The position numbers and the translations under genes are program-made. Source: Phlyctochytrium arcticum (lineage: Eukaryota > Chytridiomycota > Chytridiomycetes > Chytridiales > Chytridiaceae). Taken from it: DNA of 64,000 nt. Shown in pieces: positions 1-64,000 of this stretch (positions are counted from its first letter, which is position 1; each line of letters begins with the position of its first letter). The notes beneath the pieces are model-generated. The model saw only the letters and a program-made list of their open reading frames with translations, searched no databases and was not told where the DNA came from. The stretch lies in contig JAHLKI010000019.1 of the NCBI GenBank assembly GCA_025602905.1, forward strand, positions 372,001-436,000, in the 5' to 3' direction.

Positions 1-2
1 CG

Positions 3-637
3 CTGCAAATGCTGCATTTCCGCGATTGTGCTATAGAGAAGCTTGCTTGGGGTGAGGCCCAAGAGCGTGGCGGGAGTGCTGGGGGAGACGGGGGCAGGCG
101 CAATGTCGGCGAAGGACTGAGAAGTCTTGTGTATCTCAATCTGAGGTAACCGTGAGGGGGGATCAATGTTCGTTGGTTTACTGATTGTGAACGTATAGAG
201 GGAATCAGATTGCAAACATAGCCGAAATTGATCACCTTGCTGTGCTCCCAGCTCTCAAAATCCTTGTACTAAGTGGTGAGTTCTCCGCATGATCAAGACC
301 AGCTCAGTCATCCCCGTAACTCTATTGTGCAGAAAACCCAATCGATCAGCTTCCCACCTACCGCCTTGACATCCTTTCACGCCTTCCCAAGCTGGAGCGC
401 CTCGATAAAGAGCCAGTGACAGAGGAGGAGAGGGAAGAAGCGGAAAACCATCGCTTAAACATGGAGAGGGAAAAGGAGGAAGCGGCTGCAGCTGCGGCTG
501 CCGCGGGAAGTGCTCGGGATGGGGGAGATGCTGATGATGAGGGGGGTGAAGGAAAGGTATGCAGATAATTTTTTTTTCATGAAGTCGATTCATTGACAAA
601 ATGCTCTCAACAGGACGCGGATGAGGACGGGGATTAG
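3..637 (+). CDS. LRRC23: LRRC23 (radial-spoke leucine-rich repeat protein), 5' truncated
   Basis: This is the C-terminal part of a leucine-rich repeat protein that enters from the left edge. Proposed exons are 3-145, 199-275, 333-556 and 614-637. The repeats read LVYLNLRGNQI and LAVLPALKILVLSENPI, followed by an LRR cap (YRLDILSRLPKLERLDKE) and then an acidic EEER.EAE stretch with an alanine run. The cap with the LERLDKE...EEERAEA-like tail is characteristic of LRRC23, a component of the radial-spoke head in motile cilia (family knowledge). The N-terminus lies outside the window. It converges on CFAP300, with stop codons about 200 bp apart. Another ciliary LRR protein such as a DRC3 relative cannot be fully excluded, but the cap favours LRRC23. 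Confidence 0.75.
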
Positions 638-833
638 ATCCGACCAAAAATCTCGCACATCACCCTCGCTTCTTTTGTATCATAGCCATTGACATCAAAT
701 ATATCGCACCTCAAAAAAATTCAGTCGTTGTGCTGTTTTGCAACAGGCGAACCCCTTAACACGTCCGCTATGACTCGTCTACCGATTTAAATACATCTCT
801 GTTCCTTTCCATATATATATACAATCTCTTTCC

Positions 834-1753
834 TCAGTAATATGAATCGGACGCGTGGTAAAGAACATTGACGATCCGCTTGACAGGGTCCACGGATACG
901 TAGCAAAAGTTTTGCACATGTTCCAGAGGAAATAAGGGCGACACACTGGATTCCAAATTTGAAACCTTCCAAACTCGAGAGGCAACGCGTAGCTGTCCAG
1001 TTCCAGAGTCTTTCACTACGCTAATGAGATCCTTATATAGTTTCTTTGTCACGTCCAAATACGGCGTTATCTCATCCTCGTACTGGCAAAGTGCTCCACC
1101 AAGGCATAGTGCTTTGAAAAGGTGAAAAATAAACTCTGATCTATCGGAAGGAGGGAACAAATCGTATGTGGGAGAGGTCTGGTCCAATAGGCAAAGGCGA
1201 AGCGCGTCGGGTATGAGGAAGGATTCGTGATACGTATCAAGAATCTTGATGATTTCCCCGGTAGGTCGGGTGATTGTTCCTACGTATGGGGGTAAACAAC
1301 TTGAGCCGCCTTCTAAAAAGTGAAGACTTACGATCATTTAGTATCCTCTCAAAGAAGCTCAAACTTGTTACGCTATGCCCGGTTTCCTCTACGTCTACAC
1401 GGGTGACCTTGCCGAGCGAGGCCCAACGATCTTTGGTTCCCAACACCTTCATCCGACCATTTACTTCGGGATCATTAAAGAAGTCGAGGAGGAAGCGCTC
1501 CGTGTGGTAAGGTTCCAAGTGGTGGTCATATGAAAAACGGTGAAGTTTGATATGGTCTTGCATCCCCCTATTACGCACAAAATTTGATGTTATGGCCTCT
1601 GAGACGTTGATGTCTTTGACTTAAAACACTGGCGTACCATTTGAAGAAATAATCTTGTACCTCGCGACTGTCGAAATTAGTTTTCCCACTTGGAGGGCAG
1701 AATGTGAAGTGGAAGTGGGGACCATCGGAGCTTTCTTGTTCTACGCTAATCAT
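834..1753 (-). CDS. CFAP300: CFAP300 (cilia- and flagella-associated protein 300)
   Basis: Three exons on the minus strand (1753-1638, 1567-1332, 1279-834) give 265 aa, almost exactly the usual family length. CFAP300 is needed for cytoplasmic assembly of axonemal dynein arms. Diagnostic stretches are FKALCLGGALCQYEDEITPYL, KLYKDLISV and the C-terminal SVDPVKRIVNVLYH, which match the animal protein very closely. I chose the ATG at 1753 because it gives the family length; an in-frame ATG at 1822 would add 23 residues without obvious homology. Introns are 58-70 nt with GTACGC/GTAAGT donors. Its presence implies a motile flagellum, so the organism should make zoospores. Confidence 0.93.
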
Positions 1754-2032
1754 CTGTGCAAGGTCGTATGCGCGTACGCGTCGTAAGTTTCTGAACGCGT
1801 GAGTGAGAACCTGGCGACGCAAAAGTTCAAGTTCAACAGTTGAACATTTGACATGAAAATGCAGGCACGTGATTATAAAACTGAAGATCAGCAGTGTGCA
1901 TCAGAGCATACATTTACAGGGAGGGGGTAAAGGCATTTTGGAGCGCTGTGTGGGGGTATAGCGACAACTTGATTTCCAAAAAATGTGTATGTACAATGCA
2001 TGGGTATCTACAAGATCGATTGATCCGAATGT

Positions 2033-3189
2033 TTACTGAAAAAGATCAGCAAAGTAAGCGTCCACCTCATTTGAGAAGGCCTTCTTCTCGTCCGTGTCGT
2101 CCACTTCTTGAGGCGCCCTCCAGATACGAGAAACTTCGTCCTTTGTGTATTGCTCTTTATGTCCGGGATGCGAATTATCGTCTTCATCAGCTGATTCAAC
2201 TGAATTTGCTATGGAAAAAGGATTAACGGACATGAGCTGATGTATTAAGCACGTGTGGCCTACAATCTGAAGATGCTTCTGAAGTTTGGGCAGTTGATTC
2301 ATTTGCGACTTCCGCGGTGACGTTGCTTGACCTGTCCTCACTTTCTTGAATCGTCTTCACGCGTTTTTGCCGCTTTCGAGCCTTCTTTTCACTACTCTTC
2401 CGTTTCCTTTCCTCTTTCAGCCTTCTCCTGGATTCTTTGATTTTGCGGTAGTTCAGCATGTATGCACAATCATTGCATAGGCGCAATTTGATCAGAGCAT
2501 TGTGTATCGTGCCAACTTCCTCATAACGGAAATTCACTTCCCAGGATCTCAAAGTAGGATCGCTTGCTTCGACATGGTCATTGTCGGATGCTCGCCGAGC
2601 ACTCCTATTCCGCGCGTTCCGCGACTCCTTTTCTGAAACATCACAAGCCAGATTGCCGCAGATGAATTGGCCTTTGCCAGAGATCACTTCCCGCTGAGTC
2701 CGCCACCGAAGAGCGATTTGGCCGGTCTTGAACTTTGATAAATTGGCTAGACAGTACTCTTTAAACAACCGGTCATAGTACTTTTTGGCAAGGCGGGACT
2801 CCCAATCCGCTCCTACATCGTCTTCATCATCTCGCAGGAACCTGAACGGATCACATTTGGTTCAGTTTCCCGTTAGCAATTCATTTCATTGTACAAACCT
2901 GTGCCTCTCTTTCAAAATCTGGATCTCTGTTCTCACACCTCTTTCCTGCTCAACTTTTCTGCGATCCTCTGCAGCTTTGCCGTAATAAGAGAGGTACTCT
3001 CCCATGAGCTTCCTATGGCGCTGTGTAATATAAAACAAACAGAATGAGATCAGATATATATCAGTTGTTTGTGTACTGGCTATATCTTACCTGGTATGCG
3101 GAAAGTTCTGACGCATCTTTGCGAAAAACCTCGGACAGTCTTTTTGTGTTACGATCTTGGTGCTCGTCCTCTCCGAACGTTCGAGGCAT
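2033..3189 (-). CDS. FRA10AC1: FRA10AC1 homologue (spliceosome-associated protein)
   Basis: Four exons (3189-3091, 3020-2899, 2841-2342, 2208-2033) encode 298 aa. The core reads DRLFKEYCLANLSKFKTGQI, ALRWRT...VISGKGQFICGN..C, SWEVNF and KLRLCNDCAYMLNYRK, which is the FRA10AC1 domain with its CxxC-type Zn ligands. The family is a nuclear protein found with catalytic spliceosomes. The last intron (2341-2209, GTGAGG...CCATAG) was placed because it links a Lys/Arg-rich region to the conserved C-terminal ending DAYFADLF. Without splicing the frame ends at 2223 with an unrelated tail, so intron retention would give a different C-terminus. Confidence 0.9.
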
Positions 3190-3540
3190 TTTCCATTGTT
3201 CTGCTGCACAAAAAGTTCAAAAACCACCAACTCCGAGACCTGTCATCTCGATGATAAATTACAGCCGAATATTGCTAAAATAAGTTTCGGACAGGTTCGT
3301 CCGAAAGCTGCGACGTGAACCGGGGAGTGCAGGAGAGCAGAGCGAAAGCCGCACATTGACGGCACCGTACGCACAGGGTGACAGGCATCACACGGAGTGG
3401 GAAACAGAGAATACTGGGTTCGTTCACAAAAAGTTAAAAATCTATGTACATTTGGCATTGGCGTTAAAAAACGCCATCAGCGGGCTGCCTGACCATACTG
3501 GACACGGCAGTAATCCCCAAACTTTTCAGTGTTGAGGCGA

Positions 3541-4094
3541 CTAGTATTCCTGAGAGGTAGCACCACTCTTCTCCTTGGTCTTGGTCTTTTGAGGCAACAG
3601 GGTTTGGTGAATGTTGGGCAAAACACCTCCTTGGGCAATGGTGACGTTTCCGAGAAGCTTGTTCAATTCCTCATCGTTACGGATGGCAAGCTGCAAGTGG
3701 CGGGGAATGATACGAGTCTTCTTGTTATCGCGGGCGGCGTTACCAGCCAATTCGAGAATTTCAGCAGCAAGGTATTCAAGCACAGCGGCCAGGTAAACAG
3801 GAGCGCCTACAAAGAATGGGAGCAGAGTCAATTAAAGCTCTCAGAATATTACAGTGCTTCAGGGAAGTCCACTGAAAGGCTTGAACACGTACCGGCACCA
3901 ACACGCTGAGCGTAGTTGCCCTTGCGAAGGAGACGGTGAATACGTCCAACTGGGAACTGAAGTCCGGCGCGAGCTGAGCGAGAGCTGCCGCCCTTGACAA
4001 CCTTGTCGGCACCAGCCTTTCCTTTGCCACCTGGAAACAGAATAAGAGGAGAACAGGAACGTGTGCAGAATGTGGCAAGTCACGTACCAGCCAT
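3541..4094 (-). CDS. H2A: Histone H2A with C-terminal SQEY (H2A.X-type)
   Basis: Three exons (4094-4088, 4030-3893, 3806-3541) encode 136 aa. The histone fold is complete: [20 protein letters not shown], then [24 protein letters not shown], then [17 protein letters not shown]. The C-terminus GATSQEY carries the SQE phi motif phosphorylated by ATM/ATR/Tel1-type kinases after DNA breaks. As in many fungi, this protein probably serves as both bulk H2A and H2A.X. The first exon is only 7 nt (Met-Ala plus one base). No H2B partner is seen next to it, unlike the divergent H2A-H2B pair usual in fungi. Confidence 0.96.
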
Positions 4095-4423
4095 TGTAAG
4101 TTACTAGAAAAAAGAGAGGTTAGAAGGATAAACGAGAGACACTGGTCGAGTTCTTGAAATGGCGTGCAGATGAGCCGACGTTGGATGTAGATGGAGTGCA
4201 AGCAGCGGGGGGGCGACGCGAGTGCATCGAGTTTATATACCCGTGGCCATTATGCGACACGGGCTGCCCGTTCTCATGGTGACCAAAATGGTTGGCCACC
4301 AACTAGTGACTGTGCCCCTTGCATTGGAGACTCAAATCATTCAATTGCAGCGTCATCAACAAATCTCAACAAATAGCTTACGCAGACGCAGAAGATCAGG
4401 AGCTGGATCAGGAAGGGAAGTAC

Positions 4424-4699
4424 ATGATTTTGATTGCCAAGAGGTACATACTCTGGAAAGGCATGGTGGGGAAGGTGTGAACTTTCGCCTCAAGCGACTC
4501 TGGCGTTGGTGGCCGCGTCTGAATGATGCGAATTGCTCCAGTCAGTTTTTACCCATTCCAGCTCTTCTTACCAGTTGCAGTATACATACAGGCGCTTCTT
4601 GCCGGAGGCATGTCTGTTTTGGGTTTTACGATGTTCAACGCGGATTTCCAAACATCATTGATACCAGAGTTACAAGCGACATCAGTTCAAGTTCAATGA
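4424..4699 (+). CDS. Possible small two-exon hydrophobic protein, unrecognised
   Basis: A tentative two-exon reading (4424-4474 and 4562-4699) gives 62 aa with a hydrophobic segment LPVAVYIQALLAGGMSVLGF. The donor GTGTGA and acceptor CATTCCAG are plausible. An upstream extension rich in Asp, Glu and Gln lies in the same frame but has no ATG, so the true start may be further upstream behind another intron. No family is recognised, and chance cannot be excluded. It sits between the H2A gene and the broken transcription-factor gene. Confidence 0.22.
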
Positions 4700-4939
4700 T
4701 AAAAATTCCAAAGTTGCAAGTAAACATCGCAATAACGCTGGTGGCAAGTAAGAACCACATCATCTCTCGGGGGCAAACCTGGCCCGCGATGGCAAATCGT
4801 GGTCGAAGGTATGATCTGGAAGATGTAGTGGGACGATCAACTCGGACTTTTCAGGATGTCAATCACTAGCGGAAATTTGTGAATCAAATATCACTGTGGG
4901 CCAAAAATGTTGGGAAGGATCGATAGTTGTATGAATATG

Positions 4940-5994
4940 TCACGGTATATACGAATATCTACAGAATTGTGCCTCTCCTTCTATATAAGGGTTCCTCCAG
5001 AGAAGTTCAGAGGGGGGAATGATTAAATGTACAAGATGCCCTTCGCCTAATCTCTGACTTATCCAAAGTGGTAGGGCTCCGCCAGAGTCAACTAGTCCTC
5101 TTCTCCAAAGAAAGCATGAGTGGTAAGTCAAGACCGCTGCGTCTTTCATTGCGGAACTCCACATCCCCGACGCTTTCAATGCTTGACCCATGAGCTTCAT
5201 TCCTTCGATTCGCATCTGTCGACAAAACTGCGTTGCAAACGTGATTTGTGACGCAATTCCCAGCTCACAGTTTTGAGGGAGGTGGAGTGAAGATTGCCTT
5301 TTGGCCAATCGTGGCTAACAGGAAGATCCCATGCACAGAAAATAGTTCGTATACTTCCAGCTGTTCACCGTCGAAACGGAGGAGATAAGTTGAAGGGTAT
5401 AGCTGCCCCCAATTGTACCATGCAACACTTTCCAAGAGAATTTGGCGTCCATGTTCCAGCTCTTCATCGAAAACTCGAACGAGCGACTGAATGATTTCAG
5501 CGGGTAAGTCCGATGAGTTCTTCACCTTCTCTATGAATGCCACTCGGTTGTTTTTCCAGGCCAGGAAAATCATAGTCAGCAGCATCATTCATCGCACTGG
5601 CCGCAACTTTACCAAATCAATTGCGAAACCGGAAAACGCGGCCGACCAAATAGGCATAAGAGTACTGTAGTTATGCTCTATAAATGCTGAAAAAAAGAAC
5701 AGGTCAATCAGTGACTCTCGCTGGGTGGCACCAAATATACTCACCTTGCTGCGCGTTCAAAGCAATTTGTATATGATCCGGCCACGGAAAGAGCACATCC
5801 GCTAACCAAATATGATCTTGCGTCATTTGGGTCCGACTGCTGGCCCAGAGAGATTTCATTGCATTTCTCCACACATAGAAGTCCCCCACGATCCACACGA
5901 CACCATCCATGTAGTGCTTGATAAAAAAATTCCGAGCCAGCTCCTGTGCACGGGCTTGAGCGTTAGCCCATTTCGTTTTAATTTTCAGAATCAT
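4940..5994 (-). pseudogene. Probable decayed fungal transcription-factor-like gene
   Basis: Three adjoining minus-strand stretches look coding but do not form one frame. The first (from 5994) contains DGVVWIVGDFYVWRNAMKSL and DHIWLADVLFPWPDH. It is joined through a good GTGAGT...TTTCAG intron to an exon that hits TGA at about 5589. The same frame resumes directly with a hydrophobic/amphipathic stretch to 5265. A third stretch (5308-4940, beginning near NCELGIASQITFATQF) is in another frame. The pattern of an acidic DxxxPWP motif followed by helices resembles the fungal-specific transcription factor domain, but no Zn2Cys6 cluster was found upstream. One premature stop plus one frame change suggests a pseudogene; a missed intron or assembly error is the alternative. 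Confidence 0.4.
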
Positions 5995-6318
5995 CAACGT
6001 TCTCTTGCGTCAGTCAGCCATCTTGACGGAATACCGAAGGCCGGGCCTCTTGCAAGCAGTTGTCGACCGCATTGCTTGCTGCTAAGGTACCGAAACAAGA
6101 TATAATGTATCGTACTCTCCAAGTGAGACTAAAAATTGATCGTGAATGATTTGGATAACTGTTCTGTATAATGATGATGTATGAGTTCAGTGTTCCTGAC
6201 ATAAGTTAAACATGTGTTTTGGCCAGCTCCAAATTGTGTTGGATCAAAAAAACGTTGTGTTTGAACACCCAGCGACCGAAATAAGAAGTGAGCAGAGCTT
6301 CAAATCTTTCCGATGGGT

Positions 6319-6508
6319 GTTGTCACCCGACCAAAGGCACGAAATGCCACACCTAGTGCGGGGGCGGACCAGAGGCACCTACCCTTCACACCATGTCTGC
6401 AACTGGGGTTCGCATCTACAGCAGGCGAATGTTGTCACTCGACCAAAGGCACGAAATGCAACACCTAGTGTGGGGGCAGACCAGAGGCACTTTCCCTTCA
6501 CACCATGA
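6319..6508. repeat. Diverged tandem duplication, period 112 bp
   Basis: Two copies of an approximately 78-bp unit, starting GTTGTCAC.CGACCAAAGGCA and ending CCCTTCACACCATG, begin at 6319 and 6431. They differ at several positions (for example CGGGGGCGG versus TGGGGGCAG). They lie in the approximately 900-bp stretch upstream of SEC61 alpha, where no gene was recognised. Confidence 0.8.
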
Positions 6509-6829
6509 ACGCACAACCAGTAGGCGGAAATCACGGACAGCACGGACAGCAATACCTGCCTTCTCAAACTTTCAACTCTTCTTCGGTTGCTTTGATGTGT
6601 TCAACGGAACTCACGGTCGTCGTGCGGATGTTGAGAAGATGTGACCGCAGCCGACACCTCTTCTTTGTCTGATCTGAGTACGGGGACAGATTCGGTCTTC
6701 AAGTGTAAGATCAGGCGTCAGAAGATGCTTGACCTGCTTGAGATGGAACTCGGAAAAAGGTGAGAAACCTGGTGAGAAACGCGCCGTGACGTGGCAGCGT
6801 CTCGGGCCGACTGGCGCAGCAGCGGGTTC

Positions 6830-6849
6830 GAGCCGGTTTGCGAACCGGC
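6830..6849. repeat. Perfect hairpin AGCCGGTT-N4-AACCGGCT
   Basis: An 8-bp perfect inverted repeat with a 4-nt loop lies about 255 bp upstream of the SEC61 alpha start codon. It could be a palindromic protein-binding site or a DNA hairpin; nothing else nearby explains it. Confidence 0.5.
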
Positions 6850-7103
6850 TGCAGGGAATGAAGGGTGCGGCCGCAGCAAGCAAAACGATCGCGAAAGAGC
6901 CCCAACGAGACCTGCCCCCTTCAGCTGATCCATCTGGTGCAGAGAAGAAGTTGCTGCACTGTCCGCCAGATTGTCTCGGAGTATCTGCCCGCCTTTATAC
7001 CTCGCCTGTGGTCACTGCCGCCGTCGTTAGCAGGCTGATCTCGTGCCGCCACGGCCTAAACTTGCTCAGATCACACCGTACTTTACACATCTGACTGCCC
7101 ATC

Positions 7104-8792
7104 ATGTCTTGTAAGCATCAGTCGAGCCGTATGTCCCTCTCGCCCTGCCAGAGCGCTAACTTTTTCTTGAACTTTCCTTGATGGTCCTCCAGTCCGATTA
7201 CTTCACGCTTTACGGCCGTTCATCTCCTTGATGCCGGAAGTGGCCGCTCCTGACCGCAAGGTAGAGATCGCTACTCAGCTATTCGGTCTGTGACCAATTC
7301 TCAACACCGTCACTTTGGATTATAGGTTCAGTTCAAGGAAAAGGTCATGTGGACTGCTATCACCCTCTTCATCTTCTTGGTCTGCTCGCAGATTCCCCTT
7401 TTCGGAATTATGTCCTCAGAGTCATCCGATCCCATGTACTGGATGCGTGTCATCCTTGCCTCCAACCGAGGAACTTTGATGGAAATGGGAATTACTCCCA
7501 TCGTCACGTCAGGAATGATCATGCAGCTATTGGCCGGTGCCAACATCATCGAAGTTGATTACTCTTTGAAGGAGGACCGGGCCTTATTCTCCGGAGCTCA
7601 AAAACGTAGGAAGAAATATTTTCACACTTTAAATATCTCATTCGCTAACCGATAACCCCTTTTTGGATCAGTTTTTGCCATGGTTATCGCCATTGGTCAG
7701 GCAACTGTCTCTGTCTGGTCCGGTGTGTACGGTGATCCCAAAGACATTGGAGCCGGAATTTCTCTTCTCTTGATTCTTCAGCTCTGCATCGCCGCTTTGA
7801 TCACCATGCTCTTGGATGAATTGCTCCAGAAAGGTTACGGTTTGGGATCTGGTATCTCGCTTTTCATTGCCACCAACATTTGCGAAAACATTGTCTGGAA
7901 GGCATTCAGCCCCACTACCTACAACACCGGCCGTGGTACGGAATTTGAAGGCGCCGTGGTCGCGCTTTTCCACTTGTTGTTCACCCGCCACGATAAGTTC
8001 CGTGCTGTGAAGGAAGCCATGTACCGCCAAAACTTGCCCAACTTGTCCAACTTGATTGCAACCATTGTCGTGTTCGCGGTCGTTATCTACTTGCAAGGAT
8101 TCCGCGTCGAGATCCCCGTCAAATCCAACCGATTCCGTGGTCAGCAAGGAAACTACCCTATCAAGCTGTTCTACACCTCCAACATGCCTATCATGCTCCA
8201 GTCTGCTTTGGTTTCCAACATCTTTTTCATCTCCCAGCTGTTGTACAAGCGTTGGCCCGAGAACTTGTTGATCCGTCTTTTGGGAGTTTGGAAAAGCCCC
8301 GAAGGAATTCCTCAAGAGTATGCCACAAGCGGATTCGCCTACTATATTTCACCCCCGCATAAACTGGCCGATGCATTCACCGATCCCATTCACTTTGTCA
8401 TCTACGTTACTTTCATGCTCTCAGCATGCGCCTTGTTTTCCAAGACTTGGATCGAAGTCTCTGGCTCCTCTCCCCGCGATGTTGCCCGTCAATTGAAAGA
8501 GCAAGGTTTGGTTATGCGTGGACACCGTGATGTCTCCATGTACAAGGAGTTGAAGCGTATCATTCCCACTGCTGCCGCTTTCGGTGGTCTCTGCATTGGA
8601 GCTCTTTCAGTGTCTGCTGATCTGCTTGGTGCTATTGGCTCTGGTACCGGTATTCTCTTGGCTGTTACGATCATCTACCAGGTTGGTTCATTCGCGCTAC
8701 TTTATGTGACATGTCAACTCAACATCTCTTCTATCTAGTACTTTGAAATCTTTGTCAAGGAGCAGCAGGAGCAAGGATCAGAGCTGTTCTGA
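7104..8792 (+). CDS. SEC61A: SEC61 alpha, ER translocon channel subunit
   Basis: Five exons (7104-7110, 7193-7260, 7326-7605, 7672-8681, 8739-8792) encode 472 aa, the normal family length. It forms the protein-conducting channel of the ER membrane with Sec61 beta and gamma. Recognisable parts are the N-terminal [17 protein letters not shown], the plug region [39 protein letters not shown], and the cytosolic ribosome-binding loop around [22 protein letters not shown], with about ten hydrophobic segments. The first exon is only 7 nt (Met-Ser plus one base), so the first intron directly follows the start codon. The last exon encodes only about 17 residues. Confidence 0.97.
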
Positions 8793-9056
8793 TCTGGTGA
8801 TTTTTGATAACGCAGAATTGTGCGAACGATGTGAACGTCAACCCTTCTTGTGAAATTTTCCTTATTCTTTTGGTCTCCTTGATTATTTTTTTCTTTCTCT
8901 GCATATATCTCATAGATTTTGGGGATCTGCGACTGGGCACGATGTCGGGAATTGTTTTTTTTGCGACGGAAATTCGGACGTTGCGGATGCACTGGGTTCT
9001 CATCAGCGCTTCCCTTTGACTTGCTCAACATCACTGTGTTCGATTAGGATAGATTC

Positions 9057-9080
9057 GGGGGGGGGGGGGGGGGGGGGGGG
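9057..9080 (+). repeat. Homopolymer tract (G)24
   Basis: A pure run of 24 G follows the SEC61 alpha 3' region and lies about 210 bp upstream of the OS-9 start. Such runs are slippage-prone and can form G-quadruplexes. The exact length may not be reliable in an assembly. Confidence 0.9.
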
Positions 9081-9290
9081 TTTAAAAGATGTGTTGCATT
9101 GATAGGCATGCCCGGGTTCGCAGCCTCATATTTATGGTTGAAGAAGACGGAATCAAAATCGAGTGTGTATCGACTATTGTATATACTTCTCTCCTTCCAA
9201 ATTTGCGCAGCACGCGCGGAGAATGTTTGTCATGAGTTTCTTTGGCGTATTTCATCGCACTTGAAGAAGACTTTTTTCGTCCTTGGCCCA

Positions 9291-12096
9291 ATGCGCACCT
9301 TCTCGTCGAGTGTTGCACTAGCTGTCCTTTTGTCCGCTGCTTCTGCCCTACAAATCCACCCCGCACAAGGCAATCAACAGCAAGGACAAGGACTTCCACC
9401 ACAGGACCGTCCATCGCCACCCCCACCTGCATCACCCACAAAGACTGTGAGAAAGTCCAATTCCCTACCCCCACTTTCGTCTACAGACCCGATAGCCCAC
9501 CCAACTGAACAGTCCTTTGTTAAAACGGGGATACACAGTCATGCATACGTCTTTTCCGACCTCTCATACAAGTTACCTGGATATCAGATCGTGATTGACA
9601 GAACCATCGGAGGGAAGGATGATGGTGTACTGGGAGAGAGCGAGGCGCTGGAGCGAGAACATGTATGTACAATGTTTCTTGTAATCAATGGCCTATTGTT
9701 TATACGACAATATAGGCGGATACATCAGTTGTGTTGATGCCATTTCCTGGACCATCCGATGGAATACCTCTGCTTTCGAGATCTTCCGATGGGTCAGCAA
9801 CCTATACAGAGCCAGTAATACCCAAGTATTATTTCTGTCAACTCCCCGATTCTTCCTCATCATGGCCCTCTCGGCCGGTACGAGAGAACGAGCACAATTC
9901 GAAAAACGACGATTCGAAAAGTCCCACTGAAAGTGAAGAACCCGAAGAGGTAACGAAGGCATCCGTTGTCAGTACGCAGGCGTACCTTTTTCGTATAACG
10001 CAGACATTAGCTGCGTTGTGGCCACTCACCAGCGAATGCATACCCTATGTAAGCTTATAGTGATTGACGAAACGTTTTGTGATTTCTACTAAACATAGTG
10101 GTAGACCCAAGGCTGGTGGTCCTATGAGTACTGTCATATGCGTAGAGTTCGCCAATTACATGCCTACACTGGCAAATACGCCGATCATCCTCCACTCGAG
10201 TATGTGCTGGGCCAGCCCTCTGCTACCGACATATTTGATACGCGGCAGAGTATGTTATCTATCAGCCCCAATTACCTTCCAACATCAATATCTGCTATTG
10301 CAGCGGCGGCCGCGATCGCATTGGTCGAATACGACGATGAAGGGCGCCACTATTTGCGCCTGAGATGGCATCGTGGTACTTTATGTGAAGTAACTGGGAA
10401 AGCGAGGCACATTGAAGTTCAATTCCATTGCTGCAATGAGGAGCATGTGGCGTCCGTTCGGGAAATCGCCGTTTGCAACTATGTTATGGTTGTACACACA
10501 CATCGCGTTTGCGAATTAGAGTGGTTTCAAGCCGCGCCGTGGGTGCAAAAGCGGAATAAGCAGATGGATTCCATTACATGTCGGGTTGTGGTTGGAGACC
10601 AGGAAGTTGACAAGCTCAAAGCGGAGAGGGGGGTTAGCAAGGACTATCAGCAGAGCGAGGAGACTGACGCCAAGGTACCCATGCCTTATTTCTCTGCTAG
10701 CACGCCAAGCGGACATGACTCTAAATCTTGGGTCAACAGGATTGAGCTCCCTCCGCAGATCAAGGGGTTTCCAATGAACCAGCACAACGCGGCAAATGGG
10801 AACAGTGACGTGGTTGAAACCGTTTACGTTCGACATCCTATCAATGACCCCCTCTCAGCGCCTGTTCCGTACACTGCACTCGATCTTGCCGATGCACTGG
10901 ATGAGCCTAACCCGCTGCAAGAAGTGTTTGATGCTGTTCTTTACCTCCCAGACCTTGTTGAAGGCCCATATCCCAATGATGGAACCTTTACCCAATTCAA
11001 TGGCGCGGGCCAGGTGGAGGACAACCCATGGGACCACTATCTCGATCAATGGGATTACCAAGATCATAATCACCGCGCCGAAGACCTTTTGTATCGGCGC
11101 TGGTTTTACCGTAAATTTGGCTACGATCCTGGGCCGGGCACAGTTGATCTACACGGTGTTGAGAACGGTTTTGCCTTTGCCGATGATGAACATGTCCCCC
11201 GCTTTGCCGAGGAAAATGCTCGTGCAATCGAGTGGCTGATTGATCATGAATATCCAATGGAGAACGTTGAATTTGATGAGGAAGGAAGGCTGGAGTACGT
11301 TTCTGATGTGGTTTCAGAAGAATGGCGTGAGCTGTTGGAAAAAGAGTTGGCGGCATGGGCAAAAAGCAGTCCAACGAGAGGAAGAGCGGCCGACGTTCTG
11401 CAAAAGCTTGGCCAAAGACTAAATGAACATTTTTCCAATTCAGAATCAGAGACGGAAGAGCCGAAGGCAAGCGGATATACTCTGGAAGAACATAATTTAG
11501 TGGCAGGGTCCTCGGGAGAAGGGATTTCAGAGTACGGGCAACCGGCAACTGGCTCTGGCAAGCAGTTACCCGATTCCAAAAGATCCAAGTCTGATCATCA
11601 CCTACAAAAGGTGAATGAACAGTACGATCACGGAAATTCCCAAGACGCGTCAGAGGAGGATGACCCAACATCCCTTCTTGGGGAATCATTGAATGAACTC
11701 GTTCAGATTGCTTTCCATGCCGCGCGGGATGCTGTCCGGCAAGGCGAGGAACTGCACGCAGCCGATATTTTGGCTGCCGCTGAGCGTTGGAGCCGACGAG
11801 CCGCCAAACTCATGAAAGATGAGCAAGGTGCAGCACCGGATACAGACCTCCACAAAAAGGATGTTGGCAAGACCCAGTCCAAGCAGCAGCAAAGACGAAA
11901 TGTAAAGTCTGGAGCGGTCAAGACTCTAGTGTTGGAGGAGCAATGGGAAGAAGGTACCGAAGACGATGATGATGCCGGTGGGGGGACGGTAATCAAGCGG
12001 TCTGCAGACCAGCAACGGGAAGCCGGTGAGACATCCTTGCCGCAAAAGATGCGGGACCGGGACAAGATTGACATAGTCCGCGCTGGAGGAGCCTAA
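9291..12096 (+). CDS. OS9: OS-9/Yos9-type ER lectin (ERAD)
   Basis: Three exons (9291-9662, 9716-10048, 10105-12096) encode 898 aa. The ATG at 9291 begins a clear signal peptide (MRTFSSSVALAVLLSAASA). The second exon ends in CIPY and the third opens with TQGWWSYEYCHMRRVRQLH, the start of an MRH (mannose-6-phosphate receptor homology) domain with the double Trp typical of OS-9. Further on, RHIEVQFHC and SVREIAVCNYVMVV supply the Arg, Glu and Tyr that with the Gln of RQLH form the mannose-binding set. OS-9/Yos9 recognises trimmed N-glycans on misfolded proteins and passes them to the Hrd1 complex. The tail of about 600 residues is acidic, longer than in animals, and has no HDEL signal. Confidence 0.88.
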
Positions 12097-12355
12097 TGCT
12101 TGGATTTACATATTCTTGGTAGATGAGCACCTCTAACTTTTTCATTCTGTGTAAATAGCCACTCTGGTGATTTTTTTGGAAACAAATAATGTGATTTTTC
12201 CTCGTTCAATGTAAAATTCACCTCTCAAGTGACGTAAACAGACTTTGTCAAAATTCCTCAAGTCGATCTGGCTATATATTTTCTCTCCAGGCAACTCAAA
12301 CTTTTGGAATATACATACCACCGCCAACAAGAACATCCTTTTAAGTAGCGCAGCC

Positions 12356-13165
12356 ATGATCCAGACTTATATAGCGGGCAGCAGCAGGGCCTCCTTACGA
12401 CTCCTTCCGGGATTTTCGGCACTCACGCGAAGCAAGCTGCTGTGAGTGATCTCTCACATACATGTCGATGAGTGGGTGCAATGTATATCTAATGAACGAT
12501 GTAGGCAGCAATCCCATGCTTCATTTCCTGGTCTTCCTTCCTCTCCGTTTTTGATTGAAAACAGCTGCAGGAGGACAATATGTACATCAAACTCTATCCG
12601 CGTATTCCCATTCCCCTCCCATAAGTCAATGGTGCTATCAAGAGTATCCCAGACCACCAGAAACATGACCACAGAAAGCACAACCACCCCTCCACAACAA
12701 CAACCCCGGCGAGACTTTAAATCCCTCACCCGCGAATACGGTCCCATCGCATTAGCCGTCTACTGCACCCTCACATTTCTCACATTTTGCGCCTGTTTCA
12801 CGTCCATCTCTGCCTTTGACATCGATGCCAAAACCATTAAAGGATATTTGATTCAAGCTAAAAGTTGGATGGGGTACCCGCCCTCTACTGATCCCGACGC
12901 GGTAGAACAGGTTGTGGAACCCCCCAAGGAATCATGGCTGGATCAATTGCCCATTGCCCGAGAGACTCTGACCCATATTTTGCTTGCGATGGGAATGACC
13001 AAGCTGTTTGTTCCGGTCAAATTGGGTCTGACGGCTGGGATTACCCCGATTGTAGCGCGACGCTTGCGGGGATGGGGACTTGATTTGGGTAGACAGGGTG
13101 GATATAAAAGTGCCGTGGGAAGGGTTAGGGGAGAATTGAAAGGGCGGGCGACACATTTAAAGTAG
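12356..13165 (+). CDS. FAM210/DUF1279 mitochondrial membrane protein
   Basis: Two exons (12356-12441, 12505-13165) encode 248 aa. The N-terminus is rich in Arg and Ser without acidic residues (MIQTYIAGSSRASLRLLP), as in a mitochondrial presequence. The conserved DUF1279 core follows: LTREYGPIALAVYCTLTFLT (first membrane helix) and a second hydrophobic region near LLAMGMTKLFVPVKLGLTAG, ending in an Arg-rich tail. Members (human FAM210A/B, yeast Nat2) sit in the inner mitochondrial membrane and affect mitochondrial translation or cristae; the molecular role is not settled. Confidence 0.82.
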
Positions 13166-13429
13166 CATATCATTTGGTTCTTTTTTTCGTATCTAGTAGG
13201 CCCTCATAATATCTTGTTTGCCAATAGACTTTTTGATTTAGTACCTGTCGCCATTGGAAGTCATTTTTTACTGATCTGTCATAACTTGATCCCTAATTCT
13301 AATAGGGCCCCCATTTGATTACTGTAGCATTCAGTCTGAAAAGAATGGTAGGAGTACATCTGTCTTTAAACCCCAAACGTTCAGAAAGGAGCTTTTCAAA
13401 CCATTAAACTTGGAAAACCCGAACAGAAA

Positions 13430-13951
13430 ATGTCATCCATCTCTCAGGACGTGCAAGATTTCATTGATTTACCGCCGAAACAACAGCAACGTGTTGCGGA
13501 TGCCGAGGCTCGAGAGTACGGCATGAAAATGGCCGAGAAGCATCCACTCACTCAGAAAACTCACTCAGAAAACCCACGCAGAGGTGAACTTCATATCATT
13601 TCCCACACGAAACAAACCTACATATTAATTAAGCGAGGTTAGAGAGACCTCCCCAATCTCAACCCCCCACCCGGTGAGCCCCAACATATCCACCCTCCCC
13701 CCGAGAAGCCCAGTACATTTGCAGAGGAAACAGCCGACCCCACCCTCCAAGAAAGCGATATCCAAAACCGGGTTTTGACTAATCGGCCCCCGCACGGAGC
13801 GGCCGTTTTGCCCCATGAAGCCGACGAGGTTCGCGGCAAAATGCGGATTCCGACGTTTGGAATGGCGGATACCCTGAACGAAGGGGAACAGGAACAGTTG
13901 GATTATAAGTTGAGGCGAGGCGGGCGAAATAAGGATTCGGCTCCGATTTGA
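13430..13951 (+). CDS. Small hypothetical protein
   Basis: A two-exon model (13430-13583, 13647-13951) gives 152 aa. The first exon encodes MSSISQDVQDFIDLPPKQQQ and a charged helix; the second encodes a Pro-rich linker (LNPPPGEPQHIHPPPEKP) and a charged segment GKMRIPTFGMADTLNEGEQE. The acceptor must be AGAGAG rather than the TAG four bases earlier to keep frame, so the boundary is uncertain. No signal peptide, membrane segment or known domain is seen. Codon use and the consistent open frame after splicing suggest a real gene. Confidence 0.55.
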
Positions 13952-14144
13952 TGAGCTGGTGAATTTGTAGTATAGTGTTTTTTTTGGAAGGGTAGTACTT
14001 TGTGTGATACGTAATGAATCGTAAATAAAATGTAGTGTCTCAATTTCTGTCAAAACCCTTGATGAGAAGGAGTTCCATTGAGATGTAGTCAAAAAGGCAT
14101 CAGGGGATCTATCATACCTAAATCTCGAATCCGAATCAACCCAT

Positions 14145-14962
14145 TCATGACTGATTTATCTTCTCCCTCCAAACCTTCCTCCGCGCACCCTCCCCATCAT
14201 CATCCCACACACTTTCAAACACTTTATCCCGCATCGTATTCACAACCCGTGGATCCCAAAGTTCACTCGCCACCCCAATGTCCTTACACACCCGTACCAG
14301 GGCCGTATGCCGGCATTTGGCTTCTGCTACCTCCCGATCCCCCTGGCATGTTTTGAGAGACCAGTCGCCTATTGCTTCGGATACGAACCGGGAATGGACA
14401 AAGAGGGCGTAGGTCCTGTATACGATTTTGTCGTTTAAGGTGTGGAAGGGGGTGAGTGGGTGGAGTGTCCATCCTATGGGCAAGATTCTGTGATACTTTC
14501 GAGTTCATGAAGGTGTTTATTTTCCGGATTTACCATCTGATCCAAAAGCCGTATCCAAAATCTCTTCATAAACATTCTCACGAACGTAAATAAACCCGCG
14601 ATCTATAAAACATTTCCCAAAAATGTTAACCATTTTCACTATTCACTTTTGCTCTATCTCTCTAACGCACCTGGATCAATCTCCAGTTCATCCAGTTGTA
14701 CGGGTCGGGTTAATGTATCTATGGCACTTTGAGCGAACGACTTGGACGACAGGGTATCATATCGGGGCAGGCCTTGGGGACCATGTAGGATGGTGTCGGT
14801 GGATAGGCGAGTTTGCTTTTTTGGTGGGGTAGACTTGGTAGGTCGGGGAGGTTTAGTGGTGGTAGTGGAAAATCGGGCGGTTCCAACAAGTGGTCTGAAT
14901 GATCTGATACTCGGATTTCCTCTCGCGCAGACTCGTACAGCGAACCGAGACGTGAGGGTCAT
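14145..14962 (-). CDS. MGM101: Mgm101, mitochondrial recombination protein
   Basis: Three exons (14962-14671, 14602-14534, 14473-14145) encode 229 aa. Exon 1 begins with a mitochondrial presequence (MTLTSRFAVRVCARGNPSIR). The core matches Mgm101: DRGFIYVRENVYEEILDTAF, GSDGW, RTYALFVHSRFVSEAIGDWS and the highly conserved AKCRHTALVRVCKDIGVASE followed by LWDP. Mgm101 is a Rad52-like single-strand annealing protein of mitochondrial nucleoids, required for mtDNA maintenance in yeast. The middle exon is only 69 nt. The Lys-rich C-terminal tail that binds DNA in yeast is represented here by ARRKVWREK. Confidence 0.9.
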
Positions 14963-15474
14963 GACAGTTTTTGAACAGAAACCAGTGCAGTTAGTGTCTT
15001 GTTGGGGTTGACAGGTGCAAAAGCTTTCGAGCGGTGGTGGGTGGTTGTTGGGTGCGAAAAATTGTGTCGTTTGGGTGATGTGTCATCAGACGAATTTTGA
15101 CATTTCTTGAGCTGTCAAAATGCACGGCTGTGGGAGTATTTTGGACCAGCGATTGACTATGATCGCGGACCCAATCCTTACTTTCCTCATTGAACCCCCA
15201 ACTCATCGTTGTATCCATGAAAATTGGGAAACATGAGCATATGAGTTTCTACACGGAAAGGACTACTGCTTATGCCGAAAGAATGTTTTTATTGAAAAAG
15301 CCAAATTCACAATGATGTAAAAGACTATTGTAAAAGATGGAGAGACATAAGACTATTTAACATTGGGTCAAAAAAAGAGGGTTTTCCTAATCGAAATATA
15401 AAAAAAAAGTGAAATGGATGGATGTCATATGAGGGAAAGGGGGAAAAGTAATCAAAATGTTGTTTTTTATTCTA

Positions 15475-16236
15475 CTAGATTCCGGGACCGGCACCGCCTG
15501 TCAGAATCGGTTTAAAGTCTTGTGCTGGTTGAGACATGATGGCTCTGACTTCCTCGTTTGAGACGGAGCCCAGATCCTTTTTACGGTTCAGGAGGGCGTC
15601 AGATTTCCAGCGGAGGTAGGTGGCTCCGACGGGGCACTGGTAGGCTTGGACGGCGCGCATGGTGAGCTGGAGGCGGCCAATGTTGGCATCATAATCGTCG
15701 CCTTGAGGGAGAGAGATGCTTTGGGATCTGAGGTACTCTTTGAGGTCGTCGGCACTGGGAGGGCAACGACACGGAATCAATTCAGGAGCAAAGGGGCCGG
15801 AGGCGTCGCCTTTGCAAGAAGGGTTACCGGCCACGACACCTGTGGCGGGCAGCTTGGCGTACGGGTCAGGAGCTGGTGCGGCTGGTGGGGGAGTGGGAAC
15901 CGATTGAGTCTGCGAAGTACGGGGTTGAGGAATCCTGGGCACGGGAGGAATCGTGGGCATGGGTGGGACCGTAGGCACAGGTGGGGGTGGTGGGGGTGCG
16001 GTGGGCGTGGCCTGAGGGGCAGGAATAGCTGGTGGTGTAGCTGCCGGGATAGGACGACGAGTGGGAACGACTTCATTTGAGTTTTGGCGAGCAATCAAGA
16101 TGTTGGGGCTGTTGATGCGGGGGCTGTCGGCATTGCTTCGAGGGCTAGCCACATCGCGAGGACTAGCGGGAGCTGCCTCTGCTCCGGCAGACAAGAGGGC
16201 GAGAACGCCGGCGGCGGTCATAATGTGCAGCTTCAT
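15475..16236 (-). CDS. Secreted proline-rich protein
   Basis: A single-exon gene of 253 aa starting at the ATG at 16236, which begins a signal peptide (MKLHIMTAAGVLALLSAGAEA). After a Ser/Pro/Arg segment with repeated SPR motifs comes a long Pro/Ala/Thr-rich stretch (about residues 75-135). A compact C-terminal region follows with four Cys (NPSCKGD, IPCRCPPSADDL, YQCPVGATYLRWKS). The layout is that of an extracellular or cell-wall protein with a flexible spacer and a small Cys-stabilised module. No known family is recognised. An in-frame ATG at 16320 would put 28 polar residues before the signal peptide and is less likely. Confidence 0.65.
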   Translation of the reverse strand: MKLHIMTAAGVLALLSAGAEAAPASPRDVASPRSNADSPRINSPNILIARQNSNEVVPTRRPIPAATPPAIPAPQATPTAPPPPPPVPTVPPMPTIPPVPRIPQPRTSQTQSVPTPPPAAPAPDPYAKLPATGVVAGNPSCKGDASGPFAPELIPCRCPPSADDLKEYLRSQSISLPQGDDYDANIGRLQLTMRAVQAYQCPVGATYLRWKSDALLNRKKDLGSVSNEEVRAIMSQPAQDFKPILTGGAGPGI

Positions 16237-16320
16237 TGTTGCTTTTTGGTTTGTGAGTGGTAGATGGTGATGTTGTTGTTGCTTGGCAGTGGTCGTTTGT
16301 TGTGCGTTGTCAAAGGGCAC

Positions 16321-18866
16321 TTTCTATTCTATGTCTATGTATCGCAAGAGTTGGATCAAGTTTGGTTGAAGATGTGTGAGAGTTGAGATGTGATGATGAT
16401 GTTGTGATGATGATGAGAAGAGAGAGGAAGGCAGAAGGGCAGTCCCTTTTATAGAAAAGTTTTCGGTGCCGGGGAAGGGGGACCCCGGGTTACGACGCTA
16501 CGACGCACATCAAATTATATCTTGGAGCACAAGGTTGAGAGCATAGCAGATTGTTGGGAAAAGGAATGGAATCTTGGGAGTTTGGTTTCCCAAAGCCCCA
16601 GATCCCGCGAAAGCGCGCTCTTCTCAAACGGGTAGTGTCCTTTCTTCGCTCAAAAAGTTCCTAGCCCCCAAAATCCCATTCAAAGCAAAAAATGTGGCAT
16701 TCTGGGTGATCTGTCTCCAAGCATTTCTCGCAGGTTTTCGGCCATGCAAAATGACGGGGTAGAAAAGCTTGTTTTGGATTTCCACCAGCTTCATTCGGGA
16801 CCCCTCAACTCGCATTTTGCCGATTAATTCTACTACTTCTTTGTAGTCATCAAAACCTAGTTTTTCTCTCACTCTCTAGGATCCCAAATGGTGGTAGAAG
16901 GGGGCAGTGTAATGGATCTTTTTGAAACTGGCCATAGGCTCAGTATGGGTGGGTTTTGAAACTGGCGAAATGTCTGAACCCTGACCAGGACGCGTTTTGG
17001 AACGCGTTGAACGACGCGTCAAAAGGTCTTTTGTAAAAGCAGTTTATAGAAATGGGCACGCCTTGGAGCAAGCAACCTTTGCGAGGCCTCGGCAGGCGTA
17101 ATTTGTCAGAGAAGAGTGGCAAATGTGCCATCTGTGCTTTGATCAAAGGCGTGTTCGCATCTAGACCTCGACGCCAATCATGCCTGTGAAATTTTGGAAA
17201 TTGTAGCATGCAGCAATTGAGATCCCGCAGTTGAAAAAAATATCGTTAGCTGGCACACAATGCGTTGATGGACCTGGAGCCAATTGTTCATCAACGCAAA
17301 AAAAGTTCGAAGCTACTATTGTAGGGGTCTCTCCCACTTTTAGGGGCCGAAGCTTTTTAATGCTGGTTTCACCCCGATGAATTTTGCATCGGACCGGCGG
17401 AGGGGCTGCAACATCAAACTTAAAAAAAAACCTTGAAGTATTGGTGACATTATGTATTCTGTTACAACGTTTCTTGCCACGGAAGGTTTATATGTTCAAC
17501 TTTGTCGCTGCATCATTTATTTTATACCAGCGCTAGTGGGTTAAAAAACTTGCAAGTAGCCTACGCAAGAATAACTTTATTCTGGAAGTTCTCGGGACGG
17601 CACTGTATAGAAGTTTGTAGGCATGTGCGGAGTGAGCTTCCATCAGCTATGTCGAGATGCTGGGTAACTTGGCAAATGGAAGATACGATGGTATGTAAGC
17701 GGGGGCACAAAAATTCGTACATGGGGTACATGCCACAATAATTACTGCGGACATCACACTACCTGGCCTTCTAAAATTGCACCAGCGCTTGTGCATAATG
17801 AATTTTGCCACGCTTTGGCCAGGAGCGACAAAGCTCACTCGCTTTATGCTTGTAGAGTCGGGGGCTCATTTCTGCCTTGATAAAAAGAAATGTCTTGGGC
17901 CCGACCCCGTCTACTCGGGTAAGCTAACCAGATCCCAGTCGAGCTTTGACTAGAAACGCTGGTCCAGGTGCTGGTCCATCCCAAGCTTGCTCCTAGAGTT
18001 TGCTCAAGTCGACCCACCCCGATTCCTGGAAAATTTTCTGATTGCAGTTCGGGCACTGCTCCAACCCACTATTTTCCATCCCTGGCACACACCCGATCTT
18101 TCCTTTATGTCTCTGCCGCCTCTACCAGGTTCTCGGCTATAATCCCATCCATACCTACGGGTTTTCCCCAAGCGTCAAGAGAAATGAGAGAACCGGGTTA
18201 AAGAGAGAGTTACGGGACGCTTCTGTGTCGTTTTCCACAGCTGCTGGTGAGAGCCGGGCCGATGGATATATGTAGCTCAAAATGATGCATCTGGCCGCAT
18301 CTGCAGCGCAGCAGGAAGGCACGATTGATACAATCGAGACCATTCACTCGGAAATCATACGCAGATGAGACAACAAACGTTACTATGCTGGATGGCATAT
18401 ATGTAGATCTCGTATTGTCCATCAACGCAACTTATATATAGGATCAAATGGGAAATCTATTTGATAAGAACAAATCCGAAGTTCAACGGACGGTCCCGAC
18501 GGAGGGCGCAGCAGCTAATGAATGGCACAGTCACCAGACCGTACGTAAGCCCGAAATATCACCTTTTCTGATCGGAGACGTCGTGACGTGATGCCCCACA
18601 TCCCAAAGGAAATTTCTCTCGGAATCGGATCCAGTCTCCAAAGAATTTCGTAAACCCCAGCAAAACGGTAGGATTCATATATGCTCCTCAACGTTTTTCC
18701 CTGTGCTGACCTTTGCCTTTCTTATATAAACCTTTCTTGAACCTCCGTAAAACCTACTCGCCATCTTTGCCAATCCTGTCAATCTGTGAACAATCCCATC
18801 TCGCACCTACGAAAAAAAAACGCCGTCATCCGACACGTCACTCGTCCGCTACATTATAAAACGAAA
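16321..18866. other. Gene-poor interval
   Basis: About 2.5 kb without a gene I can defend. Short open frames exist at 16624-16872 and 16940-17209 (minus) but show no family similarity, splice continuity or start context. The interval contains the inverted repeat at 17261-17298 and presumably the promoters of the flanking secreted-protein and reticulon genes. Immediately upstream of the reticulon ATG the sequence is C/T/A-rich. Confidence 0.5.
17261..17298. repeat. Perfect 10-bp inverted repeat TGCGTTGATG-N18-CATCAACGCA
   Basis: Arms 17261-17270 and 17289-17298 are exact reverse complements separated by 18 bp. An 11-nt match to the right arm, CATCAACGCAA, recurs alone at about 18421. No open frame covers it, so it may be a dimeric protein-binding site or a small folded RNA or DNA element. 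Confidence 0.7.
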
Positions 18867-20447
18867 ATGACTTTCATCTCGTCGGACGCTCACTTTTTAT
18901 CCGCCAACGAAAACGACACCGACGCTTCGCCCATTGCCATCTTGCCGCCTTCTTTCACCGACACACTTCCCGGCCCAAACCCAAACAGTGCCACCAAACA
19001 GGACACCCTATCATCTCCAAGTTCCAACAACAACGACAACACTACTCCACTCATCTGCACCATCTCTTCTTCTGCTGCATCACCCGACTCTGGAATAATG
19101 GAAGCTACCATCACCCCTGTTCCCGCCGCCACGACTGGCACAAACATGGCGGCCCCGTCAAAGACGACCGATACGACTGGCCTCACCCATGGTCATACCC
19201 AGGAACAGCACGCTAGCGTAGCGGAAAAGACTAAAACCGTCAAATTGCAAGGTACTTATTTTCACCTCGCATCATGCATTTTCGAGATCATTTAGTAATT
19301 CTTTCAATTCCAGCTCGCAATCTCGTATTGTGGACGAATCCCATTCAGTCGGGCGCGGCCCTCGTCTCTCTCTTGGCTCTTTCCTACGCTTCCTACGTCT
19401 ACAGCCCCATCCGTCTCTTTACCCTTCTCATTGCCAGTGCTACGTTCGCCAACATGATTTTTGTCAATCTCTGGGTCATTGGTGGCAGCTTTTTCGTTAA
19501 TTCGGCTGCGGGCATCAAAAAACCGCCTACAATGTGGTTCTTGGATCAGACGCACCGTCATCCCATTCAGCACAAACACGTTAGGGAATGGGTCGATTTT
19601 GCGGTGGATTTTGTTAATATCCTCTTTTCTCAACTCGCTTCCATTATCGCGGTTGATGATAACCTAAAGTCTTTTGCGGTGAGTTTCCGAGTGTAGTGAG
19701 TCATTTTTCCGAGCCCGAGCGAAGCGAGGGCAAGGAAAAATGGCGAGCGGAGCGATCCCGACGAGCCCGTAGGGCGAGGGTGACCCAGGAAAAATGGATG
19801 GGCGCGGACGATTTTGCGCAGCAAAATCAAATGCGAGCGAAGCGAGGGAGACCAATTTCGCGGAGCAAAATTTAATGCGAGCGGAGAGAGCTCAAAAAGA
19901 TTCTGAGGAAGCTCCAAAGGAGCGAGGGACAAGGTTTTGCGGAGCAAAATCAATGTGGGTTTCACACATGGTGCAACAATACGACGACCCCGCGCGTAGC
20001 GAGGGGGAGGAGCATGTGTTTTAATACAAGACTCGAATGGTTTGATGGATGGATGGAAGGTGATGGATGCTACGCTCGAGCGAGGAGCATGCGTCTTAAT
20101 ACAAGACTTTGCAAAGAAGTGGAATTGATTGAAAGTGTTGATGATGATACTAATCACATTAATTGCAATAGGCACTGGTAGCAACCACGACCCTGTACAT
20201 CATTTCCGCCTACGTCTCCACCCCCATTCTCCTTCTCGTCGCCTCCATCATCAGCTTTACCGCTCCCAAGGTCTACCTCATGTTCCAACCGCAGATCGAT
20301 GCGCACCTGCACCAGGTGACCCAGGTGGTCCACAAAAACACCAAGGGGTTCACGGATGCGGCCAACAAGTACTTTGAGAGCGCGCGTGCCAAGGCTCAGG
20401 CTCGCGTTGCTGCTGCACAGAACAAGACTGCCAAGAAGGCCGAGTAG
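18867..20447 (+). CDS. Reticulon-like ER membrane-shaping protein
   Basis: Three exons (18867-19251, 19314-19678, 20172-20447) encode 341 aa. An N-terminal low-complexity Ser/Thr/Pro region of about 125 residues precedes a reticulon homology domain. That domain starts ARNLVLWTNPIQSGAALVSL and has two long hydrophobic hairpins: one before WVIGG in exon 2, the other TTLYIISAYVSTPILLLVAS in exon 3. The C-terminus is a charged helix rich in Ala, Lys and Gln. Reticulons bend the ER membrane into tubules. The second intron (493 nt) is about six to eight times longer than the other introns in this window and holds a cluster of repeats. Confidence 0.87.
19700..20110 (+). repeat. Intronic cluster of short GC-rich hairpin repeats
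   Basis: Within the second reticulon intron are repeated units: GATTTTGC-GCA-GCAAAATC (perfect 8-bp arms, 19810-19828), TTTTGC-GGA-GCAAAA (19935-19949) and a degenerate copy near 19856-19871. These are interspersed with GAGCGAAGCGAGG-like units (near 19716, 19745, 19832, 19879, 20000). A separate direct repeat GAGGAGCATG.GT.TTAATACA starts at 20007 and 20082 (75-bp period). Confidence 0.75.
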
Positions 20448-20916
20448 TTTCCTTTGTCTCCATCAATTGTTGCTAGCATATCCCCCATTACCAATTCGCG
20501 TCGCTTCGTAACATTCCGAGCGTCCCAGTCACACTTTTAGGCATTCCACTCCCTGTCTGCAGTTTTGCTTCTTTTTTTTTGAAGATTTCACGCATTTTAC
20601 CGTTTTTGAAGAATACATCCATATTTTGGCTTGCTTTTTTTGGTTCTTTGAAAAATGATCGAGGAAAACTCGTGCATTGAATCGTGTGAGGAGTCCGTTT
20701 CGCTCAACCTCAGGTCGCCAAGGAGTCGAGAGACCCGTTTTTCCCACCGTGGGAATCCATTTATGAGTCGGAAAACATCGGAAGTCGCCGGAAAGTATCG
20801 GAACTCATGTAACCCTTTTGAGGTTAATCAACCAATCGAGCAGTTTGTGCTTGCGGATCGGGAACGAACTTCAAAACTCCATACTTTCTTACATTTCTGC
20901 TGTACTTTCTGGCAGA

Positions 20917-21456
20917 ATGCAGGCCAATACTAGCACCCTGCTCCGCCTTAATAGCCGCCGTGCCCTCCGAAACTTTGCGCTCCAAACATTGAGGCCATGC
21001 CTGACGGTCCGGCTGCAGTCTTCCTCTTCGTCAAGACCCGCGACAGCACCTGCACCCTCCAATGATTTTCCCGACTGGTCCCGCCGCCCCCCAACAGCCG
21101 ACGCCCCCGACCTCTCCCATCTCCCTCCCATTCCCCGCCCCTTCCGTCCCCCCACCGAACCCACAAATGTCAAACTCGCCCGACTCATCTACACATCCCG
21201 CAAACGCGGCATCCTCGAAACCGACCTGATTTTATCCACGTTTGCAAAAGAAGTACTGCCTACCCTGTCCCGCACCGAACTGGATCAGTATGATTGGTTC
21301 CTGGAGGAGAATGACTGGGATATCTATTACTGGGTCACCCGAGCTGAGGGCCGGGTTGTCCCTGACAAGGTGGAAAAATTACAAGTCTTTCAACGGCTGG
21401 TTGAACATGCAAAGTCCCGGAATGGTCGGATTTTGCGAATGCCTGACCTCTCATGA
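20917..21456 (+). CDS. SDHAF2: SDHAF2/Sdh5, succinate dehydrogenase flavinylation factor
   Basis: A single-exon gene of 179 aa. The N-terminus has the Arg/Ser/Leu composition of a mitochondrial presequence (LLRLNSRRALRNFALQTLRP). The family core is KLARLIYTSRKRGILETDLI, then STFAKEVLPTLSRTELDQYD, and NDWDIYYWVTRAE. SDHAF2 promotes covalent FAD attachment to Sdh1 in the mitochondrial matrix. It converges with the IQCE-like gene, whose stop lies 215 bp away. Confidence 0.95.
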   Translation: MQANTSTLLRLNSRRALRNFALQTLRPCLTVRLQSSSSSRPATAPAPSNDFPDWSRRPPTADAPDLSHLPPIPRPFRPPTEPTNVKLARLIYTSRKRGILETDLILSTFAKEVLPTLSRTELDQYDWFLEENDWDIYYWVTRAEGRVVPDKVEKLQVFQRLVEHAKSRNGRILRMPDLS

Positions 21457-21671
21457 ACCGAATATGGTGCCTGATCATAAAACTATAGGGCAGGGCAGTG
21501 CACCTCTTTGTATAGCATCACATCTATAAGGATTTGAAGGTCCCAGTTTTTATGCTCAAATCTCTTCTGTCGCACATTTTTATTTTTACGTTGTTCAAGT
21601 ACAGCACACAAAAAAAATAATTAAATACATATCTACTCTTTTGGGTTCACATTCTCTCTTCCCGCTTCCCT

Positions 21672-24600
21672 TTACCACAAATCATCAGCAGACTCTGATC
21701 CATCATCCGACTCTGAATCTGTAAATCCCTCTAGAGATTCCACCAACGATTCTATCACGGAAGGAACGGGTGAAGGTGTCCTGGACTTTATCTTGGTATC
21801 CTCGACAACCGGCGCCGATGACGAGACTGTATCTAGAGTATCGCTCAGAACGCAGTTTGGAAACGGTTGGGGTTTGAGACAACTTTACCTTCGGGAAGTA
21901 GCGATGCATCATAGATGGCCTGAGCAGAGGTGGCGGTTGCCATTTTGGGAGCTGCTGCCACTGCTGTTGCGGGAATGGGATGCCGTTTTCGGGTGAGGTA
22001 GCCCCGGATTTGAGTTTGTATTGCAATCGCAGCCTAATTTGGGATCATCTTTAACTAAACGTTTTCGCAAGCAACCCCGACTGCTATCCCATTTACCTCG
22101 TTTTGCATCGCCGTTGACGACTCATCCAATCGGTCCGAGTTCAATACTGGTTGTGCCAAAACCGGCTCAACCACCGTAGGCACAAAACTCTCTACGGATC
22201 CAGAAGGTGTCGTATACGCTTCCGATTTTATGCTCGTGACGGAAGCCGAGCGAGGCTGGTGTCGTATCGGGCGCGGCGTCCCCAAATCCGCAAGTGATTC
22301 GTCCGGGACATGCTCCGTTGACGCGGTCGTTGTGGGGTTGGATAAAGGTGGAGAGAGTTGGGAGAGGAGGGGGTTGGAAGTGCGGTCATTGGGACATGCG
22401 CGGGATTTGAGGGTGGTGACGGATGTGGTTCGGGGAGGGTGGAAGTTGGCGTCGGGTGCTAGAAAGTCGAAGGGCTGGGCGACTCCTCTCACGGGAGGGG
22501 GTGAGGGGGTTGGCGTGCGGATTGTGGGTAGATCTGGTGGATTTGGGATATTGGTTTGGTGGGTGGGTACAGATGAGATGTCAGTGGTGTCGGGAGCATG
22601 AGAATGAACTGGTCCCGACACTTCTTTGGTGCTCTTCACAGAGTCCGTCTTATGCTCGATCTAGTTGGAATCAAACCTCAGTTAACATGGGAATGAAACG
22701 CCATAAGAAACTATGCGTACCGCAGACAAGGACAATGGCGTTTGGGCCCGACTAAACGGGAACGGCGTTTCTTCTGGTGGTGGCTCGGTGACGAATAGAT
22801 TGGATACGGAAAAGGCTTTGGCTGGGATCTGAGGGTCTGATGAGAGGTGGTTTGGTGTCGGTTGGTGTTGGGGTGATATGGGCGTGAGTGGAGCACCCGC
22901 GGGAGCATGTGATGGTGGTGAAGCGTCCTCTTTCTGATCCTGTAGTTTCTGCGTGACGGCCGCAATTTCGGAACGCAGCGCACTACACTCTGCCTTCAAT
23001 TCCACTACCTGCACCTGTGACGCTATTTTTTTTCACCCGCGTTAAACCAACTTGGTACTTCATGACCACCAACAACAACGTACTATTCAAGTCTCCCCGA
23101 CAAGACTCCAACTCGCGTTGGGTTGACTCGAGGACGACCGACATTTCCTGGCGGACGCGGTCCCCTTTTTGGATGTCGACGCGTAGGGCGGTCATCTCGG
23201 CTTGTAGTTGTGAACTGAGATCTTGGTGATGGGATAAGTCGACTAGGGCGGATTCGTAGCGGGCGCGCAGATCTGGTGACAAAAATATTAAATAATGTAT
23301 GGCGTATAAGGATGGTATCGGCGGTTATACCTTGCATAACCTCGGTAGGCGACACAATCGACTCTTGCGACTCCTCAACACGATTGCGCAGTTCTTGCTC
23401 GTGCTGTTCCCGCAACTGATGCATCTCCTCTTCACATTCTTTGATACGGGTTGTTAACCGACGTTCGCGAATGATGGATTCGCCCAGGGATCGTTCCATG
23501 TGGAGTTTTTCCCGGTTGAGAGATTCCCAATCTTCCTCCGAGCGTCGCCCATGTTGTTGGGTTATGTTTGATTCATTTCCTGAGTGAATAAAAACGGGTT
23601 TGATGTGGCCCGTTCAAACCAACACACTGAATCCTTACCACGCAACACCAAATTCTCGGCCTCAAGAGCCCGAACGCGTGCCATGAGCTGTTCCACCACC
23701 GAATCATAGTCAAGCACCGAACCACTACTGAAATCCATCATGGAATCATTCTTGGAATGGGCCAAAAGACGATGTAACCGAAACGTCTGTAAACATGTCG
23801 TATATAGATTTTGAACAATATGTAATAGAGAGTAGTGGGGAGGTTTTTTTTTACCTCTCGTTGCAGGGTTTTACATTCCCGCTCGGTTTCGACGAGATTG
23901 GTATACCGAGTACTGAATTGCGAGGAATTTTAGATCCGCGTTTTTTTGTGGGAAATTCGGTGGTTTTTTCTCACCTGTTTTGAAGGGCGGTAACTTCAGC
24001 TTCTAACCGTTTTGCCTTGCGCTCATGATGCCGTGCGGTGGCCCGAAGACTCGATACGATCTACATGGCGGTGCTGATGTCAGTTTACCGCTCATGGACA
24101 ATAGCAGAATCCGGACACCGACCTTGTCCTCTACCCCCGCCACCTTACGCCCCTTTCCAACCAACATCTGTATGGAATCCGGTCAGCTTAAGTCAGGAGA
24201 CCTTCCGTAAGCGATGCAAAAAAAGTTCGTTACATTGATGGTCAAAAGCTCTTCATGCCGCCGATCAAGATTATCAATTTCGTGTTCGAGCGTGCGAATT
24301 TTTACTGTAAGCATCTATCAAGGTATATTGTCAAACATATTTTATTTTCACATTTTTGATGAATGGGAAGATGTACCTTCTTATCCTGGTTCAACGCATT
24401 AATGGTCGATTTAGCTACCAGGAGATCTTCCTGGAGTGCTTCCGGTTCTTTTTGCGCAATGACCACTCGGGGACGGTGAGAAGACGCCGCCGAGCCATGA
24501 CGATGATGGGGCTGACTTGGGGGACGCGGTCGGAGGGATGAAATGGTCTGGCTGTATATTTCCAGCAGTTGGGGAGGGAGAGCAGGATGTCCTGATGCCA

Positions 24601-24727
24601 GTGTGGTTGAGACTCTGCCCTTGGAGGATTTGGCCGTGACAGATGGCCGAGCCTTTGATGCCATTTGTCGATGGGGATGAATCAAGAGATGGATTGAAGC
24701 GGCTTCCAGTGCTGCAGGGCAAGACAT
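21672..24727 (-). CDS. IQCE: IQCE-like coiled-coil protein with IQ motif
   Basis: Twelve exons were traced on the minus strand: 24727-24377, 24314-24234, 24167-24123, 24060-23975, 23912-23855, 23786-23639, 23579-23331, 23272-23070, 23014-22721, 22660-22097, 22033-21889 and 21832-21672. All frames join, giving about 794 aa. The N-terminal half is coiled coil, including KIRTLEHEIDNLDRRHEELL, a TNL.E...Y/L.R.T.RLHRLL block like that of animal IQCE, and long Glu-rich helices. Near the C-terminus AAIAIQTQIRGYLTRKR is a classic IQ calmodulin-binding motif. Animal IQCE sits at the ciliary base (EvC zone). The family call rests on order and local similarity, so it is probable rather than certain. The start could be the second in-frame ATG at 24664, and the exon 8/9 junction is the least certain. 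Confidence 0.65.
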
Positions 24728-25802
24728 GTATTAATCAGGGGTTGTGTCCTTGATGTAAGTCTCAGGGATTTGATAGGTTGAGTTTGGCTTTAAATCAGCC
24801 TGAGAGAACGTTTGAATTTTTTTTTACAAACACTTTCCCGCACTTGTCATGTATTTTCGCATGCAGAAGTCTATCGCTAGTCACGTCTGGCACTATACGA
24901 ATAGCAGAAATAATCTTACAATGAGGACTTTTCAGGAAAAGTGAATGAAAGCAGTCATCGCCAATCCAACTCCGACAATCACATAAAGTTACGCTTTCTG
25001 GGAAAAAGCTTTTGTCAAAAAGGTACAAGCTAAACCTGCGAGTAGACTGGTAGACTTCATGTAGGGAGTTTGATTTAAACATGGAAATTTTTATCCAAAG
25101 GGACGACGGACAGCTGGCAGTGAGTCTGCAATGAAGATGATCTATGGAAAGATGAGAGCGAAACACCAATCCCATTCATTTACACGATATACTGCCTCAG
25201 TCTGTCCCTTAATGCATTTGATCTCTGTATAGTGAGAAGCTCTATCAAAGTGGGGGAAGTGGGCATTGGATCGGTTGTTTAGCGTCTGTTGAATACGTGC
25301 GTTTATGTCCTATTCGTACTTTGTAGATCCGATGTGTCGTTGACATGAAGATTTCCAACCTTTCATGCTCATGATTCATTGACTGCAGTTTTCGGCGGTC
25401 AGGAAAGCTGTATCGCTAGATATCCTCCCGCCATAGGAACTCACACGATAAAGAAGGAAGTGAACATGTACACTGGAGCATGGAGAGTAGTTTCAGACTC
25501 CCACCCAGGTCGACAAGACGCGACCGCGACGCGTTTGGTTTGGTCCACGTGATGCTTGAGCGGCCATAGCGCAAGCCAGAGCCTTTCCCTTTTCCAAGTT
25601 TTCCAAGGCTGAGCTCTCGACACATTGCTGGAAGGAATTTGCCCTTGTCAATCTTGTTCTTCATAGTCCAGCACTCGTCAGCAACTTCCTTTGTTCTTTT
25701 TCTTAGAAAATCACGCTTGTGTGTTCTGAACTTACTCCTGACCTTCACGTAAAGGGCTTGCATTCAAGGTGCTATTCGACCAGCCGGCAACAGACAGACA
25801 AT
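24728..25802. other. Intergenic, no gene supported
   Basis: About 1.1 kb between two divergently transcribed genes. Minus-strand open frames at 24795-25175 and 25416-25763 have no recognisable domain, no splice partners and low-information composition. I see only probable promoter sequence. Confidence 0.5.
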
Positions 25803-27005
25803 ATGGTCAAGACCCGTGCTCCTCCCACTGTGAAGCCCTCACGGCGAGGCACCAGCTCGAAACAAAGTAGAACGAAAAGCAGTGGCGACCTGTGGGACTC
25901 ATCGGACGACGAAGTTTATTCATATCGTGAAGAACGCATTGATTTGGAAAATCCCTGGGTCGCGGATTCGGAGGGGTCTGCGACGAGCAAGATTAAAGAT
26001 TTGCGTTCCAACTCTATACGGGAAGGAATTGTTCCGGTGCGGGGATCGTCATTACCAACGCCACCACCTGCCAGTCCCGAAGTACCATCCATACCTGCCA
26101 GTGCACTGGGAGTGCCCGAAACATTACCAAGCACAATCGAAGCAGGAGTATTGGGAAATCCCTGGGGGGAAGATGATGATGGGGAGGGGGACTTGGGGAT
26201 ATCATTATCGAAATCCTCGATTACCGTCAGCGGCCAAGCACTCTATTCAGAGCCAATAGAGTTTGAGGACAATACACCTTCAAGTCCTCATGCGGACGCC
26301 GGCGACATGTCGACATTCAAATCCCACGCACTTTCTTCTCCCCTCACATCACCAATAATACCCACTCCTTCCGATCCCCCAACGCGTCGGACCCTTACCG
26401 CACAAGAGGCATACCTCGCATCGAAACCGCTGTTCGCGGCCTCACCATCATCTAACCTCCCTAATGATCTCCTGTCCGACCCTATTGATTCGCCCAGAAA
26501 TGACCCATGGGATTTGCTGTCATCGACGTCGACACCAACAGTCAGCCGCTCGACAGAGATACCCCCTGCCAAGGACATTTCCGATCCTACTGCGGATTTA
26601 CTGGCATTCCTTTCAACAGGATCCCAGGCAACGGCTGGTACTCCCACATTTGATGCTTTTGGATCACCAGTTGCCGTGGCACCAGCCGCTGAAGACTCAT
26701 GCGACGCAACTGACCGAGCCGCTCTCATCTCGTAAGTCTTATATTTTTTGATGATACATTTTTGCAGTTTCTGATTGCGTAAATCACTTCATAGAGATAT
26801 TCTCACACTCCAAGCCCGTCTCAAGCCTCGAATGGAGCGTTGCGAGTCTGCGCAAAAGGCATACGCGGTTCAGAAACAGGAAAATGTTGTTCTTGAACAG
26901 TACGTCAAGAATCTCATGGATGCCACTCGTAAGAAGGAAGCTGAAGTGAAGAAGGGAGGGGCGGCAGCTGAACCGAAGAAACGAGGCAGAAGATTGTTTG
27001 GGTAG
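25803..27005 (+). CDS. SCOC-domain protein with acidic NPW/DPW motifs
   Basis: Two exons (25803-26731, 26795-27005) encode 379 aa. The C-terminal approximately 65 residues (DILTLQARLKPRMERCESAQ, then QENVVLEQYVKNLMDATRKK) form the short coiled coil of SCOC, an Arl1/Arl3-binding Golgi protein linked to autophagy. The preceding approximately 310 residues are disordered and Ser/Pro-rich. They carry four Trp-acidic motifs (DLWDSSDDE, ENPWVADSE, GNPWGEDDD, NDPWDLL). Animal SCOC is essentially only the coiled coil, so the long N-terminal part is an added segment; such NPW/DPW motifs elsewhere bind clathrin-adaptor appendages, which here is only a suggestion. Confidence 0.72.
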
Positions 27006-27330
27006 ATTTTGATAGCTAGCGAAGTAATGTATATAGATGTCCTGGCGTACAGTAGTGAGAAATTCTTCAGTTTGATACGCGGTGTACTTTCTCACACCAC
27101 TCTTGTATATTTAGTTGCATTCACTCTTTTTAGTCTATTAATGCTATTAGCGCTTCTTTCTGCTCAGTCTGCACCGTTTCGAGAAATCGGAAGTCCTATG
27201 GCCACCCAGAATGGCACCGGGTCTTTCCGGGAGACGTCACTCAAACCTCACCCGATACAGCCCGAATAGGTGTTTTGCTGGTTGTTTGAATTGCTTTACT
27301 TAGTCGATCGTCGCTTGTCTATTGCAAAGA

Positions 27331-28667
27331 ATGCTCCCTACAGGAAAAGACTTCTTCTCTAAACCCCCTTTACCGCCAACTCTCCCAACAGACTCGAGCT
27401 TTCCGGCTCCTGCTACCGCCACGTGAGTTGCTTTTGAGATAGAATCTCTCCCGCGATTAGGACGACCACAGGAAGGAACTGAGCTGTCGATTTCTATCAC
27501 AACTAGACGAGCACATAACCAGCCGTCTCCCCCATCATGGTCTCTCCATTTTGATTCATCACGTCAATTACCACTTCCAGATCGTGCGGGACACTTTCAG
27601 CTATATCAATCCCACTCCAAAGTTGAACCAGCCAAGGAGTCCGACAACGTCACCTTTGTGCTGGTTCATGGCGCCGGGTATACAGGCCTGACATGGGCCA
27701 CAACCGCCAAACTGCTCGTGCAACATCCTGGAGTCTCCGTACTTTCATACGATGCGCGAGGACATGGTTTGACGAAGACGGAGAATGAGACTGATCTGGC
27801 GTTGGAAACACAGGCGGCAGATATGGTTGGGATTGTACAGTCAGCTGTACCTACTGGGAAACTCGTGCTGGTAGGACATAGCATGGGAGGAGCCATAGTC
27901 GTTGAAGCTGCGTCAAAGCTCAAGAATGTCGCTGGAGTGACGGTCGTTGATGTTGTGGAAGGTAGGAGATTTCCAACCTGGTCGACCGAGCAGTTGTTGG
28001 CACTATCTAACATGGTGATTCTCTTTCAGGCACAGCGTTAGATTCTCTTGCACATATGCAGTCATATCTTCGAAATCGGCCTCAAGAATTTCGTGGACTA
28101 GATCATGCTGTACAATGGAGGTAGGATGCCAGCTTTACTTTTCCATACAGCCAGCGCTGTCTGATGATCAAAAACCAAGTATATCGTCGCGTACCTCCAA
28201 AAACCCTGATTCGGCAGCCGTCTCTTTCCCGTCCCAACTGATACCCTCGCCATCAAATCCGGAAGTTTGGATCTGGCGAACCCAATTATCACAATCGGAT
28301 GTGTATTGGCGAGGTTCTGATTCTTTTCGATTGGAAGAATGATGAAAAGCGACTCATTAACCATGCCGGCAATATAGGGTGGTTTGAAAATCTGTCCGAA
28401 AAGTTTCTCGCGCTGCGCACAGCGCGCATGCTCATATTGGCTGGAACTGACCGACTGGATACGCCCTTGACCATTGGTCAGATGCAGGGCAAATATCAAC
28501 TGGTCTTGTATCCAGAATCAGGACATGCTATTCAAGAGGATGAGCCCGGAAAGGTTGCCGCTACTCTGTGGGAGTTTTGGGATAGAAATGGCCCGGGGCT
28601 TGTGATTAAACGGTTTCCCATCCCTATACGGCCAGTGGGAGGAGCCACGAAGCCAGAGACTACATAA
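27331..28667 (+). CDS. PPME1: Protein phosphatase methylesterase 1 (PP2A demethylase)
   Basis: Five exons (27331-27422, 27507-27961, 28030-28120, 28180-28313, 28378-28667) encode 353 aa. This alpha/beta hydrolase removes the methyl ester from the C-terminal Leu of the PP2A catalytic subunit. Visible motifs: oxyanion region [14 protein letters not shown], nucleophile elbow [10 protein letters not shown] (Ser), AGTDRLD (acid region), LTIGQMQGK (family signature) and [10 protein letters not shown] (His). The N-terminus [13 protein letters not shown] resembles other PPME1 proteins. The acceptor at 28179 (CCAAG) is favoured over CATACAG at 28150 because only it keeps the family frame. Confidence 0.93.
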
Positions 28668-28786
28668 TATAGGTTCATCCATTGACGTATATTGTACCAG
28701 AATTTAACATCAAACTGCCGCAGATAAACATGCGAATACTGTGATTTGCCAAATCAACGCATAAAACCGTTAACGATCTGAATACA

Positions 28787-29035
28787 ATGAGTGGAAAGGA
28801 AGGCATCGCAAAGAGGAATGAGCAGGTCTTCCTGTCTGGAATGTACAACTCGTTGGATCATCAGGCCGACTTGTATGCCCAACGTTTCGCTCGATCCAAA
28901 CGGGTAGATTCAGGAAAGTAGACGAAGGGAAGGAGACTAACGACCTGGATGCATGGACCTCCCAGTGGACGTTGAGTTCAGAAAACAACTTGTCGAAGGT
29001 TGTTGAACGTAGATCAGCTGCAGCACAGACAAAGT
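28787..29035 (+). CDS. Possible small unknown protein
   Basis: An ATG at 28787 opens a frame with a good composition (MSGKEGIAKRNEQVFLSGMY, then NSLDHQADLYAQRFARSKR). After about 30 nt a second open stretch (NDLDAWTSQWTLSSENNLSK) continues in another frame to a stop near 29035. Joining them needs an intron of only 29-32 nt (starting GTAGAT at 28904), shorter than every other intron here. It may instead be two pieces of a decayed gene or chance. No family is recognised. Confidence 0.25.
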
Positions 29036-29387
29036 AAGAGAGAAAGTCCTGGAAAGAAGCCCAAGATCCGTGGCCATGGGTGGGTTGATCTGATTGTCCA
29101 GCGGCACAGCCATCGACCTCGAAATGACCAATCGAAATGTTCCTGGGAAACGTTTTACGAAACAAAAGCATTTGACAAAAACGGGTTTCCTTCGGGCAAT
29201 TCCTTCAGCGAATCAGCATCCGGGCCTCCTTATTCAGCTCTAGCACACCGTTCGACCATACCCTCTGCGGATCTCATTCGCGAATTTGGGAGCACATTTC
29301 GTCTCGGGAGCTGTGAATTAGCCTCGAGGTAGAGGCGAGTTTGACTTCTCAACTTCCCAGTACCTTGCGGACAACATCATTTCCAGT

Positions 29388-31348
29388 ATGAAGGTCACAA
29401 CGGCTGTCGTAGCCTTGCTCGCCGGTGCGGGAGTAAGTGCCCGCTCCGGAGGCATGCCTCAAACTTCTCTTCTGGCGGACGAAATTCTATCCAATAGAGA
29501 CATGAACTTGTCGGAGGGTGAATCAGGGCGTTTTTTACATATTACAGATATGCACCTTGATCCGTACGTTCTGATGCATTTCTTATTCAATCCCGTCTGA
29601 TACAAGCAGCTTACCGTTTCCCGTGTAGATTCTACGAAGAGGGCGCTCCTCTATCCTCTAGCTGCCATCGTACTTCTTCCGTTGCATATAACCCTCAACC
29701 CGTACATAAAACCCCTCGCCGCGATCCGTCCGGAAGTACTACCGCCGGACACTATGGCTCTCCGGGTAGCGGGTGCGACTCTCCGCTCATACTGGTTAAC
29801 GAAACCATGAGGTTTGTGAGCGAGGTTCTAAATAGCGGCTCAGGCAAACACGGCAAGAAAGGTTTGGACTTTATTCTGTGGACCGGCGACTCTGCTCGTC
29901 ACGACAGTGATTCAAGAATCACACGGACGGAGGGGGAAATTCGAGGCTTGAATGCATTGGCCGTTGAGTACTTTTACCGGTCATTCCCGATTCGCACCGA
30001 CGAATCCGCCAAAACATTTTCCCCGCCGATGGCCAATCGTCATCGTCCGCACGATAATCCACGCACGTCCATCCCTGTTATTCCCAACATCGGCAACAAC
30101 GACATCCATCCTCACAATAACTTGCTATACACCCCTGATGCTCCTAACCCCACCTTGGACTACTATGCTTTGTTGTGGCAACATTTTATTCCCGCGGATC
30201 AGTCCAAGGCATTTCGTACGACCGGAAATTTCTACGTGGATGTAAAGGAAGATTTACGCGTGGCGAGCCTGAACACCATGTACTTGAGTGATGGAAACAA
30301 GTGGGTAACAGACTGCAGGTCGACATCCATCCAAAAGAAGCGACCTGGCAGACATGACGATGACGATCAGTCTACTCCGGCAGCTGGTGACTCGGCAATT
30401 GACTGGTTGATACATTCAGTGTTGATTCCGGCCCGGAAGGATTCCAAATCTGTTTATGTGATTGGGCACGTTCCACCTTCCCCCATTAATTATTTCCCTC
30501 GTTGCTACACGAGGTTTGCGGATGTCATGGTCGAATACGCTGATGTTATCCGAGGACAGTTTTATGGTCATATGAATATAGGTAAGCTGCGAAACTCCAA
30601 ACACACTTTGCGAGTCACTGAAAACAGATTCCCGCTCTTTTATTCTTTAACAGATCATTTCTTTTTCCCCACGCCGGAAGATGGGGTGGGTGAGGACCTT
30701 GTCGGTGTTTCCTCGCTGTCAACTTCCAAGCCGGACTTTTCAGCTAGCCCGGTCCCAGCCAATCTTCTTCCCCATGTCATATCGAGAGATCTTCACCGCG
30801 ATTCGGACTCCCCTTTGACAACCATACCCGGCTGGCTCAACCTCTATACCCATTATCTCTTGCGCCACTACCATCTCCATGCTCATGACAACAACAACAA
30901 CAAAACCAATCCCAAACCAGCCCACAATCTTACATCCCCCATCTTTGTTTCACCTTCCGTTGTCCCAAGTTTCAATCCTACCCTGCGGGTATTTGAATAC
31001 ACCCGTTCGAATGGAGCTGTTACGGACTGGGTGCAATATTTCGCGGACCTGGTCAAGTGGAATCGACGAGCGGCCAAAGGCCATGCACCTGCGTATTTCC
31101 TCGCCGGAGGTGGTGGGAAGAGTCACCGAGGGGAAATTCCAGGCTACCTGTACGAGCAGAGCTACCGGACCTCCAAACACTATGCCTTCAATAATACCTT
31201 GGTTTTTGCTCCTTCAGCCTGGGTTGATTTTGCCGCGCGGTTGTCGGGTGAGGCGGGCGATGAGAAGGGATCCACCAAAAAGTTGAGAAAAAGGTATTGG
31301 AAAGAAATGGTAGTGAGGGTGAAAGGCGTCGACGTTGGATCGACTTAG
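29388..31348 (+). CDS. PPN1: Endopolyphosphatase (Ppn1-like, calcineurin-type phosphoesterase)
   Basis: Three exons (29388-29563, 29629-30581, 30654-31348) encode 607 aa. A signal peptide or anchor (MKVTTAVVALLAGAGVSARS) precedes the metallophosphoesterase motifs: FLHITDMHLDP (D-x-H), WTGDSARHD (GD..RH), IPNIGNND (metal-binding Asn), VIGHVPP and YGHMNIDHFFF (G-H-x-x-x-D-H). Fungal Ppn1 cleaves long polyphosphate chains in the vacuole. A 72-nt intron (30582-30653, GTAAGC...AACAG) interrupts the GHMNI/DHFF motif; being 3n long and stop-free, it could be retained without frameshift. A histidine-rich stretch lies at about residues 430-445. Confidence 0.9.
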
Positions 31349-31567
31349 AGTCGCCATGCAAAGAAACATGTTGTATTTTAGCTTTCTCATTATGTAAATT
31401 ATCCTTATTTTGCTTCCTGCAACGGCTCCAATATCACCCGGGTGTATTCTGCACCTTGGGAACAAATTTGAAATTTCCCACACGCGCCGAGTCCGAACGC
31501 TCGAACAAGTTTGTGAGATTGTCAGAATCGCTCGAGAATATGAAACTAGCGCTACTTTACAAACAAA

Positions 31568-31873
31568 ATGCAACCAACAATACGGCTCTTGAACTCTGCC
31601 ATTCCCCGGAGCCAGCTCACTACCCTGACGCTTCTCACCCGCCAGTACTGTGGTCTTTGCGAAGAGGCCAAATCAGTACTCATTCGAGCCCAGCAAAAAA
31701 CCCCATTCACGTTGAACGAGCAAGATATCGATGCACCTCAGAATAAGTCTTGGTTGAAGCTGTATATGTTTGATGTACCAGTGGTTCTGAAAGGGACGGA
31801 TGTGATGGGGATGCATCGGATACAAGAGGAAGAGGTCAGCAGCTGGGTCAATGAAAAGTCAGAGACCAAGTGA
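31568..31873 (+). CDS. Glutaredoxin-like (DUF836) protein
   Basis: A single-exon 101-aa protein with the thioredoxin-fold start LTTLTLLTRQYCGLCEEAKS (CGLC motif in the active-site position), FTLNEQDID, and the cis-Pro segment YMFDVPVVL. It matches the glutaredoxin-like DUF836 family (yeast YDR286C type). An N-terminal stretch rich in Arg and Ser could target it to mitochondria. It converges with ARL2BP, with only 67 bp between the two stop codons. Confidence 0.88.
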   Translation: MQPTIRLLNSAIPRSQLTTLTLLTRQYCGLCEEAKSVLIRAQQKTPFTLNEQDIDAPQNKSWLKLYMFDVPVVLKGTDVMGMHRIQEEEVSSWVNEKSETK

Positions 31874-31940
31874 ATGGAACATCTTTCTTTTTCTGGAAAT
31901 TTCAAGTAAAACAAATCCGTTATATTCATAAATATCAAGG

Positions 31941-32834
31941 TTATTTCGCCCGACAGTCTGCCTCGGCAGCCTGAGCCATTACGCCTGTCACGCCTGTGCC
32001 AACGCCTAAGACTGGTCCTCCCACATTGGAAGAAGTGGAGCCTACTGTGTTTCCGAGAAAAAGCTTTGTGGAAGTGGAGCTGGAAGAGGACGCCGGTGGG
32101 ATTCTGGAGGATGCGCTTTGTACTGAGAGAAGGCCGGAAAAATCAAAGCCTGTGCCCGTTTGTTCCTGCAAGGAGAATTCTGTTAGAGCCATAACAGAGG
32201 TACACGACCGTCAAAGTTTCAAAGGAGTGCGATGGAAACGGCGGACGCCAATTGCCTACTCACCCTCTTGAACGCCTCCATCACTTCCTTGAATACCTCA
32301 AATTCACCCATACTGGCTAACACCTCAAACACTTCACCATCAAGCCCTTCCTTCCCACTCTTTCGGCGCTTCACCAATCCCTCCATCAACTCGGTCATTG
32401 TAAACCAGCTGAAGCGGTTCTTTAGGCGTTGATCGATGTAGGCCTCCATAGTCGATGTGTACAGTTGGAAAATGTCGGTGTAAATCAGTTTGTTCTCGGT
32501 TGTTGATAAATCAAAGCTTGGGCTGTGTGTAGAAAGAAAGTCGTGTTGAAGTTGGAGAAAGTACGGATCTGAGATATCGAATTGTCTTTGTTTAATCGAA
32601 TGGCAGCACTGGTTATTTGCAAATACAGTCTGTCGACTTACCTACTAGCATGTCCTCCAGCTCGCCAACGACCAAGTCAAAGCGGTCGTCAGACTTGGAG
32701 GGTGCCTTGTCCTTGTAAAGTTGTGGCCCGAGAGCGGAAGACGGAGAAGGTGACATGGAGGGGGAGGCGCTGGAAGAAGAAGAACATGATGAAGAATCAG
32801 TAGGCATTTCGAGCGGTGTAATTGTTGCTGCCAT
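31941..32834 (-). CDS. ARL2BP: ARL2BP/BART, Arl2/Arl3-binding protein
   Basis: Three exons (32834-32642, 32568-32264, 32165-31941) encode 240 aa. A low-complexity Ser-rich N-terminus precedes the BART domain: RFDLVVGELEDMLVDPYFLQ, TTENKLIYTDIFQLYTSTME, and FEVLASMGEFEVFKEVMEAF. BART binds GTP-loaded Arl2/Arl3 and in animals localises to the ciliary base. The C-terminal approximately 75 residues (Ser/Gly/Val-rich) are extra. The gene is divergent from Arp11 with a shared 249-bp upstream region. Confidence 0.9.
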
Positions 32835-33083
32835 TATTTTGTTTTGTTTTGTGTGAGAAGCATATACAAGTTTTTTTGGTTTGTCGCGAGACGCGTGAGG
32901 TCTTCGATTTCGCGTAAACATGTCATGTGATGTCTGGATTTGAGGGAAACTTGGAAAAGCCTTTCCGGAGTTCTGCGATCTTCCCAGACTCAAAACCGAA
33001 TGTCACGGCACGGATCAAACGGTAGTTCACTGATGAGAAGACAGACGCGCAAGATTGAAACATAGCGACTACCAAACGACTCA

Positions 33084-34580
33084 ATGTCCACAAGTTTTCT
33101 TCGCCAACGAAGTTTTTATGCCGCCGCCGACCGAATCATTTTTGATATTGGGTCACTATACATCAAATGCGGATTTTCCAACGAGCCCTCCCCCAGATTT
33201 GTCATTCCAAATGCAATTCCAATTCCGTATACTGATTCTCGGGAAGGTTGTTCCATGGGAAGAAAGGTACGGTCATGAACAAGCTAGTTCATCTGTCCAT
33301 TTGTTCATCAATGGTGATAGGTGGTGCCGCTGTGGGATGTCTCCGTCACTGAATCTGATCTTGTTCGGCTGAGAAAGCTTTTGCCAACTATCTTGCGACA
33401 CATATATCATCAGTAAGATTCAGCAGAAACCTTATCAATTGAATGCGGGGATCACAGATGTGAACTAAAATGTAGATGTCTTTTAGTGGATTCGAAACAG
33501 CGCAAAGTGGTTTTGTGTGAGGATCCCTTACTTCCACCCCGCGTGAAGACCATTATTGCCGATGTTTTTTTTACCGTATTCAAGGTTCGACACATATGAC
33601 TATGCAAAGGGAACGTACGCTAAGATCTTGGCGTGATAGGTTCCGCACCTCACATTCATTTCAGCGCCGCTGGCGTCGCTCGCGGTTTTGGGGAAAACCT
33701 CGGGACTGGTGGTAAACTGTGGGTTCTTGGAAACAACTGTTTTACCCGTAAGATTGACCGGGCATTGTCTCATTCATGCAAAAACAATGAAACTCAAAGA
33801 CAAAATTAGGTTTATGATGGTAGGCCACTGACGTCCAATGTTACAATAATACGCGTCGCCGGGCAGGCCATAAATCACCGCCTTCAGGAACTAGTAGGCC
33901 GATATGGGAGCTACCAGTCCCTCGACCAGGCGAATCCCGTCTGTCCCGTTCCTCATCATATCATTTCAACGCTCGATTTGGGCGCGTGGGAACAGATGAA
34001 AACACAGCTACTTTTCATTGGAAACAGGCCAACTACCACAGAACATATCGGACCTGCAGCAGCCAGTTCCGAGCAATTACCCTCCACTTCTTACGAGACG
34101 CGGTACGAAAGTAATGCCGCATCCCTATCATTTCCATTGCCAAATCACCAAGGGTCGATCATTCTTCCGGGATGGATTCGTGAGCGCGCTGCAGAAGTGT
34201 TGTATGAGGGAGATGAGGATGATAGGTCTATTGCAAGCATAGCAGCTGAGGCTGTTGCGCAATGTCCTACTGACGTTCGCGCGGACATCATGCAAAATAT
34301 CCTCATCTGTGGAGGCACAGGAATGATGCCCGGTTTCTTGGTACGCTATCAGGATGAACTCATGCATGCCATCGAAGAACGGCCGCGATATCAGAAACTG
34401 AAGCGCTTGGCCGCCAAAGTGAAGCTGGCACATCCTGTATTTGCTTCTAGTTGCATGGCCTGGATTGGAGCATCACTTCTGATACCGCTCAGCGTTCACA
34501 GTTACGAGATTACAAAGGAGGAATTTCAATCTGGGAAACCACTTTCAGATTGGACAAGGATCACGACATCTTGTGCTTAA
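33084..34580 (+). CDS. ACTR10: Arp11/ACTR10, dynactin pointed-end actin-related protein
   Basis: Five exons (33084-33266, 33321-33412, 33476-33584, 33640-33747, 33810-34580) encode 420 aa. The sequence follows ACTR10 along its length: IIFDIGSLYIKCGFSNEPSP, LLVDSKQRKVVLCEDPLLPP, LVVNCGFLETTVLPVYDG, QCPTDVRADIMQNILICGGT and GMMPGFL. Arp11 caps the pointed end of the dynactin filament, linking it to dynein cargo transport. The phosphate-binding DxG of actin is partly replaced, as usual in this divergent Arp. Confidence 0.92.
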
Positions 34581-34746
34581 AAATATTTTGATAATATTGT
34601 GTGCTACAACCCGTCAAACATACGCCGTCTGAATACGGCGGTTCATCCGCGTCCTCCTAGAGTACACAAATGGCTTTTATGACATGGAAGAATAAACAAA
34701 AACCCAACACTAAAAAGCCGTGGGCAACAGCAAGACAGGGTCCATC

Positions 34747-37372
<2,626 letters not shown>

Positions 37373-37704
37373 CTTTAATGGGCTGTATTCGACTGTTGTG
37401 ATAGTTAGAATCTCGTTTCTTGGTTTCGTTGCCCCTTTTCCGCAGCAAGGAGGCAAGTTCTCAGAAAAAGTCATAAAAGGTGTGTCAGTCACCTGACTAT
37501 TTTGCGCAGTCACACTTTGCATGGACTTTGCACACACATCTGTTGAATTTTTGAACTTGAAGTTTTGAACGAAGATCTACCATCAAGTCTCCTCATCACC
37601 ACAGCCGAACTTTCTGAAATACCACAGTTGCCTATCCTCAAGCCCCAGGACCTGGGTGCACACTAACACCCGGTATCGGTGGAGAGAGCCTTGCGTCTTT
37701 GCCA

Positions 37705-38191
37705 TCAATTGGAAAAGTACAGTACAGACAGTAGTTTGCCGTATACATTCGGGACAACATCTGGCACTGCCTTGCTTGAGCCGTTGAGCATTTTGACTTT
37801 AATAGCTCTGACTGTGATTAGTTTTGATGGATCTTTTTGGTCGTAACAAGTTTGCTTGGGAAAAGTGCTATAGAGTGCCACATGCATCCGAACATGAGCT
37901 TTTCCCAGCAATGGTAAACACATAGTCAAGCCGTACAATACTCTTCCTGATGAAACCCCAATCTGCCATGTTGTATACTCGAGTATGAGCCAGGTCAAGT
38001 TGTGTTCCGCGCAAATCCATTCGAGATCTAGCTAGCGAGAATACGAGCGGTTCAGCGGCGGAAATCTGAACAAATTTTTCCATCCACACCGTCCAGCCGT
38101 CCGCAGGACACAAATGATATAACGCTTTTGCACGTCCGTAAACGTGAAGCAGGTGCTTTTTGAATGCATATTGCTGATTCTTGCCTATCAA
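37705..38191 (-). pseudogene. Unrecognised coding-like stretch, probably broken
   Basis: Two overlapping minus-strand frames look protein-like. One begins at an ATG at 38191 (KNQQYAFKKHLLHVYGRAKA, then DLAHTRVYNMADWGFIRK). The other continues to 37705 (HVRMHVALYSTFPKQTCYDQ, then KAVPDVVPNVYGKLLSVLYF). A one-base shift near 37900 would join them, and no splice sites of good quality are present there. No family is recognised. One copy of the TACTCGAGTA palindrome lies inside (37976-37985). Confidence 0.3.
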
Positions 38192-38411
38192 GAAGGCCGA
38201 ATTTTTGCTGGGGATCTAACGATCGACACTAGCGAGCGACGACGGGTAGAATTTCCCAGCACTATCTCCGCTCTTGCACCACGGAGGCACAATTATCGTT
38301 AATCTGAGGAATTTGGAGCTGGAAGGAAGGCCGTTATCACGCAAGGTGCCCGAGGTAGACAGACCAACACTCTTCAACGTCGATTCTGTTTGCATTCAGA
38401 CATCAAGGTCC

Positions 38412-38421
38412 TACTCGAGTA
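38412..38421. promoter_or_regulatory. Palindrome TACTCGAGTA upstream of the Cys-rich membrane-protein gene
   Basis: A 10-bp perfect palindrome 105 bp upstream of the ATG at 38526. It is one of five identical copies in the window, including 37976-37985, so it is a candidate transcription-factor site. Confidence 0.4.
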
Positions 38422-38525
38422 TACATCAGGGCATCATCTTTGATTGCCGCCTCAGTATCCGCACACATTACCGTCGCAGCGCACGGATTCAACTGATTCA
38501 ACTGGTCGACTACAAATCTCCAAAC

Positions 38526-39867
38526 ATGACCTCATTCACGATTGATCGGCTACTTTCCTCGCTTTTCGCACTCCTGGTAGTCGTGCTCACCTTCTCATCA
38601 ACAACCTATGCTCAAGATCCTGCGGCCGGAGCGCCCGCGGAATGTGTCGCGGCAGCAGACTCACGTCTGTGTGGAGATTTCCGGGGTCAGATGATTGACC
38701 TGCGTATGGCCAGAGATGTAGCAGGACCCTTTTGGAATGTAAGCATTGTTGACAAGTTTTTTGTCTTTCGTGTGGCTGATGACCTTTTCATTTCATTTTA
38801 TTGTAGTGGAATCTGACGGGGGTCAACTCTGTTGGCAAGCTTGATGCCGCCATTTTGCGTATGATGGTCCCCGGGGGAGATCCAGGGATGTTCCAATTAT
38901 TTGGGTGTCCGAATTGGGATGGCTCGGGCTGGCGGTACCGGTTGACGACTCTCTGTGGTTACCTAGCACAACAGTCAAACAAATGTCCCGGAAATTCCCC
39001 AACCGGACTTGTCTGTCCTGATGCTTGGAGAGAGTGAGTTCTGGGAAGTAAAGTTTCTGTTCAACGGATCTCTAAAATTCGGGTTTAGATTCAAAGATAG
39101 TGGTATCAACAATTTTGCCAATGCTACTCGATGCCCCCAAGGGCGCATGTCGCAAGTACAAACTCTGTTCACCGTCGTTGAGAAGGTCCTGCCTGCTTCA
39201 ACGCAGGAGACTATTGCAAAATGCGTCACATCTTCTTTGGAAATTAGCAACTGCGGTATGTACTCTCGTTCCTCACATCTTTATGATTAGCACGAAACCA
39301 ACACGCACAATGCTTATGATTCCATTTCAAGGTTTTGGAGCTTCGGAGCACGACACCCAACTAGCAGCTGCCTACTGCGCAAATGCAAAAAATGATCCCT
39401 GTTGCAAAATTCTTAACTTGAGCGTCGTCGACATCACAAATCCTTCCGCTGTCATTCCGCAGGCGCCGGCGCCCTCTGCGTCCGCCACTGCCGATCCCTC
39501 TGCTGGAGCATCATCCGCAAATGTTGACACTTCCTCTAAAGGCTTGGCACTGCCAATCATCATTGGGATAGCAGCCGGGGGTGCGCTTTTACTACTACTG
39601 ATTGTTGCAACCATCTTTTGCATGCGCCGTCGCCACGCTCGGCAGCAACTTGAAATTTGGACCAACCACACCAAGCTTGTGCAACAACAGGCCAAATCCA
39701 CTACACCGACTTCCTATTCACCCGCTCCTGGTCAGTTCCCGTCCCCAAGTCCCGCTTACAAGAATCAGCGAATGTACAGCCCGCCTCCTAGACCTCCTAC
39801 GTACGCATCAGGAGGAACTACCTCTACTCCCGCCCAATATAATCATCAAACCTACCCCAAAAATTAG
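38526..39867 (+). CDS. Type I membrane protein with Cys-rich ectodomain
   Basis: Four exons (38526-38738, 38807-39033, 39089-39255, 39332-39867) encode 380 aa. A signal peptide (LLSSLFALLVVVLTFSSTTYA) is followed by an approximately 170-residue ectodomain with about twelve Cys in short spacings (PAECVAA, SRLCGDF, FGCPNWDG, TTLCGY, NKCPGN, LVCPD, RCPQG, AKCVTS, ISNCG, YCANAKNDPCC). Then come an Ala/Pro/Ser linker, one transmembrane helix (PIIIGIAAGGALLLLLIVAT), a CMRRRH stop-transfer and a Pro/Tyr/Ser-rich cytoplasmic tail. This is the architecture of a wall- or surface-sensing receptor. No named family is recognised. Confidence 0.72.
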
Positions 39868-40350
39868 ATTTCCAGGAGGACTTAGACATAGTTCCCATTT
39901 TTTTAGTCATAGGCTTCGTTTTCATAGAGTATCCATTCATCTGTCTCAAACCTCATAGAAGATCGTAGCGAAGCTGGCTTCCTCACTTATGTTCTAGAAA
40001 TACACACATTATGTCACCGAAAAGAGTTGTTGGATGAAATCAAAAATTGTATGAACGAAAATATTTACAAAAGAAAAAGAATGTGTGGGTAGGAATGTGG
40101 CAATATACAGAGTAGGCGTGGAGAGAATTTCGCAAAGTCAGAGAGTCCGGGGTAAAAATGACGTCAAATACATATGAAGATGGGTTCCTTCAGACTTGTC
40201 TATTGCGCTGGAAGTGACGCTTAGGTAGTTGAAGTGGAGGTGAGGTTGTGGGTAACAATCAGGCTGAGAATAACCGAAACATAAAATGAGTGTCTGAGGG
40301 CAAATAAGTGTTAGCCAGAACAAGATTACCGAAAGTCAACTAGAGGCCAC

Positions 40351-43956
<3,606 letters not shown>

Positions 43957-44329
43957 TGTAGGTGGGAGGTGGGGTGGGTGAATGTATCTCGCAGGCTCTT
44001 TCGACTTCAAGCTGGGTCTGGCATTGGCAGCTTGGTCAGACAACACGATCAGGCTCTAATATATATAATGGGGCTCGGAAGTACCGAGTCACCAAAAACT
44101 GATTCTAAATTCTACAAAGTACGGATGGCCTACGGAGTTAAATGTTGACCCAAAACCATAAAATCGGGCCATCAATTTCGACATGACTTGCCAAGCAGCA
44201 TAGTGGCTGTGCCCCCGAGTGACATAAGCAAAATTTTGTCATTGCCCGCCCCGACTCGCCCCGAGCTCTGAAATCGATTTCCGGCAATTTTCCCCCCGCT
44301 CCTTCACGACTTTGGAAAAGTAGCTATAC

Positions 44330-45161
44330 ATGAACGCTTCGGAAGCTGGCCGCCCCCCGCGGACAGCGGAGAACTCGGTTTCAAGGCAGGCGATTAGCGA
44401 GTCAAGCTACCTGCATGCTGTCAGCTCCGCTACGTACATTCCAGACCGGCACCTGCTGCTGTTCCGCCGCGTCGCCGCGGCATTCACGGCGATGGGGGCA
44501 GTTGTACGCCTATTAACTGACCCAAAGGATTTTGTACAGTTCTTTTCGAATATCGCGTGGGTTACCATTCCGGTGACACTCCAGGTGCGTTATGGGCGCA
44601 AAGTCATTCATTAGCCAGCTTCCGGCTGATTTCCGGCGGCCCTGAAAGGTGGAGGTGCTACTTTCCAGCCGAGTTTTGGGGTCAAGCCAACAACTGCATC
44701 CGTATGCTACCATCGATAGTCTCATCAGTATGCATCAGATCCTCCACGTTATCACGCAGACTATTCAATGGCCTGTTTCACTGGTTTATTGGTTGTTGCT
44801 TCCCCCCTTATCGGAAGCAACTTCGACTTTCGAACGGATGACATTAGGTCTCATGCACAGTTTGAATTTAGCAATCAGTTTGGGGGATCTCTTTCTCTCT
44901 CAAACTCCACTGACTGATGGCGCGGTGGCACCATTCATATTCACATTGATCTACATCTTGTGGACATGGTTCAACCATTACTTTTTGCTGTGGGATTGGC
45001 CCTATCCGTTCATGGAGGAATGGCTCGATGTGCGAGCGAGTTTGCCCACTGCGGGCTTTGGCATTTTCATCCTCGCTCTCTTATGCTTGATATTGGCATA
45101 TTGGCTCCGGTTTCTCCATTCTCTTCGACGATCTGCGTATCAAGAAGTCCCGTCCTCCTGA
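44330..45161 (+). CDS. Multi-pass membrane protein, AIG1/FAR-17a-like
   Basis: Exon 1 is 44330-44584 (MNASEAGRPPRTAENS...IPVTLQ) and exon 2 runs to 45161. The preferred acceptor ends at 44648 (64-nt intron); one further downstream, near 44734, also keeps frame and would remove about 30 residues. The protein has about six hydrophobic segments. The pattern FFSNIAWVTIP, WPVSLVYWLLLPP, GLMHSLNLAISLGDL, IYILWTWFNHY and WPYPFMEEW resembles the AIG1/FAR-17a (or rolling-stone) membrane families, whose animal members hydrolyse hydroxy-fatty-acid esters. The family call is by pattern only. Confidence 0.55.
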
Positions 45162-45517
45162 TTCTTGCATATTTTTGCTTCACGTGCTTCTCTCATCCTG
45201 TAAATACATTCTCGTCTTAAATTATTCAATTGCCAAGTGTGTGCTCCCTAAATTTCTAGAATAGGGGATTGTCCTCTGCACATTGCAGATGTTACCACGC
45301 TGGCTGATGGGATCAATCTTCTTGGTCCGTCATTTCTACTCTCTTGCTGCGCACCGGAAATTCCCACGAACTCGGAAAAGCAGCCATATGGCGGAGTACG
45401 GGATTACTTTCACCCGAACTTTAGCATGGTATACCCGTTAGAGAATTATGGTATGATACCCTGACCTGGGATTCCTACCTGCGTGTCCTAAATTAAATAA
45501 ATAACTAAGGTTGCTTT

Positions 45518-48306
45518 CTATAACACAGCCGACACCCCATGCGTCTGAAAATACGACAAGACGTTCCAATGCCATCCCAGCACTAAATCAAAACGGCGAC
45601 AGCGGCAATCAATGACCCACACAAAGATCAGAATAGCGGTATACTTACTAGTATGCGGAAAAGCCGGAGCAATGAACGCGATCCCGATAAAGAATTCAAT
45701 GTAGTAGTAGAGCAACGCGAGCCCGTACTCAAACATGTCAAATTTGCACTGGCGCTGGAGGTAGATGGTGGAAAAGACACAGTGGAGAAGAACGGGAATG
45801 ACGTGGATGCCGAGGTATGTCCATGTTTTGGTGGGGGAGTTTTCGATTTCTCCCGGGACCTGCGGGGGTGGAGAGACGTGCGTGGGAATATGTCCGACCG
45901 GAAAGAGGGGACTGCATATACTTACATGGTACCTAAATTACTTTAAGTATAAAGAGTCTGACAGTTGAAATGTGAAGAAAAATGCAGTAGACTGACCATT
46001 CAGCGTTGGGCCCTCCAATAAATACGGGGTACGAAACGGCAAAGGTGATGAAACTAGCCATCTTGGCCAGAAACGCGAAAAAGTAGGTCTGCGCATGTCC
46101 TTCTTCAATACCCAGACAGAGTATGTGCATGCTCAATAGAAAATCGGTACCTTAACAGCTTCACAAAGTAGTGGATCACTCATGATGGGTGAACTCAGAT
46201 CCATCGGCACGACCACATCCAATGCCATGGCCGCCTCCGACATGGTTTCCTGCTGTGTTGTTTCTTTGGACCCTGCAACGGATCCCGCATTAGACCCGCT
46301 GATACTGCCTTTGATATCCATGCTGGCTGCTATTATGGTAGAATTGGTACCGAGACCAGGGTCAATTTTTCGACGTGATATTCGGCGCAAACTGCGGAAA
46401 CGGGATCGGGCTGTTCGTGCGTAAAGGCGACGAACGTCATTAGAGGCTGTGGTGACTAGTCGGGTACAGAGGTTGTTTAAAGCCTGGTAATAATTTTTTC
46501 AGAGCTTGTTTCGATCTGAGAAAAACTTATTTTGGGATACCTGAATGTGCTTGTTGGCGAATGTATGGGTGGCCAACAGGGGCAGTGACATATTAGCAGC
46601 TTCCAGCAGCAAACTAAAGTAAACGATGTGTTGAATTAGTTTTGCATGAAACAGTATCGAGTTTTTGCGTATTTACCTGCATACAAATACCCAGACTGTT
46701 CCCAGTGAAGGTGTCGCCAGTCGTACAAACACTTCTTGAACATACATGATCACCAGCTAAGAATGGATACGACATCAGGCCAAAATCTTCTGCTCGCCTT
46801 GTAGATCAGTACCTTCATGAGCGATCCAACTGGTGACCAAAACCACTGTGAGTAAAAAAAAATTGCACAAAACTGCTGCGCAATGTACCTTCGGGGTTTC
46901 GCCGCTTGGTGACAGTATTGGCGTAGTGTTGACAGGCAGCGACAAACAGGATGGTGCACAGCCGGTAGGCACACAGGGACGCCACTTGGCGGAAAGGGTT
47001 GGCTAGATTGACAGTTATGGCCCACATAAAGAGGGCCGAGCAGATGTAAAATAACATGGGCATCATGCTGCGCAGGCAGATTAATTCAGATGGTTTGTAA
47101 TATTCCGAATGCCAAGCGCCAATTCACATACCAGAATACCAGCGCTCGCTTGCAAAAGAGTTTGATGGTTCCGGGAGGTTTTCGGTCGACCTTTGGGATG
47201 GAGATATAGACAAGGGTGGATACTACTGGTGTAAATCTGGTTGGTAAAGGCAAGATCAGACATGGGAAAATATGTGTCCAAGCGATGAGATACCGACATG
47301 AACATGTACAGAAAAGTCTGGAAAGGCAAAGGCCATGAGCCTTGGACAATGGTTGCCCAGCAAATAGCACTGCAACAGACGCCATAGATGATGGCCGGCG
47401 TGTGCACGCGCCAGAAATGGGTGAATGTAGCGCGCAACCCGATGGCAGTGCAGAGGGCAAACGCGCCATAGTAGCCCATTCCGGTCGACATGAGAAAGAC
47501 ATGGGCGAGAGCATAGAGGCTTCCCTTGACCGATCCAGCGGTTTCATACGGTGCCTTGATGGGAATGGATGACACTGCCGCGTAAAAGCCGGATGTCTTT
47601 GAATTGCAATTGTAAGCCGGCCACACTTGGAGATGGACTTTTGGTTTTCTATTTGTTTACTCACCGCAAGCATAATGGCCAGAATGGAAAATGTGCGGAA
47701 AAAGTAAATGATGCGCGGAACATGCTCATCCGCGACCACCTTTTCGAGGGCAGTCGGAAAATACTGAGATTTGCTTAGCTGGAATTCGGACCAGTAATCA
47801 CTCATGTCGGAGGTCCGCCGCCGATGGGAGCGTCGCCGTTCCAGCATGACAGGTTTGGGGTCGAGCGGACGGGGAAGGGGAGGTAGATCAGCTTCGGGAA
47901 AGAGAAAGTTGGAGAGTTGTTCGCGAAGGGGTGGAAGTCGATTGAATATTGGCAAGACTGGCGGCTGTCCCGCCTTGCTATCCCTAGGACTTTTGTCGAT
48001 GGATGCAGTGTGATCTGCTTTCCGCTTGGATTTGAAGGCAATGCTGGGACGCCGGGATGGTCGCTCCCAGCTTGCGATTTCACCAAGGTCCGGACCATCA
48101 TCATCGTCAGAGGCTGAATTGGAGCTATCTTCATCTCGATTATTACGGCCCGCATCAATGAAACTGGCGGCAGTATCATCCGTGAGGGCCTGTTGCTCCA
48201 GGTCGTTTTCGACACCGACAAAGCTCCATTTGTGAATAAGCCTGGGGCCATCGACTATGGGCGGGGCAGGGGGCCCGCTGGGCAAACTGGAGGAATCCCA
48301 TATCAT
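45518..48306 (-). CDS. Large polytopic membrane protein, unrecognised family
   Basis: About twelve minus-strand exons. Firm ones are 48306-47665, 47596-47298, 47236-47132, 47067-46889, 46088-45997, 45932-45926, 45859-45649 and 45582-45518; the exons between 46845 and 46133 are less certain. The N-terminal approximately 200 residues are cytosolic and charged, with RRRSHRRRTSDMSDYW before the first helix. At least eight hydrophobic segments follow, including FYAAVSSIPIKA, FLMSTGMGYYGAFALCTAIG, PAIIYGVCCSAICWATIVQG, and LFYICSALFMWAITVNLANP. A Ser/Gly-rich loop lies near 46200-46430. One internal exon is only 7 nt. No named family is recognised; transport or lipid metabolism would be a guess. 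Confidence 0.65.
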
Positions 48307-48328
48307 GCCTGGAGCCTAGTGTCTTTTG

Positions 48329-48338
48329 TACTCGAGTA
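48329..48338. promoter_or_regulatory. Palindrome TACTCGAGTA upstream of the polytopic membrane-protein gene
   Basis: An identical 10-bp palindrome that lies 22-32 bp upstream of the minus-strand ATG at 48306, inside the likely 5' leader or core promoter. Confidence 0.4.
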
Positions 48339-49342
48339 TGAATGCACGGACTTGGGGAGCACCCCACGATATGGTTCCCGCGCAAGTTATTATGTGGATT
48401 GGCCGCATTTGCCCGCTGACCCTTACATTTTTACCCAGGCACTGAAGGTTTGCAGGCATTGAAGGTTTGCCTGATGCTCCTTCATTGAGGATATTGTCTT
48501 GCTATATTAAACAGACTCAAATGCATAGTTTGAAATAGCAGTGTCGCTGGGAAACGACCCACACGGGCGGAACTTGGACTTTGTCAGCCTTTGAACCAAC
48601 GGCTGTATCCACCCTCGAGCCAGATGGCCGCGTCGCACAAGGTTGCACAAAACGGTTCCGCCGCAAAACCCGAAGTGAGGCTTGTGCCACTCAAGCCTCA
48701 TTGGCCCTTGCGACGCGTGACCTGAGCAGTAATGACAAACCTCCGAGGAAATGAATCCCTGGCGCGTCGTGTATCGTTCGAGTTTGTCGCTGGCCACTTT
48801 TTGATGCTCTACTATCATATAACGAGCCATGAAGCACCTTATGAAGACTGAGGTTGGCTGGATGTCGAGCAAGGCAAGGCCTAGCTATAGTGTCGTGCAT
48901 ATCATACTGCGGGCGTGGCCCTAGTGGTGGAGAGTGCACTTTCCTCTCCACAAAGACGCGTTCCTCTCCCTCGCTCTGCGCTGAGTGGTTGGTGCTAGTA
49001 TTATGATACTCGTAGTGGCACCCACCGAATGGCCCCGTTTTAAGCTTTTAACAGACGCTCCGTCCAGACACCAGCGTTGACGAGTACGAGACTCGTTAGA
49101 ATGTCCGGGTGGCGTGTCTCCATATGCATCCGCTGACCCTCGTTCCGCGTTCTTGGCCAAGGTGTGCTATGATACTCGCGGCTGCCATGACTGGACCCGA
49201 AATCCGAGAGGCCGCGTGACGGGGGCAGGAATTGAGGGCCATTGGGTGAATCATGGGATCCTTTTCGAGGGCTTGCCTCTTTTCCCCCCCTTGGCCCCCC
49301 CGCCTCCGTAGCAGTATAAAAGCCTGGACGGGGATCGACTTT

Positions 49343-49356
49343 CCCCCCCCCCCCCC
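49343..49356 (+). repeat. Homopolymer tract (C)14
   Basis: A run of 14 C in the PEBP upstream region, preceded within 80 bp by shorter C runs. Possibly slippage-prone promoter DNA. Confidence 0.85.
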
Positions 49357-49477
49357 AACGTATCGGCTCCCACACCCGAGTAACTACAGACAAGCACAAG
49401 CTCCCCGTCGCTAAAATAGCAACGACGACGACCCTCACGTATTATCTCAGTCCCTCCCGAATAAAAGCTTTGCGACC

Positions 49478-50029
49478 ATGTTAGCAGAAAAGGCCCAGGC
49501 GAAGCAGGCTGCCGCCCTCGCCAAACTCGAAAAGGCCATTACCACCCAGGGCATTATCCCAGATGTCATTCCAGACTCCATCAACTTTATCCCAAAGTAC
49601 GAACTCAACGTCAAATTCCCATCCGGCAAAAAGTGCCAGCTTGGCAAGGAGCTCTCTTCTGCGGCTTGCCTCTCGGCCCCCACAGTAACCTGGCCCGCCG
49701 ACCCAGACGCGTTTTATACCATCATCTGCGTTGACCCAGATGCCCCAACGCGCGAGAAGCCTACTCAAGGTGAAATCCGACACTGGCTCGTTGCCAATAT
49801 TCCCGGCTCGGACGTGTACAACGGCGAGGACTTGACCGACTGGATAGAACCCCAACCCGAATCTGGCACTGGTCTGCACCGCATCGTCTTCCTTCTCTTC
49901 AAACAAAAGGGTCGCCAAGAGCTTCCCGTCATTGAAGGCAAACGTTCAGGATTCAATGCGGCTCAGTGGGCCAAGCGAAAGAACATGACGTTGGAAGCCG
50001 CCAACTGGTTTCAAACATTAGAAAAGTAG
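49478..50029 (+). CDS. PEBP/Tfs1-like phosphatidylethanolamine-binding protein
   Basis: A single-exon 183-aa protein. The PEBP signature is complete: YTIICVDPDAPTREKPTQGE (DPDxP ligand-binding loop), IRHWLVANIPGSDV (H-W), and GTGLHRIVFLLFKQ (GxHR). Family members bind anionic phospholipids or inhibit kinases and carboxypeptidase Y (yeast Tfs1). It has no signal peptide, so it is cytosolic. An N-terminal Ala/Lys helix precedes the domain. Confidence 0.94.
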   Translation: MLAEKAQAKQAAALAKLEKAITTQGIIPDVIPDSINFIPKYELNVKFPSGKKCQLGKELSSAACLSAPTVTWPADPDAFYTIICVDPDAPTREKPTQGEIRHWLVANIPGSDVYNGEDLTDWIEPQPESGTGLHRIVFLLFKQKGRQELPVIEGKRSGFNAAQWAKRKNMTLEAANWFQTLEK

Positions 50030-50569
50030 AGCTGGGCATTCCCTCATTTTCTATGGTAGCGTTTGCAAAACGTGGGTCTCATAGTCTTCTCCCTCTTGTA
50101 CAGTTACATTTTTGTCATGTCTCCATCTTTGTTTGCAAATTTCTTGTTCAATTCAAAACTTTTACTTACGTACATTCGGCCTTTGACTGTCTGCATGGTT
50201 CTTTGTGAGCGATTCGAGCGTGGCAGTCCAGGAGTGGCAGTCAATTGGTGTTCGTGTTCGTCGGGTACCGTCTGATGCTGCTACAAATCTGCCATAGAGC
50301 AGCAGACGTTGTCTCTCCAGGGTTCGTTCGCGTTCTCCCAGCCAGTTTTACAGAGTGAGCGTCAAGTTCTGTATCAGCGTCCCGGCAAGATGCTCGTCGA
50401 ATGTCTGATTCTGCCCATCTTGCAATCCTTCCAAGCCGTCCAAGTCATGTGACTCGCGCGACCAGCCACGTGACACATACTGAGTGCGAAAATGCTACAT
50501 CGAAATTGCCGATAGCAAGGATTGGAATCGACGCACATTGCCAATTGGCCTCGCTCATTACTATCCAAG

Positions 50570-51552
50570 ATGGTGAGTATCGCTGTTCGATCGTGGATGC
50601 AGGAACTCTGGAAGGACCAACGACGTGCGGATGGCAACTCGAAACAGGGAGGCTACTACCGCCGATGGATGGATGGATTGGATGGATGGTGGACAGCTCA
50701 AGTTATCTGCGGGGACGAATGGAACGAATTGCCAAAATGTTGGACCGCCGACCCGAAACTGGCTTGAATGCGCAACTATCAGACAGACTGGGTGGGCGTA
50801 GAGTGGTTCTCTGCCCATTCACTTTGGGAGTTGAAGCCGCTTGGCGGACAAACTATGAGATCCGTGGGAAATACGAAATGGAATGCAGAGGGCGTTTGCA
50901 GAAAGACCTTGAAGCTGATATCTTTCTCTATGTTAGACCGAAGAAGCCGGCAAGCAAAACCCCATGCGCGAGCTTCGTCTCGAGAAGCTCTGCCTCAACA
51001 TCTGTGTTGGCGAGTCTGGTGACAGACTTACCCGTGCCGCCAAGGTGCTCGAGCAGTTGACCGGTCAACAGCCCGTCTACTCCAAGGCTCGCTACACTGT
51101 CCGTACCTTCGGTATCCGTCGTAACGAAAAGATTGCCGTTCACTGCACCGTTCGTGGCCCCAAGGCTGAGGAAATTCTCGAGCGTGGATTGAAGGTCCTC
51201 GAGTACGAGCTCCGAGCACGCAACTTCTCTGCCACCGGAAACTTTGGCTTTGGTATCCAGGAACACATTGACTTGGGTATCAAGTACGACCCTGGAATCG
51301 GTATCTACGGAATGGACTTTTACGTTGTCATGGGTCGTCCAGGACACCGTATTGCCCGCAAAAAGCACAAGGCCGGCCGTGTCGGTGCCCCCCACCGTGT
51401 CCACAAGGAGGAGACCATCAACTGGTTCAAGCGCCGGGTACGTTTATAGTTTTCTTTTTTTGATGAGCTGACCTGTGATCTGACCATGTCGGCGGTTTTT
51501 CCTTTTCCCTTCTTTCTTTTTACAGTTTGACGGTGTTGTCAACAACAAATAA
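50570..51552 (+). CDS. RPL11: Ribosomal protein L11 (uL5)
   Basis: Three exons (50570-50572, 50937-51437, 51526-51552) encode 176 aa, the usual length. Exon 1 is only the ATG, followed at once by GTGAGT; exon 2 opens [20 protein letters not shown]. The uL5 body is clear: [60 protein letters not shown], and [15 protein letters not shown]. It is part of the central protuberance with 5S rRNA. The first intron is 364 nt, long for this genome, and contains GGAT repeats near 50660-50685. A stop-free 219-codon frame crosses this intron but is not in frame with the protein. Confidence 0.97.
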
Positions 51553-51995
51553 GTCTTGTTCTTTGTTCACAATAAGACAAAATTCCCCTATTCATCACTT
51601 CTTGCGCACGAACCGAGCTTGCTCTCTTTACCGTTGTTGGGTCACATTTGGGGTGTGATTGCGGCTGAGGTCGAATCAGTTTTGTGTGTGTGTATTCACA
51701 AGTAGCGGAATACCAATAAACATTGTGCGTCCGCGTGTACATGATCAATCAAATCTGTCGTTCACTGTTTTCCGAGCGTTTGCCGAACGTCCAACATGGA
51801 GGAGTTGTCACGGATGATCCGTCCACATTGCCGACAACATGGAATGATGACAGAACAGAAATGAAGCCAACGTCCAACATTGTGGACAACATGGAGCTAG
51901 CTTACAGATAGGAAGAATGGAATGAAATTGTGATATGTACAAAGAAGAATGCAAAAGGCCAAACAACTACAAAAAACAAAGCTGGCAGACTAATC

Positions 51996-54900
51996 CTACT
52001 TGTGAGTGTGAGAAGGTACAGGAATAGTCTTGACTTCGTCAGGATCATCGCCATGTTCCTGAATATAGTGTTGATGCATCCGGAGTCGGTGACGGAACTC
52101 GCTGACCACAATGTGAACGTCCGTGTCCAGGTCTCGGGCACCGTGCTTGGCATGAGCAAGAAGCGCGTCAATGGCCAGATCGTAGCGTGAGCAGCCGTTG
52201 ATGGTCAACATTCGGAAGGGGGTAGTTGTTGTGCCCTCCTCGTTGTAACCGTTCTGTTTGGAGGGGAGAAACGTTTGCGGTTAGCCTTCCCTCATGAATT
52301 GAATGATAACAAGATACGTACCACTTTGAGACGGCCGGCAATGTGGGGCCGGTCAAAGAGCAATCCTCGGATAAGAGCGGGGTACCCGTGGAAGTTTATA
52401 ATGATGGGCTTGTCCTTGGTAAACAGACTGTGGAAGACTTCCTCTGAAAGGGCATGAGGATGTCCGCCGCTCATACTCAACACCATCAGATCTGTTATAT
52501 ATGAGTGAGTTGAAGAATTTTGCTTGCATCTAAGGGTTTGGATATACCTGTCACGTTAACGACTCGAACACGGAGTTCGGGAGCTTCAATTTTGAGCAGG
52601 GCGGCCGCGGCGACCGTCTCAAACGTCATTTCGTTGCCGATACCGACCAATACGACGTCCGGGTCTTTTCCCTCGTGGGAACTGTACTGGCGCCAGATGG
52701 ACGCTCCCGCGCGACAATGCTTGACGGCCTCCTATAACACACATATATATATGTAAGTCGCGAGTTGTAGGGCAGGGAGCGTGGGAGAACGTACTTCGAT
52801 ACCCAACCAAACTGGCATGGGCTGTTTAGAACTAATAATCAGATTGACGTAATTCTTGGACGCGAGGCAATGGTCAATGGTCGACAGCAGCGTATTTGCG
52901 TCCGGGGGTAGGTAAATCCGGACCATGTTGGTTTTGAGGTTGATCAATGTATCAATGAAACTGGGGTTCTGGTGGGAATAGCCTAGTATGATATGAGGTG
53001 GACTGCTGCGCCATGGGAATGATTTGATTTTGAAGGACGTTACCATTGTGTTCTTGACGCCATAAAGTTGAGGATTCAATGTAGTTGAGTGAGGCCAGGT
53101 CTTTACGCCAGCTGGTTTCACGCGCTACTTTTTGAAACTATGGTTTGGTGTCAGTTAACGTCGGGGGATTTTCATCATGTAAGAAGTTTACCTTGGCATA
53201 CTGAATGACCATAGTGGCTATGAACAAGTGATAATTAACATGATGTTTTGAGGGTCGAGTTGAACCATGTTATACTCACTGACGATAGGCAAGAAACTCT
53301 CATAACTGGGAAAAAGACCGACGCGGCCCGTCAAAGTATATCCCTGCAACCAGCCTTGACACTGCACAAACAATGAGTATGAGATATCAGGGACCTTGGA
53401 TGATGGGCAGCAGACATACCTGATGCTCTGATAAGACTTCAATCACGCGTCCATTCTGGATTTCATTGGGGTTCCATTGGAATTGACGGGTTGTCTTTTC
53501 AAGTACGGCAGAAAGCTTGTTGCTGTCCAGTTCTAAAGCCAGATTGCGCAGTGAGTTAACATATGATGGCTGGGCGGGTGGGGGTTTTACGCGTACCATC
53601 GGGAGAGAAAATTCGGAAAGTGGATGGGTTCCTGGTGAAAAGTTTATGAGATGCCGGCCGGGGTCGTGCATGACTAGGCGTCAAAAAACTTACTGTTCGA
53701 CAACCATTGCCAAATATCTGAGATCGGTCACATTAGTTTTGCGACGATTGAAATACAACAAAGAAGGTTTGACCCACCTTCCACAGTTAACCATGCAACT
53801 CTCCCATTTGTCAGATTCTACACATTGGGGATGTCCGAATGGACGGAAATCGGGCAAGTTTAACGGCTTATAGGCGGCATATGTTTTCGGGTTGCGCCTA
53901 GACCCCGTCAATCATTAGGTCATGTACTTGGTAAAAGAGTATGGCAAAAGAGACATACCCCATCATTCGTTCCTCCTTGGGGAACGCGCTGCGCACCAGA
54001 TCGGTAGGTTTTCCCGCGCTAAACAGCTCCTCAGGCTTGTAGGACAACAACCACTTTTTGAGCAAGTCAAACTGTTCCTGGTCCTTGGCAGCTTTCGGGA
54101 GGGGAACCTGGTGAGATCGCCAAGTGCCCTCCACCTGCTTGCCATCAAGGCATACAGGGCCGGTCCAGCCCTTGGGGGTGCGTAAAATGATCATTGGCCA
54201 GCGAGGCTTGGAAATGGGACGGTCGTTACGAGCCGCATGTTGGATTTTGCGAATCTCAGCGTATGCCCTGAAATCAGTGAGAAAGAGTATGCAGGTAGGG
54301 GTGCCAGGAGAGTCATTACCAATCCAATGACGCGGCCATATCCGCGTCAATGTGGTCAAGATTTTCAACTATACGGACTTGATAACCATATCCAGTGAAT
54401 AAGGTCGCCAGTTCCTCATCGCTATGAGCCAGTGTGAGCATAGTTCAGACATTGAGAGATTGACTTAAGTGGGATACGCACGTCATTGAGCCAAAGATGG
54501 TTGGATTTGCAATCTTGTAGCCATTGGCATTCAAGATTGGGATGACAGCTCCACTTTCCTTGGGGTTGATGAACTTGTACGAGTGCCATGCCGTTGCTGT
54601 CGGGCCAGTTTCGGCTTCTCCGTCTTGAGAAGAGTTAGATCATACTGTTTGTTAACCTCATGAAGCAAGTGCTGTACCTCCAACAATGCAGGTAACAATC
54701 AAGTCTGGATTATCCATGACAGCCCCAAAACTGACAGACAATGCATATCCCAACTCCCCGCCTTCATGAATGGCACCGGGGACTTCAGCATTGATGTGAC
54801 TACGAAATGATTAGATCTCCCAGATAAACAAAGCAAAGGGATGCTATCAGCTCACCTCGGGAAGCCACCGGGCCAAGAGAATCCTCGAATCAGGTTGGTG

Positions 54901-55476
54901 AGACCGTCTTTGGACCAGGTATATTTGGAATCAAACACAGCCAAACTTCCTTCCAGATACAAGTTGGCGAGGACTGCCGGGGCACCATGGCCGGGACCCA
55001 CCACGAATAACATGTCGAGATCATTCTTTTTGATGAGACGATTGCAGTGAGAGTATACGAGTGTAATGGCAGGGCATGTTCCTAGTAGTAAGATATGAGC
55101 GATCTGAGCAAAGTGACAACGACGCGTAGGGCGATGTACCCCAATGACCCAGTAAACGAGGCTTGATGTCCGTCTCCTTTAGAGGCCGAGCGCCATCCAC
55201 GTCGTCCTTTAAAAAGATCATGGCAGCGGCCAAGTAGTTTGCTGCTCTTCGCGAGGCTTCCATGCTCGCAAACTCTTCCTTGGAATTGGCCGCATACTGC
55301 TCAATGTCCAGTTTGACTAGGAATTCTTTGGCATTCAGCGGCGGAAACGGGTTGATGTATGCCCCCAGTGGTCTCGGGCCGGGATGGTCGACATCGACCT
55401 TGTCTGTGTGCAGCTGCTTCTTGACGGTCTCGAGCACATTGGCCAGTATGCCTGTGGCAGCCGGGACCGGAGTCAT
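51996..55476 (-). CDS. XFP: Phosphoketolase (xylulose 5-P / fructose 6-P)
   Basis: About 17 minus-strand exons, roughly 800 aa. Early exons are 55476-55140, 55081-54856, 54799-54678, 54623-54482, 54421-54320 and 54267-53959. ThDP-dependent phosphoketolase motifs are visible: [66 protein letters not shown] (ThDP/Mg binding), [13 protein letters not shown], and [20 protein letters not shown]. It splits xylulose 5-phosphate into acetyl-phosphate and glyceraldehyde 3-phosphate. No acetate kinase gene is adjacent. The dense introns argue that the gene is long resident, even though the family is bacterial-like in origin. The ATG at 55476 is preferred to one 20 codons upstream. Confidence 0.93.
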
Positions 55477-55847
55477 CTTGTCTGATAAGTTGTTAAGTGG
55501 AAAAAGTTGTTTAATGCTCTGATAGTTAAAGCCCAAGATGGTTAATGGCGAGAATGTATGCTATATTTTCTTCGAATAGAACGGGTTTTTATAGTAAAGG
55601 AAAATGTGTGTCAAAAAGAAAGCCCAGTTTTGTACGTCACAGATCTCGTCACGTCATCGCAATGACAGGCTGGCGGCGGCGAGTTCTGACAGTTGCTGAG
55701 TTGACAAATTGACACCGGTGACTTGAGGCAAATAAAAAAGGGAATCAACAGCCGATGTGTCTGATATTATGTACAGTAGCAGGAATTATGTATCAGGATA
55801 GCAGGTCTATATGGAAGCACGGCCTAAACACAATCTATCTCACACAC

Positions 55848-58800
55848 CTAATCATTGTCCCCCCATCGGTCCCGCCATTCATCATCCATACCTCCCAGCG
55901 CCATCACCCCAAACAGATCCGTGCAGCATTTGCCAATAATCTCCAGTTCCTTGACCACATCGTCCATCCCCATCACATACGCATAATAATAGATGTACGC
56001 CGGATCATCATGCGACCCCACGTTCCGAGGCCGTACGGCTGGCAGTGCGCGAATCGCCTCAATCAACTGGTCGTGGGCCTCGCGTGCATCCGGAAATTCA
56101 GGTGGAAGTGGGTAGCGCAGAATCAGGGCCCCCGCGAGCAGGTAAAAGTACAAGAGGATGTTTCGGATGAGTTTTCGCCGTGCGGGCTGCACGGGATGGA
56201 TAAAATCAGCGCGGACTTTGGAGAAACCCTCCTTGGTGCTAAAATTGACGTGTGTCAAAAGACAAAAATTCAAAAAACCTCTGGCGGCGTGCCGCAAATA
56301 TGACTTACACTCCAACCCGTAAAGAAACAAACTTGTCCAGAATCTGGGTGCTTGCTTCCAGCATTCGAGCATAGATGGCTTTCGGAAACTTGCCTCGAAG
56401 ACGTGGCTCGTGCGTCGTCTGCGCTAAAAGGCCTTGCAACTCCGCGAGCGCTAGACGCAAATCCAACTCTTCCTCAAGAAAGTCTTGCAGATCCTCGTTC
56501 GTAGGATCGTCTACGCGGTCAAACAGTCCCACTAGGCGGCTGTACAGTAGGCCCATATCAAACAGTGTCTGTACATTGAGCAATAAATAAGCGCGTTCAT
56601 CCTCAGATCACCAATATATACATACATTGGATAACCCCATGCGTAACGCCTTCCGCGCACTGGTTGAAAATGCGTGTTAAGTTACATGCTTTAAACCGAT
56701 TGAGGCTATGTCATGGAACTCACGTTAAAGGCCAAACGACCCAGGATACGAGTAAGCCCACCAAACACCCAACCATCACTGCAAAGCCTCTCCTGAATGC
56801 AATCTCTGGTAACGAATAATCCCTTCCAGTAACAGGATCGACTGTGCCGGCATAGTCGTTCAGTATAATAATAGAGTAAGTCATCAGGTATATCTGTATA
56901 TAGACGGTGAGAATCGACTCTCATATTCATGCTATATTCTTTGACTATACCTGTCCCACTTTCGGATATTTTGATTGTGTGTACACATACATGCATGGTA
57001 TGGACACGAGCGTGGAGGCGACATAAGTGGCAATGGCGTCCTCCTTTGCTAACGTTCCCACAAGTAGCGCGGTGAAGGCCCCACCGATGGTGCCCAGAAT
57101 TCTCCATAGATTCGCAGTATTCGTTCCTCCAATCGACGGTGTCATGATGGCCACAAAGGTGGTTAAAGCCCAGTGCATACGGAAACTGTTGCAGGTCATG
57201 TTACATGAACAAATGCAACGGGATAGATTGAGCGAGATGACTTACTCATAGTAAATATCTTGAGTTTGTTCCAAAAATGCGGGTATAGCCATCAAGGTTA
57301 TCGTGACCGCGGTTTTTATGGCAAATCGAACTTCAAACTGCTTCAATGATGTGAAGACGTCCCATAGCCGTTTCCCCCAACTCTCTGTATTCTCACGAAC
57401 GATGGTACCAGGCATGGACATGACGCGGGGTATACGCCCCGGGGAAGGCTGATAGCCACTTTTCCCGGGCATCGCGCTCGGCCCATTCAGGTGTACTTTC
57501 CCCTGTCGCCAGGCCCTCCGATTTTTCAACTTGCGGTTCTTGAAAACACGCCAAAGCCAACTGAGCTTTCCCACCTGCCGTCGCTCCAGGATATCTATTT
57601 TTAGTGCTTCCAAAGCTTGCACCAATCGAATCAACTCTTTGCCAATTTCGAGCAGTTCAAACACAAAGAAAAACACCAGAAAGACGTCTTCGTGAACATG
57701 CTGATAAATTTCCATCAAGACCTTGCGTTGGTTGGCATCGAATTCGTCCAGAGCGGTGCTCAGACGCAATGCGATATTGTCCAGCGCGGGTAATATGGAA
57801 TCTGCATCCTCACCTTCTTGCGCTGGCGCAGTGAACACGGCTTCCATCAGAGAAATACTCTCACGGCACGTATTGATCAGTTGGTTGAGAGATCCACCCA
57901 TATTTCGCATAAACTCCACTAATGCTTGATTATCCGACTCTTGCGTTATGATGGTATCGACTTCTACAATGCTAGACTGTATACCACCCAAATGCTGACT
58001 CAATCTTTCCGCAGATTGAAAAATAGCAGAGTAGTGTTGGCGGTGGAGAAACATGCTGGTAGTGGGCTCAAAAGTCACTTCATACTGCAACGTTCGCAGG
58101 CGCAATAAGGTTCGTTGATGCTGGTGTACCATCCGTTCCAACTTTCCTTGCTGAGACATGATTGAGTCCAAATCAACTTGTGGATCGGACGCAGAACGCC
58201 ACATTCCTCCCTCCTCTTCCACTTGTACTCTTACGGTCTTTGCTTCCGTGGCAATTGACAGTGTATCAGAGAGAACCTCAAAAAACTTTCTTAGGTTAGC
58301 CAAGCTTTTCGATAACTCCTGTCTAAATGGAATCATTTTAAATCTGGGCTCTGAATGTTGCGAACACAAGCTATCCTTTACCTGAGCACGTTTGCTGCAG
58401 TCTTTGGCCACAAACAACAACAGCCCAAGAAGCTGATACATGTTCCGCAAAACAGGCTGCTGGCTGTCCGTACAAGCTTGTTTGACAGATGGAGAAGGGC
58501 GGCATCAGAGGACATTTGAGTGATGGTGATAAAGGTCAAAATATGGGTAATGGTGCATGCTTCAATTCCGTTTATGAGCTTTGCGGCAAATATATCAGGA
58601 GCCTGAACCCGTTTGACTGACCGGTTCCAATGGCTGGCCGTGCCACTCCAAACTTTGCGCGAACAAAGGCAAGAACGAAGGTTTCCAGAGCCAAGGTGAC
58701 CAAAGCTATAGAGTGTGCCTCAATGTCATTTCTTTGTTCCTCCTGGTAAAACAGTGCCAGCTGCAAACACCCTGACGCGATCAGATAACCTGCAGTCAGT

Positions 58801-59294
58801 CCTGCGATACAGCAAATCATGGCCTCAAACATGGCGCCGACCGTCCGTGCCCTACTCGCAAATAAATGGGGATAATGACATGATGAAAAAAGAACCCTTA
58901 CGGATGGAAATAAAGGGTAGCTGTGACCAAGAGATATGAACTTCCACCTAGATACCCTTGGGTATACTCCAGATAGGTTGGAAGCATGGCCACCATGTAT
59001 ACCAAAACAGCCTTTGCAGTGCTTGTTGTGCACATCTGCTGCGCAATTGCGAGCATAAACAGAAGGCCTTTGCGAAGTCCATTGCAGATCCCAGAACGTT
59101 GCCAACATCTTTGACGCGGAGAATGCCTAAATCCCAAAGATTAGTTTGATGGGTGGTGGATGGACAATGCGTATAGGATACCATCGAGCTGTAGACGAAG
59201 AAACTGGCTGCCCGTTAGGAACAGTCAAACTATTATGAGGCTCCCTTTGAAGTAATGGCGTTGTAACATCCTCGTCGGCCCCAGGCCGGGGCAT
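55848..59294 (-). CDS. FUSC/Bre4-type (ArAE_2) membrane exporter
   Basis: Ten exons (59294-59182, 59126-58902, 58851-58622, 58559-58382, 58343-57246, 57185-56951, 56893-56724, 56659-56626, 56568-56309, 56238-55848) encode 977 aa. There are two membrane halves. The first has LPTYLEYTQGYLGGSSYLLV, GAMFEAMICCIAGLTAGYLI, FVRAKFGVARPAIGTA and FCGTCISFLGCCCLWP. The second has FAIKTAVTITLMAIPAF, HWALTTFVAIMTPSIGGTNT and GTIGGAFTALLVGTLA. A large helical cytosolic segment lies between them, as in fungal Bre4/aromatic-acid-exporter proteins. Substrates are unknown. The ATG at 59294 is the first in frame, placed by splicing exon 1 to exon 2. Confidence 0.85.
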
Positions 59295-59514
59295 AATGGC
59301 CTAAGTACCGGGTTAACAAGGAAGCCAAATGGGTGGCAAGCTGGGATATATGCTGCCCACAATTTGAGGGTTTGATTGGTGTCGAAGAGAGGAGGTTGGG
59401 GCCAGGTTGGGGCAGATTTTGCCAAGTCGTCGTCCCGCCCTTACGTAATTTCATTTGGGGACTGATGCGGAACCTGGGAATTTCCTCACATCGGAAAACA
59501 ATATATTCAGGAGA

Positions 59515-59525
59515 TTGCTAACGGC

Positions 59526-59558
<33 letters not shown>

Positions 59559-59910
59559 CAGGTGGATTACCATAGAATACATTTGTTACCTAACCACTTC
59601 AGTGTCCGATCCTTTCCTTTGTAGAAATGAATAGGTGCCAAAGGGCAGCAGCTATGGCCGCCCGCCCACCTGGCCAATCTCACCCCCGGGTAATCAAGTC
59701 GAGCAGGGTTGCTCAATTGTGAAGAAGCTCTGATGGAAAAAGGCCTGAGGAGACCTATGGCGGCAATAGCACACATGGTTTGAAGCACAGAGACAACCAC
59801 TTTCTCCCACAGACAGATGGCGTTTGAATCTGTATGTTACAGGTGTATGTCTATGGTAATCCACCTGCAAGGGGGTGCCGTTAACACTTTTAGGGGGGTG
59901 CCGTTAACAA
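59515..59910. mobile_element. Foldback/MITE-like element with inverted termini and C31 tract
   Basis: Left end: TTGCTAACGGCACC followed by a pure C run (59527-59557, 31 C), then GCAGGTGGATTACCATAG (59558-59575). Right end: CTATGGTAATCCACCTGC (59851-59868), a perfect 18-bp reverse complement, then GGGGGTGCCGTTAAC (59871-59885), repeated as GGGGGGTGCCGTTAACAA (59893-59910). The internal approximately 275 bp has no convincing gene. The structure is that of a small non-autonomous DNA transposon whose left C tract may be an expanded copy of the CCCCC in the terminal repeat. No target-site duplication could be fixed with confidence. Confidence 0.72.
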
Positions 59911-59950
59911 TTCCCTATATTCACATATCAGCATCTATTTTCAGGGGTGT

Positions 59951-60585
59951 CTACGTAGTCCTCCCACCCACTAGATAAGGTACAACGAGGCAGAGACCCC
60001 AACTATCTTCCATCATGATCTCCCCCTTCACGAGACTTCGCAACAGGATGTTGAACGCCCCAGTGCAGCCCCGCAGTCCCACATACCCACAGCCTTGTCC
60101 CGAAACGCCGTCCCCGCCCTTGAAAACCTTCTTTCCGCCAATGTTGTGATTGACGAAGGGACAGAAGGGGCACTGTTTTGTGGTATACTCTTCGGTGGTG
60201 CAGACGACATCCTTCACTCGTTCGGATCGGCCCTGGCTTTGGCGAAGAGTCGTTGTCGGAACGCAAAGTGACTGATGTATATCGCGGCTTTTCTGGTAGT
60301 TTTGGGAAGGGTACACGGACGTCCTTTGCGGGGTCCATCACAAGGTCCGTTCACATCGGAGAGATCTTTGATAGGGGGAAGCGATAGTTTCTTCCGGCGC
60401 TTCCGTACCATTCCCATCGTCATGAACCCCGGGAGAATGATGGTGTCATAGTTGCGAACGAGGAAGTTTGCAAACGCACCGTGTGCTTGCTTGACGATCC
60501 CAGCGACGCGGTCGTGGATGAGGTTTCTCTTGTATTGATACCCGCGTGGATTTCGGAAACTGCATCGTTGCGTTCGGCGTAACAC
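59951..60585 (-). pseudogene. Fanzor (eukaryotic TnpB-like nuclease) 3' remnant
   Basis: Read right to left, 60585-60214 contains KRNLIHDRVAGIVKQAHGAF and YDTIILPGFMTMGMVRKRRK, then SHFAFRQRLFAKARADPNE. After a one-base frame change near 60215 the protein continues ERVKDVVCTTEEYTTKQCPF, NIGGKKVFKG, GCGYVGLRGC and TGAFNILLRSLVKG to a stop at 59951. This order is the C-terminal half of TnpB/Fanzor: RuvC-II region, the alternative Glu before a zinc ribbon, and the RuvC-III NGAxNI motif. The RuvC-I Asp and guide-binding half are missing. The Pro in ILPGF replaces the canonical RuvC-II Glu, as in many Fanzors. Two ribbon Cys and the RuvC-III Asp (RD to RG) are lost, so it is inactive. Confidence 0.8.
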
Positions 60586-61440
60586 TGCAAATGTTGCATT
60601 ACAATCGGATTGGCAACTTCTTGAGCAACAATGCTGCTGACGTCGTTCATGTGAAAAGGTGTTCCGTTCATCGACTTATGCTCATCAACTTGTCCACCAG
60701 TCTGAAGAAAACATTTAGAAATGGCCGTACGAATTCCATTCGTTGTGACAAACCTTGGCGTGTAAATTTGCCAGCAGTTTTTCAATCGAATCGATGGGTG
60801 GTAATGCCAGTCAAAGTTGTCCAGCCCACCACCAAATCATTTTCAACACCGCATTTGACAGGGGGTGTGTCGGCATCGTCATGAGAATAGCGCAGAGGGC
60901 GGTTCTGCGATTGGGGAAAGGAAACCATTTTGGGTCATCTTCCCCATGCTGCGGGGCAGTGCATGAGTGGTCACTGGTGGTGGCTGGCTGCTCCCACTCA
61001 AATGTCTCCTGGTCTTTCTTCCGGCCGTCCAACTCCTCAGCTTCCGCTTCGAGTCGCGCTCTCTCTGCCTGCTCGCGAAGATAATGAAATAGGTTAAAGC
61101 CGTTCGTTGGCGATGTTTGGGTACTCGGATTGTACACGCCCAAGGCCTCCAAATCCACCTCCATCGGAGTAGGATCTGAAATGGTACTATCGTCGGTAGC
61201 TAAATGGTGTGGTATGGTATTGTCCGCTGGATTTGCCTGTGTGCTTTCCATATGCTTTTTCTTGACCGACATTTTGTTCTTGATGGAAATTCGGCAGGTT
61301 TTGCAGCGTACAGTATTGTTGCTTCCATCTACTGTGGCAAATTGCTGGTTGATTTGGTCCGTAACTCTTTTGTTTGCAGTAAACTTCCCCTCGGACATTT
61401 CCTTCCAGTCGCTCAAGTTGCTGTAAGTCCCCCACCTCAT
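60545..61440 (-). pseudogene. Decayed transposase (Plavaka/KDZ-like) fragment
   Basis: A minus-strand frame from about 61404 to 60811 reads EGKFTANKRVTDQINQQFAT and NTVRCKTCRISIKNKMSVKK (a CxxC knuckle), an acidic linker, and PKWFPFPNRRTALCAILMTM, then PTHPLSNAVLKMIWWW. It shifts frame near 60835 and continues NCWQIYTPRFVTTNGIRTAI, NGTPFHMNDVSSIVAQEVAN and PIVMQHLQCYAE. The pattern WFPF..r.tal.a.l...P.hplS followed by ND.asi.aqe.ANP.V..hl..Y.E is what I know from the N-terminal part of Plavaka/KDZ-like transposases. The catalytic half is absent: the frame runs straight into the Fanzor remnant at about 60550. The superfamily is an inference. Confidence 0.5.
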
Positions 61441-61734
61441 ATGGTCTTTCTTGTAGTCGTGGCAACTTGAAGATTCGGGTCAGAGGTGAAGTGCAACGGC
61501 GAGATAGAGAGAATGCTTGGACTTGGGACTGCGAAAGAATAGTCTTAATGACAGCATGTCCTTCTTCCATCGTCTTGACATCTTCAAAGACTGTTTCGAA
61601 AGGCGCGTAACTGGTCCAAGAACCTTCAACGTTCCTATTTTGAAAAGCACACATGGGTAAGTAATTGGCCTTGCTTGTAGCGGATCGCTTCCAAAGTTGG
61701 GCTGGACTTGTTGACCATTGCTAAAATGTGTCAA
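61441..61734 (-). other. Open-frame debris upstream of the transposase remnant
   Basis: Overlapping minus-strand frames (61480-61734 and 61187-61654) contain SWTSYAPFETVFEDVKTMEE and GHAVIKTILSQSQVQAFSLS, but no complete domain is recognised. They may be a further decayed part of the same element or its 5' exon. No terminal repeat matching the foldback element was found at this end. Confidence 0.3.
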
Positions 61735-61846
61735 AAATTTCCTTGGCCTCGTCCAAATTGCGCTCGCGGAAATAATTGGAACAAGCTGTTACACGAGGAT
61801 AGAACATTCGAAACGAAACTTTGAAAGCAACAAGATTTGTTTGTTC

Positions 61847-61856
61847 TACTCGAGTA
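61847..61856. promoter_or_regulatory. Palindrome TACTCGAGTA beside the mobile-element remnants
   Basis: A fourth copy, in the non-coding stretch between the transposase remnant and the aminopeptidase gene. Function unknown. Confidence 0.3.
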
Positions 61857-62070
61857 ATTCCGAAAAATTGATAGAACAAAGATTGTACATCAAGATGGAA
61901 GCTAAATGTCAGACGTTCGAGTTTCTCACGGACTCGAATTCGACACCAGGTACCACTACCGTACTAAGGACTAATAAACCTGGGCTTCGCCCTTAGACGA
62001 GGGGCATATCAACAAGTCGTTATTTCTATGGTCTACAAAGATACAAGGTGTTCTTGAGCATGTTGCGGTG

Positions 62071-63693
62071 CTAAAGTTCAACATCAACGGGGATATGCAT
62101 TTCAGCTGGGCCTACGTAAACGTCGCCCTCGAAGAGGTCAGCATAGGGGGCCATCAAGGAAGACCCCTCATCTAATCTATTAGGAATAAAGGAAGCATCC
62201 ATGGCAAAGACTCCGACGGAATGAGCGATGGCCTTGGAGTTGATGACCATTGCGGCTTCGTTAATGTTTTCAAAAGTGTCGCATGCCCGGTGGTAGCACT
62301 TGTCAGCTGCAACTCCCGCCTCGCCTCCAAATAGCTTGGCTTGTGCTGCAGTCTTGCGGTCTGATGCCCCGGTGAAAAGACCTCCGCTGGGGACGCCTTG
62401 AGCGATGAACGGGCCATAGTCCGATCGACCGTTGAAGGCGGTGGGCACAAAGCCAACCTTGTTGTCCTTGAAGTAGTTGTTGAATAAAGCTTCAATTTCA
62501 AGCGAGCCTTGCGGGGCCCCATTGCTTCCAAGGGAACCATCACCGTCGTAAACCCCGATGTAGTAGTTGGGAGAGGCAATCATATCAAACTAATAATGAG
62601 ATCCGGTCAGACAGTGCGCGACACATAGGATGTTGCACGGGAGACTTACGTTCAAGTATACTTTGGTGCGCTTCAAGTCTGCTTTGGGAAGCTGGTTTAC
62701 ATAGTATTTGGATCCAACGAGACCAATCTCTTCAGCTGCCCACCAGCTGAAGCGAACTTGATTCTTGAGGGTGTTGACATGAGGAGCTAAAAGTAGGGCA
62801 GTCTGCAGAATGCCGCTGGAGCCAGATCCATTGTCGTTCATGCCGGGGCCTGCTGGCACAGAGTCCAGGTGTGCGCCAATGTGGATGAGGTTCTGGGGAT
62901 CACCGCCCTTTGTGGTGGCGATGACATTGTGATTGTATCGGGCCGCCAGCTTTGTTTCGAAGGAGATGAGGGATGTGTTGACAGTCTTGCCGGTTTCGAG
63001 GGACGCGACCAATTGGTTGGCAACATCATCTGACTCAATGGCAACCGTGGGAAGATCAAGCACGGCACGGGTGGAGAAGGACGCACTCGTTGCATCAGTC
63101 TCGCTGGTCGACAAAATAATCAGACCTACAGCCCCAGCTGCTTTCGCGAAACTCGCTTTCTCGGCTGCGCTGCATCCATCGCCACGAACAGCTACAATCT
63201 TGTTTTGTAACGCGGACTGCTGATAATCCTGAGCTTGGCAACCTGCTTCCAGGGCATCACGACCGCCAACCAGAACGAGTTCAGCCTCGATTCCATCAGC
63301 TGAACTTTTCGTGACCTTGGACAAGGTAACGACATCTTCAATTGGAACTTGGTCAATCATCAGCTGAGTGACAGTGGCACTGGCACCGGCATTGAGTCTT
63401 TGAACTTGTACATCGAATGCACCTGTTGCTTCCAGCAGTTGCTTCACGTATGCAACAGAGTCATCGGCGCCTTGAGTTGCAGATGCGCGGTTGTTGCCGT
63501 TGGTCTTGGCGATGCTCTCCAAAGCACGCAAATGACGAGAAAGATCCTTGTACTCTATGCCCTGCGCGAGGGTTTTGGCAAGGGTAGCGGCCTCATCGCT
63601 GTACTTGATGGGATGAACCGGATTGCTTTGGGCGGACGCGATAGGTGCAATAGATAGGAGGGCCGCGGCGAGCGGGATGAGGTTCAATAGCAT
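62071..63693 (-). CDS. Secreted M28 aminopeptidase (aminopeptidase Y-like) with PA domain
   Basis: Two exons (63693-62650, 62589-62071) encode 520 aa. The ATG at 63693 opens a signal peptide (MLLNLIPLAAALLSIAPIAS). A PA (protease-associated) domain covers about residues 120-245. The di-zinc M28 peptidase follows: LIHIGAHLDSVPAGPGMNDN (His-Asp, Asp), WWAAEEIGLVGSKYYV (catalytic Glu pair), FDMIASPNYYI (Asp), YHRACDTFENI (His). The enzyme removes N-terminal residues from peptides, in the vacuole (yeast Ape3) or extracellularly. A TACTCGAGTA palindrome lies 115 bp upstream of the start. Confidence 0.94.
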
Positions 63694-63807
63694 AATGAGG
63701 GACGCGTTCACAGCTTGTTGACCAGGGCGATGACATCCCGAAACTAGGTTTTATAGTTGCGACCATCGACCGTCATTGCCTGCCGCTATCGCGGGTAGTT
63801 AATTGAC

Positions 63808-63817
63808 TACTCGAGTA
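63808..63817. promoter_or_regulatory. Palindrome TACTCGAGTA upstream of the M28 aminopeptidase
   Basis: A fifth copy, 115 bp upstream of the aminopeptidase ATG. The distance is similar to the copy upstream of the 38526 gene. Confidence 0.4.
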
Positions 63818-64000
63818 TTACCCTTCATGATCAAACCGAACCATGAAATGACCATGAATACTTCTTGACGAAGATGATCGCGGAATTGGCAGTGAATTCT
63901 ATACAGGACCTGAAAGGGGGCGCTGTATCATTGCTTCGTACTCGGCTACGATCATACCCTATCGTATCGAAAGCATTTTGCAAGTGGGTGTTTGCAACCT

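Follow-up and report, generated by a model that had tools for sequence, protein, structure and literature searches.

Fanzor2 proteins are carried by IS607 elements of eukaryotes (Bao and Jurka, 2013, PMC3627910, in the accessible part; PMC10711439), the solved example being the mimivirus Fanzor2 (PDB 9b0l). Fanzor1 is represented by SpuFz1 (PDB 8gkh) of the chytrid Spizellomyces punctatus, whose element is flanked by inverted repeats. For the same species the accessible part of PMC10432273 describes ghost loci, at which the gene is absent and the ends are kept. The alternative catalytic Glu (Ealt) is used here as defined in PMC10711439, a study that also sought a Fanzor1-like protein within an IS607 transposon as an intermediate and did not find one.

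We analyzed a stretch of 64,000 nucleotides (the window) of the Phlyctochytrium arcticum genome, a species placed in Chytridiales by NCBI, and located in it a 5′-truncated, frameshifted Fanzor gene remnant together with an element right end, jointly occupying 59930-60538 on the minus strand (Table 1). Very probably this segment is the 3′ portion, now dead, of an IS607 element of the Fanzor2 type; the family to which it belongs is represented here by chytrid and environmental sequence. Protein homology, the motif pattern, the predicted fold, TnpA-like sequence and a conserved right end are the basis of this reading.

Table 1. Features at and around the Fanzor remnant (positions in the window, except for the family loci, which are named by contig and position).
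Feature	Position	Strand	Remark
Inverted-repeat (MITE-like) repeat	59551..59920	-	9-10 bp past the end of the Fanzor piece
Right end, including a candidate guide-RNA scaffold in decayed form	59930..60007	-	Last element base at about 59930
RuvC-III position, Gly in place of the relatives' Asp	60068..60070	-	LRGC here vs RRDN in the C8 relative
TTEEYTTKQC, alternative catalytic Glu, intact	60170..60199	-	Six residues ahead of the zinc-ribbon Cys
L-P-G of the LPEF block	60427..60435	-	LPGF in the window copy
Fanzor2-type coding remnant	60014..60538	-	Matches residues ~562-726 of the 731-codon relative; no RuvC-I and no N-terminal lobe
Repeat X piece	60539..61539	-	Joined to the Fanzor piece, broken off in its interior; from DNA matches
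Repeat X coding frame, 222 codons	60811-61479	-	28 protein matches in the genome, self included
Family loci	C8:349k, C8:378k, C35:54k, C13:35k, C16:614k, C16:337k, C33:101k, C10:483k, C11:825k, window

Two minus-strand open frames cover the remnant (60675-60214 and 60337-59951). When the 731-aa frame C8:348997-351189 from the same genome was used as tblastn query, it matched the window at 48% identity over 149 aa (60663-60217, 115 bits) and at 58% over 67 aa (60214-60014, 84.3 bits), with a summed E of 2e-47; the highest score obtained from 100 shuffled queries was 33.1 bits. The portion of the first match above 60540 is not Fanzor, and the Fanzor sequence begins near residue 562 (window 60538). 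The start at 60585 given by the initial annotation therefore lay about 46 bp too far upstream, within the cut end of repeat X (60540-60585); on the 3′ side its interval, which ended at 59951, extends further, to 59930, by comparison of right ends. Profile searches of the two frames gave a divided result: the 128-aa 3′ frame alone matched PF07282 (E 0.0015) at 19.1 bits, below the cut-off of 26.3 bits, and the 5′ frame had no Pfam match. Against solved structures the remnant frame likewise gave no match, and a PF07282 scan of the whole genome returned 15 matches, the window locus not being among them. The Fanzor identity of the remnant, as first proposed, thus follows from its matches to relatives and not from its own Pfam score.

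Of the sequence details on which that proposal had been built, the following were seen again: one frameshift only, between the two frames at about 60217/60214, the TTEEYTTKQC block, a lost ribbon Cys (the third; the first pair, CPFC, is kept) and the change of the RuvC-III Asp to Gly. This Asp (D708) is invariant in the family alignment A1, and E596 of the LPEF block is nearly invariant among the relatives. RuvC-I and everything N-terminal of about residue 562 are gone, so that the DPG motif is absent as well. An active nuclease would have a complete catalytic triad and an open frame; the window copy has neither, with RuvC-I missing, a Gly at RuvC-III and a frameshift. Truncated in this way and lacking the RuvC-III Asp, it should not cut DNA, and judging from these lesions it is almost certainly a dead pseudogene, as the initial annotation had also held.

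Protein searches of the genome together with tblastn yielded ten family loci, the window included, which bears out the expectation that relatives exist in the same genome. That these would be active was not borne out, as none of the loci is a demonstrably intact nuclease copy. The longest, C8:349k (the frame used as query above), has 731 open codons. As we read the sequence, it lacks the stretch with which the relatives start Fanzor (MAxNVSEAKE) and its upstream TnpA looks disrupted; part of the right end is also deleted internally, for which reasons we do not regard active relatives as supported. Eight of the ten copies begin after residue 300 of 731, a count that may reflect a bias of the searches, which favour the conserved C-terminus; from the N side a single piece came up (C13:38313). 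The right end is kept at all ten loci, weakly at C11.

Several loci are joined to other elements. At C16:337k (L022, minus strand, oriented 4207-4840) a SpuFz1-type Fanzor1 remnant is followed directly, in the same orientation, by the tail of an IS607-type Fanzor of the family, consisting of its C-terminal part and right end. The 5′ junctions of both the window copy and C16:337k fall within coding sequence of other elements in the same orientation. C13:35k abuts a frame that we take to be transposase-like from a motif, with no Pfam match above cut-off. At C2:1680k (L025:2954-4822), not one of the ten family loci, a 623-codon open frame combines a reverse transcriptase of Copia type (RVT_2, 8.1e-35) with a C-terminus resembling Fanzor2 (PF07282, 2e-17).

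In the databases we found 16 relatives, those named being five from Borealophlyctis, two from Geranomyces and two from Thoreauomyces. The named chytrid proteins (among them Borealophlyctis HK104_006030) are direct members of the family, 44-62% identical over the query region, and are annotated as hypothetical proteins. DPG (RuvC-I) is present in 13 of the 16 as well as in C8:349k, and the alternative Glu stands six residues before the ribbon Cys in 15, P0016 ending before that point. A scan of viral contigs with alignment A1 gave 39 pattern stretches and no relative. None of the literature titles listed for Fanzor, IS607, chytrids and P. arcticum names the family, a result at the level of titles that leaves room for a published description.

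A bacterial TnpB brought in by contamination or recent transfer is an alternative to be weighed, the domain being common to TnpB and Fanzor. The cyanobacterial pro-Fanzor TnpB of Brasilonema (P0024) is in the matched protein set and shares DPG, the alternative Glu and the ribbon with the family; it differs in being bacterial, about 400 aa long, and in having LPYF where the family has LPEF. Against a bacterial origin, the contig of the locus, 538 kb long, carries an aminopeptidase exon (window 62590-63750) that is 99% identical over 91% to the P. arcticum protein P0036, in agreement with the chytrid-like genome first noted. Moreover, all nine relatives with organism names are chytrid, and the upstream TnpA of C8:349k reads across an apparent intron, by our comparison with P0011. 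We consider such an origin extremely improbable.

To the family's class, several lines of evidence apply. The predicted fold of P0002 resembles Fanzor2 and TnpB, in a model with a mean pLDDT of 67.5, low in much of RuvC-II/III, and with a large rmsd to the best matches. The TDG motif, given as a Fanzor1 feature of the WED domain, is absent from 15 of the 16 relatives; the only TDG sequence was found in P0015. In an unrooted tree, the family is a clade by itself (support 100/97) on a branch of length 2.3, and it joins neither SpuFz1 nor the Fanzor2-like set. Two of the 35 database proteins, P0016 and P0032, had been dropped from this tree as lacking the cut motifs, and P0009 and P0015 fill only 31% of the columns. 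Against the PDB the family profile gave, at E up to 1, nine sequences, mostly low-complexity, and no Fanzor; Cas12m (E 0.061) and CasPi (0.27) were matched weakly, in the ribbon; the single 731-aa sequence weakly matched a Cas12f (0.023).

With IS607 Fanzor2, the family shares DPG, the alternative Glu, a four-Cys ribbon, a TnpB-like predicted fold, an IS607-type TnpA sequence in some relatives and a structured right end directly after the gene. It differs from it by some 140 additional N-terminal residues, to which the fold match does not extend, and by its long separate branch; as placed by the tree, the family is a long-branched chytrid clade. A bolder interpretation, which we think unlikely, would make it a third deep Fanzor lineage, carried by IS607 with TnpA, Fanzor1-sized and without close kin in either group. 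If this were true, the family would be the kind of intermediate that PMC10711439 sought.

The link to IS607 comes from TnpA-like sequence in three of six scanned relatives and beside the C8:349k frame. NF033518 (IS607 transposase) matched P0003 (1.9e-20), P0011 (1.4e-15), P0009 (1.6e-13) and the exon upstream of C8:349k (1.5e-11), all four scores lying below the curated cut-off of 110 bits. No TnpA match was obtained in P0007, which is modelled in the other frame, or in P0005 and P0013. The scan covered these six of the 16 relatives, the other ten being covered by precomputed Pfam domains alone; Pfam Resolvase exceeded its cut-off in P0003 only, and a MerR helix-turn-helix was found in P0011 (6.4e-9). 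The window copy, being truncated, has no TnpA. When the genome was searched with a TnpA query, C8:351132 (E 4e-34) and a weak match at C34:221801 (0.002) were obtained; with this single clear and single weak trace, autonomous movement of the family may have ceased in P. arcticum. A PF00239 scan of the genome gave a sole match of 23.7 bits (C6:884787-885092); this serine-recombinase match lies within a 1037-codon open frame and at none of the family's loci.

As we read the relatives, the last part of TnpA and the first part of Fanzor appear to overlap in different frames, and for this reason several gene models seem to mix the two. In the N-termini of P0003, P0007, P0008, P0009 and P0011, and at L018 6129-6908, TnpA and the Fanzor extension are seemingly the same DNA in different frames. 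This double reading is open in several species and is possibly merely a gene-model artefact.

The initial annotation had pointed to SpuFz1 as a characterised chytrid member, and a remnant of a SpuFz1-like Fanzor1, carried by a DDE/TIR transposon, deserves weighing. SpuFz1 is a chytrid Fanzor with an alternative Glu (PMC10432273, accessible part), SpuFz1-type remnants occur in the P. arcticum genome, and the family proteins are Fanzor1-sized (672, 682 and 686 aa in P0001, P0002 and P0012). These remnants, such as the one at C16:337k (8gkh, E 1.7e-29), constitute a separate lineage in the genome, and SpuFz1 has no detectable sequence match to the family. TDG is missing from the relatives as described, IS607 TnpA-like sequence accompanies P0003, P0009, P0011 and the C8 locus, and the family stands away from SpuFz1 in the tree and in the predicted fold. 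An inverted-repeat partner was also sought for eight right ends against the best of 20 shuffles each, and no clear one was found; the scores of C8:349k (25 v 23) and C16:614k (24 v 23) were marginal. A Fanzor1 origin is therefore very unlikely. From the TnpA-like sequence, the Fanzor2/TnpB-like fold and the absence of TDG, we conclude that the window holds a dead IS607 copy of the Fanzor2 type that is not close kin to SpuFz1, which does not hold as its model.

Beyond the stop codon, a tail with a sharp end is common to the family copies. RNAalifold on the right ends gave a hairpin and an outer helix, each of 4 bp. In the window the hairpin ACCU[8]GGGU has four of four pairs, and the outer helix two of four standard pairs in alignment A3 or three of four in the alignment of covariance model R1. 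Over seven sequences, 92.7% of the cells pair (slid controls, at most 67.9%) and three cells are doubly changed. Out of 500 shuffles, 22 reached the observed percentage of pairing, 15 the covariation score, 57 the doubly changed cells and 189 the doubly changed pairs, so that the covariation is modest. R1, built from the six other right ends with the window left out, gave one match, a weak one, at E ≤ 10 in the 64-kb window (59932-59988, 14.0 bits, rough E 0.089). Of 12 further loci it matched C10 (5e-8), C8:349k (0.023) and C11 (0.037), and the nine other Fanzor-lineage loci gave no match. Rfam gave nothing at gathering score in the window and one sub-threshold match (Bacteroides-1, E 0.16). 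With the R1 match and the complete hairpin, the 3′ flank does display the right-end and candidate guide-RNA region of the family, as had been anticipated, though in decayed form.

A short right-end pattern tried as a finder matched 46 times, against 82 for the reversed control, and is therefore uninformative. Two DNA searches with two right ends recovered five loci, all already known, and no solo right end; these searches were insensitive, because C13, C10, C11 and the window were also missed.

By analogy with the S. punctatus ghost loci, the protein could be dead while a guide RNA continues to be produced from the right end and is used in trans by another copy. Compatible with this, the tail hairpin is kept with one compensated pair, the outer helix has another, and the right end persists at all ten loci, eight of them starting late in the protein. 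Yet the outer helix has one or two broken pairs, the scaffold has 6 nt at a place where model R1 has 34, the compensations may predate the decay, and the genome's loci offer no demonstrably intact nuclease as a partner. A working ghost locus is highly doubtful.

In intact relatives, homology suggests that the serine-recombinase TnpA would move the element. Fanzor would bind a scaffold RNA transcribed from the 3′ end of its own gene and the right end, sequence just beyond the right end would serve as guide, and matching DNA would be cut by the DPG/alternative-Glu/Asp RuvC site; such cutting may help the element to keep its place. Taken alone, the window copy is of little consequence; its family, by contrast, widens the IS607-linked Fanzors in chytrids, the phylum of SpuFz1, and places both Fanzor kinds in one genome. 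The relatives from Borealophlyctis and Geranomyces with open gene models are candidates for a long Fanzor2-type nuclease, and the aligned right ends provide a first model of the candidate scaffold.

The surroundings of the remnant are repetitive. A DNA search of the genome with window 59480-61900 resolved three abutting pieces, namely repeat X, the Fanzor piece and an inverted-arm repeat. Repeat X has nine DNA matches of 670-1001 bases elsewhere in the genome, besides shorter ones, and its 222-codon frame has no Pfam match. Copies in C1 and C34 run on past the point at which the window copy is cut. We considered an insertion of Fanzor into repeat X; the remainder of X, which measures about 320 bp in C1 and C34, does not occur in the window, and the junction is therefore not a simple insertion. 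On the other side, the MITE-like repeat has 13 other matches in the genome at 72-93% identity, in addition to shorter ones, and inverted arms at 59551-59592 and 59833-59875. At one of these arms lies a run of 31 C, from 59527.
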